Assembly: GCA_018333535.1 (NCBI GenBank)
Contig: JAGXTA010000057.1
Coordinates: 1 to 64,000, forward strand
Direction of reading: 5' to 3'
Length of the DNA stretch: 64,000 nucleotides
Source: Deltaproteobacteria bacterium
Lineage (GTDB): Bacteria; Desulfobacterota; BSN033; UBA1163
Made by a program: the position numbers and the translations under genes. Numbering within the stretch: the first letter of the stretch is position 1; the number at the start of each line of letters is the position of its first letter. Below are positions 1 to 64,000 of the stretch, one piece after another. The notes beneath the pieces are model-generated. The model ran no database searches, was not told where the DNA came from, and saw only the letters and a program-made list of their open reading frames with translations.

Positions 1-19
1 CGAGTGAAAATATTTTGAC

Positions 20-127
20 AAAATCCCCTCTAACTCCCCTTTGCCAAAGGGGAGGACTTATTATTATCCCCCTTTGGGAATCTTTTTCCCCGTCAATATG
101 GGGCAAAGGGGGAATAAGGGGGATTTT
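20..127. repeat. dispersed inverted repeat in the gene-free left end
   Basis: An imperfect inverted repeat: the left arm begins AAAATCCCCTCTAACTCCCC and the right arm reads back as AAAATCCCCCTTATTCCCCC. A second member of the same family lies at about 13073-13142. No convincing gene is seen in bases 1-200; an open frame across this region is low-complexity and overlaps the repeat. Confidence 0.7.
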
Positions 128-200
128 AATATAGGGTTTAACAAACCTTTAAATAGTCTCGCTATCATGTTTGCAGCTCAATCAAGCAATAATTTTTCGC

Positions 201-1247
201 TCAATTTAGGTTATAAAGTTTACCCTGGAGTTGGCCACAGGCGGCGGAAATATCCGCCCCTTTGCTGGTACGGACGATCGATGTAAGACCGCCCTCCATT
301 AGGATGTCCTGGAATTGTCTGACTCTCTCCTCCGAAGGCTTTTTAAAAGGAATACCCGGCGCCTCGTTGAGAGGGATGAGGTTGACCTTGGAGGGAATCC
401 CCTTCAACATTTTTAGCAATCTTTTTGCATCCTCCGGTGAATCATTTTCCCCTTGAAGCAGGACATATTCGAACGTGATACGGGCTCTCGGCTGAAGCGG
501 AAATTTTCGGCAGACCTCCAAGATTTTTTTTAATGGGTGGAAGCAATTGACAGGCATGAGGGGGCTTCTCGTGGCTTCATCCGAGGCATTGAGAGAGATG
601 GCGAGTCGGAATCGAACCTTCTCTTTCCCCAGTTGCTCCAGTTCAGGAAGAAGACCCACCGTGGAGAGAGTTACCTTTCGGGACGAAAATTTGAATGCCT
701 CAGGATGGGTCATCAGTTGAATGGCCCTTAACGTGTTCTCATAATTGGCCAGGGGTTCACCCATCCCCATCAGAACAATATTGGTGATGGATGTTTTATC
801 CGGTAAGGTTTCTCTCACAGCGAGAATCTGATTTACGATCTCAGCGGTGGTGAGACTCCTTTTAAGCCCCTTTTTACCGGTGAGGCAGAAGCGGCATCCC
901 ATGGCACATCCAACCTGTGTGGAAATGCAGAGGGTCAGGCGCTTTTTGTCATGGATGAGCACACTTTCAATTCGATTTCCATCCTCGAGTTGAAAAAGAA
1001 ACTTTTTCGTCCCATCCCTGCTCTCCTCCACCAGAAGGGGATGAAGGTTGGAGATGAAGCTGACTCCCTCCAGTGCCTGGCGGAATTTTTTGGAAAGGTT
1101 GGTCATCTCATCAAAGGAGTGGACGCCTCTCTGATAGAGCCATCTCAGGATCTGGATGGACCGGTATCGCTCTTTTCCGAATGAAGCAGTAAAACTTTCC
1201 AGCTCCGCCTGGCTCAAATTCTTCAGGTCGATCTTTTCCACTCTCAA
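201..1247 (-). CDS. rlmN: 23S rRNA (adenine-2503-C2)-methyltransferase RlmN
   Basis: Radical-SAM methyltransferase that methylates C2 of A2503 in 23S rRNA, and in characterised members also A37 of some tRNAs. The 348 residues are full length. The radical-SAM cluster motif CxxxCxxC is at C114, C118 and C121, inside a VGCAMGCRFC stretch. The second catalytic cysteine, which forms the methyl-transfer intermediate, is C337 in an AACGQL context near the end. The start codon overlaps the ndk stop by four bases (1244-1247), so the two genes are probably co-transcribed with ndk first. All key residues are intact; RlmN is preferred over Cfr because of the housekeeping context. Confidence 0.95.
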   Translation of the reverse strand: MRVEKIDLKNLSQAELESFTASFGKERYRSIQILRWLYQRGVHSFDEMTNLSKKFRQALEGVSFISNLHPLLVEESRDGTKKFLFQLEDGNRIESVLIHDKKRLTLCISTQVGCAMGCRFCLTGKKGLKRSLTTAEIVNQILAVRETLPDKTSITNIVLMGMGEPLANYENTLRAIQLMTHPEAFKFSSRKVTLSTVGLLPELEQLGKEKVRFRLAISLNASDEATRSPLMPVNCFHPLKKILEVCRKFPLQPRARITFEYVLLQGENDSPEDAKRLLKMLKGIPSKVNLIPLNEAPGIPFKKPSEERVRQFQDILMEGGLTSIVRTSKGADISAACGQLQGKLYNLN

Positions 1248-1663
1248 GATGAAAACATCTCCAGGGCATTGAAGAAATATCCTATTTCAAAGGCGGCGGT
1301 TTCAGGGGCGTCCGATCCATGAACAATATTATGTTCGATATCGGAGGCAAACTGACGCCTCAGGGTTCCTTCTTCAGCCTTTTTAGGATCGGTGGCGCCC
1401 ATTAATTCCCTCGTTTTTGAGATGGCTCCGTCCCCTTCGAGAACCATGACTACAGCAGGCCCGGAGGACATGAAGACGGTCAGACTCTCATAGAAGGATT
1501 TGCCACGATGAACCGCATAGAATCCTTCTGCCTCCTTCTTTCCCATCCGGATCATCTTCAATCCGATCACCTTCAAACCCCGTCCCTCAAAACGCTTGAT
1601 CACCTCTCCGGTCAGATTTTTACTCACCCCATCGGGTTTGACAATCGATAGTGTCCGTTCCAT
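1244..1663 (-). CDS. ndk: nucleoside diphosphate kinase
   Basis: Cytosolic enzyme that transfers the gamma phosphate of ATP to other (deoxy)nucleoside diphosphates through a phosphohistidine. The 139 residues match the usual bacterial length. The active-site histidine is H115 in the NIVHGSD signature, and the N-terminus ERTLSIVKPDGV is typical. An AGGAGGGG-like ribosome-binding site precedes the ATG at 1663. It is the first gene of a two-gene operon with rlmN (ATGA overlap). Nothing unusual. Confidence 0.96.
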   Translation of the reverse strand: MERTLSIVKPDGVSKNLTGEVIKRFEGRGLKVIGLKMIRMGKKEAEGFYAVHRGKSFYESLTVFMSSGPAVVMVLEGDGAISKTRELMGATDPKKAEEGTLRRQFASDIEHNIVHGSDAPETAAFEIGYFFNALEMFSS

Positions 1664-1800
1664 TGGTCCCCTCCTGTTCTGTAGATGTTTTGTTTATAAT
1701 CTATCTTCCCCAAATCTTCCATGTCAAGGTGCGGGAGAAATGTTGACAACGAAGAGTCTATTCGACTATACAATATATAAATTTCCGTAACACTTTAGCG

Positions 1801-1955
1801 CTTTGAAAAGGTTCTCCGTATGTCATTCTTGCACAGGCGGGAATCCAGCATCTATCCCTGCGAAAGCAGGGAACCATAGACATATAAAACTGGATTCCTG
1901 TTTCCACAGGAATGACAAGCCTGTTAAAGGCCATTTCTGCCGCATTTTTTCAAAG
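1801..1955. repeat. nested inverted repeat upstream of trxB
   Basis: The 321-base gap between ndk and trxB holds a repeat of the TGTCATTC...GAATCCAG / CTGGATTCC...GAATGACA type (arms 1821-1848 and 1890-1917). An outer pair, CTTTGAAAA at 1801-1809 and TTTTCAAAG at 1947-1955, encloses it. The inner ends resemble the repeat at 38944-39014. No ORF or clear promoter was identified here. Confidence 0.7.
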
Positions 1956-1984
1956 AGTTAAAATAATACAAAAAGGAGAATTCG

Positions 1985-2917
1985 ATGGAGGAGAAACAGG
2001 CGAGAATTTATGATGTAATCATTATCGGAGGAGGGCCGGCTGGCATGACCGCTGGCCTCTATACGTCAAGGGCAAGGCTCCGGACCCTTTTGATTGACAA
2101 CGGACTCTTCGGAGGCCAGATGACGACCACAGAATTGATTGAGAACTACCCGGGTTTCCCGCAGGGGGTGAGCGGCGAAGAGTTAAGCCGCCTGATGGAA
2201 GAGCAGGCAAAGCGATTCGGAATGGAGGCCATCAGCGACGAGGTGACAGAGGTAAGTTTAGAGAAAGACCTGAAAAGGGTGAAGACCTATGAAGGAGAAT
2301 TTTTCTGCCGGGCTCTGATCATCTGCACGGGCACCGAATACCGGAAGTTAGGGGTTCCTGGCGAAGAGAAGTTTAAGGGCAGGGGGATTTCCTATTGTGC
2401 GACATGTGATGGAGCCTTCTTCAAGGATAGCCGCATTATTGTCGTAGGGGGTGGGGACTCGGCGCTCACGGAAGCCCTCTTCCTTACGAAGTTTGTCAGC
2501 GAGCTGACCATTATCCATCGCAGAGACGCCCTACGGGCGACAAAGATCTATCAGGAGAGAGTGCTCAGCAATCCGAAAATAAAATTCCTTTGGAATTCTG
2601 TGGTCCAGGAAATCAAAGGAGATAGCGTGGTTCGCTCTGCCGTTGTGAAGAATGTGAAGACAGGAGAAGTGAAAGAAGTGGAGACCGAAGGCGCTTTTCT
2701 CTTCATCGGGCTTACACCGAGAACACAATTTTTAAAAGAACTGGTTCAAATGGATGAATCCGGGTATGTGGTCACGAATGAGAATTGCGAAACTTCGGTC
2801 AAAGGCATCTTCGCGGCAGGGGATTGCAGGAAGAAACTGCTGCGTCAGATTTCGACTTCCGTGGGAGATGGAGCCACCGCGGCCTTCGCTGCTGAGAAGT
2901 ATCTGGAAGAAGGGTAA
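1985..2917 (+). CDS. trxB: thioredoxin reductase (NADPH/flavin)
   Basis: FAD-dependent disulfide reductase that passes electrons from NAD(P)H to thioredoxin in the cytosol. The 310 residues fit the low-molecular-weight bacterial class. The N-terminal FAD site is IIIGGGPAGMTAG (about residues 13-25). The redox-active pair is C138-x-x-C141 in SYCATCDG. The NAD(P) Rossmann motif is VVGGGDSA, followed by an HRRDALRA stretch; HRRxxxR is the arginine pattern usually linked to NADPH. The C-terminal FAD motif GIFAAGDCR is present. An AAAGGAG ribosome-binding site lies a few bases before the ATG. It stands alone, with repeats on both sides. Confidence 0.95.
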   Translation: MEEKQARIYDVIIIGGGPAGMTAGLYTSRARLRTLLIDNGLFGGQMTTTELIENYPGFPQGVSGEELSRLMEEQAKRFGMEAISDEVTEVSLEKDLKRVKTYEGEFFCRALIICTGTEYRKLGVPGEEKFKGRGISYCATCDGAFFKDSRIIVVGGGDSALTEALFLTKFVSELTIIHRRDALRATKIYQERVLSNPKIKFLWNSVVQEIKGDSVVRSAVVKNVKTGEVKEVETEGAFLFIGLTPRTQFLKELVQMDESGYVVTNENCETSVKGIFAAGDCRKKLLRQISTSVGDGATAAFAAEKYLEEG

Positions 2918-2962
2918 TGATAGTCTTTGGGTCAAGGTTACAAATAGGTTTACGGTGACGAT

Positions 2963-3036
2963 GCTCGTATCGAAACAGAAAGCTCACAACTTGACATTCG
3001 AGTATCCAGCATCCATATACGAGTCTCGATACGAGC
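2963..3036. repeat. inverted repeat GCTCGTATCGA / TCGATACGAGC
   Basis: Perfect 11-base arms at 2963-2973 and 3026-3036, separated by about 50 bases. The phrase ACGATGCTCG in the left arm recurs in the intergenic hairpin near 27302, which suggests a small dispersed family. No terminator T-run follows. Confidence 0.6.
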
Positions 3037-3066
3037 TTCGACAACGATAAACGTCATTCTTAATTT

Positions 3067-3429
3067 ATGAGGCGCCAGATATCAACCACTTTTTTGTGCC
3101 TTGTATTTCTAATCATTCCTGTTGTTTCGACCGGAGAGGAGATCAATCAAGAGGGGTGGCCGGTTCCGGAATTGAAGAACCTTTATCCTTACTCCATTGT
3201 CATTCAGAGGGTGGATGGGGCAGAGAAGGTCGTTGAGAGATTCCATACTCCTGAGGGTGGACATGTGGCGAGAATCAGTGGAAATGGAAAGGTATTCGCT
3301 TACGCAGTAGACAGGGACACGGAACCTCCGATCGATTACCTTATCCTGGATGCGGACGGTTATGGTAAATTTACAAAAAAATTGAAACCTGAAGAAACAT
3401 ACACGATTCCGGAATGGGTCTTCCGTTAA
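3067..3429 (+). CDS. hypothetical secreted protein
   Basis: A 120-residue protein of unknown function. It starts with a signal peptide (charged MRRQ, hydrophobic core to about residue 21, likely cleavage near VVSTGEE), so it is probably periplasmic or secreted. The mature part has no cysteines and looks beta-rich; a DAEKV/DRD pattern gives no recognisable family. No strong ribosome-binding site is seen before the ATG. It lies between trxB and the sigma-54/riboswitch region, with no obvious operon partner. Compositionally similar to its neighbours, so I treat it as a real gene with moderate confidence. Confidence 0.6.
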   Translation: MRRQISTTFLCLVFLIIPVVSTGEEINQEGWPVPELKNLYPYSIVIQRVDGAEKVVERFHTPEGGHVARISGNGKVFAYAVDRDTEPPIDYLILDADGYGKFTKKLKPEETYTIPEWVFR

Positions 3430-3550
3430 CCTTTTTTCATGTAAGTTTTTTCAATTTGCGGCCATAAAAAGTCAATATTTACTCTTGCAGTCATATTTTA
3501 GCTTTAACAAAAACCTTTAAATTCAATAGGTTGAATTAATAATTCTTGAT

Positions 3551-3566
3551 TGGCATTATATTTGCT
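3551..3566 (+). promoter_or_regulatory. sigma-54 (RpoN) promoter
   Basis: TGGCAT, five bases, TTGCT: an exact-spacing match to the -24/-12 consensus TGGCAC-N5-TTGCW, with GG at 3552-3553 and GC at 3564-3565. The predicted start near 3577 is about 25 bases before the riboswitch aptamer, so the leader and the two small Cys-rich genes would be RpoN-dependent. No adjacent enhancer-binding regulator is present. Confidence 0.65.
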
Positions 3567-3600
3567 AAGTATATAGGTAGGGAAAAAAATAAATATTGTC

Positions 3601-3806
3601 GATAAAGCCAAACCACGAGTAATCGTGGGACGTCCGTCCCGATCATGATTGGTCGGGAGGGCCCCCTGTTACAGAGATGGAGCAGGCGGGGAAAGCTACG
3701 GGTCCCAAAAGAAACCGAAAATTGGTTTCTTACCTTTAGCTAAGAGCTAAGGGTAATCTTAAGTGAATTTGCTAATGCAAATTCCTGGGATCGCCGGGTT
3801 GCCGAA
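3601..3806 (+). promoter_or_regulatory. GEMM-I (cyclic di-GMP-I) riboswitch with large insertions
   Basis: Aptamer hallmarks in order: AAACC (3610-3614), a six-pair stem CCACGA/TCGTGG capped by a GUAA GNRA tetraloop (3619-3622), GGGACG (3627-3632), AAAGC (3692-3696), and GCCGGGTTGCCGA (3793-3805). By alignment to the Vc2 numbering from memory, the ligand-contact bases are G20 (3607), A47 (3692) and C92 (3802), which fits c-di-GMP rather than cGAMP. The usual G21-C46 pair is a covarying C21-G46. Two oddities: a 58-base insertion (3633-3690) between positions 45 and 46, able to fold into two hairpins, and an enlarged P2 closed by GGTCCCA/TGGGATC that holds three more perfect or near-perfect hairpins (3709-3731, 3732-3754, 3765-3784). 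The outer P1a stem is weak by eye. Confidence 0.75.
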
Positions 3807-3819
3807 ACATTGGATGTAG

Positions 3820-3863
3820 GGCGGACAGGCCTGTTGAACGTCATGATGGACCTGTTTACCGCC
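3820..3863 (+). promoter_or_regulatory. expression-platform hairpin between aptamer and terminator
   Basis: GGCGG-ACAGG (3820-3829) can pair with CCTGT...CCGCC (3851-3863). The same ACAGG also lies in a 10-base palindrome ACAGGCCTGT (3825-3834), so two mutually exclusive folds are possible just ahead of the terminator. Its role as a switch element is inference. Confidence 0.4.
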
Positions 3864-3882
3864 AGACCGGAAAAATGTTGAG

Positions 3883-3918
3883 GGCCCGTGGCTTCAGAGG
3901 ACACGGGCCTTTTTATTT
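3883..3918 (+). terminator. intrinsic terminator in the riboswitch leader
   Basis: GGCCCGTG (3883-3890) pairs perfectly with CACGGGCC (3902-3909), followed by TTTTTATTT. It sits about 80 bases after the aptamer and about 20 bases before the first downstream start codon, the position expected of a riboswitch-controlled terminator. Confidence 0.85.
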
Positions 3919-3937
3919 AAATTCTGTTTTGGGTAAA

Positions 3938-4141
3938 ATGGTGAAGAGGATGTCAGTTTTTAAAAAATGTTCCTTTTATCGTGAATATGGAAATCCAAAG
4001 GGGAGCAGTTTTAGAGGATATTGCGACCTTGACCACGACTGGATCGTTTGCAGGGGGGATATTCAATCCTGCAAAAAGGTCGACCTGCTGAGAAAATGTT
4101 TGCTCGAGGAGAAGAGGAGAGAGGAAGGCACAGGATGGTAG
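3938..4141 (+). CDS. small Cys-rich protein, copy 1
   Basis: A 67-residue protein of unknown function. Four cysteines follow the pattern C-x(n)-GYCDLD-x5-C-x-GD-x3-C, suggesting a small metal-binding or disulfide fold. The copy immediately downstream has the same pattern. I start it at the ATG at 3938; ATG 3950 is also possible, and the longer reading from 3875 is rejected because it would translate the terminator hairpin. Its stop overlaps the start of copy 2. It is the first gene behind the sigma-54 promoter and c-di-GMP leader, so expression is probably tied to c-di-GMP level. No signal peptide is seen. Confidence 0.65.
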   Translation: MVKRMSVFKKCSFYREYGNPKGSSFRGYCDLDHDWIVCRGDIQSCKKVDLLRKCLLEEKRREEGTGW

Positions 4142-4326
4142 AGGAGAAACTATGTCCCCTTTTCAGAAGACCGGAAGGCCTGGGTATGGGAAAAGGGATC
4201 GGCTATTGCGACATCGATAGCAGCAGCACGATCTGCGAGGGAGATGTGTTGTTTTGCGAAAGGCCTGATGCCCTAAAGAAATATCTCCAGACGAAATTGG
4301 AAGAGATCGAAAAGGAGGAGAAGTAA
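4135..4326 (+). CDS. small Cys-rich protein, copy 2 (paralogue)
   Basis: A 63-residue paralogue of the preceding gene: an early Cys, then GYCDID-x5-C-x-GDV-x2-C in register with copy 1, ending in a charged, helix-like tail (KLEEIEKEEK). The ATG at 4135 overlaps the stop of copy 1 (ATGGTAG), so the two are translationally coupled. I know of no named family for this motif and do not assign a function. An intrinsic terminator follows at 4368. A tandem pair with conserved cysteines argues that both are real despite their size. Confidence 0.65.
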   Translation: MVEEKLCPLFRRPEGLGMGKGIGYCDIDSSSTICEGDVLFCERPDALKKYLQTKLEEIEKEEK

Positions 4327-4367
4327 AGAAAGAAACAGATTTTTTAAGGTTAGAGCATCCGTTCATA

Positions 4368-4405
4368 AAAGGCCTTCCTGCCCAGGGGAGGCCTTTATTT
4401 TTTCG
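4368..4405 (+). terminator. intrinsic terminator after the Cys-rich pair
   Basis: AAAGGCCTTCC pairs with GGGAGGCCTTT around an eight-base loop, followed by ATTTTTTCG. It closes the riboswitch-controlled transcript and separates it from the NFU gene. Confidence 0.8.
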
Positions 4406-4492
4406 ACATTTCTCATTTTTGTGTTATGATTAGTCAAAAGACAAGCATGTCAAAAAAATAAGATAACATAAAACTGGAGGAGGTGAGAAGAG

Positions 4493-4711
4493 ATGAAGGA
4501 GAGCGTGGAAAAGGCATTGGAAAAGATTCGACCCGCCCTTCAGGCGGATGGCGGAGATATTGAATTGGTCGATGTGGTTGATGGGGTGGTCAAGGTGAGG
4601 CTGACAGGCGCCTGCGGAGGATGCCCGATGTCCCAGATGACCCTGAAGATGGGTGTGGAGAGGGTCCTGAAACAGCAGGTCCCTGAAGTGAAGAGCGTGG
4701 AGACAGCATAA
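4493..4711 (+). CDS. NFU-type Fe-S cluster scaffold (NifU C-terminal domain)
   Basis: A 72-residue stand-alone NifU C-terminal domain. Such proteins carry or deliver a [4Fe-4S] cluster bridged between two subunits. The cluster-binding CxxC is C41-GG-C44 in the GACGGCPMS signature, preceded by the typical [16 protein letters not shown] stretch. A GGAGGTGAGAAG ribosome-binding site precedes the ATG. It has its own terminator-like hairpin downstream and appears monocistronic. Length and motif match the short NFU proteins common in anaerobes. Confidence 0.92.
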
Positions 4712-4721
4712 ATCCCGCATT

Positions 4722-4745
4722 AGAGGGGGGCTTCAGCCCCCTTCT
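4722..4745. terminator. GC-rich hairpin after the NFU gene
   Basis: GGGGGC-TTCA-GCCCCC with flanking AGA/TCT pairs. There is only a weak T-run, so it is a probable rather than certain terminator. It lies between the convergent NFU gene and the TPR lipoprotein gene and could serve both. Confidence 0.6.
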
Positions 4746-4771
4746 AAGGGTTCAGAAGCGATGGAACCTGT

Positions 4772-5752
4772 TCATTTCTCCAGTGATTGAGGGATGGTTC
4801 CAAAAACTTTTAAGAGTTCATCCGGAGCGTGAAAAAAGGGAGAGAGGCTTAAGGCGAAGGAAAGCTCTTTCATTCCCTCATGAACGTTCCCCTCTTTTGC
4901 ATGGATGAGCGCCAATCCGTAGTAGGTTTCAGCCATTCTCTTGGCAATCAATTTTTCAGTCATATTCTGGACAGTTGACGATCCCCGGTATCGTTCCACG
5001 TCCGAAGAAAGAAGGCTCTTCGCTCTTAAGAAAACGGTTTTTGCCTCTTCAGCCTTTCCCGTCTGATAGAGACACCAGGCATACCGATTGAGAAGAGATA
5101 ATCCCGCCTCTTTTCCGTAAAGAAGTTTCTGATAATGCGGCAAGGCCAGCCTGTATTCTTTGAGGCCAAAGAGGGTTTCCGCCAGATGGGACCGCATCTC
5201 TTCGGGGTCAATAAATTGATTGGGCTGGTTGATTGCCGCCTCCAGGTATTTACGGGCCTGTTCCAGCCGTTCCATCCTTTTGGCAATCAACCCCAGACCG
5301 TAACTCGCAATTGAATGGACTGAATGGATATGTTGCCTGTCCGCAAAAGGATATTCCGACCAGTAAGGATTCCCAAAATGTTTTTCCGCATAGTTGATCA
5401 TTTTCCTGAACTTATTTTCAGAGGCTTCATTCAACCCCTTCGCATAATAAATCCAGGCGAGGCCTTCAAGGGCGCCGATGTTTTCGGGGTTGATACGGTT
5501 GGCGCTCTCAAAATATTTTTCCGCTTCCTCCATCAGACCTGTCTTGAAAAAGACCCAACCTTGTAGGGAGAGCGACTTTTCATCCGTAGGCCTCTGTTGG
5601 AGTGCGGATTGAAGGTGGACTTCAGCCTCACCGTAGAGACCTCTTTGAAAGGCGATCAGGCCGCGCTCATAGTCGATATGCGTTTTCAATGGCGCACAGC
5701 CCGTCAAAATGAGTAGGAGGGAGAGGAGCCATCGCTCCAGGCGGCAAGACAT
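4772..5752 (-). CDS. TPR-repeat lipoprotein, last gene of the ATP-grasp/PqqD-like operon
   Basis: A 326-residue lipoprotein. A short signal peptide ends in the lipobox LLILTGC, with the lipid-bearing Cys near residue 19. The rest is tetratricopeptide repeats (for example LQGWVFFKTGLMEEAEKYF, ALEGLAWIYYAKGLNEASE), so it is probably a periplasmic, membrane-anchored protein-interaction scaffold. It starts one base after the stop of the next TPR gene upstream, and is the sixth and last gene of a minus-strand operon that begins at 11354. The specific function is unknown; the operon suggests help in assembly or export of whatever the ATP-grasp/decarboxylase pair makes. Confidence 0.85.
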   Translation of the reverse strand: MSCRLERWLLSLLLILTGCAPLKTHIDYERGLIAFQRGLYGEAEVHLQSALQQRPTDEKSLSLQGWVFFKTGLMEEAEKYFESANRINPENIGALEGLAWIYYAKGLNEASENKFRKMINYAEKHFGNPYWSEYPFADRQHIHSVHSIASYGLGLIAKRMERLEQARKYLEAAINQPNQFIDPEEMRSHLAETLFGLKEYRLALPHYQKLLYGKEAGLSLLNRYAWCLYQTGKAEEAKTVFLRAKSLLSSDVERYRGSSTVQNMTEKLIAKRMAETYYGLALIHAKEGNVHEGMKELSFALSLSPFFHAPDELLKVFGTIPQSLEK

Positions 5753-5753
5753 C

Positions 5754-6383
5754 TTATTTCTCTTTGATCATTTTTATTCCCACGTTGGCGGTCACATGGT
5801 TTGGCGCAATCTTCAAAATCTCCAAAAAGATCTTTTCCGCCTCTTCCTTTTTTTCCTGTTTGAGCAGCGACCATGCCAGTCCTGCCTGCATCTCGACATC
5901 GCCGGGATAGCTCTGTAAGATCTTTCGATAGTAGGTTTCCGCCTCTTTGAACGATTTCATATTGTAATAGATGTAAGCCAATCGGCTGTTGGCCAGATAG
6001 GACGCCCTGTCCAGAAGAAGGATCTCCTTGCCCACCTTTTCAGCCTCGGCCCATCTTCCCTGAGCCATGAACGGAAGCATGAGCCCCAGCCTTGCCTCGA
6101 TCGAATCCTTGTTGAGCCTTACAGCCCTCTGGTAGGCATTGGCCGAATCGGGGAACTTTTTGGCAAGGTAGTTGAGCCATCCCAACCTCAGATGAAAAAG
6201 ATAACTCTTCTCCTCGAGACGCTCTGCCTGCATCAGAACGAAGATGGCGCCCGTGTAGTTTCCTCTTCCCTCTTCTTCATAAGATCGCTGGTAAATCTGG
6301 GAGACCGATTCCCTTGAAGCATGAGAGAAAAAGGGGAAAAGGATGAGAAACATCATCAATGCAAACATCTTTCTTTTCTTCAT
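5754..6383 (-). CDS. secreted TPR-repeat protein
   Basis: A 209-residue protein with an N-terminal signal peptide (MKKRKMF then a hydrophobic core, likely cleavage after SHA near residue 22) followed by at least four TPR units (HLRLGWLNYLAKKFPDSANA, ANSRLAYIYYNMKSFKEAE, QAGLAWSLLKQEKKEEAEK). Probably periplasmic. A GGAGGCGG ribosome-binding site precedes the ATG. It begins 15 bases after the urea-transporter/M23 gene and abuts the TPR lipoprotein gene, so the three are clearly co-transcribed. Partner proteins are unknown. Confidence 0.85.
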   Translation of the reverse strand: MKKRKMFALMMFLILFPFFSHASRESVSQIYQRSYEEEGRGNYTGAIFVLMQAERLEEKSYLFHLRLGWLNYLAKKFPDSANAYQRAVRLNKDSIEARLGLMLPFMAQGRWAEAEKVGKEILLLDRASYLANSRLAYIYYNMKSFKEAETYYRKILQSYPGDVEMQAGLAWSLLKQEKKEEAEKIFLEILKIAPNHVTANVGIKMIKEK

Positions 6384-6398
6384 GGACCGCCTCCTGAT

Positions 6399-8567
6399 TC
6401 ATTTAACTGTGTCTATATTTTCAAGCCTGATCACTTCGATTTTCTTTTTGTTCCAAACGAGATGACCTCCGACCCACCCTTTCCCCTCCCGAAAGATTGC
6501 TTTTGCTTCAACCAGTGGATAGTAAGATGGGTTTTGGCCGGAGGACCTTCCGGAAACGATGAAGTCGCATCCCTTAAGCTCACAGCAATAGTCCATCTTC
6601 AGGCCCTTTCGGTTGAAGAACGGGGCCATCAAATCGGAAAGAATCCTCTTTCCTGTGGGAAGAAAATGTCTGAGGGAAAGCCTATCATAAAAGAAGAGAT
6701 TTTCGGCAGATTCATAAGGCACACGGGATGCGGATGCATAGAGGATGAAAAGGGCCGAATCGCAACCTCCCTCAAAATCGAAAAGGGTGAACACGCTGTT
6801 CTTATAATCAAAATGGAGCAGGGCCTTTCTGGTCAGGGAGATGAGTTTAAGATTCCCGTAGAGATCGATGGTTGATTCGATCTCCTCATTCCAATGCCTG
6901 TCTCCGGAACGGCAGGTCAATGAGATTTTCTGGCCGATGGGAAAGGCGAACCGGTCGGCGATCTCCTGATCTTTTCGAACATTACGGACCCGATCGCCCT
7001 CTTTCGGGACATAGGCGCTGTGGAGGAGGGGGGTTCCTCCTTCGAGGACCACTTCGTGAAATTCGCTATGGATGGTAGACGAACCGACACGGGAAGTGTT
7101 CTGAAGCTGGAAGTGGAGGTGCGGGATGGAAGAACGTCCTGAATTTCCACAGAAACCGATGACTTCCCCCCTCCTGACGAAATCGCCCTCCCTGAACTTT
7201 TGAGGGCCTGCGGCAAGATGGCCCACCAGGGAGAAGAGGAAAGGACCATGTTGAACCATGATAAGATTTCCCCAATTCTCTTTCGAATGGGGTTCTCCAA
7301 TAGGGTTGTCCGGAATGTGATGGACAACCTTGACGATCTGCCCATCGGCACAGGCAAGGACAGGAAGTTTGTAACAGAAATAATCGGAAACCTCATGACC
7401 TTCATTCTTATGGGATTTTCCGGAAGAATCCCTGACTTCAAAATCGAGGCCGTGCTCCCAGAAGGCCTGATGGGTAAAAGGACCTGAGGAACCCTGTGTG
7501 CAGGTCCACATTCCAAGAAATGGGAGGCTGATCGGATAATCAATGTGAGATCCAAACCTTATGATCCGGGTTTGATAATGGATGAGATTTGATTCCGGCC
7601 CCGAGGATTCAAAGTCGACAACCGATTTGGGCCGGGCGTCCAGTGTTCTTTGACGCATCCCAAAAAGAAACGTCAGGAGGGTGAGGTTAAAGGGGAGGAT
7701 GAGAACCGGAAGGCCAAAGGAGGAAAGGAGCCGACCGCTTCCCGTCCAGAGAACAGCGCATAAAAGAACAGAGGAGATGGCAAGGAGAAAAGACGATTTT
7801 TGAGGAACAAACCATATCCCTCCCATTGCAATGGAGATGAGAATGAAGTTGAAGCCAACCGAGGCATAGAGATGCTCCTGGGGAAAACTGAACATCCAGC
7901 GGAACCAAAAGAGAGCGATGGCATATCCGATAAGGGAGAGGAGCGTGGCGATCCGGCTGAAGAGGAGGAGAGCGATAAAAAGGATGATCCCCGCTGTCAC
8001 ATCGGGCATGAAAAGGATGGCCCCGAGCGATTTCAGATATCCTGTGACGATTTCAGGGAATGAAAATTGAAAAACGGAAGGTATGACCTCTTTAAGGGTG
8101 GAGGACATCCCTTGAATGTTTGGGGAAGCGGCAAGAACCGGAAAGATGATCAGAAGAAAAGGAAGCGTCAGAACAGGGAGGTTGAGGTAGTAGCCTAAAG
8201 AAGCACGAAGAGCGGCCGTTATCAGGACAGTGGCAAAGATAGCCAGAAGAAAGACGACGAAGAGGGAAAAATTGGTCTTGAAAAAGTAGAAGAGGGCCAG
8301 CCCCACAAGAAGCCCGTTATACCCATACATTCCGAGCCTGATCTCCTCGGCGCTCAGATGGAGCAGACGGGCAAAGAGATTGGTCAGCAGAACAGCGATT
8401 CCACCTCCGATGAAGAGGACCGGGTGAAAAGCGGTGGCGGCGAACATCGCTGCGCCGACCCAACGGTCCCTGGAGAAGAAGATCTGGGAATAGCTGAGGA
8501 GAAAGGAATCGAGAACTTCGAGTCCTCTCTCCTGCCTCCTCAAGCGGGTGGGTTGACTTAAATCCAA
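6399..8567 (-). CDS. urea-transporter-like / M23 peptidase fusion
   Basis: About 722 residues. The first ~300 are multi-spanning membrane helices with urea-transporter family features: HPVLFIGGG, then LGMYGYNGLLVGLAL, with a second internal repeat. Around residues 400-530 lies an M23 (lysostaphin/LytM-type) domain with GEVIGFCGNSGRSSIPHLHFQL; the H-x-H of PHLHF and an upstream GHL match zinc and active-site positions. The first metal motif reads EHGLDF rather than the usual HxGxD, so activity is uncertain. A C-terminal ~170-residue region is unassigned. I choose TTG at 8567, overlapping the decarboxylase stop by ten bases with an AGAGG ahead; reading further upstream gives non-membrane sequence inside the neighbour. 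It is predicted to sit in the inner membrane with the peptidase outside. Confidence 0.8.
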   Translation of the reverse strand: MDLSQPTRLRRQERGLEVLDSFLLSYSQIFFSRDRWVGAAMFAATAFHPVLFIGGGIAVLLTNLFARLLHLSAEEIRLGMYGYNGLLVGLALFYFFKTNFSLFVVFLLAIFATVLITAALRASLGYYLNLPVLTLPFLLIIFPVLAASPNIQGMSSTLKEVIPSVFQFSFPEIVTGYLKSLGAILFMPDVTAGIILFIALLLFSRIATLLSLIGYAIALFWFRWMFSFPQEHLYASVGFNFILISIAMGGIWFVPQKSSFLLAISSVLLCAVLWTGSGRLLSSFGLPVLILPFNLTLLTFLFGMRQRTLDARPKSVVDFESSGPESNLIHYQTRIIRFGSHIDYPISLPFLGMWTCTQGSSGPFTHQAFWEHGLDFEVRDSSGKSHKNEGHEVSDYFCYKLPVLACADGQIVKVVHHIPDNPIGEPHSKENWGNLIMVQHGPFLFSLVGHLAAGPQKFREGDFVRRGEVIGFCGNSGRSSIPHLHFQLQNTSRVGSSTIHSEFHEVVLEGGTPLLHSAYVPKEGDRVRNVRKDQEIADRFAFPIGQKISLTCRSGDRHWNEEIESTIDLYGNLKLISLTRKALLHFDYKNSVFTLFDFEGGCDSALFILYASASRVPYESAENLFFYDRLSLRHFLPTGKRILSDLMAPFFNRKGLKMDYCCELKGCDFIVSGRSSGQNPSYYPLVEAKAIFREGKGWVGGHLVWNKKKIEVIRLENIDTVK

Positions 8568-9907
8568 GGAGGAACCTCTTCGAGAGCCGTAAGGTGATCC
8601 AGCGTTTCCTGATGGCGGATGATATCGCACTGGCCATTGCGGGAGATCATCACCACATTGGGCCTCAGGGTGATGAACTGCATCCACTGCGTCACATTAT
8701 AAGCGCCGACTGTTTTGATGACGAGGCGGTCTCCGGTTTTCAGGGGAGGGTAAAGAATATTGGCCCGGATCACATCGAGGTTCATGCAGAGAGGGCCAAA
8801 GATGGCAGTGGGTTCGAAGGTCCCGCCGAATTCCTGCGCAGGGACAATCTCATGCCGGTACCAGAGCGAAGTGATGAGGTGATGGATACCCGTGTCGACC
8901 ACCACTGCCCTTCGTCCGTCTGAAAGCCGTTTATTCGCTTGGACCGTCGTGATGAGATATCCTGCCTCGTCAATCAAGGCCCTTCCTGTTTCAAGGAAAA
9001 GGAGAGGAAACTCTGACGATGAGCCGTTGAGGTTTTCCAGCCCCTCTGTAATGGCTTCCACATACTGGCTGAAGGAAGGGGTGACCTGGTTTCCCGGAAG
9101 GTACTGGGAATGGAGGGTATTGGTGGAGGCAAAGCCTCCGCCCAGGTCGATCCATTTTATGGATAATCCCATCTCATCATGGAGCTGTTTTGCAAAAAGG
9201 GCGATTTTGGCCGTCGCTTCCCGATAGGCGCTTGGATCCAGGACAAAGGTGCCGATATGACAGTGGAGACCGGAAAGGGTCAACCTTTTTCCGATCACAA
9301 GCCGCTTCACCGCTGACAGGGCCTGGCCGTTTTCAAAATTGAATCCGAAGCGGTCCCAGTTCGGAATGGAGCTGAGAGAGAAATTGACACGGATTCCCAC
9401 CTCCGGCCTAATTCCCAGTCGATCCGCCACTTTTTCCAGCAGGGAGAGCTCATCGAAATGATCGATGTGGATACGGGCCCCTCCCTTCAATGCTTTCTCA
9501 ATGACAGACTCGGTTTTGCAAGGCCCGTTTAGTATGATCCGGCTGAAGGGAATGCCAAGCCGCAATGCCTTCTCAAATTCGAACTCCGAGACGACCTCGG
9601 CCCAGGAGCCCTCTCTGTCGAAAACCTTACAGACGGCGTTCAGGTAATTGGTTTTATAGGACCAGGCCAATTGAAATTTCGGATAACGAAGGGCCAGCAA
9701 CTCCTTCAGCTCGCGGCATTTACTGACCATTGTCCTTTCGGAAAAGACGAAGAGAGGAGAACCGTATTTTTCAACCAGATCCTGAACCGGCTGTCCGTCG
9801 ATATGGGTCATCGGCGTTATGGCCTGCAGCCTTCCGAACTTATCGGACCATCCATTCTGATATTTCACCAGAATGGGTTTTTCATAGGGTGTTTTAGGTT
9901 GATCCAT
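8558..9907 (-). CDS. LysA-like PLP-dependent (fold III) decarboxylase
   Basis: 449 residues of the alanine-racemase-fold decarboxylase family (diaminopimelate, ornithine, arginine and carboxynorspermidine decarboxylases). The PLP lysine is in AWSYKTNYL (near residue 84). The family motifs GLHCHIGT, WIDLGGGF, ETGRALIDEAG and the C-terminal GPLCMNLD are all present, the last corresponding to the substrate-site Cys/Asp region across the dimer. It cannot be assigned to lysine biosynthesis: it sits in an operon between an ATP-grasp ligase and a transporter-peptidase fusion, with no lysine genes nearby. The substrate is unknown, plausibly an amino acid or an amino acid conjugated by the ligase. Confidence 0.85.
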   Translation of the reverse strand: MDQPKTPYEKPILVKYQNGWSDKFGRLQAITPMTHIDGQPVQDLVEKYGSPLFVFSERTMVSKCRELKELLALRYPKFQLAWSYKTNYLNAVCKVFDREGSWAEVVSEFEFEKALRLGIPFSRIILNGPCKTESVIEKALKGGARIHIDHFDELSLLEKVADRLGIRPEVGIRVNFSLSSIPNWDRFGFNFENGQALSAVKRLVIGKRLTLSGLHCHIGTFVLDPSAYREATAKIALFAKQLHDEMGLSIKWIDLGGGFASTNTLHSQYLPGNQVTPSFSQYVEAITEGLENLNGSSSEFPLLFLETGRALIDEAGYLITTVQANKRLSDGRRAVVVDTGIHHLITSLWYRHEIVPAQEFGGTFEPTAIFGPLCMNLDVIRANILYPPLKTGDRLVIKTVGAYNVTQWMQFITLRPNVVMISRNGQCDIIRHQETLDHLTALEEVPPWI

Positions 9908-9987
9908 GAGGGGTCTCCGGATTCTGCATTTGCCCCGCCGAATGGGTCCTGGTCACATAGACGGGCATTCTTTCTAATAGGGTGAAA

Positions 9988-11043
9988 TTATCTGTAATGT
10001 ATTTCTCCTTTTGAGATGATTTCTTCAAGCCGGTCGATCTTTACGACCTGTTCAAGGGAGATGCGAACAAACATGGTTCCCGCTTTGGACTCGGGCAGAG
10101 ATTGTGGTTTCACTCCCATGGCCAGCTGGGCGACGGCAACCGGTAGATTTTGATCAGCCCCCACGCAGAGATAGGTCCAGGCTGGAAAGCGGGGATTAAT
10201 CTCAATCAGGAAGTATCGTTCATCCTTTGTTTTCAATATCTCCATCTCAAAAGGACCTCGCCACTTCGTGACCTGACAGAACGTTTCTGCCATTGTTAGA
10301 AACTTCGGATTATTGACGACGACTCCCGCCCACCCCTTTCCCTTGTCTGTTAAGGAAGTTTTTTTCATGGACAGCCCGCCCACGATCTCGCCCTTTCCAT
10401 CTCCGACGGCCAGGACATCATATTCCTCTCCGATTAAAAATTCCTGGATGATGACAGGCAGTCCCCACTGGGCCACGGTGCGGTGAAAGGCCATGGATGC
10501 TTCATCCATGGTTTTGACAAGAGAGGCGCCGTAAAAGATCCCCTTCAACATATAGGGGAACGAGATCTCCGCTGAAACCTGAAAGAGGGATTCGATATCA
10601 GAAACGATCCTGGTCTGGGGATAATCGAAACCTGTCTTCTCGCATATCTCTGCAAGGCGGATCTTGGAACGTATGTCATATTGCTGTTGCGTTGGTAAAA
10701 ACATACGGATTCCGATTTCTCTCAATTCTGGCTCCAGGGAGATAAAACCCGACATTTCAGAGTCGAGGGTTGGGATCAGCATTGAAAGATCGGTCACAGT
10801 TTTAATATATTCGAGGCGTTGCCGGAGTGATTGAACCCCTTCAGAGGGCAGGGGGATGAGATAGGCTGAATCAATGAGGTCTGATGCATATAACCCCGGA
10901 TCCAGGTAATGGTAAGCCAGGCCGATGATCTTTCCATTAAACCCGGGGTGCGCCCGGAGGGAACGGATGACCGAAATGCCAGGGCCGGGATTATCCGTGG
11001 CATTGAGGCCTGTTACACCAATGGTCCACTCAAATCGATCCAT
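9988..11043 (-). CDS. ATP-grasp carboxylate-amine ligase
   Basis: 351 residues. A pre-ATP-grasp Rossmann-like N-terminus (WTIGVTGLNATDNPGPGIS) is followed by a CarB-type ATP-grasp fold: FPYMLKGIFYGASLV (nucleotide lysine), QEFLIGEEYDV, and the metal-binding segment GPFEMEI...YFLIEINPRFPAW with the Glu and Asn that coordinate Mg-ATP. Family members join a carboxylate to an amine through an acyl phosphate; the substrate here is unknown. It lies 41 bases after the PqqD-like gene and 80 bases before the decarboxylase gene. The pairing of a small peptide-binding-type protein with a ligase suggests peptide modification, but that is inference. Confidence 0.85.
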   Translation of the reverse strand: MDRFEWTIGVTGLNATDNPGPGISVIRSLRAHPGFNGKIIGLAYHYLDPGLYASDLIDSAYLIPLPSEGVQSLRQRLEYIKTVTDLSMLIPTLDSEMSGFISLEPELREIGIRMFLPTQQQYDIRSKIRLAEICEKTGFDYPQTRIVSDIESLFQVSAEISFPYMLKGIFYGASLVKTMDEASMAFHRTVAQWGLPVIIQEFLIGEEYDVLAVGDGKGEIVGGLSMKKTSLTDKGKGWAGVVVNNPKFLTMAETFCQVTKWRGPFEMEILKTKDERYFLIEINPRFPAWTYLCVGADQNLPVAVAQLAMGVKPQSLPESKAGTMFVRISLEQVVKIDRLEEIISKGEIHYR

Positions 11044-11084
11044 TACTTATCCAAATGTGAAATTGGGAATGGTTTTATCGTTCT

Positions 11085-11354
11085 TTAAAATTTAAAATTT
11101 TTGGGCAGTAACTGGGCTTCCTTCAACAGATTAATAAACTCGTAAATATCACTTCTCAGGTCTTCCTCACTCGTTTTGAAATGGTTCCTGATTTCAGACT
11201 GAATGGCGTCAATTCCATTTCCCTCTTTGAGAAGTTGGAGGATGAACCTTCCGGTCTCATTGGTATTGAATGTTGCCCCGGAATAGGGATCAAAGATAAA
11301 ACCCGAATCACTGATGGCGATATCCTTTAAACGGTTAAGCAGGGCCATGTCCAT
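11085..11354 (-). CDS. PqqD-like (RRE-type) small protein
   Basis: 89 residues resembling the PqqD family: a short beta-hairpin with FDPYSGATFNTNETGRFILQLL, then helices with EEDLRSDIYEFINLLKEAQLL. PqqD-type domains bind leader peptides and present them to modifying enzymes (RiPP recognition elements), though some stand-alone members have other roles. I start at ATG 11354, preceded by GGTGA at proper spacing. It is the first gene of the six-gene operon running to 4772. No candidate precursor peptide was found directly next to it; one could be elsewhere, or the substrate may be a free amino acid. Confidence 0.7.
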   Translation of the reverse strand: MDMALLNRLKDIAISDSGFIFDPYSGATFNTNETGRFILQLLKEGNGIDAIQSEIRNHFKTSEEDLRSDIYEFINLLKEAQLLPKNFKF

Positions 11355-11545
11355 TTTAATCACCAATTCGAATAAGAGAGATGGAGAAATATAAAGTATA
11401 GAGCAATTTTGATACCAAATTTGTTGGAAGTTACAACCCCCCGTATTTAAAGGATAATTGCAGAACTCAACAGAATAGAACGGTTAAAATGAGAGATTTT
11501 TTGCCATTTTTTTAATTCGATGGCTAAAAATTGCATAACTCAGGA

Positions 11546-11645
11546 GGCCCTCAGGAAAGGTGAAACCCACCGGGTCACGATTAAAAAAACCACTTGAAAA
11601 TAAAGATGGCGTCTCCTATGATAAACAAAAATATTGAAGGAGGCG
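11546..11645 (+). promoter_or_regulatory. possible structured leader of the 11650 lipoprotein gene
   Basis: The divergent 295-base gap contains a compact fold: GGCCC (11546-11550) can pair with GGGTC (11572-11576) and encloses GGTG/CACC (11559-11562, 11568-11571). Further down, CGTCTCC (11610-11616) is complementary (one G-U) to GGAGGCG (11639-11645), the ribosome-binding site of the next gene. This could mask translation initiation. I match it to no known riboswitch class. Confidence 0.35.
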
Positions 11646-11649
11646 TGAG

Positions 11650-12117
11650 ATGTTGAAAAAATGGAGGAGTTTAATCTGGGCAGGAATGATTCTTTTTCTT
11701 ATTGTCGGAGCCTATGGATGCGGGGACCTCTTCTCTTTTCGGACCATTCGGGAGAGAGAACCGGAGAAGAAACCGCCAATCGCCACATCCTACCGGTTTG
11801 AAGATATTCCATTGCCGGCAGGGATGACTCTCAACAGAAAAGAGTCCTTTGTCTATGAAACCAAGGCAACCCGAACCGGGCTTCTTGTCTATGAAGGAAA
11901 AGGGGAGATGGAGAAGCTGGCCAATTTCTTTAAGGAGCAGATGCCGAATCATCAATGGCGGTTGGTGAGCAATTTCGAACTTCACAATGTGATGCTCACC
12001 TTTATCAAAGAAGGGTGGAGCAGTGTCATCTACATTTTGCCCCAGGATGACGAGACGAAGAGGATCGAAATCCGGGTAGGTCCCATAGAGATTAAAATTC
12101 TTCCTCCGTCAAAATAA
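11650..12117 (+). CDS. hypothetical lipoprotein
   Basis: 155 residues with a signal peptide and the lipobox VGAYGC (Cys near residue 24), so it is a predicted envelope lipoprotein. The mature part contains IPLPAGMTLNRKESFVYET and a later KLANFFKEQMPNHQWRLVS stretch, a pattern I associate with uncharacterised Desulfobacterota lipoproteins that often sit before ispE. Function unknown. A GGAGGCG ribosome-binding site precedes the ATG and may be masked by an upstream complementary segment. ispE follows after 16 bases, so they are probably co-transcribed. Confidence 0.8.
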   Translation: MLKKWRSLIWAGMILFLIVGAYGCGDLFSFRTIREREPEKKPPIATSYRFEDIPLPAGMTLNRKESFVYETKATRTGLLVYEGKGEMEKLANFFKEQMPNHQWRLVSNFELHNVMLTFIKEGWSSVIYILPQDDETKRIEIRVGPIEIKILPPSK

Positions 12118-12133
12118 AGGTTAATGGATTGAA

Positions 12134-12988
12134 ATGACCGATACCCTCCATTGGGAATCCCCGGCAAAGGTTAATCTGAGGCTGGAGATACTTAAAAAAA
12201 GGGAGGATGGATACCATGAGATCAGGACCATCTTCCAGAAGATCAGCCTTCACGATACGCTCCATTTCTCCCTGAGGCAAAGGAGAGGGGTCCGGATTAC
12301 GACAGACCATCCAGGCCTTCCGACCGGAAAAAGGAATCTGGTCTATCAGGCAGTCAGGTCCCTATTGGAGAGATCAGACTACGGTGGAGGGGTTGATGTT
12401 GAGATTGAAAAGAGGATTCCCCTTGGGGCAGGCCTTGGAGGTGGAAGCAGTAATGCGGCCACAGCCCTTGCGGCATTAAACCGACTCCTGAAAATAAACC
12501 TGACCAAAAAAGAGTTGATGGAGGTGGGGGCGGTAATTGGAGCAGATGTCCCTTTCTTCTTATTTGAAGGGTCAGCAATTGGTTCAGGGGTCGGAGAGAG
12601 ATTGAGAAAAATTACACTACCTACCTTATGGTATATCCTCATCAATCCGAATTTTGAGGTTTCAACCCGCTGGGCTTACCGGAATTTCATATTGACAAAA
12701 ACGAAATATCATTTTAATCTTCGTAAGTTATTAAAAACGCCGGAGGGCCTTTTCAGTCTTCTTCGGAACGATCTTGAAGGTGTGGTTTCGGACAAATATC
12801 CCGACATCCGCATCATAAAAAGGATGCTTGCCTCGGCAGGCGCAATGGGAACAATGATGACCGGAAGCGGGCCGACTGTATTCGGCGTCTTCTCCGGAGA
12901 GGAAAAGGCAACAGAGGCTTACCAGGAGTTAAAGAAGAAGGTCAGGGGAAGAGGATGGAAGGTTATCCAGGCCTATGGCATCCCCTAA
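12134..12988 (+). CDS. ispE: 4-diphosphocytidyl-2-C-methyl-D-erythritol kinase
   Basis: GHMP-family kinase of the non-mevalonate (MEP) isoprenoid pathway; phosphorylates the 2-hydroxyl of CDP-methylerythritol. The 284 residues are full length. The ATP-binding motif PLGAGLGGGSSNAA and the N-terminal SPAKVNLRLEI (catalytic Lys region) are present, as is the C-terminal GSGPTVFGVF. It heads the conserved ispE - tRNA-Gln - prs - rplY - pth block. The organism therefore makes isoprenoids by the MEP route, so the HMG-CoA reductase at 58.6 kb is more likely catabolic. Confidence 0.95.
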   Translation: MTDTLHWESPAKVNLRLEILKKREDGYHEIRTIFQKISLHDTLHFSLRQRRGVRITTDHPGLPTGKRNLVYQAVRSLLERSDYGGGVDVEIEKRIPLGAGLGGGSSNAATALAALNRLLKINLTKKELMEVGAVIGADVPFFLFEGSAIGSGVGERLRKITLPTLWYILINPNFEVSTRWAYRNFILTKTKYHFNLRKLLKTPEGLFSLLRNDLEGVVSDKYPDIRIIKRMLASAGAMGTMMTGSGPTVFGVFSGEEKATEAYQELKKKVRGRGWKVIQAYGIP

Positions 12989-13072
12989 AATAAAAAATTC
13001 GAAATCCAAAAGAAATAATTAGAATAATCGTATCAATTTAACCGGTTTGAAATAAACTTTTTAAAATCCCTC

Positions 13073-13142
13073 CCAACCTCCCTTTTCCAAAGGGAGGAGA
13101 AACATTTCCCCCTTTTGACAAAGAGGGATGAAGGGGGATTAG
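13073..13142. repeat. dispersed inverted repeat, second copy
   Basis: Arms AAAATCCCTCCCAACCTCCC and a right arm ending AAGGGGGATT, of the same family as the repeat at 20-127. It lies between ispE and the tRNA. Confidence 0.65.
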
Positions 13143-13203
13143 ATCTTTTTTCAAAGAACTTAAGTGTTACCGATATTCGAATTTCGAATTTATGTTTAAA
13201 GAT

Positions 13204-13278
13204 TGGGGTGTCGTCAAGCGGTAAGACACAGGTCTTTGGAACCTGGATTCGGAGGTTCGAATCCTCCCACCCCAGCCA
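13204..13278 (+). tRNA. tRNA-Gln (anticodon UUG)
   Basis: A 75-base tRNA with acceptor stem TGGGGTG/CACCCCA, discriminator G and encoded CCA (13276-13278). The anticodon arm is CAGGT-CTTTGGA-ACCTG, giving UUG at positions 34-36. The T arm is GGAGG-TTCGAAT-CCTCC. It reads CAA glutamine codons. Its place between ispE and prs matches the conserved deltaproteobacterial order. Confidence 0.95.
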
Positions 13279-13283
13279 GAGAT

Positions 13284-13378
13284 TGAAATGGGAAATAGAA
13301 AATAGAAAATGGGAAATAAAAAGAGTGTTCCATTCATACTTCTCATTTCTCACTTCCCATTTCCCATTTCCTATTTCC
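13284..13378. repeat. inverted repeat between tRNA-Gln and prs
   Basis: A purine-rich run of GAAATGGGAAATAGAAAATA type faces a pyrimidine run CTTCCCATTTCCCATTTCC, making a long imperfect stem. It may end the tRNA transcript, though no clean T-run follows. Confidence 0.5.
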
Positions 13379-13395
13379 ATACGGGGGAGGGATGA

Positions 13396-14370
13396 ATGGT
13401 GAGGAGAAGGGTGATATTAGAGCAGGACACAAACCTTGACTGGCTGAAGATCTTCACTGGGAATTCAAACATCCACCTGGTGGAGGAGATTGCCAGGGAC
13501 CTGGGAACGGCCATGGGAAAATCTCTGGTGAAGAATTTCAGCGATGGGGAGATCAATGTCGAAATTAATGAGAGTGTCCGCGGGATGGATGTCTTTGTCG
13601 TCCAGTCGATCTGCCACCCGGTAAACAACAACCTGATGGAGCTTCTCATTCTGATCGATGCGTTAAAAAGAGCCTCTGCCGAAAGGATCACGGCGGTGTT
13701 GCCCTACTATGGATATGCGAGACAGGACCGGAAGGTCTCGCCCCGTGCCCCCATCTCCGCGAAATTGCTTGCAGACCTGATCACCACGGCAGGCGCTTCC
13801 CGGATCCTGACCGTTGATCTCCATGCCGGTCAGATCCAGGGATTTTTTAATATCCCCGTGGATCACCTCTTTGCCGCCCCTGTGCTTCTAGAATATTTAA
13901 AGAAATTGAAGAATGATCTGGTGATTGTCTCTCCGGATGCAGGAGGCGTGGAAAGGGCCAGGGCCTATGCCAAGCGGTTAAATACCTCTCTGGCCATCAT
14001 TGATAAACGGAGAGAGGGGCCGAATGTTTCGCAGGTGATGAATATCATCGGAGATGTTGAAGGCATGGTCGCCATTCTGGTGGATGATCTGGTGGATACG
14101 GGCGGCACACTGGCCCGCGCAGCCTATGCGCTGATGGAGAAGGGAGCGAAAACTGTCTATGCCTGTTGCACCCATCCCGTGCTTTCGGGAAAGGCGGTGG
14201 AGATCATTTCAAAATCTCCCATCGAGGAGATGATTGTGACGAACACCATTCCATTGCAGGAAGAGGCAATGGCCTGTCCGAAGGTCAAAGTTCTTTCGGT
14301 ATCGGGCCTCCTCGCAGATGCTATCCGAAGGATCTACGAAGATGAATCAGTCAGTTGTCTGTTCATTTAA
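13396..14370 (+). CDS. prs: ribose-phosphate pyrophosphokinase (PRPP synthetase)
   Basis: Makes PRPP from ribose 5-phosphate and ATP for nucleotide, histidine and tryptophan synthesis. Length 324; the N-terminus is about ten residues longer than in typical enzymes, whose homology begins at LKIFTGNSN. The flexible-loop region [17 protein letters not shown], the [11 protein letters not shown] segment and the PRPP-binding loop [11 protein letters not shown] are intact. A GGGGGAGGG ribosome-binding site lies just ahead of the start. It also supplies PRPP in cells that break down phosphonates through ribose intermediates (phn genes, 39-49 kb), though that link is only metabolic. Confidence 0.95.
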
Positions 14371-14474
14371 AAGACATTCAATACAAATACTGTGTCGGTG
14401 AATCGTATGGATGAATTGCGGCAGATATTCGCTATTGCGAATCACCTTCACGGAACATGAAAGGGAGCGAAGTT

Positions 14475-15116
14475 ATGGAACGACCTGTTTTAAAAGCGGA
14501 ATTAAGAGAAGGAACGGGAAAAGGAATGGCGAGAAAACTAAGGGCTAAAGGGTTTATCCCTGCCATCTTCTATGGAGCGCATGCCCAGACGATTCCTCTT
14601 GTCGTCGATCCCAAGGAATTATCACTTACCCTTAAGACCGAGGCAGGAGGCAATGTGCTCATCGACCTCGACATAAAAAAGGGCGACCAATTCGAACGAA
14701 AGGTCGTGATGGTCAAGGAGCTCCAGTACGACCATTTTCAGAGAATAGCCCTGCACACCGACTTTTATGAGGTGGCCATGGATGTGATGGTCAACGTGGA
14801 AATTCCCATCCATCTGACCGGAAAACCGGAGGGGACAAAAATGGGAGGCATCCTCGATCAGGTTCGGAGAACCATCGAGATTCAATGCCTTCCAGGAGAT
14901 ATCCCAAAGGGCATCGATCTTGATGTCAGCTCTTTAAAAATCGGCGATTCCGTCCATGTCAAAGACATTCGGCTGGAGAAGGCGAAGATCTTAACGGAGG
15001 CCAACTTCACCATTGCCACGGTGGTTCCGCCCGTAGCGGAAGAGAAGAAGGTGGAGGAGGTGGCCGCAGAAGCGGTTGAGGGAGCGGAGGTAAAAGAGAA
15101 AGAGGAGAAAGAGTAA
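14475..15116 (+). CDS. rplY: 50S ribosomal protein L25 (Ctc type)
   Basis: 213 residues: an N-terminal L25 5S-rRNA-binding domain (AELREGTGKGMARKLRAKG...IPAIFYG) plus the C-terminal CTC beta domain, ending in an acidic tail rich in E and A. I start at ATG 14475, six codons inside the longest reading, because AAGGGAG sits at the right distance before it. It is followed seven bases later by pth, a common pairing. Ordinary housekeeping gene. Confidence 0.93.
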   Translation: MERPVLKAELREGTGKGMARKLRAKGFIPAIFYGAHAQTIPLVVDPKELSLTLKTEAGGNVLIDLDIKKGDQFERKVVMVKELQYDHFQRIALHTDFYEVAMDVMVNVEIPIHLTGKPEGTKMGGILDQVRRTIEIQCLPGDIPKGIDLDVSSLKIGDSVHVKDIRLEKAKILTEANFTIATVVPPVAEEKKVEEVAAEAVEGAEVKEKEEKE

Positions 15117-15122
15117 TCCATT

Positions 15123-15689
15123 GTGAAGCTCATCGTGGGACTGGGAAATCCGGGCGCCCGATACGAGGGGAGCCGGCATAACATTGGATTTTTAGTGGCG
15201 GACCGGCTTGCGGCCGCACATCATATTCTGATTTCCACAAAACGCTTCAAAGCAATCCTCGGAAAAGGATGGATCGATACCCAGGAAATCGTCCTCATCA
15301 AACCCATGACATTTATGAACCTCAGTGGAGAGGCGGTCAAAAAAGCGCTCCATTTTTTTCACTCCGGCCCGGAAGATCTGATCGTCATTCATGACGACCT
15401 GGACCTTTCGCTGGGGAGGCTTCGGTTCAAGGTGAGAGGGGGAGACGGAGGGCATCTCGGAGTGCGTTCCATCATCGAATCGATAGGAGCCAGTAATTTT
15501 TTGAGGTTAAAGGTTGGCATCGGAAGGCCTCCGAAGGGAATGGATCCGGCGGAATATGTTCTGAACGGTTTCGATCTCCTTGAACAAACCAGCCTGGAAA
15601 GAACGCTCGATCAGGCCGCAGAGGCTTTCAAAGTGATATTTGTGGATGGACTGCAAACGGGGATGAACCGGTTTCAGAAAAAATCATAG
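15123..15689 (+). CDS. pth: peptidyl-tRNA hydrolase
   Basis: Releases tRNA from peptidyl-tRNAs that drop off the ribosome. The 188 residues match bacterial Pth. Catalytic His is H19 in GSRHNIGF; the KPMTFMNLSG and VIHDDLDL motifs are intact. The start is GTG at 15123, immediately after rplY, and the two are likely co-transcribed. Nothing unusual. Confidence 0.95.
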   Translation: MKLIVGLGNPGARYEGSRHNIGFLVADRLAAAHHILISTKRFKAILGKGWIDTQEIVLIKPMTFMNLSGEAVKKALHFFHSGPEDLIVIHDDLDLSLGRLRFKVRGGDGGHLGVRSIIESIGASNFLRLKVGIGRPPKGMDPAEYVLNGFDLLEQTSLERTLDQAAEAFKVIFVDGLQTGMNRFQKKS

Positions 15690-15705
15690 CAGAGGAGGGT
15701 TAATT

Positions 15706-17775
15706 ATGGTCTGGATTGGAGTTTCAGCGCTAACAGGGATTATCGCATTAGTTTTTGTGGTCTTCACGGCGAAGAAGGTGATGAGGCAGGATCCGGGAAC
15801 CCCTCAGATGGTGGCCATTTCCGATGCGGTTCATGAAGGGGCGATGGCTTTTTTAAAAAGGGAGTATAAAGCCATCTGCATCTTTGCGGCCATCGTGGCG
15901 ATTCTCTTGGCCATAGGGCTGAAAGGTCAGGGATGGCATTTCTCCATTCTCACCGCGATCTCCTATCTAGTGGGGGCGGCCTGCTCCTTGGTGGCAGGTT
16001 ATGTGGGGTTGAGTATTGCCACAAGGGCCAATACTCGAACGGCCCAGGGCGCTACAAAGGGGTTTAATCAAGCCCTGTCCGTCGCCTTTCCGGGCGGAGC
16101 AGTGATGGGACTCACTGTTGTGGGATTGGGACTTCTGGTCTTTTCCGTCGTCTTTATGGTCCTGAGCGAACTTGCTCCCGGAGGGCTCGTCGATAAGATG
16201 ACCGAAGCCGCAGGCATCATTGCAGGTTTCAGTATGGGCGCCAGTTCAGTCGCCCTTTTTGCAAGAGTGGGAGGAGGAATTTACACGAAGGCCGCCGACG
16301 TGGGCGCTGACCTGGTGGGAAAGGTCGAAGCCGGAATTCCCGAGGATGATCCTCGGAATCCTGCAACGATTGCCGATAATGTAGGAGACAATGTAGGCGA
16401 TGTGGCTGGCATGGGCGCGGACCTCTATGAATCGTATATCGGATCACTCCTCTCAGGAGTGATCATTGCAGTGACCACGCTCCCAACACCTGAGCTAAAA
16501 ATCAAGGGAGTGATTCTCTCCTTTCTTCTCTACGCCATCGGAATTATTGCTTCCATCATCGGAGTCTATTTTGTCCGGACGGATGAGAAATCCGATCCGC
16601 GAAAAGCGCTCAATAATGGGACGCTCTCCAGTTCTATCTTCTATTCGATCGGGGCGCTCATTCTGGTCTGGGTGATGTTTGATGGAAATCTCTCCTACTT
16701 CCTGGCAACCTTTTCAGGGATTGTGTCCGGAATGGTGATCGGATATACAGCTTACTATTATACCTCAGGGAAATCGGTTGAAGCCCTGGCCAAATCGAGC
16801 ATCACGGGGGCGGCTACGACAATTATCCACGGGTTTGCCCTCAGTTGTCGAAGCACGATCATCCCTCTGGTGGTCATTGCGATTGCTATTCTGATCTCCT
16901 TTAAATTAGGGGGGTTCTTCGGTATTGCTCTTGCGGCTATTGGTATGTTGGCCATCACCGGCATGGTTGTTTCCGTAGACGCCTACGGGCCCATTGCAGA
17001 CAACTCCGGAGGCATTGCGGAAATGGCCCATATGGGCAAAGATATCCGGAAAATTACAGATTCTCTGGATGCCGCCGGAAATACGACGGCTGCCGTGGGG
17101 AAGGGGTTTGCCATCGGATCTGCGGCATTGACCGCCCTGGCCCTTTTCCTCTCCTATACTCAGGTAATGGGTCTTACTGCGATCGACATCATGAGCGCTG
17201 GAGGAGGTTACAAGATTGTGGCGGGCGTCTTCATCGGCGCTGTCATCCCTTACTATTTTACTGGGGCAACGATGATGGCCGTGGGAAGGGCGGCCTTCAA
17301 AGTGGTTGAGGAAGTGCGGAGGCAGTTCAAGGAGATTAAAGGATTGATGGAAGGCACGGCACGGGCCGAATATGCCCGGTGCGTTGACATCACCACAGCC
17401 GGTGCCCTGAAAGAGATGGTTGCACCTGGAGTGGCCGCAGTGGCGATTCCCATTGTACTGGGGAGCCTTTTAGGTCCGGAAGCATTGGCCGGAATGTTGT
17501 TGGGTTCTCTTGCAACGGGTGTTCCCCTTGCTCTTCAGATGGCTAATGCGGGTGGAGCCTGGGACAATGCGAAGAAGTGGATTGAGGAAGGGAATCTCGG
17601 AGGCAAGGGTTCTGATGCTCACAAGGCCGCTGTCGTGGGAGACACCGTGGGGGATCCTTTCAAGGATACCTCCGGCCCTTCCATAAACATCCTCTTGAAA
17701 TTGATGACCGTGGTTTCATTGGTCTTCGGTCCGATGATCCTTGTCATCCACAATTGGCTCATCTCACTCTTCTAA
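15706..17775 (+). CDS. hppA: membrane-bound ion-pumping pyrophosphatase
   Basis: 689 residues with about 16 membrane helices. It couples PPi hydrolysis to H+ and/or Na+ export across the inner membrane. The substrate motifs [11 protein letters not shown], the paired [18 protein letters not shown] and [15 protein letters not shown] are intact. At the position that separates the K+-dependent from the K+-independent class the sequence is [10 protein letters not shown]; alanine there indicates the K+-dependent class, which includes Na+ and H+ pumps. A GAGGAGGG ribosome-binding site precedes the ATG. Typical of energy-limited anaerobes. Confidence 0.95.
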
Positions 17776-17783
17776 CCCATAAA

Positions 17784-17856
17784 AAGGTTAAGGCTAAGGT
17801 TGAGGTTAAGTTTAAGTTTAAACATTTTCCTCAACCTTGACCTCAGCCTTAACCTT
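17784..17856. terminator. long bidirectional hairpin between convergent genes
   Basis: AAGGTTAAGGCTAAGG... (17784-17807) pairs with ...CAGCCTTAACCTT (17833-17856), about 21 of 24 pairs. It fills the gap between hppA and the convergent diadenylate-cyclase-like gene and probably ends both transcripts. Confidence 0.65.
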
Positions 17857-18774
17857 CTACTCGCCTTTTTCGATCTCCATGAAAATCTTTCCGTGATGAA
17901 AGATCCGGACGCCACCCGTCTCTTCGGAGACGACAATCGCCAGCGCATCGGTCAGACGGGTAATTCCAGCGGCGGCCCGGTGACAGCTTCCGAGGCCTAA
18001 TGGAATTTCGATATTCTCCCCTGAGGCGTCAAGGTGGCGGCCTGCCGCAAGGATCACCCCATCTTCCCTGAAAATGAAGGCTCCATCGATGGAGGAGAAT
18101 TCCTTCACAGTCTCTTTCAGGCGATGATCGAGGATATTCCTTTCCTCCTCCGGATACCCCTGAAAGGGATTGATCACCATGGGATGGGAAAATTTCATCA
18201 CCTCTTCATGCCTGCCGAGGACGAAGATGGTTCCAACGGACTTTCTTCCTTCCTTGCCTTCGATGGAAATTTCCAGAGCGAGGTTCAGGACGGTCTCGAA
18301 GACTTCTGGCCTCACGATCTCCGAGATCACCGGAAGATCGGAGGAGGACAGGATTTCAAACTCCTTTCCAAATTCGAGGATGAGAAGATTATCGAGAGCC
18401 TTGGATTGGGGCATGCCGGAAAGACAGATCCACTTGTCTCCTTTATAAACGAGACCCTTTGAGAGGGCCTGGATGATGGCCATCTTGATCTGGTTGACCC
18501 GACCCAGAGGGAGGTCAGGAATTCGAAGCACCTTATTGAAAATGGAGAGGGCTTCCTGAAAAGAGACTTCATCTTTGATGGCGAGGATCAGATCAACCTG
18601 CTTCTCCTGTCCGATTTTGGCCAGGGCTTCATAATCTTCGATCAGATCAGCATAGAGAAGCACCCCCTTTGATTTTGTCTTTTTGACTGCTGTGCAGGCC
18701 ATCTCTACCATCAAGCGATTCTGTTGTTTCACGATCTCCTCCCGAACCCCTGCCTTCGCAAGACTATTTATCAT
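17857..18774 (-). CDS. DacZ-like diadenylate cyclase homologue
   Basis: 305 residues in two parts. The N-terminal half resembles a pyruvate-kinase C-terminal (alpha/beta) fold (AVKKTKSKGVLLYADLIEDY). The C-terminal ~120 residues resemble a DAC domain: IDGAFIFREDGVILAAGRHL carries the DGA motif, and HRAAAGITRLTDALAIVVSEETGGVRIF carries the second motif. This layout matches archaeal-type DacZ rather than DisA or CdaA. DAC enzymes make cyclic di-AMP from two ATP. The usual RHR is CHR here, so catalytic competence is uncertain. It is convergent with hppA and has no partner gene; no c-di-AMP phosphodiesterase is in the window. Confidence 0.75.
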   Translation of the reverse strand: MINSLAKAGVREEIVKQQNRLMVEMACTAVKKTKSKGVLLYADLIEDYEALAKIGQEKQVDLILAIKDEVSFQEALSIFNKVLRIPDLPLGRVNQIKMAIIQALSKGLVYKGDKWICLSGMPQSKALDNLLILEFGKEFEILSSSDLPVISEIVRPEVFETVLNLALEISIEGKEGRKSVGTIFVLGRHEEVMKFSHPMVINPFQGYPEEERNILDHRLKETVKEFSSIDGAFIFREDGVILAAGRHLDASGENIEIPLGLGSCHRAAAGITRLTDALAIVVSEETGGVRIFHHGKIFMEIEKGE

Positions 18775-18837
18775 GCAGGGCTTTATTTTCTCACCTATTT
18801 ATTATACAAATATTGAAGGAGAAATCCAGAAAAAACT

Positions 18838-18988
18838 TTAATATCGAAATCCGAATTTCGAAATTCGAAACAAATCCGAATTTCAAATGTTCAAAATTCA
18901 AAATATCACATCTGAAAAAATGGGTTTGGGATATTTGAGATTCGAATTTTGGTTATTGTTTCGGATTTTGGTATTCGATATTCGGATT
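18838..18988. repeat. AT-rich inverted repeat with CGAATTTCGAAATTCG core
   Basis: Alternating CCGAAT/ATTCGG units on both sides form a long imperfect stem upstream of ychF. Similar AAATCCGAAATC units appear near 13003, 13172 and 62210, so it looks like a genome-wide simple repeat family. Confidence 0.55.
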
Positions 18989-19003
18989 TAACGATGGGGG
19001 CAA

Positions 19004-20098
19004 ATGGGATTTCGTTGCGGCATTGTGGGGCTTCCCAATGCGGGAAAATCAACAATCTTCAACAGTCTGACTGTGGCAGGGGCGGAGGTGGCCAGCTACC
19101 GCTTCTGCACCATCCAGCCCAATCTGGGCATTGTCCCTGTTCCGGACAGGAGATTGGAGGAACTTGCGGGGCGGATTCATCCCAAAAAAGTGACCCCTAC
19201 CACACTTGAATTCTTTGACATTGCCGGATTGGTCAAGGGAGCGAGCAAGGGAGAGGGATTGGGGAACCAATTTCTTGACCATATCCGTAATGTGGATGCA
19301 ATTGCCCACACGGTTCGATGCTTTGAAAACAGGAATGTGGCTCACGACTTCGGCTCACTCGATCCGGTGAGAGACATTGAGGTGGTCAATATGGAACTCA
19401 TCCTGGCGGACCTTCAGACCTTGGAGAAGAGGATGGCCAAAGTGGAGAAACTCCACCGGGTTGGCGCCAAAGAATCCGCTCTGGAATTAGAGGTGTACCA
19501 TGAGGTTCAGGCTGTTCTGAACAGAGGCCAAATCGCAGGGACCCTCCCTTTTACAGGAGAGAAGAAGGCAATCTTTTCGGATCTCCATCTTTTAACTTCA
19601 AAACCCGTTTTCTATGTGGCCAATGTGGATCAAGGGGAGTTGAGAGGAGAAGGGACATGCCTGAAGGAGATGTTAAACCGGGCACAGCAAGAGGGATGGG
19701 GGGTGGTGGTTATCTGTGGCGACCTGGAAGCCGAGATCTCGGAATTAAAAGAGGAAGAAAGAGAGGAATTCAGGATGGAACTTGGGCTTGAGGGTTCAAG
19801 TTTGGAAAGATTGATAAGGGTGGGTTATGAGGTGCTCGACCTGGTCACCTTTTATACAACGGTCAGTTCTGAACTCAGGGCCTGGACCGTCCCCAGGGGA
19901 ACTCCGGCTCCGAGAGCCGCAGGAAAGATTCACAGTGATATGGAGCGGGGATTTATCCGTGCAGAAGCGGTCTCATTCAATGATTTCATTGCCTGTGGCT
20001 CCGAACATGTGGCAAAAGAGAAAGGGCTTCTCCGTTCGGAAGGGAAGGACTATCTCATTCGGGACGGAGACATCATCCACTTCCGTTTTCATGTATAA
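19004..20098 (+). CDS. ychF: YchF/OLA1-type P-loop ATPase
   Basis: 364 residues of the Obg-related YchF family, which binds ATP rather than GTP and associates with ribosomes. The G1 motif is GLPNAGKST (residues 9-17); the switch region DIAGLVKGASKGEGLGNQFL has G at the position typical of YchF; the C-terminal TGS-like domain (FYTTVSSELRAWTVPRGTPAPRAAGKIHSD) is complete. Starts at ATG 19004 with a GGGGG-type ribosome-binding site. It closes the conserved housekeeping block. Confidence 0.95.
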   Translation: MGFRCGIVGLPNAGKSTIFNSLTVAGAEVASYRFCTIQPNLGIVPVPDRRLEELAGRIHPKKVTPTTLEFFDIAGLVKGASKGEGLGNQFLDHIRNVDAIAHTVRCFENRNVAHDFGSLDPVRDIEVVNMELILADLQTLEKRMAKVEKLHRVGAKESALELEVYHEVQAVLNRGQIAGTLPFTGEKKAIFSDLHLLTSKPVFYVANVDQGELRGEGTCLKEMLNRAQQEGWGVVVICGDLEAEISELKEEEREEFRMELGLEGSSLERLIRVGYEVLDLVTFYTTVSSELRAWTVPRGTPAPRAAGKIHSDMERGFIRAEAVSFNDFIACGSEHVAKEKGLLRSEGKDYLIRDGDIIHFRFHV

Positions 20099-20103
20099 TC
20101 ACA

Positions 20104-20242
20104 GGGAATCAGGCTACCAGGAAATCAGGAGGCAGAATACCGGGGGATCAGAACATCAGGTGAAAGAAGACAAAGATTTTATAACCTGATGTCCAGATGT
20201 CCTGATATCTACCACCTGATAATCTGATATCCAGATAACCGT
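20104..20242. repeat. ATCAGG/CCTGAT repeat cluster
   Basis: Many short ATCAGG and CCTGAT units after ychF. The centre is a perfect nine-pair stem, ACATCAGGT (near 20153) with ACCTGATGT (near 20184). No T-run; function unknown. Confidence 0.6.
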
Positions 20243-20282
20243 TTTTCAGGATTGACTTCGGATATATTAAGGATCAACCCAT

Positions 20283-20858
20283 ATGAAAATATTTCAATAC
20301 CTCTTCCATATGATTCCTGTCCTCTGGTCTCTTATCAGGGACATCGTTTTCGGGAGCCTCTCGAAGGAGGAAAATCGTCTTCATTATCTTTTTGGAAAAG
20401 CAAATGCCTATGACCAGGCCAATCTGTCGGATCGATCCGTCCGAATCTATGAGGAGATATTGAAAAAAGCCCCTGATTCCATTCCTGTTTTTATGAATCT
20501 CGGAGGGATCTGGTTTCGAAGGGGGATGTTTGAAAAGGCGATTCCTTATTATGAGAAGGTGGTCCGTCTTAACACGAAACATTACCAGGGACACTACTGG
20601 TTAGCGGTTTGCTACTGGGAATTAGAAAGATATTATGCGGCCATCAACACACTTGAGGAAGTCATCGAATTCCTTCCCACCTTTAAAGATGCCCTCAACC
20701 TGATGGGCGATTGTTATGAGAAAGTGGGGGAGGGGGCGAAGGCGGAACATTACTACCTGAAGGCAATCAGTGCGGACCCGGATGGGAGAGTGATCCAAGC
20801 AGGGATTCTCAATCGCTCGATTCAGGAGAAGAAGAGGGAGGAGAGGTTTAGGCATTGA
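20283..20858 (+). CDS. TPR-repeat protein
   Basis: 191 residues, no lipobox. The N-terminal segment IFQYLFHMIPVLWSLI is hydrophobic and could be a membrane anchor. It is followed by about four TPR units (AYDQANLSDRSVRIYEEILK, FMNLGGIWFRRGMFEKAIPYY, HYWLAVCYWELERYYAAINT, LNLMGDCYEKVGEGAKAEHY). Probably an adaptor or scaffold; the partner is unknown. It stands alone after ychF and a repeat region. Confidence 0.75.
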   Translation: MKIFQYLFHMIPVLWSLIRDIVFGSLSKEENRLHYLFGKANAYDQANLSDRSVRIYEEILKKAPDSIPVFMNLGGIWFRRGMFEKAIPYYEKVVRLNTKHYQGHYWLAVCYWELERYYAAINTLEEVIEFLPTFKDALNLMGDCYEKVGEGAKAEHYYLKAISADPDGRVIQAGILNRSIQEKKREERFRH

Positions 20859-20928
20859 AAGACGGGAAGAATGCAATGAAACAGGTGAGCGAAAGGGTTC
20901 TTTTCAAACCGGAAAGATAGGGGCCCCC

Positions 20929-21105
20929 TTAAATCGCTTCCTTCTTTGTTTTTTCCTTGGCTAAAAGAAATTTATCCTCATCCATAATCCGGGGAGATAT
21001 CCCCTGAAATCCTCCGAGGTTCGGGTCAGGAGGCAGGAGAATCCAGGCGATTCCGAGATCTTTGTCCACCTTGACTACCTTATCACCAGGTTGAAGCTTC
21101 TTCAT
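20929..21105 (-). CDS. hypothetical 58-residue protein
   Basis: A short complete frame starting MKKLQPGDKVVKVDKDLG and ending in a lysine-rich tail. It contains a DPNLGGFQGISPRIMDEDKFL segment. The composition is protein-like (KVVKVDKDLGIAWILLPPDP), and the first ~25 residues could form a small beta barrel. No strong ribosome-binding site is seen. I do not recognise it; it may be real, lying in an otherwise empty 400-base gap. Confidence 0.4.
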   Translation of the reverse strand: MKKLQPGDKVVKVDKDLGIAWILLPPDPNLGGFQGISPRIMDEDKFLLAKEKTKKEAI

Positions 21106-21267
21106 GGATAAAATAACGAATTACACGAAGGGTAACGAATTGAACGAATTTTCATTATCATTCTGCACTTGGTTCAGATTTTAGGGTTTCTTTTGCTACC
21201 ATTAGCATTATTCGCCATTCCATTTCAAGAGATTATTGATCTATCTGGAGGGCCAGAATAGTAGAGA

Positions 21268-22158
21268 ATGGACTCGCGAGACCGTTTTCAACAGATTCGG
21301 CGCATCTTGATATACATCCTTATTCTCAACTGGGGCGTGGCAGCAGCAAAACTGATCTATGGTTGGATGATCCGGTCTGCGAGCATGAAGGCCGACGGGT
21401 TCCATTCTTTTTCCGATGGGTCCTCCAACCTCATTGGCCTCATAGGCATCTGGGTAGCCTCTCGCCCCATTGATAAAAATCATCCCTACGGCCACAAAAA
21501 ATATGAAACCCTTACCTCGGTGGCCATCTCTGCCCTTCTCTTTTTCGTTTGTTTCAATGTACTCAGAGAAGGGATCGCTCGTTTCATTGATCCTGTGATA
21601 CCGGAGGTCAACCTCAATGCTTTTCTGGTGATGATCGTGACCATGGCCGTCAATATTTTTGTTATGGTCTATGAGAATAAAAAAGGAAAGGAGTTAAAGA
21701 GCGATATCCTCGTCTCCGATGCACTCCACACTCGTGCAGATATCCTGACCTCCGCCTCTGTCATCATCACCCTCATGGCCATAAAATTTGGGTATCCCAT
21801 GGTCGATCCCATTGCCTCCCTATTCATCGCTCTCTTCATCGGATATGCGGCCGTTCAAATCCTGAGGGAGAGCAGCCGGGTGCTCAGCGATGCGGCGGCA
21901 ATTCCCATCCAGGAGATCGAGAGAGTCGTCCTCGCCATTAAAGGAGTGAAGGAATGTCATCGAATCCGGAGCAGGGGGCGTGCGGATGATATCCATATCG
22001 ATCTCCATATCCTGGTTGACCGGGAGATGGATGTCCACCGGGCCCATCACCTCTCTTACGCCATCGAGAATAAAATTAAAAGAGATTTCAGGGGGGTGAC
22101 CGATGTGGTGGTCCACATGGAACCGATGGAGATGGAAAAGAATAAAAAGCGGTTTTAG
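21268..22158 (+). CDS. cation diffusion facilitator (CDF) metal transporter
   Basis: 296 residues: about five to six membrane helices, then a C-terminal cytosolic dimerisation domain. CDF proteins export Zn2+, Fe2+, Cd2+, Co2+ or Mn2+ in exchange for protons. Metal-site motifs are MKADGFHSFSDG (HxxxD) in helix II and SDALHTRAD (DxxxH/D) in helix V; HPYGHKKYE follows helix II, as usual. A His-rich C-terminal region (HHLSYAIENK, VHMEPMEME) may bind metal. Metal specificity cannot be read confidently. Monocistronic by position. Confidence 0.9.
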   Translation: MDSRDRFQQIRRILIYILILNWGVAAAKLIYGWMIRSASMKADGFHSFSDGSSNLIGLIGIWVASRPIDKNHPYGHKKYETLTSVAISALLFFVCFNVLREGIARFIDPVIPEVNLNAFLVMIVTMAVNIFVMVYENKKGKELKSDILVSDALHTRADILTSASVIITLMAIKFGYPMVDPIASLFIALFIGYAAVQILRESSRVLSDAAAIPIQEIERVVLAIKGVKECHRIRSRGRADDIHIDLHILVDREMDVHRAHHLSYAIENKIKRDFRGVTDVVVHMEPMEMEKNKKRF

Positions 22159-22412
22159 TCTTATCAGAACCATTTTAAAATCCCTCCTGAAATCCCTTAA
22201 ATAATTCTTGACAAACCATCCTCTCGAAGTGTAGAAAAAAGAAAAAAGACAAGACATCAATAAGAAGTTGGAGAAATAAGTATGGGACTCGCTAATAGTG
22301 GCCACCTTTTCCCAAGAGAAGGATGGATGGAAAAGGGACTTGGCGCTTGGTAGGCAGAAAAGAGTCAGGTCTTTCTTTTTTGGCGAGTTGATTTTTATTC
22401 AGGGAGGCGAAG

Positions 22413-23921
22413 ATGGTAAGGAGGAAGATCATCTATCTTATCATTCTGGTGGGAATTCTCTTGATCGGGAAGGCGGTAGATCTTTCTGCACAAAACCTTC
22501 TCGATACTGGAATAAGAGAGTATAAGGCTGAAAATTATGAGGAGGCACTCGATGGCTTAACGAAAGCAAAATCCCAACAACCCGATTCCTCTCTGATCGC
22601 TTTCTATCTCGGGCTTACCTATAAGCAGATGGGAAATTACAAGGAGGCCGTCGCTCAGTTCAAGGATGCGTTACGTCTTTCTCCGCCTAAAAAAGAGGCT
22701 TATCCTGAACTCATCGAAACCCTCTTCTATCTCAATGAGGTTAAGGAGGCAAAAAATTGGATGAATCAGGCTGAGAAAGAGGGAGTGGAACCCGGGCGCC
22801 TTTCTTTCCTAAAAGGGCTCCTTCTCTTAAAGGAGAGGAATGAAAAGGGCGCTCTCAAAGCCTTCAAGAAAGCAAAAGAGCTTGATCCCTCCCTGTCCCA
22901 GGCAGCCGACATCCAGATGGCTAGGATTTACGCGAGGCAGAAGAGGTTTTCAGAAGCAAAAGAGAGCCTGAAGGCCGTCATCTCGGTTGATCCGGCCTCT
23001 GAATCCGCTGCCTTTGCCAAAGAATACGAGGATGCCCTTGCCCGGAGCGCTAAACAGTATAAACCCTGGAGCGTCGTTGCCGGAATCGCCTATCAATACG
23101 ATGACAATTCGCTTCTGAAACCCTCCAAACGCATCCCGGATGTGGACATCTCCGGAGAGAAGGACTCGAGCATTGTGACCTCCTTCAGGTTCATCTACAC
23201 CCCTCTCCTGAAGGAGCCCTGGATCTTTACCGGGCAGTATGCTTCCTATACAAACACCTACTTTGATAATCATCAATTGAATCTTATCAACCAGTCCGTT
23301 TCTCTCACCCCGGGTTACAATTTTAACCGGGGAGTGATCAGGCTTCCGGTCTCTTTCACCTACCAATGGCTCCGTGAGAAGGAGTATCTCCATCTCACAC
23401 AGACCAGGCCGACGTTGCATCTCATGCTTTCGAACGATCACTTCCTTCAGTTATCAACAGGGTATGCCCGGAGGGAGATGTTGAGGTCTCCTCCCAATCA
23501 TGACCGGAACGAAGAGCGGGATGGAAATATATGGAGCCTATCTCCGGGATACCTCCGTCCCTTTAAAGGAGGGAAGGGGCTCTTCTACTTCCACTACGAA
23601 TTTTCAAGCGATGACACTGAAGGGAAAAACTGGGAGAATATCGGGAACCGGTTCACCCTGGGACTCATCCTTCCCATTGTTGAAAAGGTGAGCCTGTCCC
23701 TCTCCGGAGACATGTTATTACAGGATTATCGCCATACCCATACCTTCTACGGGATGGAACGAAGTGACAGGATCTATTACGGCTCCGCAGGCGTTCGGTG
23801 GGAAATGTTGAAAGGGTTGAAGCTCAACCTCCAGTATGGTCATACGAGGGCGGATTCGAACATCGATGTGTATGAATACAGAAGAAATGTGGTTCAATTG
23901 GGGGTAGAATATACCTTTTAA
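22413..23921 (+). CDS. outer-membrane beta-barrel protein with TPR N-domain
   Basis: 502 residues: a signal peptide (about residues 1-26, ending LSAQN), TPR units to about residue 205, then an antiparallel beta-barrel region of alternating aromatic strands (VVAGIAYQYDDNSLLKP to the end), finishing VQLGVEYTF with the C-terminal Phe typical of outer-membrane proteins. This resembles TPR-plus-barrel proteins that secrete or modify surface proteins or polysaccharides. A GGGAGG ribosome-binding site precedes the ATG. The FecR-like gene follows after 11 bases, so the two form an operon. Confidence 0.8.
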   Translation: MVRRKIIYLIILVGILLIGKAVDLSAQNLLDTGIREYKAENYEEALDGLTKAKSQQPDSSLIAFYLGLTYKQMGNYKEAVAQFKDALRLSPPKKEAYPELIETLFYLNEVKEAKNWMNQAEKEGVEPGRLSFLKGLLLLKERNEKGALKAFKKAKELDPSLSQAADIQMARIYARQKRFSEAKESLKAVISVDPASESAAFAKEYEDALARSAKQYKPWSVVAGIAYQYDDNSLLKPSKRIPDVDISGEKDSSIVTSFRFIYTPLLKEPWIFTGQYASYTNTYFDNHQLNLINQSVSLTPGYNFNRGVIRLPVSFTYQWLREKEYLHLTQTRPTLHLMLSNDHFLQLSTGYARREMLRSPPNHDRNEERDGNIWSLSPGYLRPFKGGKGLFYFHYEFSSDDTEGKNWENIGNRFTLGLILPIVEKVSLSLSGDMLLQDYRHTHTFYGMERSDRIYYGSAGVRWEMLKGLKLNLQYGHTRADSNIDVYEYRRNVVQLGVEYTF

Positions 23922-23932
23922 GGAGAACGAAC

Positions 23933-24748
23933 ATGTTCATCGGACAGCGATACAGGAAAATGATGATCCTTTTCGGTTTTTCGCTCTTTCTTATTTCTAC
24001 GGCCGTTCTCTTTGGGCTTCAGGCCAGAGCGGCAGAGCCGGTTGGAAAATTTACGCTCGTCGAGGGAAAGGTCGATGTCTTGAGGGGAGGAGCCATGCCT
24101 GCCCTTTCGGTCAAGACGGGCGCCCCCGTCTTTGTAAAGGATATCGTAAGGACCAAGAGCCAGTCCAAGGCTGAAATCCTTTTCGTCGATGGAAATCAGA
24201 TCAAAATTGGACAGCGGACACGGATCGATATCAGCGAATATTTCTCCGACGAGAAGAAGAGTGTGGGCGTTATCAAACTCCCGAGGGGAACGGTGGAAGC
24301 CATTGTGCCGCCAAAAGTGGTCGACCGGATCAAACTCTCTCCGGAAGCCAACCGGTTTGAAATCCAGACTCCGGTTGCCGTGGCAGCCGTCAGGGGATGC
24401 GAGTACAAGGTCTATCAGAGCGGGAATTCTGCAACCATCTATGTCACCGAAGGGGTCATCTATGTGGTCAATCCCAAGTTCCCAGGCCAGGTGATCGAAG
24501 TCCATGCCGGGGAGATCGTGACGATCTATGCGGATCAGCCGGCAACCGCATCAAAGCCGAGAAAGGCGACCGAAGAAGAGAGGAAAATGTTCGACCGATT
24601 AGCCCTTCTGGATGAACCCTCGGGTGTGCTCGATTTTTCAATCATGACCCAGCCCCCTGGCCCCGGGACCTCAACCCAGCCTCCGATCACGGAGACTTTC
24701 CCGGGCATCATCCAGCGACCCAGCGGTCCCATTCGACAGGCCCCTTAG
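23933..24748 (+). CDS. FecR-domain periplasmic protein
   Basis: 271 residues: a signal sequence or N-terminal membrane anchor (FGFSLFLISTAVLFGLQARA), then a FecR domain (GKFTLVEGKVDVLRGG...VKTGAPVFVKDIVRTKSQSKAEILFVDGNQIKIG and LPRGTVEAIV...FEIQTPVAVAAVRG). The C-terminus is low-complexity and proline-rich. FecR domains of this non-siderophore type are often found with CHASE2 cyclases and TPR/barrel proteins, as here. No sigma factor is adjacent, so classical FecIR signalling is not suggested. An AAGGAG precedes the start. Confidence 0.85.
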   Translation: MFIGQRYRKMMILFGFSLFLISTAVLFGLQARAAEPVGKFTLVEGKVDVLRGGAMPALSVKTGAPVFVKDIVRTKSQSKAEILFVDGNQIKIGQRTRIDISEYFSDEKKSVGVIKLPRGTVEAIVPPKVVDRIKLSPEANRFEIQTPVAVAAVRGCEYKVYQSGNSATIYVTEGVIYVVNPKFPGQVIEVHAGEIVTIYADQPATASKPRKATEEERKMFDRLALLDEPSGVLDFSIMTQPPGPGTSTQPPITETFPGIIQRPSGPIRQAP

Positions 24749-24883
24749 TCGAAGGGTTTTATTATTGTCTCGCTCAGGGGGAAAACCATCGTCTTTAGGC
24801 GAAGACTTTAGTATGCACACTGTGTGCAGGTTTTTCAGGTTTTCCCTCGTGAGAATTTCTTTGATAGTCTGTTTTTTCTTTAG

Positions 24884-24926
24884 CCGGCTTCAGTCGGTAG
24901 AGAATCCGCCAGCTTGTAGCTGGTGG
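24884..24926. repeat. twin hairpins, possible IS200/IS605-type end remnant
   Basis: CCGGC-TTCA-GTCGG (24884-24897) and CCGCCAGC-TTGTA-GCTGGTGG (24906-24926). Paired subterminal hairpins of this sort occur at IS200/IS605 ends, but no transposase is present. It could also be simple structure at the end of two convergent genes. Confidence 0.3.
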
Positions 24927-24930
24927 TAGT

Positions 24931-26892
24931 TTACTTCTCTGACAGGGCAGGAATCGCTTCCCCCTTGCGTTCGAGGAGGATGGATTCCTCCCCTTCTTCC
25001 AGCTTATAGACCTCCACGGGTTTCTCTTTCCCCTTGACGATCACCTTTTCAAGCCCTTCGATTTTCAATTTATAGATGGACTCCTTCCTGAGCGCATCCC
25101 TGATCCGGGCAAGGGTGAATTCGGTGATGAGGATGCGGGCATCGTATTTCCTCGTCAATCCCTCTACCCTGGCGCCGAGATTGACATGGTCGCCGATGAC
25201 CGTGTAGTCCATCTTTTTACCCTCGGCCCCGATGTTTCCGACCACAACCTCTCCGGTATTGATGCCGATTCCGGAATCGAAGGGGGTTTTCCCTTCCGAT
25301 TCCCATTTGAGCTGAAGTTCTTTCAGACGTTTGACCATATGGAGGGAACACTTCACCGCCAGTTCAGCATGGTTCTCCTGAGAGATGGGGGCGCCCCAGA
25401 AGGCGACGATCTCATCCCCGACAAACTTATCGAGGGTTCCATTCCATCGGAAGATGATGTCCGTCATCTCTCCGAGATACTCATTGAGCATGGCCACCAC
25501 TTCTTCAGGCGTATGCTTTTCCGAAAAAGTCGTAAATCCTCTGATATCCGAAAAGAGGACCGTGATCTCCCTTCTCTCGCCTCCTAATTTCGTCAACCCC
25601 GGATTTTGGATCAGGGCATTGACCACCCTCTCCGTGGCATAGTTTGAAAACATGGATCTGATCTTTCTCGCATAACGCTCCTCGATGGCGTAGTTGTAAG
25701 CGGTCATGCTGATGAAGATGAGGAGGAGGTTGTTTAAAGGATAGGCCATATTCACCCAGAGATTCTGAAAAGCGAAAAGGAGATAGCCCGCCATGGATAC
25801 CAGGGCCAGGCCAAGGCCTGTGATGACCGATGTTCCAAGGGCTTTCACCCAGACGGCGGAAAGGGTAAAAAGGAGGCCGGATAGCAACAGGAGAATGAAA
25901 TCGAAATGGAAAGCCGCCTTTTCCATGACCCGGTGATCGAGGAGAGAGGAGATGACGTTGGCATGCTTTTCGATTCCGGGCATGGCGGCTGAAAAGGGCG
26001 TGACCCTCAGATCATAAATTCCAACGGCTGTCGCACCGACCAGAACGATCTTTCCCTGGAAGGAGTCCGGTTTTATCGTTCCATCGAGAATATCGGCGAT
26101 GGAGAGATAGGGAAAGGTATGATTGGGCCCGTAATAATGAATCAGGCTTCTCCCAAAGCGGTCCGTGGGGATAGACCGTTTCTCTCCGAGCTGGATGCCT
26201 GAGGTGGCCTTCAGAATCATCTTTTCGCGTGGAACGCCGAGGTAGATCGATGCCGTCAGCAGGTCGATGGAAGGGAAGAAATAACCATCGAATTCAAGAA
26301 CCATGGCCTCCCATCGGAGCGTCCCATCTCCATCCGGAAACATGTTGACATGCCCCAGTCCCATGGCTTCCCGAATGAGGTCCGGGACAGGAGGAAGGGG
26401 TTGTTTCATAGAGATCGGAGCATATTGTTTAAACCTTTCTGGATCGTGGATAGATCGGAAGACCGAATCAAGAAGATATTTATGGTCCGGCACGCCGGAT
26501 TTTCGGTCGAATTCAAAGGCGACCGGAAGCAAGACATTCCCCGCATCCCGGATGACACGGCCCAGCATCCCGTCATTTTTTTCATGCTCACTGAGGATGA
26601 TATCCAATACGATGACCTCTGCTCCTCCCTCTGCCAGTCGCTTCACCAGTTGGGCGATCTTATCTCTGCTCCAGGGCCACCTTCCGAGCTTGCCGATACT
26701 CTTTTCGTCAATGGCAGCAATGACAATATGTTCTGAGGGTTTGAGGGCGCCCCTGATCTTAAACCGATAATCGTAGAGTTTCTCTTCCAGAACTTCCCCT
26801 GGAGGAAATCTGATCCACATCAGAATGCCGAACAGTAATGTGACCAAAATGCCGATGAGGAAAGTGATCCTAATTCTTCTGGAGATTTCCAT
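24931..26892 (-). CDS. CHASE2-domain adenylate cyclase (class III)
   Basis: 653 residues. An N-terminal membrane helix is followed by an extracytoplasmic CHASE2 sensor (about 30-320, with GRWPWSRDKIAQLVKRLAEGG), three membrane helices (about 345-415) and a class III cyclase domain (about 440-620). Metal-binding Asp residues lie in LFSDIRGFTTFS and FVGDEIVAFWGAP; the substrate Lys/Asp pair LDKFVGD and DYTVIGDHVNLGARVE predicts ATP, so cAMP as product. It starts five bases after the GGQ-protein stop region in the opposite sense of travel: the cyclase is upstream and the GGQ gene begins well before it (27259), with 4 bases between. It is convergent with the FecR gene. Confidence 0.9.
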   Translation of the reverse strand: MEISRRIRITFLIGILVTLLFGILMWIRFPPGEVLEEKLYDYRFKIRGALKPSEHIVIAAIDEKSIGKLGRWPWSRDKIAQLVKRLAEGGAEVIVLDIILSEHEKNDGMLGRVIRDAGNVLLPVAFEFDRKSGVPDHKYLLDSVFRSIHDPERFKQYAPISMKQPLPPVPDLIREAMGLGHVNMFPDGDGTLRWEAMVLEFDGYFFPSIDLLTASIYLGVPREKMILKATSGIQLGEKRSIPTDRFGRSLIHYYGPNHTFPYLSIADILDGTIKPDSFQGKIVLVGATAVGIYDLRVTPFSAAMPGIEKHANVISSLLDHRVMEKAAFHFDFILLLLSGLLFTLSAVWVKALGTSVITGLGLALVSMAGYLLFAFQNLWVNMAYPLNNLLLIFISMTAYNYAIEERYARKIRSMFSNYATERVVNALIQNPGLTKLGGERREITVLFSDIRGFTTFSEKHTPEEVVAMLNEYLGEMTDIIFRWNGTLDKFVGDEIVAFWGAPISQENHAELAVKCSLHMVKRLKELQLKWESEGKTPFDSGIGINTGEVVVGNIGAEGKKMDYTVIGDHVNLGARVEGLTRKYDARILITEFTLARIRDALRKESIYKLKIEGLEKVIVKGKEKPVEVYKLEEGEESILLERKGEAIPALSEK

Positions 26893-26896
26893 CCTT

Positions 26897-27259
26897 TTAG
26901 TCCATATGGTTTCGATCGAATGAGGGGCTTTGACGGAATTGTTTCTTTTTAGAATGAATCTTCCTCTCCTCTATTCTTCTCTCCTTCGCCTTTAATGGGA
27001 CTTTCGTCAGAAGACGTCTCTTTTTAGGCCGGTTCAATCTCAGCAGTTTTTTTTGAAGTCTCTCATAGGCCAGTCTCAGATTTTGAGATTGAAACCGGTG
27101 TTCCGTTGCGGTCACCGTGATGCCAGAGGGAAGATGTTTCAGCCTGACAGCGGTCTCCGTCTTATTCTTTCTCTGCCCCCCCGGACCAGAGGAACGGTAG
27201 GTGTCAATGATCACCTGCTTTTTTAGGATCTCAAGATCGTTATCAAACCTCTGGTGCAT
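26897..27259 (-). CDS. GGQ-domain release-factor-like protein
   Basis: 120 residues consisting of a release-factor catalytic domain with the GGQ loop (YRSSGPGGQRKNKTETAVRL), then a basic C-terminal tail rich in R and K. It lacks the codon-recognition domains. This matches the ArfB/YaeJ or RF-H class that hydrolyses peptidyl-tRNA on stalled ribosomes. The tail suggests an ArfB-like role, with the basic helix in the mRNA channel. The cyclase gene starts four bases after its stop, so they are co-transcribed. Confidence 0.85.
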   Translation of the reverse strand: MHQRFDNDLEILKKQVIIDTYRSSGPGGQRKNKTETAVRLKHLPSGITVTATEHRFQSQNLRLAYERLQKKLLRLNRPKKRRLLTKVPLKAKERRIEERKIHSKKKQFRQSPSFDRNHMD

Positions 27260-27284
27260 GGATTTAATCTCTTTAAATTACGAT

Positions 27285-27420
27285 TTCTATGGTTAGGGTA
27301 ACGATGCTCGCCCTGTACCATGCTAGGTTCAGGGCTCGTTTCGTTAAAAGGTTATGTTGTTCGTCTTTATATTTCTTTAGCCATAACCCTTTGACCATAA
27401 ACGATACGGGCTTCTTAACC
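27285..27420. repeat. intergenic hairpins between phoU and the GGQ gene
   Basis: GCCCTGTACC (27310-27319) with GGTTCAGGGC (27326-27335), nine of ten pairs, and GGTTATG/CATAACC (27351 and about 27386). The start GGTAACGATGCTCG is shared with the repeat at 2951. The right side carries TTAACC units. Confidence 0.5.
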
Positions 27421-28116
27421 TTAACCTTCTTTCTTTGTTTCTTCTTTGGCATCCGCGCGATGTTTGATGACCAGGGCATCCACCATGAAGATTACATCCT
27501 CGGCGATATTGGTGGCATGATCGGCAATGCGTTCGAGACATCGACCGACAATGATCAGATGGACTGCTCTCGTGATGGTCTTCTGATCTGAAATCATATA
27601 GGTGAGGAGCTCTCTGAAGACCTGGTCATTTAATCCATCAACGAGGTCGTCTCTCTCGCATACCGAACGCGCCAATTTAGAATCTTGGTTTACAAAGGCG
27701 TCGAGGACATCTTTCACCATCGACTGGGCGATCTCAGCCATCCGGGGAAGATCGATGTAAGGTTTGAGCTGGGGTTCTTGGTTCAAGGAAAGGGCCCGTT
27801 CGGCAATGTTGACCGCCTGATCACCCATTCGTTCCAGGTCGGTGATGATTTTCATGGCGGAGGTAATGAAGCGGAGGTCAACCGCCATCGGTTGTCTTAG
27901 AGCTAAAAGCTTTAAACACATCTTATCGATAGCAAGTTCCATATCGTTAATCTGTTTTTCTCTCTTAAAGGTCTGATTCGCCAGTTCGGAGTCCCGTTTG
28001 ACCAGAGACTGAACGGCATCATGGATGGTTTCTTCCACAAGGGTGGCCATCTTTAAAAGATTCTCCTTCAACTCTTCCAACTCTTTCTGAAATTGGGTCT
28101 CTCTGGTCATCGTCAT
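27421..28116 (-). CDS. phoU: phosphate-transport regulator PhoU
   Basis: 231 residues, a double three-helix bundle with the repeated metal-binding E-x3-D patterns (IDKMCLKLLALRQPMAVDLRFI, VHLIIVGRCLERIADHATNIAEDV). PhoU links the Pst transporter to the Pho histidine kinase and keeps the regulon off under phosphate sufficiency. It is downstream of pstB but separated by a GxxExxY-family gene. A GGAGATGACG-type ribosome-binding site precedes the ATG. Two possible kinases are present in this window: the PHP hybrid (34268) and PhoR (50549). Confidence 0.93.
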   Translation of the reverse strand: MTMTRETQFQKELEELKENLLKMATLVEETIHDAVQSLVKRDSELANQTFKREKQINDMELAIDKMCLKLLALRQPMAVDLRFITSAMKIITDLERMGDQAVNIAERALSLNQEPQLKPYIDLPRMAEIAQSMVKDVLDAFVNQDSKLARSVCERDDLVDGLNDQVFRELLTYMISDQKTITRAVHLIIVGRCLERIADHATNIAEDVIFMVDALVIKHRADAKEETKKEG

Positions 28117-28169
28117 CTCCTTCTGCTAAAGCTGATTGCACAGATTGTTTAAAAAAAGATTACGCAGAT

Positions 28170-28544
28170 TCAAAACACAACCCGCTTCACTTGACAACTC
28201 TTGTTGCCGAAATTAACAAGCAAGCCAGCGTGGAAACCGGATGCTCTTAAATAAGAAATCAATTGATGTTGAGAAAGAGCAGGAATATTTCCTGCCAAAG
28301 ATTTAATTTCAACGATTACTTCCTCTTCCACGACTAAATCTACTCTAAAGCTACCCATTCTCTTGTTAAGATAAAATACATCAAATAACTTTTCTGTACT
28401 GTATTTCAACCCTTCTTGGTCAAATAATACCTTTATTGCATTATGATATATTTTTTCATTAAATCCAGGTCCCAATTCTCTATGGACTTTAAAACAACAA
28501 CCAATAATACGTTCTGTAAGCTTATCTTTCATCGGTGTAATCAA
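28170..28544 (-). CDS. GxxExxY-family protein
   Basis: 124 residues: IIGCCFKVHRELGPGFNEKIYHNAI carries the G-x-x-E-x-x-Y motif, and the body has a nuclease-like core (FRVDLVVEEEVIVEIKS) reminiscent of the PD-(D/E)xK fold. The function of the family is not established. ATG 28532 is an alternative start. It is inserted between pstB and phoU, which are normally adjacent, and is visibly more AT-rich than both, so it looks like a later arrival. These genes are common and mobile-looking in environmental genomes. Confidence 0.85.
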   Translation of the reverse strand: MITPMKDKLTERIIGCCFKVHRELGPGFNEKIYHNAIKVLFDQEGLKYSTEKLFDVFYLNKRMGSFRVDLVVEEEVIVEIKSLAGNIPALSQHQLISYLRASGFHAGLLVNFGNKSCQVKRVVF

Positions 28545-28586
28545 GATTTGGAATCTATGTAATCAAGCGATATGTCACACCTATTG

Positions 28587-29348
28587 TTACCCGAAACGTC
28601 CCGTGATGTAGTCTTCTGTCCTCTTAAGGCCGGGATGAGTAAAGATCTTCTCCGTGCGGTCCACTTCGATCAGTTCGCCCAGGTAAAAAAAGGCCGTGTA
28701 ATCAGAGACCCTGGCGGCCTGTTGCATATTATGAGTAACGATGACGATGGTGTACTTGGTTTTCAACTCCCTTATTAATTCCTCGATTTTCTGAGTGGCG
28801 ATCGGATCGAGCGCCGAAGCCGGCTCGTCCATCAAAAGAACCTCTGGTTTCACCGCCAGGGCGCGCGCAATACAGAGCCTCTGTTGTTGCCCGCCGGAAA
28901 GTTCCATCGCGGAGTCCTGAAGCCGGTCCGCCACCTCGTCCCACAGGGCCGCATCCCTCAAACTCTTTTCAACCATTTCTTCAATCTTTCTTCTGGAATA
29001 GTTCCCGTTGATCCTCAAGCCATAGGCCACGTTATCAAAGATCGTTTTGGGAAAGGGATTCGATTTTTGAAATACCATCCCCACGTTCCGACGGACCTGG
29101 ACAGGATCGATATTATCCCCACAGATGTTTGTTCCATCCAGCAGAATCTCGCCCTCCATCCTGGCGCCTTCCACAATGTCATTCAACCGGTTCAGACAAC
29201 GGAGAAACGTTGTCTTTCCACATCCCGAGGGGCCGATCAGGGCGGTCACATGGTTGGCCCGGATTTCTAAATTAATATCCTTGAGGGCCTGGATCTCTCC
29301 ATAAAAAAAGTTGAGATGGCGGACCTGGATTTTCAAAGGGTTGCTCAT
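28587..29348 (-). CDS. pstB: phosphate ABC transporter ATP-binding protein
   Basis: 253 residues. Walker [10 protein letters not shown], signature [16 protein letters not shown], Walker [13 protein letters not shown] and the H-loop [13 protein letters not shown] are intact. It is the ATPase of high-affinity phosphate uptake with PstS, PstC and PstA, at the cytosolic face. It follows pstA after three bases. Ends in the usual [12 protein letters not shown]. Confidence 0.96.
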
Positions 29349-29351
29349 CTT

Positions 29352-30203
29352 TCATCCTTTCATTTTTTTTCGATACTGGTAGCGGACCAGGATCGCAGTC
29401 AGGCTGAGTGTAAAAACCAAAGCCAGGAGAACGAGCGCAGTGCCGTAAGCGATAGGCCTGACCTGATCGATCGCATGATGCTGTGTGGCTAAAATATAGA
29501 GGTGATAAGGCAAAGCCATAAACTGATCAAAAATGGATTTCGGGAGATGGGGCAGGAAGAAAGCGGCTCCCGTGAAGAGGATCGGCGCGGTTTCTCCAGC
29601 GGCCCTTGCCAGCCCAAGGATCACACCGGTCAGCATCCCGGGAATGGCATAAGGCAAGACATTGGTTCGGATGGAATGCCATTTCGTAGCTCCGAGGGCA
29701 AGCGCTCCTTCCCGGTAGGACTTGGGGACGGTTTTGAGGGCTTCTTCACAGGCCGTGACCGTCCAGGGGAGGGTCAACAGGCCCAGGGTCAGGCCGGCCG
29801 AAAGAATTGAAGTTCCGAAATTCAATGTTTGAACGAAGATGACCACCCCAAAGAGCCCATAAACGATGGAGGGAACCCCTGAGAGATTCCGGATGGAAAG
29901 ACGGATCAAACGGGTGAGTTTGCCCGCTCTGGCGTATTCATGGAGGTAAATGGCCGCAAACATGCCCAGAGGAACAGCAAACAGCACGGTGATTACGCTG
30001 ACGAGAAATGTTCCTAAAAGGGCAGGAAAGATTCCCCCTTTCGTCATGCCTTCCCGTGGGGGATGAGTCAGGAATTCCCATGAAATGACGCCGATTCCCT
30101 TGGAGATGACATCGAACAAGATGACCCCGAGAATCAGGATGACAAAGATGCCGGAGAAGGTGAGGACCAGGAATCCCAATTGCTCGGATATTTTCTTCTT
30201 CAC
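29352..30203 (-). CDS. pstA: phosphate ABC transporter permease PstA
   Basis: 283 residues, six predicted membrane helices with an ABC permease EAA loop (EEALKTVPKSYREGALALGATKWHSI). Starts with a four-base overlap on pstC (30200-30203). Part of pstSCAB; inner membrane. Confidence 0.95.
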   Translation of the reverse strand: MKKKISEQLGFLVLTFSGIFVILILGVILFDVISKGIGVISWEFLTHPPREGMTKGGIFPALLGTFLVSVITVLFAVPLGMFAAIYLHEYARAGKLTRLIRLSIRNLSGVPSIVYGLFGVVIFVQTLNFGTSILSAGLTLGLLTLPWTVTACEEALKTVPKSYREGALALGATKWHSIRTNVLPYAIPGMLTGVILGLARAAGETAPILFTGAAFFLPHLPKSIFDQFMALPYHLYILATQHHAIDQVRPIAYGTALVLLALVFTLSLTAILVRYQYRKKMKG

Positions 30204-31183
30204 CGATCCACCTCCTGGTATTTTTGAAGGATGATATCCGAGACCAGGTTCACCAGGAAGGTCATCAGGAAGAGAACAAATCCGATAATGAAGAGGGCAT
30301 AGTAGTGCGTGGTGTTATAGGGCACCTCCCCCAATTCTATCGCAATCGTTGCCGTCATCGTCTGAATGGGATCGAGGAAGTTAAAGGTCAACGCCCGGGC
30401 ATTCCCCGTCGCCATCAGAACAGTCATCGTTTCTCCGATCGCCCGTCCCATGCCAAGCATGATGGAAGCGATGATTCCGGAAAGCGCCGAAGGAATAGAA
30501 ACGCGGACGATTGTCTGCCAGCGATTGGCTCCGAGGGCGTACGAGGCCTCTTTATAAGTTTTAGGGACGGCCTTCAGGGCGTCCTCCGAGAGGCTGATAA
30601 TCGTCGGGAGGGCCATCACAGCGAGTAAAATGGAACCATTGAGCGCATTGAGGCCATGGGAAATTCCAAAGACGGTGGAAATCACCGGATTAACCAGGAC
30701 AATTCCGAGAAATCCAATGACCACCGAAGGAATAGCCGCCAGGACTTCGACCGCGGGCTTTAAAATCTCCCGGATTCGAGGAGGGGCCGCTTCCGAGATA
30801 AAAGCGGCGCAGGCGACCCCGAGCGGAACAGCAAAGGCCAGGGCGCCCAGGGTAACCATGAGCGTGCTGTTTATCAGGGAGAGGATCCCATAGCGGGGGA
30901 TTTCATAAGACGTGGGGTTCCAATGCGCACTGAAAAGAAAACTCTTCCAGCCAAGTTCCCTTAACGCGGGATAACCCTTGGCAAAAAGGAGAGAAAAGAT
31001 GCCAAGGAGGATCAGAGTGGCCAGCAGACCGTTAACGAAAAAAAACCTTTCAATCAGGAATTCTTTGATCCTCTGGCTTCGAACACCGGCAAGTGTAAAG
31101 TCTCTTTTTTTCTCCAGGACGGCTTCTCCAATCTCCGCGTCAATTTCCAGTTGTATGATCCTTAATTTATAAAAAAAAATCAA
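30200..31183 (-). CDS. pstC: phosphate ABC transporter permease PstC
   Basis: 327 residues, six membrane helices after an unusually long polar N-terminus of about 50 residues (or a later start is used). The EAA loop EDALKAVPKTYKEASYALGANRWQTI pairs with that of PstA. It follows pstS after a 71-base gap containing an AAAACCTTCCCCCGATCG-like stretch but no clear terminator. Inner-membrane channel subunit for phosphate. Confidence 0.93.
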   Translation of the reverse strand: MIFFYKLRIIQLEIDAEIGEAVLEKKRDFTLAGVRSQRIKEFLIERFFFVNGLLATLILLGIFSLLFAKGYPALRELGWKSFLFSAHWNPTSYEIPRYGILSLINSTLMVTLGALAFAVPLGVACAAFISEAAPPRIREILKPAVEVLAAIPSVVIGFLGIVLVNPVISTVFGISHGLNALNGSILLAVMALPTIISLSEDALKAVPKTYKEASYALGANRWQTIVRVSIPSALSGIIASIMLGMGRAIGETMTVLMATGNARALTFNFLDPIQTMTATIAIELGEVPYNTTHYYALFIIGFVLFLMTFLVNLVSDIILQKYQEVDR

Positions 31184-31254
31184 GGGAAAGTTTTCTTCGT
31201 TTACCGAAGAAAAACCTTCCCCCGATCGTCCTTTTGTTCAGGCAGGTTTCGACC

Positions 31255-32163
31255 TTAGATGCCCTGTTTACGGTTAAATTCCATCCAGTGTTTCTGAACA
31301 GGGAAGAATCCTTGTTTGCGAACAATCTCCTGTCCTTCTGGACTCAATTCGAATTTGACAAAGTCCAGAAGCTTACCGCTTGGTTTTCCGAAAACATACT
31401 GGTTTAAGGGACGGCTAATGGGGTACTTTCCGGACATGACATTTTCCATGACGGCTGGAGAATAGGCTTCGGATTGAGCGTCGTTGGCGATACTCAAAAT
31501 TTTAGCGCCTGGTCTCACTTCCCCTTTTTCATTCACCACATAACCAACGGCCACGTAGCCGATGCCGGCCTTATCCCGCTGGATCCCTTCCACAATTTGT
31601 GCATTTCCATTCATCATCTTCTTATGGGGGGAATAGTCCCCTTTGACCACAAATTCCCGGAAGAAAACATATGTTCCGGAGTTGCTCTGTCGGCCGTACA
31701 AGGAGATCGTCATGTCCGGCCCCCCGACTTCCTTCCAATTTTTAAACTCTCCCTTAAAGATCCTGCCCAGTTGTTCAAGGGTGAGTTTCGAGATAGGATT
31801 GTCGGGATGAATGATGGCCGAAATGCCATCGGTGGCGAAAACAACCCGGAACGGTGAAATGCCGGCCTTCTTTGCCGCCTCTTCTTCCTTCGGGCCCAGC
31901 TCGCGCGAGGAATTGGCGATATCCGTCGTCTTGTTGATTAACGCCGCAATGCCTGTCCCTGAGCCGCCGCCTGTCACCGCAATATTCACCCCCGGGTTCT
32001 TCTGCATGAAGACCTCGGCAAGTTTTTGCACGACATTGACTTCTGAGTCCGATCCTTTTATCTGGATCATGTTTTGCGCCCCTGCATGCGGGGCAAGAAA
32101 AAGAATGCCCAAAAACCCAATCCACAGCCCCAAAAACATCACTTTGATGCCCGTTCGTTTCAT
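31255..32163 (-). CDS. pstS: periplasmic phosphate-binding protein PstS
   Basis: 302 residues from ATG 32163, chosen because AGGAGG sits at ideal spacing before it. Signal peptide: MKRTGIKVMFLGLWIGFLG... cleaved near HAGAQN. The phosphate-binding family motifs IKGSDSEVNVVQKLAEVF, GGGSGTGIAALI and YGRQSNSGTYVFF are present. It delivers phosphate to PstCAB. It is the first gene of pstSCAB and is preceded by three phased Pho-box-like repeats, so PhoB control is expected. Confidence 0.95.
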   Translation of the reverse strand: MKRTGIKVMFLGLWIGFLGILFLAPHAGAQNMIQIKGSDSEVNVVQKLAEVFMQKNPGVNIAVTGGGSGTGIAALINKTTDIANSSRELGPKEEEAAKKAGISPFRVVFATDGISAIIHPDNPISKLTLEQLGRIFKGEFKNWKEVGGPDMTISLYGRQSNSGTYVFFREFVVKGDYSPHKKMMNGNAQIVEGIQRDKAGIGYVAVGYVVNEKGEVRPGAKILSIANDAQSEAYSPAVMENVMSGKYPISRPLNQYVFGKPSGKLLDFVKFELSPEGQEIVRKQGFFPVQKHWMEFNRKQGI

Positions 32164-32212
32164 AAAACTTTCCTCCTTTTTAATTTTGTTCTCCAATCAT
32201 TTTGACCCTCTT

Positions 32213-32241
32213 TTGTTACATTCATGTTACCGTTATGTTAC
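32213..32241 (-). promoter_or_regulatory. Pho-box-like direct repeats upstream of pstS
   Basis: On the minus strand GTAACAT (32235-32241), GTAACAT (32224-32230) and GTAACAA (32213-32219) repeat exactly every 11 bases: seven-base units with four-base spacers, the geometry of PhoB sites. They end about 50 bases before the pstS start. The sequence differs from the E. coli CTGTCAT unit but the spacing is the same. Confidence 0.6.
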
Positions 32242-32300
32242 CGTTCCTTTAAATTTTCTTCAATCCATTCGTTCACCTCCCTTCTAATTTAACCCACTCT

Positions 32301-33032
32301 TTAATGGGCCCTCATGGATATTGGCGGGCGATAAGGGCTCGTCGAAACACCACGCTCTCCTCTCAACAATTTTTTGGCATTGAGAACCGCCTGAGATAAA
32401 TCCTCTTCAGGATTTTGGCAAATATCCCCGTGACCGGGGAAGATCTTTGAGATCTTGCGGGTTTCCAAACGCATGATGGAATTGACGTAATCCCCCACGC
32501 TTCCAGATTCCGCGATGTAGGAAAGTGTTCCTCCAGCAAAGACCGTGTCTCCTGAAAAAAGTGCCTTCGTTTTGAACTCATAGATGCATATGGAGCCTGA
32601 CGTATGTCCCGGCGTATGAATCACTTCAAGCGTGTGACTCCCGAGGTCAAAAAGTGATCGATTCTCTAACCATAAATGTATGCGGAGCGGCACTTCATTC
32701 CGATCACCGGAGCGATAGAGGGTTACGTAGTGATCTTCCAGAGTGATTTTTGTTGCTGCAAAACGATGGGCGGCGATCAAAGAAGATTCCTGGAAATATC
32801 GATTGGAGCCAATGTGGTCCAAATGCTCATGGGTGTTGATCACCACGTCGATGTCCCTAATCTTCAGCCCCAGGCTGAGGAGTTGTTCCTGGAGACAAAG
32901 AAAATTCTGATCCAGACCCGAATCGATCAAAACATTTCGATAAGCTGCCCGAATCAGATAATTGTGACTGCCTTTCCCTTCCCCTTTTAAAAGATAGATG
33001 CCCTGCTGAATTTCTTCTGTTTTAGCTGTCAT
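32301..33032 (-). CDS. metallo-beta-lactamase-fold hydrolase (glyoxalase II-like)
   Basis: 243 residues with the metal motif NTHEHLDHIG (HxHxDH), the second-site histidine in HTPGHTSGSICIYE, SGDTVFAGG (Asp) and FPGHGD. The fold hydrolyses thioesters, lactones or phosphoesters; the exact substrate cannot be read. It overlaps the STAS gene by 11 bases, so they form an operon that ends at the pstS promoter region. Not PhnP, whose motifs differ. Confidence 0.85.
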   Translation of the reverse strand: MTAKTEEIQQGIYLLKGEGKGSHNYLIRAAYRNVLIDSGLDQNFLCLQEQLLSLGLKIRDIDVVINTHEHLDHIGSNRYFQESSLIAAHRFAATKITLEDHYVTLYRSGDRNEVPLRIHLWLENRSLFDLGSHTLEVIHTPGHTSGSICIYEFKTKALFSGDTVFAGGTLSYIAESGSVGDYVNSIMRLETRKISKIFPGHGDICQNPEEDLSQAVLNAKKLLRGERGVSTSPYRPPISMRAH

Positions 33033-33378
33033 TACTTTTCCTCATAAACTTTGATTTGATTTGTTCTATCGACTGACCAATATCAAAAATTTGGTCTAAA
33101 CGATTTTCCTGAAAATAACGATAAAGCTCCGGTTTCAGGGAGCAGAGTTTAACCCCACCGCCCAAGAGCTGGAACTCCTTCTTTATCGTATTCAAGACGC
33201 CTAAGATATAAACTCCCTCTGATTCATCCAGCCCCTCCATATCCACGATGACCTTTTGGAATGATTCCCTAATATGAGGAGTCAGATACTCCTTTACCGA
33301 TAAACGTTCGTTCACTCCGGCAATCCCCGATAGTTTGATAATCAAGAAATCTTCGCTATATAGAAATTTATAATTCAT
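33022..33378 (-). CDS. STAS-domain (anti-sigma-factor antagonist-like) protein
   Basis: 118 residues from ATG 33378, which has an AGGAAG at proper spacing; the longer reading to 33411 has none. The STAS fold is indicated by KVIVDMEGLDESEGVYILGVLNTIKKEFQLLGGGVKLC. The Ser/Thr usually phosphorylated in such proteins corresponds to the DESEGV region. It may be part of a partner-switching pathway, but no anti-sigma kinase is present here. It is co-transcribed with the MBL-fold gene. Confidence 0.8.
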   Translation of the reverse strand: MNYKFLYSEDFLIIKLSGIAGVNERLSVKEYLTPHIRESFQKVIVDMEGLDESEGVYILGVLNTIKKEFQLLGGGVKLCSLKPELYRYFQENRLDQIFDIGQSIEQIKSKFMRKSNDS

Positions 33379-33424
33379 TAATGTTCTTCCTTTTGATTTA
33401 AATAATCCCATGACCTCTTTCCAT

Positions 33425-33590
33425 CTCCACTCCTCTTAAAATTTCCTTAACGGGTAAGAGGATAGAAAACATGCGCCCCTTTGGGGTATGATGATTTTGC
33501 CTTACTAAAATCCAACTTTCTTCCGACTCTATTAAGACCAATTAACCTATAGATTTCCACCAACAGTTTTAAGTACCGCAATCTTAACAA
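33425..33590 (-). pseudogene. remnant of a histidine kinase C-terminus
   Basis: The 300-base gap upstream of the STAS gene is not empty. On the minus strand, IESEES (near 33529) and KGRMFSILLPVKE (33481 to 33443) read in one frame and match the ends of HATPase domains (compare SEPNKGSTFSILLPVR in the PHP hybrid kinase). An extra segment lies between the two, and upstream codons are broken by stops and frame changes. Nucleotides TAACGGGTAAGAGGATAGAAAA resemble the kinase end near 34332, which suggests a decayed duplicate. Confidence 0.5.
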
Positions 33591-33678
33591 AAAAGAATTT
33601 AATCTCCTCCGCATCATCACCTGAAGACCTCCCTTCGCAAGTCGTTTCCGTTAGTTCAAGGCAATCTCATTCTCTCTA

Positions 33679-33867
33679 TCAGATTCGAATCCCCCAGCTT
33701 TCAAAAGCTTCCTCTTCCTTCTTAGTAGCACCAAACCCGCCACATTTTGTACAAACCCTTCTTAACGTAACGTTAATCTGGTCAGAGTCTTTGATTAAAA
33801 AGCCTTTTCCGCTGCAAAGTGGACAGATCAGCATCCCATACTTTTCCGGAGCAAAATTCTTATCCAT
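33679..33867 (-). CDS. small zinc-ribbon protein
   Basis: 62 residues with two CxxC knuckles: CPLCSGKGF and CTKCGGFGA, the second in a DnaJ-like CxxCxGxG form. A zinc-binding role is very likely; function is otherwise unknown. A GGAGGAGAG ribosome-binding site precedes the ATG. Neighbouring small zinc-ribbon gene 33971 and the two-component genes upstream suggest a regulatory or chaperone-like role, but nothing specific. Confidence 0.65.
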   Translation of the reverse strand: MDKNFAPEKYGMLICPLCSGKGFLIKDSDQINVTLRRVCTKCGGFGATKKEEEAFESWGIRI

Positions 33868-33970
33868 GGTTCTCTCCTCCTCGATTTTTTAAAAATGATT
33901 TCAGTGTTTCTTATCTGCCCATCATTTAACTAATTTGTCTTGTGAAGATAAAATCCCCCCCTTTTTCCGC

Positions 33971-34204
33971 TCATACGCCACACCACACGAATCCATTTCC
34001 ATTCTGCCCCCCTTCCTCCATGTCATCACAGAGTGACTCCCCTCTATTTTGTTTTTGCTGCCTGGCTATTTTGAGGGATTGATGATTCTCTGGGATCTGA
34101 TCAATAATCTCTCCACAAAAAATGCATTTCCATCCCCAAGAATACCCACCATAGTCACAAAACTTTTTGAGGATCATGGTACCGCCACAGCGATGACAAT
34201 CCAT
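33971..34204 (-). CDS. small zinc-ribbon protein
   Basis: 77 residues with paired knuckles CHRCGG at the N-terminus and CIFCGE about 25 residues later, then a polar tail with two more cysteines near the end. Probably binds one zinc; function unknown. An AGGAGG ribosome-binding site precedes the ATG. It starts about 60 bases after the PHP hybrid kinase and may be in the same transcript. Confidence 0.6.
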   Translation of the reverse strand: MDCHRCGGTMILKKFCDYGGYSWGWKCIFCGEIIDQIPENHQSLKIARQQKQNRGESLCDDMEEGGQNGNGFVWCGV

Positions 34205-34267
34205 ATGAACCTCCTAAATAAATTTAGTATCCCCATTCAAACAGATAAATGTCACGATTTGATGACA

Positions 34268-36229
34268 TTAATGAGAAATTCTTGTTAAGGACGTCGAATA
34301 CACATTACTTTCATAATTTGATTTCATCCTAACGGGCAACAGGATAGAAAATGTGCTTCCCTTATTGGGTTCACTTTGGACTAAGATCTTCCCCCCATGT
34401 ATGTCCACGACCTCTTTAACCAAGGAGAGACCCAACCCCACTCCTTTCTCGAAGGAAACATTCTTTCCTCTATAAAAAGGTTCAAAGATCTTTTCCAAGT
34501 CTTCTTCGCAAATCCCAATCCCAGAATCTTTAACGGCAATCTCTACGACGCCGCCTCCATTATTTCCTTCTAAGTAATGAGCCATGGAGATTTCCACCTT
34601 CCCTTCATTCGATGTGTATTTAAGGGCGTTAGAGATGAGGTTATCTACGGCCCTCTGTAATAACTGCTCGTGACATTGAATTGTTGGAATAGAAGGAGGG
34701 GACTGGAAAAGAATTTCTACCTTCTTTTCTCTGGCGGCGTCTTGCAATAAATCGACCACTTGTTGAACCATGGATGGAATCTCGACTTCCCTCATTTCTT
34801 CTTTTCGCTCATCGAAAGGAAAATCATAAAATTTGAGAATGTCCTCCACCCATCGTGTCAGTCGGAAACTGTTTTCATATATATTTTTTATAAATTTAAA
34901 CTTCTCCTCTTGCGTTCTTTTGCGCAACAATAATTTCGCGGAAACCCCCATGGAAGTAAGATGATTTTTAAGGTCGTGGACCACTCCCCGAAGATTCTCT
35001 TCTGTTTTTCTCATCTTATGTTGAAGATGATCGACTTCTTTATGAAGTCCGGAGAGGGTAGTCCTTTTGTTCACGATTTTTTCAACCCTTAGAATTAATT
35101 CATGAAGAGAAAACGGCTTGGTGAGATAATCGTCGGCCCCCAGCTCAAGTCCATAGACCTTGTCTTCTGGCATGGCTCTGGCGGTGAGCATCAATATTCC
35201 CATCTCATTGATCTCTTTTTTTTGACTGCGACGGATGAGGCGACAGAGTTCCCAGCCGTCAATCCCTGGCATCATTAGGTCGAGGATGAGAAGGTCAGGA
35301 TTTTCTGATTCAATTCTCTCCCAGGCCTCAAATCCATCGTAGGCATTGATCGTTTTATATCCCTTTTTCTGGAGGTTATAAGATAGCATTTCCACAAGAT
35401 CTTTTTCGTCATCGGCGATTAAGATCTTAGCTTTTCCGGGACCCTCCCAATCCTTTTCGTCATCCATAATCGTTTCTCCAAATGTTTCATGATTCCCGAT
35501 TTGAGGGAGAATACTACTTTCTATTCTATCTCGAAAGAAAAAGAGGCTAACACCCCTTTCAATTATAGCCTTCTTGACATCTTCCTTATCCTTTTCAGCA
35601 AGAATGAGGGACTTCCAAGAGGTGAGGTGATGGCGTTCATGGAAATCGGAATTGGCCAGGAAAGGGAAACGTTCCAATCCTATAATGGGAAAGAGGTCCT
35701 CTCGGTTGGCAATCTCCCATGCATCAATCTTGCCCGTATATCTCTCCCGATATTTCCATAGGTGGAGAGGATGGCTCTGAATAGAAAGGGTATCCCCTTG
35801 TAAGAAGTAGGAAAGCTTCAAATGGGGATGAGAAGCAATGGCAAGGCCGCCCTGACGATGAATCTCTTTGATGACGCCATCAGCATCTTGATTGGGATTG
35901 ATCGGTTCTTTCAAATCAATGCCGAGGATGTGGTAATCTTCAGAAAGGTTACAAATCTCAAGACCAGGGATGACTAAAAGGTTATAATTATTTTTAGCCC
36001 AAAGAGAGACTTCTTCAATCTTACGGAAATAGGTTTTCAAATCCTTGATCGATTTTCCTTCTTCGTGAATTTCGAGGCTCCTCGGGGATTGGGTATCAAA
36101 AAGATGATCGGTGATGGCGATCACATCGAAACCTGCTTCCCCATAAATCTTTACAATCTCCTCCACTGGCATAGACCCGTCGCTGAAGGTAGAATGAATG
36201 TGCAAATCAGCCATTAACCATTTTTTCAT
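34268..36229 (-). CDS. PHP phosphoesterase - receiver - histidine kinase fusion
   Basis: 653 residues in an unusual order. Residues 1 to about 225 form a PHP domain like TrpH/PolC-associated phosphoesterases, with the metal ligands intact: ADLHIHSTFSDG (H10, H12, D17), ITDH, PGLEI, ASHPH and NSDFH. Residues ~250-370 are a receiver (IADDE, LLILDLMMPGIDG with the phospho-Asp, LTARA, KPF). Then a DHp helix with VVHDLKNHLTSMG (His near 415) and a HATPase domain (NLISNALKYT, DSGIGICEEDL, GVGLGLSLV, ending GSTFSILLPV). No membrane helix, so it is cytosolic. It is 150 bases after a PhoB-like gene and near phoU/pst, so it may serve as the Pho sensor or use a phosphate ester as ligand or substrate. 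Confidence 0.9.
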   Translation of the reverse strand: MKKWLMADLHIHSTFSDGSMPVEEIVKIYGEAGFDVIAITDHLFDTQSPRSLEIHEEGKSIKDLKTYFRKIEEVSLWAKNNYNLLVIPGLEICNLSEDYHILGIDLKEPINPNQDADGVIKEIHRQGGLAIASHPHLKLSYFLQGDTLSIQSHPLHLWKYRERYTGKIDAWEIANREDLFPIIGLERFPFLANSDFHERHHLTSWKSLILAEKDKEDVKKAIIERGVSLFFFRDRIESSILPQIGNHETFGETIMDDEKDWEGPGKAKILIADDEKDLVEMLSYNLQKKGYKTINAYDGFEAWERIESENPDLLILDLMMPGIDGWELCRLIRRSQKKEINEMGILMLTARAMPEDKVYGLELGADDYLTKPFSLHELILRVEKIVNKRTTLSGLHKEVDHLQHKMRKTEENLRGVVHDLKNHLTSMGVSAKLLLRKRTQEEKFKFIKNIYENSFRLTRWVEDILKFYDFPFDERKEEMREVEIPSMVQQVVDLLQDAAREKKVEILFQSPPSIPTIQCHEQLLQRAVDNLISNALKYTSNEGKVEISMAHYLEGNNGGGVVEIAVKDSGIGICEEDLEKIFEPFYRGKNVSFEKGVGLGLSLVKEVVDIHGGKILVQSEPNKGSTFSILLPVRMKSNYESNVYSTSLTRISH

Positions 36230-36379
36230 GGTATTAGATTAACCCCTTAATGTGACAAGAAAATGTCAAGCAAGTGAAATTTGTGTGAAAAGTTGAAAGG
36301 GTTGTGAGTCAAAGAGCGTAAGAGGGATATTCGTATCAAATAAACGGGAGGTTTAAGGAGGTTTAAGAAGGAAACAACT

Positions 36380-37066
36380 TCATTCGTTTTCTGCTCGAAA
36401 TCGGTATCCCACTCCTCTGAGAGTTTCAATATATTTGCCCAAATCTCCAAGTTTTTCCCTCAAATGGCGAATATGAGCATCCACTGTCCTGTCATACCCT
36501 TCGTAGGTGTATCCCCATACTCTGTCCAAAAGACTTGTGCGAGTTTGAACCCGCCCCCTTTTGGAGGCAAGCTCCACAAGAAGTTTGAACTCGGTTGAAG
36601 TTAATTGGATAGGCATTTTTTTTACAGAAACATGATGCCCTTCAATATCTATCAGGAGATCTCCAATTTGAAGAGACTTCTCGCTTTCTCGATCAATTTC
36701 CCTCATTCGGAGGATGGCCTTCACCCTCAAGACCAATTCCCTCGGACTGAAGGGCTTGGTGACATAATCCTCTGCACCTATCTCAAGCCCAATAATTCTG
36801 TCTGCTTCTTCAGCCCTTGCAGTGAGCATTAGAACGGGAATTAGTCTCGTGAGGGGATTCGATTTAAGTGATCGACAGACATCCTTTCCATCCATCCCAG
36901 GAAGCATCAGATCCAGAATAACGAGGGCTGGGCGTTTCCTTCTTGCTTGTTCTAATCCGGAAGAGCCATCGAAGGCTGACATGACAGAAAACCCGGCTTG
37001 TCTGAGATGATATTCAACCAGATCAACAATATCCTTTTCATCCTCAACAATCAAAATAGGGTTCAT
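36380..37066 (-). CDS. PhoB-like response regulator (copy 1)
   Basis: 228 residues: receiver domain (ILIVEDEKDIVDLVEYHL, phospho-Asp in LVILDLMLPGMDG, Lys in KPFSPRE) plus an OmpR-type winged helix (STEFKLLVELASKRGRVQTR, VDAHIRHLREKLGD, ETLRGVGYRF). Probably binds the Pho boxes upstream of pstS. It is about 75% alike by eye to the second PhoB (51919-52602), so the two are recent paralogues. It lies upstream of the PHP hybrid kinase on the same strand. Confidence 0.9.
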   Translation of the reverse strand: MNPILIVEDEKDIVDLVEYHLRQAGFSVMSAFDGSSGLEQARRKRPALVILDLMLPGMDGKDVCRSLKSNPLTRLIPVLMLTARAEEADRIIGLEIGAEDYVTKPFSPRELVLRVKAILRMREIDRESEKSLQIGDLLIDIEGHHVSVKKMPIQLTSTEFKLLVELASKRGRVQTRTSLLDRVWGYTYEGYDRTVDAHIRHLREKLGDLGKYIETLRGVGYRFRAENE

Positions 37067-37192
37067 ACATCAATATTGAGTTCCGCTGTATCAGGATTGG
37101 TTGTTCATGGGATCTCAATTCGAATAAGACCGGCCATAGGGTGCAATATCTTATATACCAACATAAGCAATCGGTTCTGAACTTCGTTGCGT

Positions 37193-37522
37193 TTATTTAA
37201 CCCATAGAACTAAATTCTGTGTACCAAAGGAATTGGGGGCAAGTTCCATGCTCGGAAAATCCTCCAACCAATGGTTATCAACAGAAAATTTATATTCGTA
37301 GCGGCCCGGAGGCAGGCTGGCATTAACCTTCCAGTTTCCGTCCTTACGCCTCTTCATGGGTATTGATCGAACATCCCAATGATTAAATTCCCCTGCGAGA
37401 AATACCTCTTTTGCCTCTGGCGCGGAGAGGCTGAATTCTACCTTTTTCTCATTCTTCTTGATCGTTTCCTTTCGAACTGATTTTTCCATGTTTTTTATCT
37501 TTCCCTCATCTTTCCTTTTCAT
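37193..37522 (-). CDS. glycogen-binding-domain (CBM48-like) small protein
   Basis: 109 residues from ATG 37522, chosen for the AAGGAGG ahead of it. The C-terminal ~80 residues are an early-set/CBM48 domain: VEFSLSAPEAKEVFLAGEFNHWD...GRYEYKFSVDNHWLEDF, as in the AMP-activated kinase beta subunit and isoamylases. The N-terminal ~25 residues are highly charged. Such stand-alone domains may bind glycogen or maltodextrin or act as adaptors. No carbohydrate enzyme is nearby. Confidence 0.85.
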   Translation of the reverse strand: MKRKDEGKIKNMEKSVRKETIKKNEKKVEFSLSAPEAKEVFLAGEFNHWDVRSIPMKRRKDGNWKVNASLPPGRYEYKFSVDNHWLEDFPSMELAPNSFGTQNLVLWVK

Positions 37523-37549
37523 CCCAAATCCTCCTTCGATATCCATGCG

Positions 37550-37792
37550 TTAGTTTTCTACAGAGAGTCTCTCAGATTTAAACCTCCAGAAATTTCTCCC
37601 AATTAGATAGCACGAACTAAAACTCAAAACGATAAACAGCAAGGTGTCCTTCATTAGGAACAGCCAAACGATTCCGAGGGTAATCGCTACGACGGCGCAA
37701 AGCGTGACAAAGGCAGTAATAACTCCTTCCCACTTGACCAATAGGCATTCAAGTCTGATCATGATAATTGAAAGATAAGCGGTTTTCTGCAT
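37550..37792 (-). CDS. small membrane protein
   Basis: 80 residues with two predicted membrane helices (ITAFVTLCAVVAITLGIVWLF and LFIVLSFSSCYLIG) and short charged ends. GGAGGG lies nine bases before the ATG. Function unknown. It is 27 bases upstream of the CBM48-like gene and probably co-transcribed. Confidence 0.55.
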   Translation of the reverse strand: MQKTAYLSIIMIRLECLLVKWEGVITAFVTLCAVVAITLGIVWLFLMKDTLLFIVLSFSSCYLIGRNFWRFKSERLSVEN

Positions 37793-37901
37793 TTTAACAT
37801 CCCTCCTTTTATAAGCTCTTTGGAAGATACAATTTGATTATTACAATTTTATTAAGGATTCATGAATTTTCTGTTAAATTTACGTTGGATGCACCGGAGG
37901 C

Positions 37902-38870
37902 TCATCGGAACAGAGAATATCTGGAAATCGGCCGATTCGCACTGGTCATGGATTGAAGCAAAAAGACTAAATTCTCTTTCGATTCTTTGACGTAGTCGAA
38001 ATATCTGCTTCGCAGTTCCATCATCAGCATTCCCTGATAAGAAGGGAGATAAGCAGCAAGAATCTCCGCCAAGGGAATATTTCCCCATCCTACAGGCATA
38101 TGGGCATCTCCCCGGCCAAATGGGATCTGGTGGGTTTGAATCTTCTCATGGTAATAGATGGTTCCTCCAAAATTGTCATGGATGTGAGTATGAGCGATAA
38201 ACTGATGGACTTCTTTGACAGCTTCTACGGGATCGAATTGGTAAAAATGAGAAGCCATATAGAGGTGTCCAATATCCAAATTGACTCTAACGTTTGGTCT
38301 CCCTATTTTTTCTATCTGCTCCTTGAGAGGCTCTATCCTCTCCCCATAACAATAGGGACTATGAAAGAGGTAAGGCCTCGCATTTTCAATGCAGATGATG
38401 ACATTGGGATATTCTTCGGAAAGCCTAAGAAGATGTTCCCTTTCGATCTCCATCAGTCGAAGAGCCACACTTCTTGAAATATTATTCTCATTTCGGATGG
38501 GAAATGTCTCTTCCGGGATGAAGCGGCCAGCATGGTAGACTAATATATTTGATCCAATCGCTAAGGTGAATTCAAGACTCGCTCTGAAAACAGAAATATG
38601 GAGTGCTGAATTCCACTGCTCCATCAGGTTCAAAGGATTGGGAGAGTGAACAGTGTATTCAAAATCGAAAGACCTCAAAATTTCTAAAACCAAATTTAAC
38701 CTCTTCTCATTAAGCAAACCATTCCTAATAACATCCAGACCATGCAATGGAATCTCAACGGCTTCCAACCCAATGGCGGCATATTGTTCCAAGTCCTTTC
38801 TAAAAACATTAAGGTCCCCATCGATTCTTATTTCGTCAATCTTACTTCCGATTTTTGGGAAACCTATCAT
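37902..38870 (-). CDS. sugar phosphate isomerase/epimerase-like TIM-barrel protein
   Basis: About 322 residues of the AP-endonuclease-2/xylose-isomerase-like superfamily: DLEQYAAIGLEAVEIPLHG, NVIICIENARPYLF (metal Glu), PNVRVNLDIGHLYMASHF (Asp/His), IAHTHIHDNFGG and HMPVGWGNIPLAEIL. A metal-dependent isomerase or endonuclease is possible; the substrate is unknown. I start at ATG 38870 (MIGFPKIG) because the reading to 38948 runs into a dispersed repeat. It lies downstream of phnM but is separated by about 200 bases that include the repeat, so it is not obviously part of the phn operon. Confidence 0.8.
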   Translation of the reverse strand: MIGFPKIGSKIDEIRIDGDLNVFRKDLEQYAAIGLEAVEIPLHGLDVIRNGLLNEKRLNLVLEILRSFDFEYTVHSPNPLNLMEQWNSALHISVFRASLEFTLAIGSNILVYHAGRFIPEETFPIRNENNISRSVALRLMEIEREHLLRLSEEYPNVIICIENARPYLFHSPYCYGERIEPLKEQIEKIGRPNVRVNLDIGHLYMASHFYQFDPVEAVKEVHQFIAHTHIHDNFGGTIYYHEKIQTHQIPFGRGDAHMPVGWGNIPLAEILAAYLPSYQGMLMMELRSRYFDYVKESKENLVFLLQSMTSANRPISRYSLFR

Positions 38871-38943
38871 TTTCTCGACATCTCTCTTCTTGTGAGAATC
38901 TTTAAATAGAGTCTGTTTATAAATTGCCCTCTCAATCAGAATC

Positions 38944-39014
38944 GTCATTCCGGCGAAAGCCGGAATCCAGTCCTTTCAAGACCTTCTGGATGCCGGATCA
39001 AGTCCGGCATGACG
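38944..39014. repeat. CGTCATTCCGG / CCGGCATGACG inverted repeat
   Basis: A 71-base unit with arms CGTCATTCCGG and CCGGCATGACG and internal GGCGAAAGCC and CTGGATGCCGG. It belongs to the same broad family as 1821-1917. AAATAGAGTC occurs on both sides at 38904-38913 and 39041-39050. Confidence 0.7.
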
Positions 39015-39079
39015 GAAAACGCTGTTTATGGACAGACACTAAATAGAGTCGGTGTGGATAGCACCTCTTCCAAACTTCA

Positions 39080-40222
39080 TCAGAAGACCCGCTCGCCGCA
39101 CCTCCAGACCTTTCTGACCACTGGCAAGGTGTGATCCATTCTAACCTGAATTAGATCTGCCCTTTTCCCCGATTGGATGGACCCTCGATCATCGAGTTTT
39201 GCGATCCGTGCAGGATTAACTGTCACGGTAGCAAATGCATCTGGCAAAGAAATGCCCAGTTCCTGATGGAGCAAGAAAGCGCCATGGATCAAGCTGGCGG
39301 GAACGTAATCCGAAGAAAGGATATCTAATAAACCCCTCCTTGCCAACTCCAGGGCAGAGACATTCCCGGAATGGGACCCTCCGAGGACCAAATTAGGACA
39401 ACCCATGAGGATGCTGAGTCCGTGATTCCGTGCTGCTTCTGCTGCCTCAACGGTAGTCGGGAATTCGCAAATCACAATTCCCTCTGAAGCCGATTCCATC
39501 ACATGGTCCAAGGTGGTATCGTCGTGACTTGCAAGAGGGATTCCGCGCTTCCTGCACATCTCGACCAGAGCGGTCCTGTGTTTCGACGCATAGGTTTTCT
39601 GATTCTTCTGACGATTATGAATTAGTCGCTCCATCTGCCCCACAGTTAACCCGTATCTTCCCTGGTAATACTGAAACAGCTTTTCAACCTTGGTGAACTG
39701 CCGTTGGCCGGGTGTATGATCCATGAGGGAAACCAGCTTCACATCGGGATCATGAAGAAAAAAATCAAACATCTCCAGAACCTGCGGATAACCTATCTCG
39801 CAACGCATGTGCAGAAGATGTTCCGCTCTCAAAAATCCATATTTCTGGGCCGACTTCACTGCATCAGCCATTTCCCGGAGATCCCGAAGTCTGGCACTGT
39901 CCTCCAGCGTATCTCCCACGGCAAGGGCATCCAAAACGGTCGTAATTCCGGCAGCAACCACCGATGCATCATGGGAGAGAATCGCCGCCATCGATGGCCA
40001 TCGAACTCCGGGCCGCGGGGAAAAATGCTTCTCAAGGTTATCGGTATGCAATTCAATAAGCCCCGGGAGGAGGAAATCGCCTTCCAGGTCAATGTAGGCA
40101 GACTGTTTGCTTCTCCCCCGGTCGATCGTATGGATCTTCCCATCTGTCACCCGGACTGCTCCCCGAAAGACCTCATCTGGGGTGACAACTTGAGCATGAG
40201 TGAAAATGATTTCTTTTTTCAT
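39080..40222 (-). CDS. phnM: alpha-D-ribose 1-methylphosphonate 5-triphosphate diphosphatase
   Basis: About 380 residues of the amidohydrolase family. PhnM removes pyrophosphate from the triphosphate made by PhnGHIL before C-P bond cleavage by PhnJ. Metal motifs: [15 protein letters not shown] (H-x-x-N-x-x-x-H variant typical of PhnM), [21 protein letters not shown] and SSDYVPASL. The ATG at 40222 overlaps the phnL stop by four bases. Last gene of the phn operon in this window; its usual companions phnN, phnO and phnP are not found nearby. Confidence 0.94.
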
Positions 40223-40923
40223 GCTTGACCCCCATCGAATGTCATTTCGAAGATACATGTGGAAACCGCATCTCTCACCTCTTCATCATGAAAAACCCCT
40301 ACAATGGCTGCCCCTCTCTCCTTTGCATCTTGGATCAGCTCCACGACCACCCGCCTGTTGGTTGCATCGAGGGCAGCCGTGGGTTCATCCAAGAGAAGAA
40401 TGGGATAAGGCTTAATGAAACTCCTCGCGATGTTGATACGCTGCTGCTCACCTCCTGAAAAGGTTGTTGGCGAAATCCCCCAAAGCCGTTGGGGTATGTT
40501 GAGCCTCGTCAGCATGTCCTCGGCGTGGCGTCGTGCATTATGAGCGGCAATACCCTCTCGCTGCAGAGGTTCCATCACGACGTCGAGAGCAGGAATCCGA
40601 GGAATGACCCGTAGAAACTGACTGACATAGCCGATGGTGAGCTTGCGAATCTCAAGAACCTTCCGCAGTTCCGCCTTGACCATATCGACCCATTGACCCT
40701 GGTGCCTGACCAGAATCTTTCCATCACGGGCTTTATAATTGGCATATAAGAGGCGTACAAGCGTACTTTTCCCCGATCCGGAGGGGCCACAAAGAGCCAG
40801 GCATTCGCCCGCCTTCACCTCCAAACTGATTTTCTTCAAAACCGATAGTGTTACGCCCCCCTGCAAATGGAGAAAGAAGGATTTTCGAAGACTGTCAATA
40901 ACGATCATTGGTTCCATATCCAA
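40219..40923 (-). CDS. phnL: C-P lyase ABC-type subunit PhnL
   Basis: 234 residues. Walker [11 protein letters not shown], signature [16 protein letters not shown], Walker [13 protein letters not shown], plus the H-loop [10 protein letters not shown]. PhnL works with PhnGHI in forming the ribose-triphosphate-phosphonate and is part of the C-P lyase complex rather than a transporter. It is 14 bases after phnK. Confidence 0.93.
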
Positions 40924-40937
40924 GCTTTCACCTCTCT

Positions 40938-41723
40938 TTAGGGCTGAATCACGGATGAGACCAACAGCTGTGTGTAGGCATGATGAGGGTCGTCGAGAAC
41001 CTGATCGGTCAATCCCGATTCAACCACTTCCCCGTTTCTCATGACTAAAAGCCGGTGTGCGAGGAGTCGGACGACGGCAAGGTCGTGGGTGACGATAATC
41101 AAGGACAGCCCCAGCTCGGAAACCAAACTCCTCATCAAGTCAAGGAGCCGTGCTTGCACGGAAACATCTAAACCGCCGGTGGGTTCATCCATCAACACCA
41201 GGCGGGGTTTTGTGACTAGGTTTCTGGCAATTTGAAGTCGCTGAAGCATTCCTCCTGAGAAGGTCTCCGGCGAGTCATCGACCCGACCTAAGTCGATTTC
41301 TACTCGGTCTAGCCACTTAAACACTTCGGAACGAATTTTTCCATAATGGCGTGCACCAAGAGCCATCAAACGCTCTCCAACATTAGCCCCTGCACTGACC
41401 CGCATGCGAAGACCTTCCCGGGGGTTCTGCCGAACCATTCCCCACTCCGTTCGCATCAAGTACCGGCGTTGGGGGTCGGATAATCTTCCCACGTCCACCA
41501 GTCCTTCCTGTCCCATCCAATATTTAACGGTGCCGGTTGACGGTTCCAAATAACCCGAGAGGGAACTCAGGAGAGTCGTCTTCCCAGATCCAGATTCCCC
41601 AACGATCCCCAGCACCTCACCCGGCCAGAGATCAAAAGAGACATCCCGACAGCCTACCCTGCTTCCGAAATATTTTGTGACTCCCATGACCTTCAGCAGA
41701 GGTCCCTCATCATGGACAGACAT
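40938..41723 (-). CDS. phnK: C-P lyase ABC-type subunit PhnK
   Basis: 261 residues from ATG 41723, two bases after the phnJ stop; the longer reading into phnJ is rejected. Walker [13 protein letters not shown], signature [17 protein letters not shown], Walker [15 protein letters not shown] and the H-loop [14 protein letters not shown] are present. Binds the PhnGHIJ core and is needed for activity in vivo. Confidence 0.93.
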
Positions 41724-41725
41724 GC

Positions 41726-42670
41726 TCAATCTCCTCTCTTTACTCGGGTAATCGCCATTTTTACTGCATCGGGTAGTGATCCCTTGTGACCCACTGCCCG
41801 CCGTTCCTGGCAATAATCCGTATCCGAACAGACAAAGAGCCGTCCGCCCTGATCGTCTGTGACGATTTCATCCAGGTAACTTTCACCTGAACCACACAAA
41901 GCGCAACAATGATCCCATTTCTCGATTTCAAACGGATGATCTTCAAAGTCCAGGCTTTTTACCGTGGTATATGGAGGAATGGCATAAATTCTTTTCTCTC
42001 GCCCGGCCCCGAAAAGTTGCAGAGCCGGCATCCGATTCATTTTTGTATTATCAAATCTTGGAATGGGAGACGGACTTGCCACGTAACGGTTGTGAACCAT
42101 CACCGGGTACATGTAAGCCGTGGCAATATGACCATGAATTGAAATGTCTTCGTAAAGTTTTATATACATCACACCATATTCGCTCAGTCCGTGCATCTTG
42201 CGAGTCTCTGTTTCGCGAGGTTCCAGAAATCGGAGGGGTTCTGGGATGGGTACCTGAAAAATAATAATTTGCCCCGCTCTCAATGGAGTTTCCGGAATGC
42301 GGTGGCGTGTTTGGATCAGAGTAGCCATCCACGTCTTTTCAGTACTCCTCACCCCCGTCGTTTGTGTGAAAAATCGCCTGATGCTCACCGCGTTGGTAGT
42401 ATCGTCGGATCCTTGATCGATCACCTTCAATATGTCGTCTGGCCCGATGAGGGAAGCTGTGATCTGGATACCCCCAGTGCCCCAGCCCAATGGCAACGGC
42501 ATCTCCCTGCTACCAAACGGGACCTGATGGCCAGGGACCGCCACTGCCTTCAGAATTGCTCGACGGATCATCCGTTTCGTTCCTTCATCAAGGTACGCAA
42601 AATTATATCCTTTGATGAGCTGTAAACCGGTTTCTTTGATTCTCGGCTGCAGCACTAATTGTTTTCTCAT
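41726..42670 (-). CDS. phnJ: C-P lyase catalytic subunit PhnJ
   Basis: 314 residues, a radical-SAM enzyme that cleaves the carbon-phosphorus bond, releasing methane (from methylphosphonate) and a cyclic ribose phosphate. The Cys motif is CALCGS (C-x2-C), then about 21 residues, then CSDTDYC (C-x5-C), with spacing as in known PhnJ. It overlaps phnI by four bases. Confidence 0.95.
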   Translation of the reverse strand: MRKQLVLQPRIKETGLQLIKGYNFAYLDEGTKRMIRRAILKAVAVPGHQVPFGSREMPLPLGWGTGGIQITASLIGPDDILKVIDQGSDDTTNAVSIRRFFTQTTGVRSTEKTWMATLIQTRHRIPETPLRAGQIIIFQVPIPEPLRFLEPRETETRKMHGLSEYGVMYIKLYEDISIHGHIATAYMYPVMVHNRYVASPSPIPRFDNTKMNRMPALQLFGAGREKRIYAIPPYTTVKSLDFEDHPFEIEKWDHCCALCGSGESYLDEIVTDDQGGRLFVCSDTDYCQERRAVGHKGSLPDAVKMAITRVKRGD

Positions 42671-43770
42671 TTTCCTTCCTCTTCAGCTTTCTCTTGTTGA
42701 ACGCCGGACCGCAGGTTCCGAACCAGAGTCAATTCCGCCTGGAAATCGACGTAGTGAGGAAGTTTCAAATGCTCCACAAATCCAGAGGCTTGGACGTTAT
42801 CATTGTGCATGAGCACGAATTCTTCGTCTTGTGCCGGAGAATCGACAGTTTCCCCCAATTCATGACAGCGCAAAGAGCGATCTAACAGTGCCATGGCCAT
42901 GGCCTTCCGTTCGCAATGTCCAAAAGTAAGTCCATACCCTCTTGTAAAACATGGGGGCTGAGTTGCCGACCCCTTAAACTGATTGATCATTTGGCATTCC
43001 GTAACAGTGATTTCACCGATTTCAATAAGAAATCCCAGTTCTTCAGGATTTATCTCAACAGCAACTTCACCGAATCGTATTTCGCCGACGAAGGGGTGAT
43101 TATAACCAAACCCCCGTTGAGTGGAATAGGCCAGGCCGAGCAGAAAGCCCTCGTCTCCACGGGCCAGATTTTGGAGCCTCAGATCACGATTCGTCGGTAT
43201 TTGGAGCGGATGGAGGGTGAGATCTCCTACGTTTCTTTTATCTTCGGAAGCCGCTGTCTCGATCAATCCTTCCCGGTTCAACAGGTCAAGTACTCTTGGA
43301 ACGGCTTCTTTCAGTGGTGTTGATGTAATTTCTCGAACCCTATCGTTCTCCCTATCTCCTGAATCGGATATCAGCGAGAAATCCAACAATCGATGAGTAT
43401 AGTCGTACGTAGGACCGAGGATCTGGCCTCCCGGAAGATCTTTGAATGTGGCTGAGATCCGCCTCCATAGGGTCATTTGAGAGGTGTCGATGGGGAGAGA
43501 CACACCCAGACGTGTTAACGTCGTGCGGAAAGCTCGCAGCAAGAAGATGGCCTCGATGAGATCCCCTGATGCCTGCTTGATGGCGAGGGCTGCGAGTTCT
43601 GGATCATAAAGCGATCCCTCGGTCATCACTCGATTTACGGCGAGGGGAAGCTGGTTTTCAATCTGCTCTACTGTCAGCTCCGGAACCGAAAGATCACCAC
43701 GCCGTTTTTCGGCCAGAAGTTCATGGGCATTCAGGATCGCCTTTTCTCCGCCCTTCACTGCAACATACAT
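42667..43770 (-). CDS. phnI: C-P lyase subunit PhnI
   Basis: 367 residues. PhnI catalyses displacement of adenine from ATP by the phosphonate with help from PhnG, H and L. Family motifs GLAYSTQRGFGYNHPFVGEIR and PCFTRGYGLTFGHCERKAM are complete. Overlaps phnJ by four bases and follows phnH after three bases. Confidence 0.95.
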   Translation of the reverse strand: MYVAVKGGEKAILNAHELLAEKRRGDLSVPELTVEQIENQLPLAVNRVMTEGSLYDPELAALAIKQASGDLIEAIFLLRAFRTTLTRLGVSLPIDTSQMTLWRRISATFKDLPGGQILGPTYDYTHRLLDFSLISDSGDRENDRVREITSTPLKEAVPRVLDLLNREGLIETAASEDKRNVGDLTLHPLQIPTNRDLRLQNLARGDEGFLLGLAYSTQRGFGYNHPFVGEIRFGEVAVEINPEELGFLIEIGEITVTECQMINQFKGSATQPPCFTRGYGLTFGHCERKAMAMALLDRSLRCHELGETVDSPAQDEEFVLMHNDNVQASGFVEHLKLPHYVDFQAELTLVRNLRSGVQQEKAEEEGK

Positions 43771-43773
43771 GGG

Positions 43774-44376
43774 CTACTCCTCCACTGCTGTCGTTCTCGG
43801 CAAAGCAACGAGTGTTGAGCTGGCAGTGAAAAGAACGTCGACCCCGAGGGGGTAAATTCTTTGGTTCAAATGCCAACCCATCCAAAAGTTATCCGGCAAT
43901 CCATGCACCTCAAGACGCTCGAACGTTTCAATCCCAGGGCCTCTTAAACGTCTACCTGAGCCCGAAGTAAAGCCTGACACCTGAATGATCAGTGTAGCGG
44001 ATTGCTCAGGAAATTCATCTTGTCCGGCGTTGAACTGATCCAGGGTAGGGACTCCGTATCCCCGGGAAATGAGCGCAAAGGTCGCGTCAAAAGGTGAATC
44101 CACCAGCGGACACCCGCAGTGAAACCGAAGCCATCCTGATACATCCGATTTCTCGTCTAAATCCATCCATAAGGGTGTCTCAAAGTCGAGCAAGGTCAAG
44201 CATACTGCTGTTGTTGCGCCCCGAAGTGGCCTGGGAGACTGAATGCCCGTATCCAGATGGATCACCCTGCCAGGGTGGGCCATAGCGTCCAAAACCTGCC
44301 GAAAGGTATTCTGACTACCCAAGACCGGATCAGGGAATCCTGGCAACAAATTCGACATATTAACGGCATTGGTCAT
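43774..44376 (-). CDS. phnH: C-P lyase subunit PhnH
   Basis: 200 residues matching PhnH: LLPGFPDPVLGSQNTFRQVLDAMAHPGRV at the N-terminus and PRGYGVPTLDQF/AGQDEFPEQSATLII/GPGIE motifs. A PLP-transferase-like fold without PLP; a structural partner of PhnG, I and J. Two bases after phnG. Confidence 0.93.
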   Translation of the reverse strand: MTNAVNMSNLLPGFPDPVLGSQNTFRQVLDAMAHPGRVIHLDTGIQSPRPLRGATTAVCLTLLDFETPLWMDLDEKSDVSGWLRFHCGCPLVDSPFDATFALISRGYGVPTLDQFNAGQDEFPEQSATLIIQVSGFTSGSGRRLRGPGIETFERLEVHGLPDNFWMGWHLNQRIYPLGVDVLFTASSTLVALPRTTAVEE

Positions 44377-44378
44377 GT

Positions 44379-44846
44379 CTAATCCCCTCTTACCATCGTA
44401 AAGAATTCAACCCGGGTGCTTGCAGCCTTTTTCGCAATCATCGCCTTTCTATCCCGGATAGAGTTCTTGATAGGACGAATGACGGACTCCATGAGTGAAG
44501 AGTGTCGGGAAGGATCCTGCAACAAAGCATCAAATAGAGCCGCCAACTCGGCATGACGCCTATTCTGACCCATCACATAAGCAGTACCTGGAGCGCCTCC
44601 ATCGACTTGAACTGTGCAACGAGTGACCGTCATCTCTCCTAAATTGAATTGCATACCGGTCCCTCCTGCTCTGGCCCGCACCATGACCAAGCCGGTCTCG
44701 TGGGGTCTCAATAAATGGTATTTCGGCTTCTCTCTGAGAGAACGCCAGGCCTCTTCCAGATCTTCTGGGCGGGCTTTAGCAAGGACGGCCATCCACTCTT
44801 GCCGCAATGGTGTATCGACTCTAAAGAATTCAGCCTCTTTGGACAT
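44379..44846 (-). CDS. phnG: C-P lyase subunit PhnG
   Basis: 155 residues from ATG 44846, which has AGGAGC ahead of it; the longer reading overlaps the upstream acetyltransferase. Family segment: RPEDLEEAW...LLRPHETGLVMVRARAGGTGMQFNLGEMTVTRC and the MGQNRRHAELAALFDALLQ end. Part of the PhnGHIJ core. Overlaps the hexapeptide-transferase gene by 17 bases. Confidence 0.93.
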   Translation of the reverse strand: MSKEAEFFRVDTPLRQEWMAVLAKARPEDLEEAWRSLREKPKYHLLRPHETGLVMVRARAGGTGMQFNLGEMTVTRCTVQVDGGAPGTAYVMGQNRRHAELAALFDALLQDPSRHSSLMESVIRPIKNSIRDRKAMIAKKAASTRVEFFTMVRGD

Positions 44847-45576
44847 GAAAAGCTCCTCCCAGTGGCTTTGAGGAAAGGGATTCATCCTTCCCTTCCAGGA
44901 TCTCTCCGAAAAGATCATATTTAGCGGCAAATGATGCAGCATCAAGGCAGCGAAAGTCTTCGAGAGCCTCGGCAAGCTGATCGTGGGTCCAGTTCCACCA
45001 CTGAATGCGTATCAGCGAAGCCTCCACTTCTTCACTCAATCGCCTTCGGATCACCCTGGCCGGAACACCGGCAACAATGGTATAAGGTTTGACCTCCTTT
45101 GTGACCACCGATCCTGCTCCCACGACTGCCCCTGTCCCGATCTTCACCCCTGGAAGGATGACAGCCCCGTGGCCGATCCAAACATCATGGCCAAGAGTGA
45201 CCTTATGGTCGCGACGCCATTGAAAGATCTCCTCATCATCTTCTCCGAAGCCATAGAACTTGCTTCGATAGGTGAAATGATGCGAGGTCGCCCTCCATAT
45301 GGGATGATTGCTGGGGTTGATACGGGTGTGGCTCGCAATCGAGCAAAACTTCCCAATCTCTGCATAGATGATCTGACAGTCGTTCATCACATAGCTATAG
45401 TCGCTGAAAACGGTTTCTCTCATCTCGGTCCGTGCCCCAACGGCCGTCCATCGCCCCAAGATTGAATCCTTGACACAGGCCGTAGGGTGGATGTAAGGCT
45501 CTTCTACTAATGGTGATTTTTCTTTTATAATTTCCTTACCCGCGGTATTCCGGATTCTTGATGAAACGCACTCCAA
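44830..45576 (-). CDS. phn-associated hexapeptide-repeat transferase
   Basis: 248 residues of left-handed beta-helix acyltransferase: repeated hexads in SYVMNDCQIIYAEIGKFCSIASHTRINPS and DVWIGHGAVILPGVKIGTGAVVGAGSVVTKEV. The family is known from phn operons (phosphonate-metabolism hexapeptide transferase); substrate not established. The start appears to be TTG at 45576 with AGAGGAAG ahead. It lies between the phnE genes and phnG, as in other phn clusters of this type. Confidence 0.88.
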   Translation of the reverse strand: MECVSSRIRNTAGKEIIKEKSPLVEEPYIHPTACVKDSILGRWTAVGARTEMRETVFSDYSYVMNDCQIIYAEIGKFCSIASHTRINPSNHPIWRATSHHFTYRSKFYGFGEDDEEIFQWRRDHKVTLGHDVWIGHGAVILPGVKIGTGAVVGAGSVVTKEVKPYTIVAGVPARVIRRRLSEEVEASLIRIQWWNWTHDQLAEALEDFRCLDAASFAAKYDLFGEILEGKDESLSSKPLGGAFHVQRG

Positions 45577-45591
45577 TGTCTTCCTCTTTTA

Positions 45592-46416
45592 TCAATGGAG
45601 GATCTCCTGGCCAATGACTCTCCTTCTGAAATAGTCTGATATCCTTTCCGCAACCCATATGATAAGTAACGTCACCACGGTGATCGCCAAGGCATCGGCA
45701 TATCGAAACAGGCTCATCGCCATCTGAAGATTCACGCCAATACCGCCTCCCCCCACCACTCCTAAAAAGAGGGCAACCCTCAGATTAATGTCAAATCGAT
45801 AGAGGGTATTGGCGATCAGGGAAGGGATGACCTGTGGCAGGACGGCATAACGCACCATCTGTATTCTCGTTGCCCCTGTGGATTCCAGAGACTCCAATGG
45901 CTTAGGGTCGATATTTTCGATGGCTTCGGCAAACAATTTGCCCAGCATACCCACGGTCCCCATGGCAATAACGATCATCCCGGCAAAAGGACCGAGGCCG
46001 ATGACGACCACCAGCAAGAGAATATAGATGAGAGGGGGGACCGATCGCTCTGCCGCCAGCAATCTTTTCGTTGCTTCCCGGATGACCTTCGATGGTGAAA
46101 TATTGCCGGCCCCAAGGAGGCCAAAAAACAAAGCGCCAATGGCCCCCAGAGATGTTCCTGCAAAAGCCATCGATAAGGTTTCCAGAATGGACCATAGGAT
46201 CTTCCCTCTCGAAAAAACCCCCCAGTTCGGCGGAAGCATCTCGGTGACAAGATTGAAAAAATGCGGGATCCCTTCCCAAAACAGCCTTGGGCTTATTTTT
46301 AGATGCGCCACGCTCCAACCGAAAATGAGAATGAACAGACTTCCGGAAAAGAAGTAGGTTTTATACCACCGCTTATACCTTAAATCTCCTCTGTAATTCG
46401 TTCTTCTCCCGCTCAT
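45592..46416 (-). CDS. phnE: phosphonate ABC transporter permease PhnE (second copy)
   Basis: 274 residues, about six membrane helices, with the permease motif IENIDPKPLESLESTGATRIQMVRYAVLPQVIPSLIANTLYRF. Overlaps the first phnE by four bases. Forms a hetero-permease with its neighbour, or works with it redundantly. Confidence 0.93.
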   Translation of the reverse strand: MSGRRTNYRGDLRYKRWYKTYFFSGSLFILIFGWSVAHLKISPRLFWEGIPHFFNLVTEMLPPNWGVFSRGKILWSILETLSMAFAGTSLGAIGALFFGLLGAGNISPSKVIREATKRLLAAERSVPPLIYILLLVVVIGLGPFAGMIVIAMGTVGMLGKLFAEAIENIDPKPLESLESTGATRIQMVRYAVLPQVIPSLIANTLYRFDINLRVALFLGVVGGGGIGVNLQMAMSLFRYADALAITVVTLLIIWVAERISDYFRRRVIGQEILH

Positions 46417-47213
46417 CTCAATAGCTCTTGTCCAACGATGATTCTCCTGACCCTTTCTGAAAGTTTTTCACAAAGCGTCACCAGGATCAAAATGGTGAGG
46501 ATAGCAGCCATGGCCTCTTGGTACTCAAGCAATCGAAGAGAGGTGACCAGGTTATACCCGATGCCGCCCGCTCCGACGACTCCTAAGAAAATAGACATTC
46601 GGATATTGACTTCAAATCGATAAAGGGTATTGCCGATCAGGGAAGGGATGACCTGTGGCAGGACGGCATAGCGGATCACCTGAGCCTTTGTCGCCCCGAT
46701 AGCGACCATGGACTCTACTGGTTTTGGATCCACCTCTTCGATGGCATCAGCGAACAATTTCCCCAGCATCCCGATGGAGCTTGCGGCCAAGGCCATCACT
46801 CCAGGGAAGGGGCCAAGGCCGACGATGGCCACAAAAAAGAGGACGACGATCAAATCGGGCAACGCCCTTTCCACCGAGAGGATGGTCCTGACGGTGTTTC
46901 GAAGAATTCGATTCGAATTCATGTTATGGGCTGCAACCAGTCCAATCACAAAAGATAGGGAGGCGCCAAGCGCCGTTCCAACAAAGGCAATCTCCACGGT
47001 TTCGAGAGCCGGCCCTACCAGCTCAGGAAATGTTTTCCATGCCGGGGGAACCATTTGCCCGAATAGGTCTATTCCGCGGGGAATGCCTGCGATCAGGGCC
47101 ACCGGATCGACGCGACACATAACCGCGCTCCCCAACAACAGAAATCCAAAGATACCTGCGGGCAAAATATACTTCTGATACCTGCTCATCGTTTTCCCTG
47201 TCACAACTCTCAT
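46413..47213 (-). CDS. phnE: phosphonate ABC transporter permease PhnE (first copy)
   Basis: 266 residues with the same architecture as the adjacent copy (IEEVDPKPVESMVAIGATKAQVIRYAVLPQVIPSLIGNTLYRF). A possible alternative start is the ATG eight codons in. It is separated from phnC by 257 bases that hold a MITE-like repeat, so the phnDC and phnEE parts of the operon may be uncoupled. Confidence 0.93.
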   Translation of the reverse strand: MRVVTGKTMSRYQKYILPAGIFGFLLLGSAVMCRVDPVALIAGIPRGIDLFGQMVPPAWKTFPELVGPALETVEIAFVGTALGASLSFVIGLVAAHNMNSNRILRNTVRTILSVERALPDLIVVLFFVAIVGLGPFPGVMALAASSIGMLGKLFADAIEEVDPKPVESMVAIGATKAQVIRYAVLPQVIPSLIGNTLYRFEVNIRMSIFLGVVGAGGIGYNLVTSLRLLEYQEAMAAILTILILVTLCEKLSERVRRIIVGQELLR

Positions 47214-47327
47214 GACCCTCCCCTACGCTTATGCTTCACGGTGGCGCCTTTAAGCGAATAAGCCCGGGCGCTCCAATACGTTGAAAGGACCGCGCTTCAG
47301 GCATAAACATAATTACTCGTGCGATCT

Positions 47328-47451
47328 ATGGTGAACGACTTAAGTAATGTGACATCCTTATATCTGTCATTCTGAGCGAGGCGAAGAATCTCAGGGCTGT
47401 GAGACCCCTCGCGAGCGCTCAGGGTGTCAACTTATTTAAGTCGTTCACTAT
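47328..47451. mobile_element. MITE-like element between phnE and phnC
   Basis: About 124 bases with terminal inverted repeats of about 27 bases: the left end begins TATGGTGAACGACTTAAGTA, the right end reads back TATAGTGAACGACTTAAATA. Inside is a GC-rich hairpin (CTGAGCG/CGCTCAG) containing TGTCATTCTGAGCGAGGCGA. No ORF. Possible TA target duplication. It sits inside the phn operon. Confidence 0.65.
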
Positions 47452-47470
47452 AATAATCAGGCTCTAAAAC

Positions 47471-48325
47471 TTACGAAATCTGCATGGCTGCTCCGTCTTT
47501 GTCCTCTTGTTTCCATTCCGTCACAGTCTCCCGCGGAGAGGGGAAGGTTTTGTCGACGGTCGCACCGGGAGCGTGTTTTCCAGTGCTATAGATCGCCTCA
47601 AGCGTGTTGTCGGATAGGAAGGGGTTTCCATCATAAACGACGTTGCCGTCCCTGATTCCGATGGCCCGCGTGCAGTATTGGCTTACGATTTTCGGAGCAT
47701 GGAAGACTCCGATGATCGCCATTTCCTGGGTTAATGGTTTCAGGTAATCGAGCACCGCTTCCGTATTTTTGGGGTCGAGGTTGGATACAGGTTCATCGGC
47801 GAGCAACAAACAGGGTTCCTGAAAAATCGCTCTGGCAATAGCCGCCCGTTGCATTTCACCTCCGCTCAGGGTCTCCGCCCGGCGATAAGCGAGAGATCGA
47901 ATTCCCACTTTATCAATCGCTCCAAGAGCGCTGTCTACCTCTTCATCGGTGAATCCGTAAAGAAGGCTGCGAACCGTACTGATCCGACCCAATCCTCCAG
48001 TCAACACATTCTCCAGCACGCTGAGCCTTTTAACCAAAATGGACCCCTGGAAAATCATTCCGATCTTCCGTCGTATCTTTCTCAGTTCTTGCCCTCTTTT
48101 CTCATTGATCTTTTGCGGGCCTCCATCTCCGTTTATTCCGTTTATGATGACTTCTCCATGATCAGGTTGTGTCAATCCGTTGATGCACCTCAATAACACC
48201 GTTTTTCCGACGCCGCTTTCACCCAGGATTCCAACAAATTCTCCTTTTTCAACTTCGAAACTGATGTTTTTAAGGAGTAGCCGGCCATCCGGCAACCTCT
48301 TGGCGATATTTCTTACGCTCAACAT
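47471..48325 (-). CDS. phnC: phosphonate ABC transporter ATP-binding protein PhnC
   Basis: 284 residues from ATG 48325, with AAAGGAGG at proper spacing. Walker A GESGVGKTVLL, signature TLSGGEMQRAAIARAI, Walker B LLLADEPVSNLD. Its C-terminus is about 35 residues longer than common PhnC and charged. Works with PhnD and the PhnE pair for phosphonate/phosphite import. Confidence 0.93.
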   Translation of the reverse strand: MLSVRNIAKRLPDGRLLLKNISFEVEKGEFVGILGESGVGKTVLLRCINGLTQPDHGEVIINGINGDGGPQKINEKRGQELRKIRRKIGMIFQGSILVKRLSVLENVLTGGLGRISTVRSLLYGFTDEEVDSALGAIDKVGIRSLAYRRAETLSGGEMQRAAIARAIFQEPCLLLADEPVSNLDPKNTEAVLDYLKPLTQEMAIIGVFHAPKIVSQYCTRAIGIRDGNVVYDGNPFLSDNTLEAIYSTGKHAPGATVDKTFPSPRETVTEWKQEDKDGAAMQIS

Positions 48326-48480
48326 CTTTTGCCTCCTTTCCTTATGAAGGGTCAACCCTATCCTGTTTACCCTGCGCCGCCCTGAACCATATTGGTTCCG
48401 TTGGTTCCGGGCACTTCAGGGGTTCGTTCGCAATAACACAACTCAAGAGATCCTACCTTCCACGCCATTTCTAAAGTCTC

Positions 48481-49410
48481 CTAGATCATGCCCAACCCTT
48501 TCGCCACCTGACGAATATAGTCGTAGTCTTTGTCGGTCACCGCCACATAGCTTTTATTCCTCTCCCATCTTCCTTCAAATTGTTTGAATGCCTCCGGCGC
48601 TTTTTGTGGCATATCCAGAAAGGCCCGCTGTATTCTCTGAACGAACGATTCGTCCATATCCCCTCGGACCGCAAACGGCGATCTGGGAATGCTCTCTGAT
48701 TTCCAAATGACGAATACATCTTCAGAAGCGATCAAGCCCTTGTCCTGCGCGCTCTTGTAAGGCCCCTCCCAGGTTGCTCCAAGATCCACCTTTCGGGCCT
48801 TCACAGCAAGAATCGATGCGTCATGCCCTCCTGCAAAAATAATCTCTTTGAAATCTTTGTCGACGCGAATCCCAATGGACTCCAGATGGCCCCTTGGAAT
48901 CAAATGGCCCGATGTGGAAGCCGGATCCACAAAGGAGACCGTAAGTTTTTTCGCCCGGTCTTTCACGTCCTCCATGTTTCTCAACCCGCTCTCCCGGTGG
49001 GTGACAAAAATACTGTGATAGGTAGCGAGCCTTCCATCCCCTATGCTGCCTCCAATGATGGCCTTGGCATTGGCCCTTTTGGCGGCCAACACATAGGAGA
49101 AGGGGCCAAAAAAAGCCACATCGATCTTTTTCGCTCGCATCGCTTCCACCACAGCGGTATAGTCGGTTGCTTTAAACTCTTCGATTCTCACCCCTAACTC
49201 TTTTTCAAGATACTGTTTGGCCGGCGCGAAGGCTCTGATCATCTCCTCAATGTCCTCGGCAGGTATCAAAGCCATTCTGAGTATCTTCGGTTTTTCTTCT
49301 CCCCACAAAATCTCCGCTCTAATAAGGGACAGGCTGAGAACGAAGGTCATCAGACACCCCACGTAGGTTATCCATCTTTTCCACCCTTTCACCCTTCTTT
49401 TGTTCAACAT
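48481..49410 (-). CDS. phnD: periplasmic phosphonate-binding protein PhnD
   Basis: 309 residues from ATG 49410 (AAAGGAGG ahead). Signal sequence WKRWITYVGCLMTFVLSLSLIRA. Binding-protein features: LRMALIPAEDIEEM, TDYTAVVEAMRAKKIDVAFFGPFSYVLAA and FVDPASTSGHLIPRGHLE. First gene of the phn transport part. A single GTAACAT occurs 53 bases upstream (49463-49469), like one unit of the pstS Pho boxes, but not in a phased array. Confidence 0.92.
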   Translation of the reverse strand: MLNKRRVKGWKRWITYVGCLMTFVLSLSLIRAEILWGEEKPKILRMALIPAEDIEEMIRAFAPAKQYLEKELGVRIEEFKATDYTAVVEAMRAKKIDVAFFGPFSYVLAAKRANAKAIIGGSIGDGRLATYHSIFVTHRESGLRNMEDVKDRAKKLTVSFVDPASTSGHLIPRGHLESIGIRVDKDFKEIIFAGGHDASILAVKARKVDLGATWEGPYKSAQDKGLIASEDVFVIWKSESIPRSPFAVRGDMDESFVQRIQRAFLDMPQKAPEAFKQFEGRWERNKSYVAVTDKDYDYIRQVAKGLGMI

Positions 49411-49525
49411 GTCTTTTACCTCCTTTGCTAAAATTTGTTGTTGAGATGAATGTAGCCAAGGCATGTTACAGGATAATGAAGGCCAAGTTAAATTTTAGCG
49501 CCAAGAATTTCAGAATCTGATTCAT

Positions 49526-49546
49526 GGAGCACGTAAATGGTGCTCC
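49526..49546 (+). terminator. short perfect hairpin upstream of phnD
   Basis: GGAGCAC-GTAAATG-GTGCTCC followed by TCCTTT. The T-run is weak. It lies in the 561-base divergent gap between phnD and the ACT gene and could equally be an operator or an RNA element. Confidence 0.4.
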
Positions 49547-49712
49547 TCCTTTAAAAGGATCAAAGAAATTTCAACCTATTTACCTTACAGTTGCATGAAA
49601 ATTATATGGAAAGGGAGGAATGCAACGTTAAGGTTTATAAATGATGATGTCGTCAAAGATCCTTTGGGTCAGTAAAAAGGGCTTGTTTGTAGATGGAATA
49701 GTACAAAAAAAA

Positions 49713-49816
49713 CCGAGGACTCTCGGAGAATTGGCAACCCCCACTTCCATGACGCAGGCCCTTCCTAAACCTTCCTATTGACAAGGATGAACAGGAAGGT
49801 TTTGATTTTTTGTTTC
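49713..49816 (+). promoter_or_regulatory. orphan leader: hairpin plus intrinsic terminator
   Basis: CCGAG-GACT-CTCGG (49713-49726) followed by AAACCTTCCT (49767-49776) paired with AGGAAGGTTT (49793-49802), ten perfect pairs, then TGATTTTTTGTTT. No upstream gene on this strand needs a terminator, so it is either an attenuator for the ACT gene, which starts 155 bases later, or the end of a small RNA. No known riboswitch class recognised. Confidence 0.5.
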
Positions 49817-49971
49817 GTCCTTTAACGCCTGCAAAATACCTTTTAAAGGTGGAGAATCTCCTCTTCCAAATATCTCACGTCCATGACAAGCGTCTGAGTT
49901 GTGACTTGACCTTCCCGGATCGATCTGGTATCTTTCGAGTTAAGGTCGATCAAGAAGATAGGGAGGACTCC

Positions 49972-50466
49972 ATGGAGAAGAAGACACAACTTTCAGTGAT
50001 CCTTACGAACGCACCCGGCGAGCTTTCAAAGATGTGCGATGTATTGAAGGAAGCTGACGTCAATATCCTGGCGATGAGCATTCAGAACGCAAAGGACTCG
50101 GTTAAGGAGCTTTATAATATGAGAGAAAAGACAGGGAGAAGGATTGCCCTTGCCGAAAGTTACCGGGGGATCCTGAAGGACTCCTCGGATTACTCTTTAA
50201 TCCGGATTCTTGTCGACAAGCCGGAAGAGGCTGAACAGGCATTGCTCCCAAAGTCCTATCTATTTGATAAAGAACCCATATTAGTTTTTAAGCTGGTGAA
50301 CAAACCAGGGATGCTGGGAAATGTAGCTAAGCGATTTGGCGAAGCCCAAGTGAATATTGACTATATCTATGGTTCTGCCATGGAAGATGCTAAGGAATCC
50401 ATTTTCGTCGTTCATATTTCGGAATCGGATGTGGGTCGGATTCAGAATGTTTTCAAGGACCTTTAA
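49972..50466 (+). CDS. tandem ACT-domain protein
   Basis: 164 residues from ATG 49972, with GGGAGG ahead. Two ACT domains: the first LSVILTNAPGELSKMCDVLKEADVNILAMSIQNA; the second PILVFKLVNKPGMLGNVAKRFGEAQVNIDYIYGSAME. Such stand-alone pairs bind amino acids and regulate. Between them is an extra ~50-residue segment. The partner enzyme is unknown. An upstream terminator-like leader may regulate it. Confidence 0.8.
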   Translation: MEKKTQLSVILTNAPGELSKMCDVLKEADVNILAMSIQNAKDSVKELYNMREKTGRRIALAESYRGILKDSSDYSLIRILVDKPEEAEQALLPKSYLFDKEPILVFKLVNKPGMLGNVAKRFGEAQVNIDYIYGSAMEDAKESIFVVHISESDVGRIQNVFKDL

Positions 50467-50548
50467 GCTCTCTGGAATAATGGAATATTGGAATGATGGA
50501 AGAATGGATCAACACAGCTCAGGTGACGGACATGCGATATAGACATGG

Positions 50549-51922
50549 TCACGTTATTTTTTGTTTGCGGGGTAGGGTAAAATAAAAGGTCGAGCCTTCT
50601 CCAAGTTGGCTTTCCGCCCAAACTCTTCCGCAGTGGGCCTGAACAATGTGTTTCACGATGGAGAGTCCGAGACCTGTTCCCCCTAATTCTTGAGACCTCC
50701 CCTTATCCACGCGATAAAACCGTTCAAAGATTCGAGGGAGGTCCTCTTTTGGAATTCCAATACCATTATCCTTGATTGAAAATTCAATTTCTTTTCCATT
50801 CTTTTCAATAGCAGAGATCGCAATCTTCCCACCCTCCTGGGTATATTTAATGCTATTGTCGATGAGGTTGACAAAGACCTGCTCTAAATAATTTCGATCG
50901 GCCTCCAGAAAAAGACCAGGGGAGATGCCACTCCGATCAATGGAAATTTTCTTTTTCTCGGCTGCCTCTCTCATATAATCCATGACATCACTGATGAGAT
51001 CGGGTATTGAAATACCTTCTTCCTGTAAAAGGAATTTCTTCGATTCAATTTTTGAAAGAATGAGGAGGTCCTCAACGATTTTCGTGAGACGATCGGTATG
51101 CCTTTTAATGACCTGAACAAATCCGAAGGCAACTTCCTCTTTCAAAGCCCCTTCCAAGAGGGTCTCCGCATACCCTTTAATAGTCGTCAGCGGGGTCCTC
51201 AACTCATGAGAGACATTGGCGACAAAGTCCTGCCTGATCTTCTCCAGCTCCTTTAACCGGGTGATATCATGAAAAACGGCAATCGCCCCCCTTTCTACCT
51301 CTTTGGAAGAGGGGGGAAGGCTCACCACATTGCACTCAAGCGTTTTTCCACCCGAAATGGGGATGTTTAATTCGAAAGAGATGTTTGTCCCATTCTTGAT
51401 CACCTTCTGGATGGCCTCCTCCAATGCAGCATTTCGGATGATCTCAAGAGGGATTCTATCCGTCACATCATAGGAGAGAGAAAGGAACTTCCGGAGGGCC
51501 TCATTGGTCATCAGGATACGAGACCGGCTATCGACGACCAGAACCCCTTCGGCCATTCCTTTGAGGATGGTTTGGAGATAATCTCTCTCCTTAGAGATCT
51601 CTTCAATCTTTTTTCTGATCTGGACGTCCATCTCATCCATCGCTTTCGACAGCACTCTCAATTCGTCATTTTGGTCAACCCGAGCCTCTGTCAGGAAACG
51701 GTCGGAGACCAATTGTCTTGCCTTTTCCGTCATCCTCTGGATCGGGTCGGTGAAAATATTTGAAATATAAAAAGAGATGGGAAGGGCGATGAGTAAGCTG
51801 ATCAGAAGGGAGGCAAGAAGAGACCACTTGAGTTGATCAATCAAATATCCCTGGAGCAAGAGAAGGAGTAAGCAGAGGGAAGTAAAATATAGGATCAGCT
51901 TCCATTGGAAACGAGGCATCAT
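50549..51922 (-). CDS. PhoR-like sensor histidine kinase
   Basis: 457 residues: two membrane helices at the N-terminus (about 8-50), HAMP, PAS (about 105-215), a DHp with FVANVSHELRTPLTTIKGYAETLL (His near 240), and HATPase (NLIDNSIKYT, DNGIGIPKEDL, GTGLGLSIVKHI). A PhoR-type layout with a short periplasmic part. The ATG overlaps the PhoB stop by four bases. It probably phosphorylates the adjacent PhoB and responds to Pst/PhoU. Confidence 0.93.
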   Translation of the reverse strand: MMPRFQWKLILYFTSLCLLLLLLQGYLIDQLKWSLLASLLISLLIALPISFYISNIFTDPIQRMTEKARQLVSDRFLTEARVDQNDELRVLSKAMDEMDVQIRKKIEEISKERDYLQTILKGMAEGVLVVDSRSRILMTNEALRKFLSLSYDVTDRIPLEIIRNAALEEAIQKVIKNGTNISFELNIPISGGKTLECNVVSLPPSSKEVERGAIAVFHDITRLKELEKIRQDFVANVSHELRTPLTTIKGYAETLLEGALKEEVAFGFVQVIKRHTDRLTKIVEDLLILSKIESKKFLLQEEGISIPDLISDVMDYMREAAEKKKISIDRSGISPGLFLEADRNYLEQVFVNLIDNSIKYTQEGGKIAISAIEKNGKEIEFSIKDNGIGIPKEDLPRIFERFYRVDKGRSQELGGTGLGLSIVKHIVQAHCGRVWAESQLGEGSTFYFTLPRKQKIT

Positions 51923-52602
51923 TCTTCCTCTCGAAATCGATACCCCACTCCCCGGAGGGTCTCAATATAATCTCCAAAGGGGCCCAGTTTTTCTCTCAAT
52001 CGCCGAATATGGGTATCCACGGTCCTGGCATATCCTTCATAGGTGTAACCCCAGACTTTATCGAGAAGGTGCTCACGGGTCTGAACTCGTCCTCTTTTGG
52101 ATGCGAGTTCAAGAAGGAGTTTAAACTCTGTGGAGGTCAATTGAACGGGGCTTTTCTTAATGGAGACGTGATGCCGGTCGACATCAATCAAGAGTTCGCC
52201 GATCTGAATAATTTTCCCACCTTCCTGACTAACTTCCCTCCTGCGAAGGATGGCCTTCACCCTTAAAACCAACTCCCTTGGGCTGAAGGGTTTGGTAACA
52301 TAATCATCCGCACCCAACTCAAACCCGATTACCCTATCTATCTCTTCTGTCTTTGCGGTCAACATCAGGATCGGTATCGATTGAGTGAGGGGGTTTGATT
52401 TGAGTGCCCTACATATTTCTTTCCCATCCATGCCTGGGAGCATGAGATCCAGAATGATGAGATTGGGCCGGTTCTTTTTCGCCTCTTCTAGGCCTGAAGG
52501 GCCATCTAGAGCCTTCAACACGGAGAAGCCGGATTGTTTCAGATGGTATTCGATCAGATCAACAATGTCCTGTTCATCTTCGACAATGAGAATCGATTTC
52601 GT
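51919..52602 (-). CDS. PhoB-like response regulator (copy 2), apparent ACG start
   Basis: 227 residues if begun at ACG (52602-52600): the reading is x-K-SILIVEDEQDIVDLIEYHL, exactly the receiver start of the PhoB at 36380 (MNPILIVEDEKD). GGGAGG lies six bases before the ACG. No ATG, GTG or TTG occurs in frame between the preceding stop and the start of the receiver. ATT codons 9-15 bases later are the only alternative near-cognate starts. The rest is ordinary: phospho-Asp in LIILDLMLPGMDG, and an OmpR-type winged helix to the end. Operon with phoR. Either ACG is really used, or a T-to-C change has weakened the gene. Confidence 0.85.
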   Translation of the reverse strand, partial: TKSILIVEDEQDIVDLIEYHLKQSGFSVLKALDGPSGLEEAKKNRPNLIILDLMLPGMDGKEICRALKSNPLTQSIPILMLTAKTEEIDRVIGFELGADDYVTKPFSPRELVLRVKAILRRREVSQEGGKIIQIGELLIDVDRHHVSIKKSPVQLTSTEFKLLLELASKRGRVQTREHLLDKVWGYTYEGYARTVDTHIRRLREKLGPFGDYIETLRGVGYRFREEE

Positions 52603-52700
52603 AGGAGTCCTCCCATTTTTATTAATATGGCGAAAAGGGTGTCAGGGTTCTTCTTTAATCAAAATATTAGCACAGCAGGAGCTGAAATGGCAAAGGAAGA

Positions 52701-53984
52701 TTATAAGCTGAGGGTGGGTTTGGTCCGTCGGAATTTCCGAGGCGCAACATGCCAGGCGAGAAGAACAGAGAGGGCACAGGAAAGGATGGCGAGGAGAAAT
52801 GCCCAGAGATAACTCTGGGTCTGGTCAAAAATATATCCCGCCAGCCAGGACCCTACTGCGGCGCCAATTCCAATCATGCCTTCGAGCATTCCATAGATCA
52901 ACCCGAAATGCCTTCCCTTGTAAAGATCTCCGGCAATGGACATAAAGATCGGCGCGGTGGAGCCCCAGCCTGCACCAAAAAGAAGGGCAAAGAGATAAAG
53001 GAAAAAAGCAGAAGGGAGGGTGTGAAACAGAACGAGAAATAGGATGCCAACAGAAAAACAGATCCCGCCTAAAGTATAGGTGATCTCTCTTCCTGCCCGA
53101 TCGGAGAACCATCCCCAGAAGAAACGAAACCCTGCGGACAGAGCGCCTACGGCCGCAAAGAGAGAAGCGGCCCAGATCCGATCTACCCCGAGATCAATGA
53201 GATACTTCACATGATGAACGATGATGATATAAACACCAAAAATCGTCAAAGATGGAAAGAGCAGGAAAGACCAGAACCTTGCGGTTTTCAGCAAATTTCT
53301 TACCTCCTTGCCTTCATTTCTTTTTTGGGAGTCTTCCGTGTCTGAAGGGGACTCTGGATGATCTCCGTCTACGGAGAGACCCATTCCTTCGGGCCTGTGT
53401 CTCAGAAAGAGACCGATAAGAGGGAAAGGAATAGTGAAGACAAGAAGAGAAAATATAAGAAATGCGAATGGCCAACCTCGAAGGATAATCAGGTATTGGA
53501 AGAGAGGGACAAAGATTAGAGGGCCGAATCCGATACCGACGCTGGCCAGACCATTTGCCATTCCTCGCTTTTTTTCGAACCAGTGGGAGAGGATGGTGGT
53601 GAAAGGTGAGATGCTGAGGCAGGTCACACCGATTCCTGCGATCACACCGAAAAAGAGATAAAAATGAATAAGGGATTTGACCTGTGTGCAGAGGAGGAGC
53701 CCCAGACCCATCAAAAAGATTCCTGGAAGGATGACCTTTCGAGGACCCACGCGATCGACGAGATAACCGACCACGGGAGCCATTGCCATATAGACCAACA
53801 TCCCGATGGACTGGGCTCCTGCAGTTTCTGCACGACTCCAACCGAAATGGTCGATCAAAGCAACGAAGAAAATGGAGAAGGTGGTTCGGAAGGCGTACCA
53901 GAATGCCATGGAAACCATGGCCAGGCCCACGATCACCCAGCCATAGTAAAATCGCCTCTGCATAAAAGCCATCAACCTTTCCAT
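52701..53984 (-). CDS. major facilitator superfamily transporter (OFA/monocarboxylate-like)
   Basis: 427 residues, 12 predicted helices. GYLVDRVGPRKVILPG (the loop 2-3 motif of MFS), WGSTAPIFMSIAGDLYKGRHFG and IIVHHVKYLIDLG are typical of the oxalate/formate-antiporter or monocarboxylate type. Substrate not readable, probably an organic acid. Divergent from the TPR lipoprotein at 54103, with no partner enzyme on this side. Confidence 0.88.
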   Translation of the reverse strand: MERLMAFMQRRFYYGWVIVGLAMVSMAFWYAFRTTFSIFFVALIDHFGWSRAETAGAQSIGMLVYMAMAPVVGYLVDRVGPRKVILPGIFLMGLGLLLCTQVKSLIHFYLFFGVIAGIGVTCLSISPFTTILSHWFEKKRGMANGLASVGIGFGPLIFVPLFQYLIILRGWPFAFLIFSLLVFTIPFPLIGLFLRHRPEGMGLSVDGDHPESPSDTEDSQKRNEGKEVRNLLKTARFWSFLLFPSLTIFGVYIIIVHHVKYLIDLGVDRIWAASLFAAVGALSAGFRFFWGWFSDRAGREITYTLGGICFSVGILFLVLFHTLPSAFFLYLFALLFGAGWGSTAPIFMSIAGDLYKGRHFGLIYGMLEGMIGIGAAVGSWLAGYIFDQTQSYLWAFLLAILSCALSVLLAWHVAPRKFRRTKPTLSL

Positions 53985-54102
53985 GATAGAAAGAAATTTA
54001 ATGGATTTCGTCCAAAGAGGTCAAGGTCAAAGAATAAATCACTTGATTTGCCTTCTCTTTTTTGTTAATGAATCAGAAAAGTTTGAAGAAAGGAGAGGAC
54101 TT

Positions 54103-54855
54103 TTGAAAACTCTATTAAGATCATCCTTCATCTTGATCGTTGTTCTTCTTTTGATTTCATGCGGGACATCGGCCAAGACGAAGAAAGAGGATAAGGCCCT
54201 GGGCGTTGAGGAACACTTTCAATTAGCCTTTAAAGCCGCAGAGAGGGGAAATCTGGAGGAGGCTGTCTCCGAATATCAACAGGTTCTGAAATTGGACCCC
54301 AAGCATTCAAGGGCCCAACTCAACCTCGGAGTGGCTTATGGAAGACAGGGAAAGTGGGATAAGGAGATTTCCCAATATAAGAAAGCGATTGGCATCGACC
54401 CGAATTTTGAAGAGGCCTATTTTCATTTGGGGGTGGCCTATGGAGAGAAGGGAAATCTGAACGAGGCAACGGTCCAATATCAGAAGGCCCTTAAAATCAA
54501 CCCGAATTATGTGGAGGCCCATAACAACCTGGGGAACATCTATTTCAGAAAGGGAAAGATAAACGACGCCCTCTCATCCTATGCAAAAACGATCGAGATC
54601 AAACCGGATTACGCCAGAGGCCATTTCAATATCGGCAGCCTCCATCGCCAGCAGGGGAGGGCGGAAGAAGCGATGGCGTCTTTTAAAAAAGCACTCGAGA
54701 TCGATGCGAGGTATGCATGGCCTCACTATCATTTAGCCTTTATCTATTTTGAGAGAGGAGAATTTAAACTCGCCATCGAACACTGCGACCTGGCCGGAAA
54801 GCTGGGAGTCGTTGTCGATCCTAAATTTTTAGAGCGACTTAAACCTTACCGTTAA
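54103..54855 (+). CDS. TPR-repeat lipoprotein
   Basis: 250 residues from TTG 54103, with AGGAGAGG four bases ahead; an ATG at 53983 gives a longer frame but overlaps the divergent MFS gene and lacks a signal. Signal peptide and lipobox: LIVVLLLISCGTS. Then six to seven TPR units with the classic consensus (AQLNLGVAYGRQGKWDKEISQYKKAI, AHNNLGNIYFRKGKINDALSSY). Probably outer-membrane-attached scaffold; function unknown. Confidence 0.8.
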   Translation: MKTLLRSSFILIVVLLLISCGTSAKTKKEDKALGVEEHFQLAFKAAERGNLEEAVSEYQQVLKLDPKHSRAQLNLGVAYGRQGKWDKEISQYKKAIGIDPNFEEAYFHLGVAYGEKGNLNEATVQYQKALKINPNYVEAHNNLGNIYFRKGKINDALSSYAKTIEIKPDYARGHFNIGSLHRQQGRAEEAMASFKKALEIDARYAWPHYHLAFIYFERGEFKLAIEHCDLAGKLGVVVDPKFLERLKPYR

Positions 54856-54927
54856 ACTCCTACTCAAACCCTATACCTTCTTAAAGAAAAGACCACCTTT
54901 CATTTTTTCCTTGTGAAAATTTTCTTC

Positions 54928-54956
54928 TTGACAAAAAAGTTAACCTATGGTTTACT
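54928..54956 (+). promoter_or_regulatory. sigma-70 promoter and putative operator of the HTH-cupin gene
   Basis: TTGACA (54928-54933), 17 bases, TTTACT (54951-54956). The near-palindrome TTAACC-TAT-GGTTTA (54940-54954) overlaps the spacer and the -10 region and is a plausible autoregulatory operator for the downstream regulator. Confidence 0.5.
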
Positions 54957-54969
54957 CAGTTCACTTATT

Positions 54970-55524
54970 ATGGATGAACTAAAAATCGGCCGAAAGATCC
55001 ATCAGATCCGTCTTCAAAATAAACTCACTCTTTTGGAGGTTGCTCAAAGGACAGGGTTTACTAAAAGTTATCTTTCTATGATTGAACAAGGGAAAAAATC
55101 CCCTCCCATTGCCACGCTGAGCAAAATTGCCCGAGGCTTTGGTGTGGATATCGGGGCCTTTTTTGAACAGAGAAAACCCGAAGATAGTATCATGCTGGTA
55201 AAGAAAGGGGAGAGGGAAGTTGTTGTCAGGGATGGGACCATCTTTGGATACCGGTACGAGGCCATTGCTCCCACGAAAAAGCGGAAAAAAATGGAACCCT
55301 TTATCATTACCCTTCCATCTAAAAGTAAGGAGGGGGATCTATTTGATCATGAGGGAGAGGAGCTCTTTTATGTTTTGGAAGGCCAAATCCGTTTCTTTTA
55401 TGGAGACAAAAAATACTCGTTGAGAGAAGGGGATTGTATTTACTTCGATTCCAGCATTCCTCATCGGGGGGAAGGAGTGGGGAATAGGCCCGCCAAAGCC
55501 TTAGTCGTCATCTATTCGCCATGA
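54970..55524 (+). CDS. HTH (XRE)-cupin transcriptional regulator
   Basis: 184 residues from ATG 54970. XRE-type helix-turn-helix at residues ~4-60 (IGRKIHQIRLQNKLTLLEVAQRTGFTKSYLSMIEQGKKSPPIATLSKIARGF) and a C-terminal cupin sensor (EGEELFYVLEGQIRFFYGDKKYSLREGDCIYFDSSIPHRG). These regulators usually sense a small ligand of the adjacent pathway. The ATG has a weak ribosome-binding site. It lies immediately upstream of a TRAP transporter and the HMG-CoA catabolic genes and likely controls them. Confidence 0.88.
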   Translation: MDELKIGRKIHQIRLQNKLTLLEVAQRTGFTKSYLSMIEQGKKSPPIATLSKIARGFGVDIGAFFEQRKPEDSIMLVKKGEREVVVRDGTIFGYRYEAIAPTKKRKKMEPFIITLPSKSKEGDLFDHEGEELFYVLEGQIRFFYGDKKYSLREGDCIYFDSSIPHRGEGVGNRPAKALVVIYSP

Positions 55525-55626
55525 TGAAAGGAGGTGATATCTTAACAAGGAAAATGGGTAAGAAATGATTCTTTGTTTTATTCAATACATTCCAAATTTA
55601 AGTGAGGAGAAAAGGAGGGAAAGCAT

Positions 55627-56664
55627 ATGAAAAACAAAATATTGCTGTTTTCATCATTGGTTTTATTATTGATTAGCATAGTTCTCACGGTCTCCGTATA
55701 TGCGTCGCCGGCTACCAAGGTGATCAAGTGGAGGATGCAAACCCTATGGGATCCGGGATCACCGGAATCCCGTTTGCAGGAGAGATTTGTGTCTCGTGTC
55801 AAAGAACTTACAGGTGGCCGTCTGGAACTCACCTTATTTCCGCCCGGGGGACTCGTTCCCACGATGGAAAAATTCGATGCAGTGAGTAAAGGTGTTTTTG
55901 AATTGATGAATAGTTATGCTGGGTATTGGATAGGGAAAGTGCCCGAATTGGCATTTACTGCTTCTGTCCCATGCGGTTTTACAGATGCATGGCAGTATGA
56001 AGTTTGGTTCTGGGAAAAGGGGGGAATAAAACTAGAACGAGAGACTTGGGGCAAGCACAATATGTATTATATTGCGCCAACCATATACGAACAGGAGCCT
56101 ATGCATTCAAAAGTTCCGATTCGCTCCTTAGCAGATATAAAAGGAAAAAAGGGACGATTTGTTGGTATGGCAGCACCCGTTATGGCGAAGTTAGGAGTTG
56201 GGGTAGTTTCTCTACCGACTGCCGATGTTTTTCCATCTCTTGAGAAAGGTGTCATCGATTTTGCTGACCGTGGGGGGTTAGCTGCAAACTGGGCAGTTGG
56301 CCTTCAAGATGTTACAAAATATATCCTCCTACCCGGATTCCATCAGCCCACGAGTGTGATCTTTTATGCTGCCAATATGGATGCTTGGAAGGCCCTGCCT
56401 GAAGATTTAAAAGCTATTTTAGAGGCTGCATGCCGGGAGGCTTCGGCTATCCTGTTCACTCATATTCACGCTGAGAATATAAAAGCACTTGATAAGTTTA
56501 AAAAACATGGAATTGAGGTCATATATCTTTCTGAGGCTGACGTGACTAAAGCCAGAGAAGTTGCAATAACCGTTTGGGAAGAATATGGTGCCAAAAGCCC
56601 GATGGCCAAAAAGGTACTTGAATCCCAAAAGGAATACATGAGGCTACTTGGGTTAATCAAATAA
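55627..56664 (+). CDS. dctP: TRAP transporter solute-binding protein DctP
   Basis: 345 residues. Signal peptide ends near VYASPA. TRAP family segments: KWRMQTLWDPGSPESRLQERFVSRVKELTGGRLELTLFPPG, LKGKKGRFVG-like DIKGKKGRFVGMAAPVMAKLG, and VIDFADRGGLAANWAVGLQD. The gene product binds an organic acid in the periplasm. Taken with HMG-CoA reductase and lyase downstream, mevalonate is a sensible guess, but it is inference. Confidence 0.92.
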   Translation: MKNKILLFSSLVLLLISIVLTVSVYASPATKVIKWRMQTLWDPGSPESRLQERFVSRVKELTGGRLELTLFPPGGLVPTMEKFDAVSKGVFELMNSYAGYWIGKVPELAFTASVPCGFTDAWQYEVWFWEKGGIKLERETWGKHNMYYIAPTIYEQEPMHSKVPIRSLADIKGKKGRFVGMAAPVMAKLGVGVVSLPTADVFPSLEKGVIDFADRGGLAANWAVGLQDVTKYILLPGFHQPTSVIFYAANMDAWKALPEDLKAILEAACREASAILFTHIHAENIKALDKFKKHGIEVIYLSEADVTKAREVAITVWEEYGAKSPMAKKVLESQKEYMRLLGLIK

Positions 56665-56739
56665 ACCATTTGAGTTGCCAAATGATTTAAAAGGTGGGAG
56701 AGCAACTTTTTGTTCTCCCACCACTTAAACAGGGGAGAA

Positions 56740-57252
56740 ATGGAAAGAATAAAAACTTTGCTTCGAATTATTGATTTTATCAGCGAATGGATAGGGAAGA
56801 TGGTTAGTTTCCTTGTCATTGTCATAATTGGTGTAACAATATGGGAGGTTGTATTACGATACGTATTCAATGCCCCTACCATATGGGCGTTCGATGCCGC
56901 CTATCTTATTTTTGGTGCCTATGGTGTTCTTGGCGGAGCATATACCCTTTATTTGAGGGGACATGTGAATGTCGACATATTATATGGGCGCCTTTCTTTA
57001 AGGAGAAGGGCGATCGTCGATTTAGTAACTTCCATCTTTTTCTTCCTCTTCTGCGGTTTATTGTTATGGAAAGGTGGAGAGATGGCATGGGATTCCCTGA
57101 AGATCATGGAAAGGGGGTCTTCAGCCTGGAACCCCCCGATCTACCCCATCAAATTAACCATACCGTTAGGGGCTTTTCTATTACTGATTCAGGGGGTAGC
57201 GAAATTCATCCGTGACCTTATGATGGCTGCCACCGGAAAGGAGGTAGCATGA
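56740..57252 (+). CDS. dctQ: TRAP transporter small permease DctQ
   Basis: 170 residues from ATG 56740, with GGGGAG ahead; four membrane helices (FLVIVIIGVTIWEVVLRYVF, AYLIFGAYGVLGGAYTLYL and two more). Its stop overlaps the dctM start (GTAGCATGAG, four bases). Confidence 0.9.
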   Translation: MERIKTLLRIIDFISEWIGKMVSFLVIVIIGVTIWEVVLRYVFNAPTIWAFDAAYLIFGAYGVLGGAYTLYLRGHVNVDILYGRLSLRRRAIVDLVTSIFFFLFCGLLLWKGGEMAWDSLKIMERGSSAWNPPIYPIKLTIPLGAFLLLIQGVAKFIRDLMMAATGKEVA

Positions 57253-58562
57253 GTATCGAGCTGATCACTGTGCTCATGTTTGGCAGTTTTATCGTTTTGT
57301 TATTTTCAGGACTTCCTCTTGCCTTCACCCTTAGCAGTCTCGGTTTGATCTTCACCTATTTCCTATGGGGTCCTAAGGCTCTCTATTTAGTCACCAGCGC
57401 AACCTCGGGTGTGATGTCAGAACATGTCTATGTGGCCATTCCCCTTTTTATCTTTATGGCCTGCGTGCTACAAGAGTCAGGGGTGGCCGAGGACCTCTAC
57501 ACCGCAATGCACCACTGGGCCGGTCGTTTAAGAGGTGGTCTGGCCATGGGGACTGTGGCCATCTGCACACTCATGGCTGCCATGACTGGGATAGTTGGTT
57601 CAGCCACAACGACGATGGGGATTATTGCCTTGCCTGCAATGCTGAAGCGCGGATACAGCAAGGATATAGCATTGGGATGTATCGCAGCGGGGGGCACTTT
57701 AGGCATTCTTATTCCTCCCAGCGTAATAACCATTGTCTATGCCCAGGTAGCAGAAGAATCGGTAGGGAAGATGTTCATGGGGAGCGTCCTACCCGGATTG
57801 CTTCTTTCTACTCTGTACATCCTTTATATTGGCGTGAGATGTTTTTTTCAACCAGAGCTTGGTCCACCACTTCCCCAAGAGGATCGTGTGAGCTGGCGTA
57901 AAAAAATGGCCAGTCTCAAAGGGTTAATTCTTCCTACAATACTTATCATTATGGTCTTAGGGTCAATTTATACTGGAATGGCTACCCCTACAGAGGCTGC
58001 AGGTGTAGGGGCGGCAGGTGCTATTTTATGCGCTATCGTTCATCGGCGGTTTAATTGGCAAGTTATTCGGAGTGGATGTTATACAACTTTGAGGCTTTCC
58101 TCCATGATTGTTTGGATCACCATTGCCGCCAAGATCTTTGTGTATACCTTCACCGCAATCGGTGGTGTGCAATTGATAAAAGACATGGTGATCGCACTGC
58201 CCGTAGATCGGTGGCTCGTCCTCATAGGGATAATGCTCTCTTCTGTCTTCACAGGGATGTTTCTGGACGAGATCGGGGAAATTCTACTCAGTATCCCTAT
58301 CTTTCTTCCTATCATCAAGAGTCTGGGTTTTAACACAATATGGTTCGGTGTCCTGTATCTCATAAATGCACAAATGGATTATATTACACCACCTTTTGGT
58401 TACACTCTCTTTTATCTCAAGGGGGTTGTTCCTGAAGGCATTACAATGGGAGATGTCTACCGCTCCGTCATTCCCTTTGTTCTCCTTCAGGCGCTGGGGA
58501 TGGCTTTATGCATGATATTTCCGCAGATAATCCTGTGGCTTCCAAGTATCATGGTAAAATAA
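57249..58562 (+). CDS. dctM: TRAP transporter large permease DctM
   Basis: 437 residues with about 12 membrane helices; MTGIVGSATTTMGIIALPAMLKRGYSKDIALGCIAAGGTLGILIPPS is the family signature. The first membrane loop and the GMFLDEIGEIL motif are intact. Secondary transporter driven by Na+ or H+. Confidence 0.94.
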   Translation: MSIELITVLMFGSFIVLLFSGLPLAFTLSSLGLIFTYFLWGPKALYLVTSATSGVMSEHVYVAIPLFIFMACVLQESGVAEDLYTAMHHWAGRLRGGLAMGTVAICTLMAAMTGIVGSATTTMGIIALPAMLKRGYSKDIALGCIAAGGTLGILIPPSVITIVYAQVAEESVGKMFMGSVLPGLLLSTLYILYIGVRCFFQPELGPPLPQEDRVSWRKKMASLKGLILPTILIIMVLGSIYTGMATPTEAAGVGAAGAILCAIVHRRFNWQVIRSGCYTTLRLSSMIVWITIAAKIFVYTFTAIGGVQLIKDMVIALPVDRWLVLIGIMLSSVFTGMFLDEIGEILLSIPIFLPIIKSLGFNTIWFGVLYLINAQMDYITPPFGYTLFYLKGVVPEGITMGDVYRSVIPFVLLQALGMALCMIFPQIILWLPSIMVK

Positions 58563-58601
58563 TTCAATGTCATAAATTATTAGTTCAAGGGGGAATTTGA
58601 T

Positions 58602-59870
58602 ATGGAGAAGACCAGCCGGATTTCAGGATTTCATAAAATGGGTTTGGAGGAGAGGCTTAAAATCGTTCAATCTTTCTCCGATTTGAAGGAAGAGGAGCTC
58701 AGAACCCTAACCAAAGAAGGAGCCCTCAACTTTGAAACGGCTAATCGGATGATTGAGAACGTAATCGGGACAATACAACTTCCTATCGGAATCGCCATGA
58801 ACTTTCTCATCAATGGGAAGGAGTATCTCATCCCGATGGCCATTGAAGAACCTTCGGTCGTTGCAGCTGCCTCCAATGCAGCCCGGTTTGCGAGAAGTGG
58901 CGGAGGGTTTTTCGTTACCAATACCGGACCCGTGATGATCGCCCAGATCCAGTTGGTTCATCTCTCTGATGCCCATGCCACCCGGATGGCTCTTTTCGAA
59001 AGAAAGGAGGAAATCTTGGAATTGGCGAATGCTCAGGATCCCATGCTTGTGAGCCTGGGAGGGGGAGCAAGAGATGTGGAGATAAGGGTTCTCAATACGC
59101 CCCTTGGTGATATGGTGATCATTCACCTAATCGTGGATACACGTGATGCCATGGGTGCCAATGCTGTTAATACGATGGCTGAGGCCCTCGCTCCGTTTAT
59201 TGAGGAATGGACAGGAGGAAGGGTCTATTTGAGGATCCTTTCCAATCTTGCAGAAAAGAGGTTGGTGAGGGTTAGGACAAAGATAACGAAAGAGGCTATG
59301 GGTGGGGAGGATATCGTCGACGGTATTGTCTATGCGCAGACCTTTGCCGAGGCCGATCCCTATCGTGCAGCCACCCACAATAAAGGGATCATGAATGGCG
59401 TGATCGCTGTTGTGATTGCGACAGGAAATGATACCCGTGCCATTGAGGCAGGAGCCCACACCTATGCCGCAAGGTCGGGCCAATACGGCCCTTTGACGAC
59501 CTGGGAGAAAGATGGTGAAGGGAATCTCGTAGGAACTCTGGAGCTTCCCATGGCCGTCGGATTAGTCGGTGGTGCGACCAAGGTAAATCCGGTTTCACAA
59601 GTGGCAGTCAAAATACTTGGTGTGAAGTCAGCCGTTGAATTAGGAGAGGTCATCGGGGCCGTGGGCTTGGCTCAAAACCTGGCGGCCTTAAGGGTTCTGG
59701 CAACCGAAGGGGTTCAGAGAGGTCATATGTCGCTCCATGCCAAAAACATCGCTGTGATGGCAGGAGCCACAGGAGCACTTATTGAGGAAGTGGCGAAAAG
59801 ACTTGTCGAAGAGAAAAAGGTTAGGGTGGATCGGGCCAAAGAGATTTTGGAGGAGTTGAAGAAGAAGTAG
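58602..59870 (+). CDS. mvaA: hydroxymethylglutaryl-CoA reductase (class II, degradative)
   Basis: 422 residues, class II as in Pseudomonas mevalonii. It converts mevalonate + CoA + 2 NAD(P)+ to HMG-CoA (or the reverse). Catalytic residues: E83 in IEEPSVVAAASNAARFA, the Lys in THNKGIMNGV, the Asp in TGNDTRAIEAG and the His in RGHMSLHAKNIAVMAGA. The cofactor cannot be read. It lies directly before HMG-CoA lyase, and the MEP-pathway gene ispE is present elsewhere in the window, so the direction is probably catabolic. Confidence 0.93.
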   Translation: MEKTSRISGFHKMGLEERLKIVQSFSDLKEEELRTLTKEGALNFETANRMIENVIGTIQLPIGIAMNFLINGKEYLIPMAIEEPSVVAAASNAARFARSGGGFFVTNTGPVMIAQIQLVHLSDAHATRMALFERKEEILELANAQDPMLVSLGGGARDVEIRVLNTPLGDMVIIHLIVDTRDAMGANAVNTMAEALAPFIEEWTGGRVYLRILSNLAEKRLVRVRTKITKEAMGGEDIVDGIVYAQTFAEADPYRAATHNKGIMNGVIAVVIATGNDTRAIEAGAHTYAARSGQYGPLTTWEKDGEGNLVGTLELPMAVGLVGGATKVNPVSQVAVKILGVKSAVELGEVIGAVGLAQNLAALRVLATEGVQRGHMSLHAKNIAVMAGATGALIEEVAKRLVEEKKVRVDRAKEILEELKKK

Positions 59871-59894
59871 GTGTATCAAAGGAGAATGTTTTCG

Positions 59895-60806
59895 ATGGAA
59901 CTCCCAAAGGCGGTAACAGTCGTTGAGGTAGGACCCCGTGATGGACTTCAAAACGAAGCCTGTTTTATTCCAACCGAGCAGAAGATCGAGTTAATCGAAC
60001 GACTCTCTGAAACCGGTCTAAAGCGGATTGAGACCACTTCTTTTATCCACCCCAAGGCCATTCCTCAACTACAGGACTCAGAAGAAATTGTAAGAAGAAT
60101 AGAGCGAAAACCCGGTATTATTTACTCTACCCTGGTTCCGAATGAGAAGGGCTTAGAAAGAGCCTTAGCTGCGGGAGTTAAAGAGATTGCCCTTTTTGTT
60201 TCTGCCTCGGAGAAACACAATCAAAAGAATGTGAAAATGTCTATTAGTGAATCCTTGAAAGGATTTCGCAGCATCGCCGAAAAGGCACTCGCCAATGGAA
60301 TTCGGATGAGAGGATATGTGGTGACCGCATTTGGATGTCCTTATGAAGGGAAGATTGCACCTGAGAAGGTCGAGTTCGTCATAAATGAATATCAGGCCAT
60401 AGGGGTTCACGAGATCGCTTTGGGAGATACGACCGGAATGGCCAATCCGGTTCAGGTGAGTCGAATGATTGAGCAGGTAAGACCCAGATTGGGCGGAATG
60501 AATCTCGCCCTTCATTTTCATGATACTCGAGGTTCGGCTTTAGCAAATATTTTAGCTGCACTCCAAGAAGAAGTTACGGTCTTCGATGGTTCCATCGGGG
60601 GTTTGGGTGGATGCCCTTATGCCCCTGGTGCCTCCGGCAACATTGCAACGGAGGATTTGGTCAATATGCTGGAGGAGATGGGGATTGAGACAGGGATTGA
60701 CCTTCTAAAATTGATTGAGTGCGCTAAATATGCCAAGGAAATCGTCCAGAGGGACCTTCCAAGTCACCTCCTTAGTGCAGGGAAAATCTGCTGGGAAGGC
60801 GCGTGA
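59895..60806 (+). CDS. mvaB: hydroxymethylglutaryl-CoA lyase
   Basis: 303 residues from ATG 59895 (AAAGGAG 10 bases ahead; the nearer ATG 59886 is too close). Cleaves HMG-CoA to acetyl-CoA and acetoacetate. Motifs: VEVGPRDGLQNE (metal/arginine site), FVSASEKHNQKN, ALGDTTGMANP, HFHDTRGSA and the catalytic Cys loop GGLGGCPYAPGASGN. All intact. Operon partner of mvaA and the TRAP transporter. Confidence 0.94.
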   Translation: MELPKAVTVVEVGPRDGLQNEACFIPTEQKIELIERLSETGLKRIETTSFIHPKAIPQLQDSEEIVRRIERKPGIIYSTLVPNEKGLERALAAGVKEIALFVSASEKHNQKNVKMSISESLKGFRSIAEKALANGIRMRGYVVTAFGCPYEGKIAPEKVEFVINEYQAIGVHEIALGDTTGMANPVQVSRMIEQVRPRLGGMNLALHFHDTRGSALANILAALQEEVTVFDGSIGGLGGCPYAPGASGNIATEDLVNMLEEMGIETGIDLLKLIECAKYAKEIVQRDLPSHLLSAGKICWEGA

Positions 60807-60976
60807 TACCACTTTCATTTCCTGATCATTCTACTATCCAAATACTTTTTCGGAATTAAAAAATCCTTTACAAGATTGACACGACCAATTATCATGCAAC
60901 ATTAAGGATTAAAGCGGGCCATTGTTCAAGGTCATTCTTGACAATTTTGCAAAGAGTGACGGAAAGGGTCAAACGG

Positions 60977-61336
60977 ATGGATACGAGAAAAGCCATTTTC
61001 GATTTTCAGTACTCGGAGAAGATGAAGTCCGGACTGATCATAGGGACGAACCTCCTCGAGCAGTTGGTCACTCTCAGGGAGGACGAGGAGCACTCTGGAG
61101 GCAGAAAGGTTTTGATCTGGTATCTCGAGGCATTGCTCAGAGAACTCCGGATCGCTCAGAATGTAATCGGCATGGACCATTACGTTGATCTGGAGAGGAA
61201 ATTAATGGAGATCATCGGAAGGATTCAGATGTCACAATTTCAGGAGGCCCGGAGGTCCTTTTCCGAAGGAATCTCCCTTGCCACCACTTCGTGCCAGGCC
61301 TCAATGAACTTCCTCATAGAGAAAAAACTGGTTTAG
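60977..61336 (+). CDS. hypothetical helical protein
   Basis: 119 residues from ATG 60977 (GGAAAGGG ahead). Predicted all-helical, with long amphipathic stretches (GLIIGTNLLEQLVTLREDEEHSGGRKVLIWYLEALLRELRIAQNVIG, DLERKLMEIIGRIQ). No recognised motif. Function unknown. It starts a new transcript after the mva genes (TTGACA at 60876 or near may be its -35). Confidence 0.6.
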   Translation: MDTRKAIFDFQYSEKMKSGLIIGTNLLEQLVTLREDEEHSGGRKVLIWYLEALLRELRIAQNVIGMDHYVDLERKLMEIIGRIQMSQFQEARRSFSEGISLATTSCQASMNFLIEKKLV

Positions 61337-61360
61337 CCAGCCGTGAAAAGAGGAAAAAGA

Positions 61361-62152
61361 ATGAAAAAAAGATATTTTATCATCTTTTTTGGACTCTTGA
61401 CCGTGTTTCCCTCGCTCGTCCACTCACAACCCCTCCCTCCTTTTGATAAACTTTTTGAGAGATGGGGGCCTCGGATTCATCCCAGCGACCTCCGGGTCCT
61501 TCAACTTGAAATGTCCCCGGATCCGGTACAGGAAGGCCAGAGGATTCGATTTGAGGCGACGATCTCCAATCTATCCCACTATTCGACCAGATTGAGCCTT
61601 TTCGTGAAAGACAGGGATGAGGTGGTCACCTCGGTTCAAGATGTCTTGATCAAGCCGGGCCATAACCGGATCATCTTTCCCCATACAGGTTATCGGTTCT
61701 CCCGCCACGAACACTGCTTCACGGTGGAGGTCGACATCGAATGGACGAAGAGACCGATCGATGTGGTAAGAGAATTTTGCGCCAGACGAACCCATCAGGG
61801 GTGGACGTTAACCGACATTCGTGTGGGTCCCCTATTTGTTGAAGACCTGGAGATGTATCCCGACCCCGCCCGTACGGGCCAGGAGGTTCGCTTCAAAGTG
61901 AGATTGAGAAATGACGGCAGTTCTCTTCGTGGAAACATCCGGATTCAGGACCGGGACCAGACCATCGCCTATTTGAATGATGTCCATCTTCCCTATGGTT
62001 ATGCGGAATACCATTTTCCCTACAGCCGTTACGCCTTTCAAAGGTTTGACCACTGTTTCACAGTCATCGTCGATGTGGAGCGGACCCCGTATCGGACGGA
62101 TGCGGCCAGGGAGTTCTGCGCCAAACCAATGGGCTGGACGCTCAAACCGTAG
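61361..62152 (+). CDS. secreted protein with two tandem beta-sandwich domains
   Basis: 263 residues from ATG 61361 (AGAGGA ahead). Signal peptide ends near VHSQPL. It contains two ~105-residue repeats: MSPDPVQEGQRIRFEATISNLS...HEHCFTVEVDIEWTKRPIDVVREFCAR and MYPDPARTGQEVRFKVRLRNDG...FDHCFTVIVDVERTPYRTDAAREFCAK, each with a conserved Cys pair HCF/FC. CARDB-like fold is plausible. Function unknown; secreted or periplasmic. Confidence 0.75.
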   Translation: MKKRYFIIFFGLLTVFPSLVHSQPLPPFDKLFERWGPRIHPSDLRVLQLEMSPDPVQEGQRIRFEATISNLSHYSTRLSLFVKDRDEVVTSVQDVLIKPGHNRIIFPHTGYRFSRHEHCFTVEVDIEWTKRPIDVVREFCARRTHQGWTLTDIRVGPLFVEDLEMYPDPARTGQEVRFKVRLRNDGSSLRGNIRIQDRDQTIAYLNDVHLPYGYAEYHFPYSRYAFQRFDHCFTVIVDVERTPYRTDAAREFCAKPMGWTLKP

Positions 62153-62256
62153 GCCATTGCCGATTGCGGAACGGAGAAAAATATTCTTATCTTTGAACTT
62201 TAAAATACTAAATCCGCGTTCCGAAATCCGAAATCAAATGAAGGAGGTAAAACATA

Positions 62257-63126
62257 GTGGAAAGAACATTGCCAGATTTTGAGTTAAAAGGGCCGAAGCC
62301 CCGAACCATTGGAATCCTCATTATCCTTCTCATTATTTTCATTTTTTTATGGGGTTCCTTCGCACTCGTCCCTGCAGGCCATAGAGGGGTAGTCCTCTGG
62401 TGGGGAAGTGTAGAAAAAAGGGTCATGGGAGAAGGGCTAAATTTCAAAGTCCCCATTGCGGAAAGGGTGATCAAAGTCGATGTCAGGGTTCAGCCCCATC
62501 CATTCAAGGAGATTGATGCTGCTTCAAAGGAATATCAAATGGTAAAGCTGACCGGGATGATGAACTTCCATATCGATCCGTCCTATGTCAATGATCTCTA
62601 TCAAAAGGTGGGCCTTGATTTTGCCAACAAGGTCATTGATCCAGCTTTCAACGACTTTGTCAAGGAGGTCGTCCCGATCTATCAGATCACCGAGATCCTT
62701 CCGAAAAGAGAAGAGGTCCGGAGGAGGGCGATGACAAAATTAGGGGATAATCTGGCCAGATATCACATCATCGTCGATGACATTTACTTCGCCAACATTC
62801 GCTTCTCTCCTGAATATGAGAAGGCAATTGAAGCCAAACAGGTTGCCCAGCAGCAGGTGGAAACCCAGAGACAGGTATTATTCCAGCGAGAGATCGAAGC
62901 TCAGCAAAAGGTTGCCACGGCTAAAGGAGAGGCTGAATCCATTCTGGTGGTCGCTCAGGGACAGGCCAAAGCCAATGAAGCCCTTGCCCGCTCGATCAGC
63001 GCCATCCTGGTTGAGTATAAAGGCATTGAGAAGTGGAATGGGGTTTTGCCCCAGGTGTCCGGAGGGGCTGTCCCCTTTATCGACATCGGGAAGATGGGTG
63101 GGGCAACACCAGTTGGGAAGAAATAG
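62257..63126 (+). CDS. SPFH/HflC-like membrane protein
   Basis: 289 residues from GTG 62257 (GAAGGAGG ahead). One N-terminal membrane helix (ILIILLIIFIFLWGSFALVPAG), then an SPFH/prohibitin domain (GHRGVVLWWGSVEKRVMGEGLNFKVPIAERVIKVDVRVQ), then a coiled-coil QVAQQQVETQRQVLFQREIEAQQKVATAKGEAE region. Resembles HflC or prohibitin-like scaffolds that form large rings around membrane proteases. There is no HflK or FtsH partner nearby. Confidence 0.88.
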   Translation: MERTLPDFELKGPKPRTIGILIILLIIFIFLWGSFALVPAGHRGVVLWWGSVEKRVMGEGLNFKVPIAERVIKVDVRVQPHPFKEIDAASKEYQMVKLTGMMNFHIDPSYVNDLYQKVGLDFANKVIDPAFNDFVKEVVPIYQITEILPKREEVRRRAMTKLGDNLARYHIIVDDIYFANIRFSPEYEKAIEAKQVAQQQVETQRQVLFQREIEAQQKVATAKGEAESILVVAQGQAKANEALARSISAILVEYKGIEKWNGVLPQVSGGAVPFIDIGKMGGATPVGKK

Positions 63127-63214
63127 TTCGGAGTACTGAGTTCGCCTGCCTGCCGGCAGGCAGGTAGTTCGGAGTATTTTTATTTCTCCGAACTCTGAAC
63201 CCCGAACTCCGAAC
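63126..63214. terminator. palindrome and hairpin between convergent genes
   Basis: A perfect palindrome CCTGCCTGCCGGCAGGCAGG (near 63145-63164) is followed by AGTTCGGAGTATTTTTATTTCTCCGAACT, an eight-pair hairpin with a T-rich loop. Probably ends both convergent transcripts; TTCGGAGT units are repeated on both sides. Confidence 0.6.
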
Positions 63215-64000
63215 TGGTAATCTTTTTGGGTAGCCTGACTGAAAAGGCCGTTCCTTTTCCAGACTCGCTCTCGATCTTTACCTCTCCGCGATGGAGTTTT
63301 ACGATCTCCTGTACCAGTGAGAGTCCGATCCCAAGCCCCCTGGAATCTCCGAGGGGTTTTGTTTCTTCCTGAAAGAAACGGGTGAAGACTTCATTCAGGG
63401 ATTGGTGGGAGATTCCAATACCCGTATCCATAATGCGGGCAAAGGCAAACCGATCATTTTCCGCAAGGGTAACGGTGATCTTTCCTCCCCGGCGGTTGTA
63501 TTTGATAGCATTGGTGAGAAGGTTATCGAAAAGCTGGTCAAGTTTATCCGCCACGCCATCGATGGCCAACGGCCCCGCAGGAAGTTGAGTCTCCAATTCT
63601 ATCTGATATTCCTTCGCCAGAGGTTCAACGGTTGAACAGGAGAATTGAATGACCTTAACCAGATCAACCGGCTCAAACGTATAGACCTCTTTCCGAATTC
63701 CGAGCTCTGCAAGATCCAGAAGGTTGTCGATATTTTTTCCAAGCTTATGGAGGTTTTTATAGGAAATCTCCAAAAACCTCTTTTGCTGTTCGGTTAAGGA
63801 ACCCACTTTCTCCTTGAGGATCATCCCGATATATCCCATCACAGAGATCATGGGGGTCTTCAATTCATGGCTCACATTGGACAGAAAATCGTCCTTCATC
63901 CGGTCTAAACGGAGTAATTCCTCGTTTGCCGATTGTAGCTTTCCCAGTGTTTCTTTAAGTTCGTCTTCAGCTTTTTTTCGCTCCGTCACTTCCTGCGTGA
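63180..64000 (-). CDS. sensor histidine kinase, C-terminal part (cut by window end)
   Basis: The visible part holds a DHp domain with LSNVSHELKTPMISVMGYIGMIL (phospho-His) and a HATPase domain (NLLTNAIKYN, DTGIGISHQSLNEV, GLGIGLSLVQEI). The frame stays open past 63989: upstream codons read TQEV before TERKKAEDEL, the usual end of a PAS/PAC domain. The gene therefore continues beyond 64000 and the sensor part is not visible. Confidence 0.88.
   Translation of the reverse strand, partial: TQEVTERKKAEDELKETLGKLQSANEELLRLDRMKDDFLSNVSHELKTPMISVMGYIGMILKEKVGSLTEQQKRFLEISYKNLHKLGKNIDNLLDLAELGIRKEVYTFEPVDLVKVIQFSCSTVEPLAKEYQIELETQLPAGPLAIDGVADKLDQLFDNLLTNAIKYNRRGGKITVTLAENDRFAFARIMDTGIGISHQSLNEVFTRFFQEETKPLGDSRGLGIGLSLVQEIVKLHRGEVKIESESGKGTAFSVRLPKKITSSEFGVQSSEK

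Follow-up and report, generated by a model that had tools for sequence, protein, structure and literature searches.

We consider it very probable that the window (the whole 64 000-nucleotide stretch of DNA analysed here) carries a c-di-GMP-I OFF switch driven from a sigma54 promoter, whose aptamer bears autonomous hairpin modules at peripheral sites; such modules would have been gained, lost and copied, with core and switch left intact. The sequence-based parts of this reading are the core, the promoter motif, the mutually exclusive helices, the distribution of the modules and the covariation. The usual description of a riboswitch aptamer is of a compact element passed on vertically. In the present case an aptamer for a single ligand accepts inserts of 50–110 nt at three places with its core unaltered, one of these places sits a single base from the ligand contact A47, and the architecture varies among congeners at one syntenic locus, which makes that locus a natural deletion series for testing the origin and importance of RNA peripheral domains. 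The aptamer itself appears to be a c-di-GMP-I riboswitch of known kind, and its modular, exchangeable enlargement appears to be new; a literature search, with partial journal coverage, returned no report of such aptamer inserts.

An earlier note on this DNA had proposed a GEMM-I aptamer with two enlarged places, and our analyses bear this out. The core motifs (AAAGCCAAACC, a GTAA-capped stem, GGGACG, GAAAGC and GCCGGGTTGCCGA) are present at the places it had named and follow the c-di-GMP-I order of P1b with a GNRA loop, GGGACG, P2 and a 3' GCCGA. From 3601 to 3805 on the plus strand the aptamer runs through GATAAAGCCAAACCACGAGTAATCGTGGGACG, a 58-nt block (3633–3690), GAAAGCTACGGGTCCC, an 81-nt block (3707–3787) and GGATCGCCGGGTTGCCGA (Table 1). 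Its 5' half recurs, exactly or nearly so, in 16 of the order's 17 genomes analysed (0 when the pattern was reversed as a control), and the same leader is found in relatives. The 58-nt block is a true indel, as 3590–3632 and 3690–3809 are contiguous in other copies: when 3590–3920 was compared by BLAST with 40 relatives, query positions 1–43 and 101 onwards adjoined with exact edges in several copies, G000:C40, G007:C91 and G003:C74 among them, and other copies had the 58-nt block with the P2 hairpins missing. The minimum free energy (MFE) fold reproduces two insert hairpins and three P2 hairpins and is far stabler than shuffled sequence (z = -6.7; 0 of 200 shuffles equally stable), and consensus folds agree, with covariation. 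Indel edges, MFE fold and consensus folds together uphold the boundaries previously given for the insert and for the three P2 hairpins.

Table 1. Features of the switch and of the genes behind it in the window.
Feature	Position	Strand	Basis
sigma54 (-24/-12) promoter TTGGCATTATATTTGCT	3550..3566	+	motif match
Aptamer 5' half (G20 C21 C22 AAACC, GTAA-capped P1b, GGGACG)	3601..3632	+	RF03167 alignment; match in relatives
ins1, 58 nt, two hairpins between positions 45 and 46	3633..3690	+	indel edges; 15 homologous copies, covariation
G46 A47 and P2 5' strand GAAAGCTACGGGTCCC	3691..3706	+	kept in nearly all copies; 3693–3705 doubles as antiterminator strand
ins3, hairpins 3709–3731, 3732–3754 and 3765–3784 in P2 loop; conserved unpaired strand 3755–3764	3707..3787	+	12-sequence alignment
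P2 3' strand with C92, GGATCGCCGGGTTGCCGA	3788..3805	+	RF03167 alignment; kept at orthologous locus
Platform spacer, long hairpin closed by AACATT/AATGTT	3806..3881	+	fold; layout kept in five orthologues
Intrinsic terminator; 5' arm 3882–3894 complementary to 3693–3705	3882..3917	+	complementarity, folds
63-aa Cys-rich protein, first regulated gene	3950..4141	+	synteny; no Pfam match
Second 63-aa Cys-rich paralogue	4135..4326	+	synteny, sequence; start overlaps previous stop

At gathering thresholds Rfam returned nothing at the window aptamer. At a relaxed threshold RF03167 (c-di-GMP-I-GGC) matched 3598–3807 with 27.9 bits (E = 1.7e-4; gathering score 59 bits), so that the outer elements do receive a GEMM score. 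The shortfall is most likely due to the inserts: insert-free relatives score 60–70 bits with this model, over its threshold, among them the copy at the same locus of congener G004 (L052, 69.8 bits), and relatives with P2 hairpins only reach 58–59 bits with RF01051 (threshold 35). By gathering score within clan CL00126 L052 passes and the window fails, and we file the latter as a variant of the class rather than a standard member, because what it lacks in score lies in the inserts and not in the core. That the element is a chance resemblance or another class of RNA, and no c-di-GMP riboswitch at all, could be argued from the sub-threshold score, but is barely conceivable given the score of the same locus without inserts and the recurrence of promoter, terminator and c-di-GMP-related genes. 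Standard covariance thresholds overlook such insert-bearing aptamers.

Positions in the binding site are given in Vc2 numbering. The ligand contacts G20, A47 and C92 and the C21–G46 pair, named previously, are in place when the sequence is set against Vc2. Judged by its letters, this is the binding site of an ordinary c-di-GMP-I aptamer and neither that of the GGC model, which has G at 47 where the window has A, nor that of cGAMP switches (GEMM-Ib), which carry A20 where the window has G. We infer c-di-GMP as the ligand, and hold it at that strength because the pair is C21–G46 and not Vc2's G21–C46, and because the best-scoring model is GGC (G47) against A47 here. The C21–G46 covariation mentioned in the earlier note is present but not special: many insert-free aptamers have it, among Desulfobacterota as well as in bins bearing the label Izimaplasma or Mollicutes, and hence it does not mark inserted copies. 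Its possible value as the mark of a new ligand class is weakened by some 40 insert-free loci in other groups that carry these letters.

We analysed 42 intact copies, from 16 of the 17 genomes of the order that were covered and many of them from metagenome assemblies. In 41 of the 42 a sigma54 motif (≤ 1 mismatch) lies 25–44 nt ahead of the aptamer, against 0.03 expected from shuffles, and in 40 the stretch that best complements the 5' strand of P2 coincides at least in part with the 5' arm of a downstream intrinsic terminator; these two regularities make a transcriptional OFF switch the best reading. In the window the antiterminator would be a 13-bp helix of 3693–3705 with 3882–3894, and in some copies both sides of it have changed with the pairing preserved (L072, CATGGGTCCC/GGGACCCATG; L020, GCCACGGA/TCCGTGGC). 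A transcript started at the sigma54 promoter would, without ligand, pair its P2 5' strand with the terminator 5' arm, which would block the terminator and allow transcription of the two small Cys-rich genes; once c-di-GMP is bound, P2 would be retained in the aptamer, the terminator would form and transcription would stop. When the switch in the window was folded under the constraint of either state, ON and OFF came out about 1.5 kcal/mol apart, with identical module hairpins in both, and the balance among orthologues ranges from -7.2 to +3.4 kcal/mol.

The surroundings of the promoter and terminator showed some further regularities. Of 41 copies, 25 have IHF-like sites WATCAANNNNTTR (≤ 1 mismatch) within 90 nt ahead of the sigma54 promoter (5.5 expected; region 3470–3566 in the window), and GACAAAAAA(N)GTC, a possible site for an enhancer-binding protein, lies further upstream in many copies. 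A second type of platform (L017, L020, L059, L067, L068) has a terminator that starts with AACCGG or GAACCGG and carries in its loop CCGTGGC, or a sequence like it, with complementarity to the aptamer; pilin-like genes follow two of the five.

The two genes behind the switch in the window overlap at ATGGTAG (4135–4141), which suggests translational coupling. They belong to a family of short, Cys-rich proteins (C-x-FYR...GYCDLD...C-x-GD...C) without Pfam match, members of which follow many of the switches; in L050 a member is fused to PilZ, as is one in L065, judging by its sequence. The genes behind sister copies include those for REC-GGDEF, for a PilZ protein whose N-terminus is Cys-rich, for HK-REC and for pilin-like proteins; the linkage to c-di-GMP or surface and motility genes comes through the sister copies.

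The window's two enlargements, ins1 and ins3, are two of three optional modules, which come and go at orthologous loci. The modules occupy fixed sites: ins1 the 45|46 junction, ins2 a place behind CACG within the 5' strand of P2, and ins3 the loop of P2. In our sorting of the sequences, 17 of the 42 copies have none of them, five have ins1, two ins2 (one of which, in G003, also retains a remnant of ins3) and seven ins3, and the remainder combine ins1 with ins2 (five), ins1 with ins3 (five) or ins2 with ins3 (one). There are thus seven combinations, with at most two of the three modules in any copy and aptamers of 70 to 273 nt; L022 carries a strongly diverged ins3 of uncertain homology. Across 395 genomes of the phylum an insert of 46–76 nt at the 45|46 site was found only in the window's family (nine genomes), by a search pattern that fixes several core letters and that more divergent aptamers would escape. 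The same search found a 23-nt hairpin at this site in one other genus (f2 g5), and two other matches were insert-free. This hairpin (L025, L026, L027 near 1535), from another genus of the class, looks unrelated.

The variation is seen most directly at the window's own locus, where the gene order trxB – DUF2782-like – switch – CysA – CysB – NifU-like is common to 11 genomes, the DUF2782-like gene not being found in G010 nor the NifU-like gene in the stretch of G004 examined. Ten intact orthologues here display six architectures: ins1 with ins3 in the window's genome (G000), G002 and G006; ins3 in G007; ins1 in G015; ins2 in G005 and, with a remnant of ins3, in G003; ins2 with ins3 in G009; and no module in G004 and G010. 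The copy in G014 (C37; L074, 2000–2110) is at the trxB locus as well, and has lost its P2 3' strand within the start of ins2; its terminator remains, the switch looks broken, and we did not count it as an architecture. A tree built from the DNA of four genes resolved in part, and on it every module requires at least three changes; the TrxB protein tree did not resolve the branching. Strict inheritance of ins3 locus by locus is unsupported. The ins3 of the paralogue G000:C40 agrees with that of the window at 76 of 81 positions (next-best copy, 70), and the apparent orthologues of C40 (L046, L051, L061) are without ins3; together these observations point to copying of ins3 between loci inside a genome.

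The earlier note had asked whether the extra helices covary, and those of ins1 and ins3 do. Two-sided changes affect 6 of 20 pairs in ins1 (score 0.226 against 0.151 in shuffles, 0 of 500; slid controls ≤ 0.122) and 11 of 31 pairs in ins3 (0.282 against 0.161, 0 of 500; slid controls ≤ 0.074). Kin sequences may beat such shuffles without any structure, and we therefore place the weight on the slid controls and the two-sided changes, which imply that the fold is under selection, even if only to avoid misfolding. In ins2 one of 24 pairs shows a two-sided change and the fold is weakly supported. In L072 and L018, ins2 contains nested extra hairpins (GCCTG...CAGGC), as if inserts themselves receive inserts.

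Origins also differ among the modules. Like dispersed palindromic (REP/MITE-like) repeats, ins2 has ends (CACGCCTGCGTGCC ... GGCGTGCAGGCACG) that match intergenic repeats of the same genomes: its end CACGCCTGCGTGCCGAA was matched 45 times across 10 genomes, mostly away from the aptamers identified here, and those at L168 and L169 read as free-standing palindromic repeats. These matches and the two free-standing palindromes make a dispersed repeat the most likely source of ins2. In contrast, signature sequences of ins1 and ins3, the window's modules, were not found outside aptamers in the 17 genomes, nor by BLAST in two genomes, and we rejected an origin as ordinary mobile repeats for these two and retained it for ins2. 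The repeats bear on a reading to which we grant a real but lesser chance, namely that the inserts, as selfish or neutral palindromic repeats, settled where the aptamer tolerates them and play no role. It draws on the ins2 ends and on a palindrome, CCTGCCTGCCGGTAGGCAGG, present in dozens of places in G000 and G007, which itself or as a close variant has entered the expression platforms of L004, L021, L072 and L073 just after the aptamer, as well as on the ins3 remnants in L049 and L056 and the one aptamer destroyed in its ins2 region (L074). Against it speak ins1 and ins3, which in the 17 genomes were found in aptamers only and whose helices are kept by two-sided changes.

The earlier note had suggested that the added arms could bind a second ligand, a protein or an antisense RNA; in such a reading ins1 and/or ins3 would be second sensors that integrate a further signal with c-di-GMP. 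Besides the covariation of both, this would fit the unpaired strand of ins3 (consensus TCTTNRGTG), kept in most copies, the frequent GNRA loop of ins1 hairpin 2, and the conservation of the modules: identity between orthologues is 94–100% in the core, 87–88% in ins1 and 82–90% in ins3, against 69–80% in the 100 bases upstream of the promoter. However, congeners G004 and G010 keep promoter, platform and genes without modules, 17 of the 42 copies have no module, modules do not track gene type, and they fold alike in the ON and OFF states. Rfam gave no credible family within ins1, ins2 or ins3; this leaves the modules without a match of their own, and we rejected a known RNA family as their identity. 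We regard a second sensing function as possible but unsupported, and second sensors as an unlikely explanation. Rather unlikely too, in our estimate, is a riboswitch family that evolves by whole-module exchange at fixed sites and in which ins1 and ins3 have taken on a function, be it second sensor, protein platform or folding aid, adjusting the response to c-di-GMP at each locus. As the modules fold alike in both predicted states, they appear to be peripheral domains that are tolerated or have been co-opted, and that within the c-di-GMP OFF switch favoured here would tune switching or merely not disturb it.

Compared with known systems, the window shares with RF01051 and Vc2 the P1b with its GNRA loop, P2 and the G20, A47 and C92 contacts, but has C21–G46 for G21–C46, a 58-nt insert between 45 and 46, a three-hairpin P2 loop and a length of about 205 nt against an ordinary 90 or so. 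RF03167 is the best-scoring model for the window and for its insert-free relatives, yet its consensus is GGC...CGCGAAGC (G47) whereas the window has GCC...GGAAAGC (A47). The c-di-GMP-I switch Cd1 of C. difficile is a transcriptional OFF switch in which an aptamer strand and the terminator compete for a switching strand (PMC9262584). We infer the same OFF direction for the window, where the predicted transcriptional logic parallels that of Cd1 (PMC9262584), although in the window it is the 5' strand of P2 that would compete, the promoter belongs to the sigma54 type and the aptamer bears modules.
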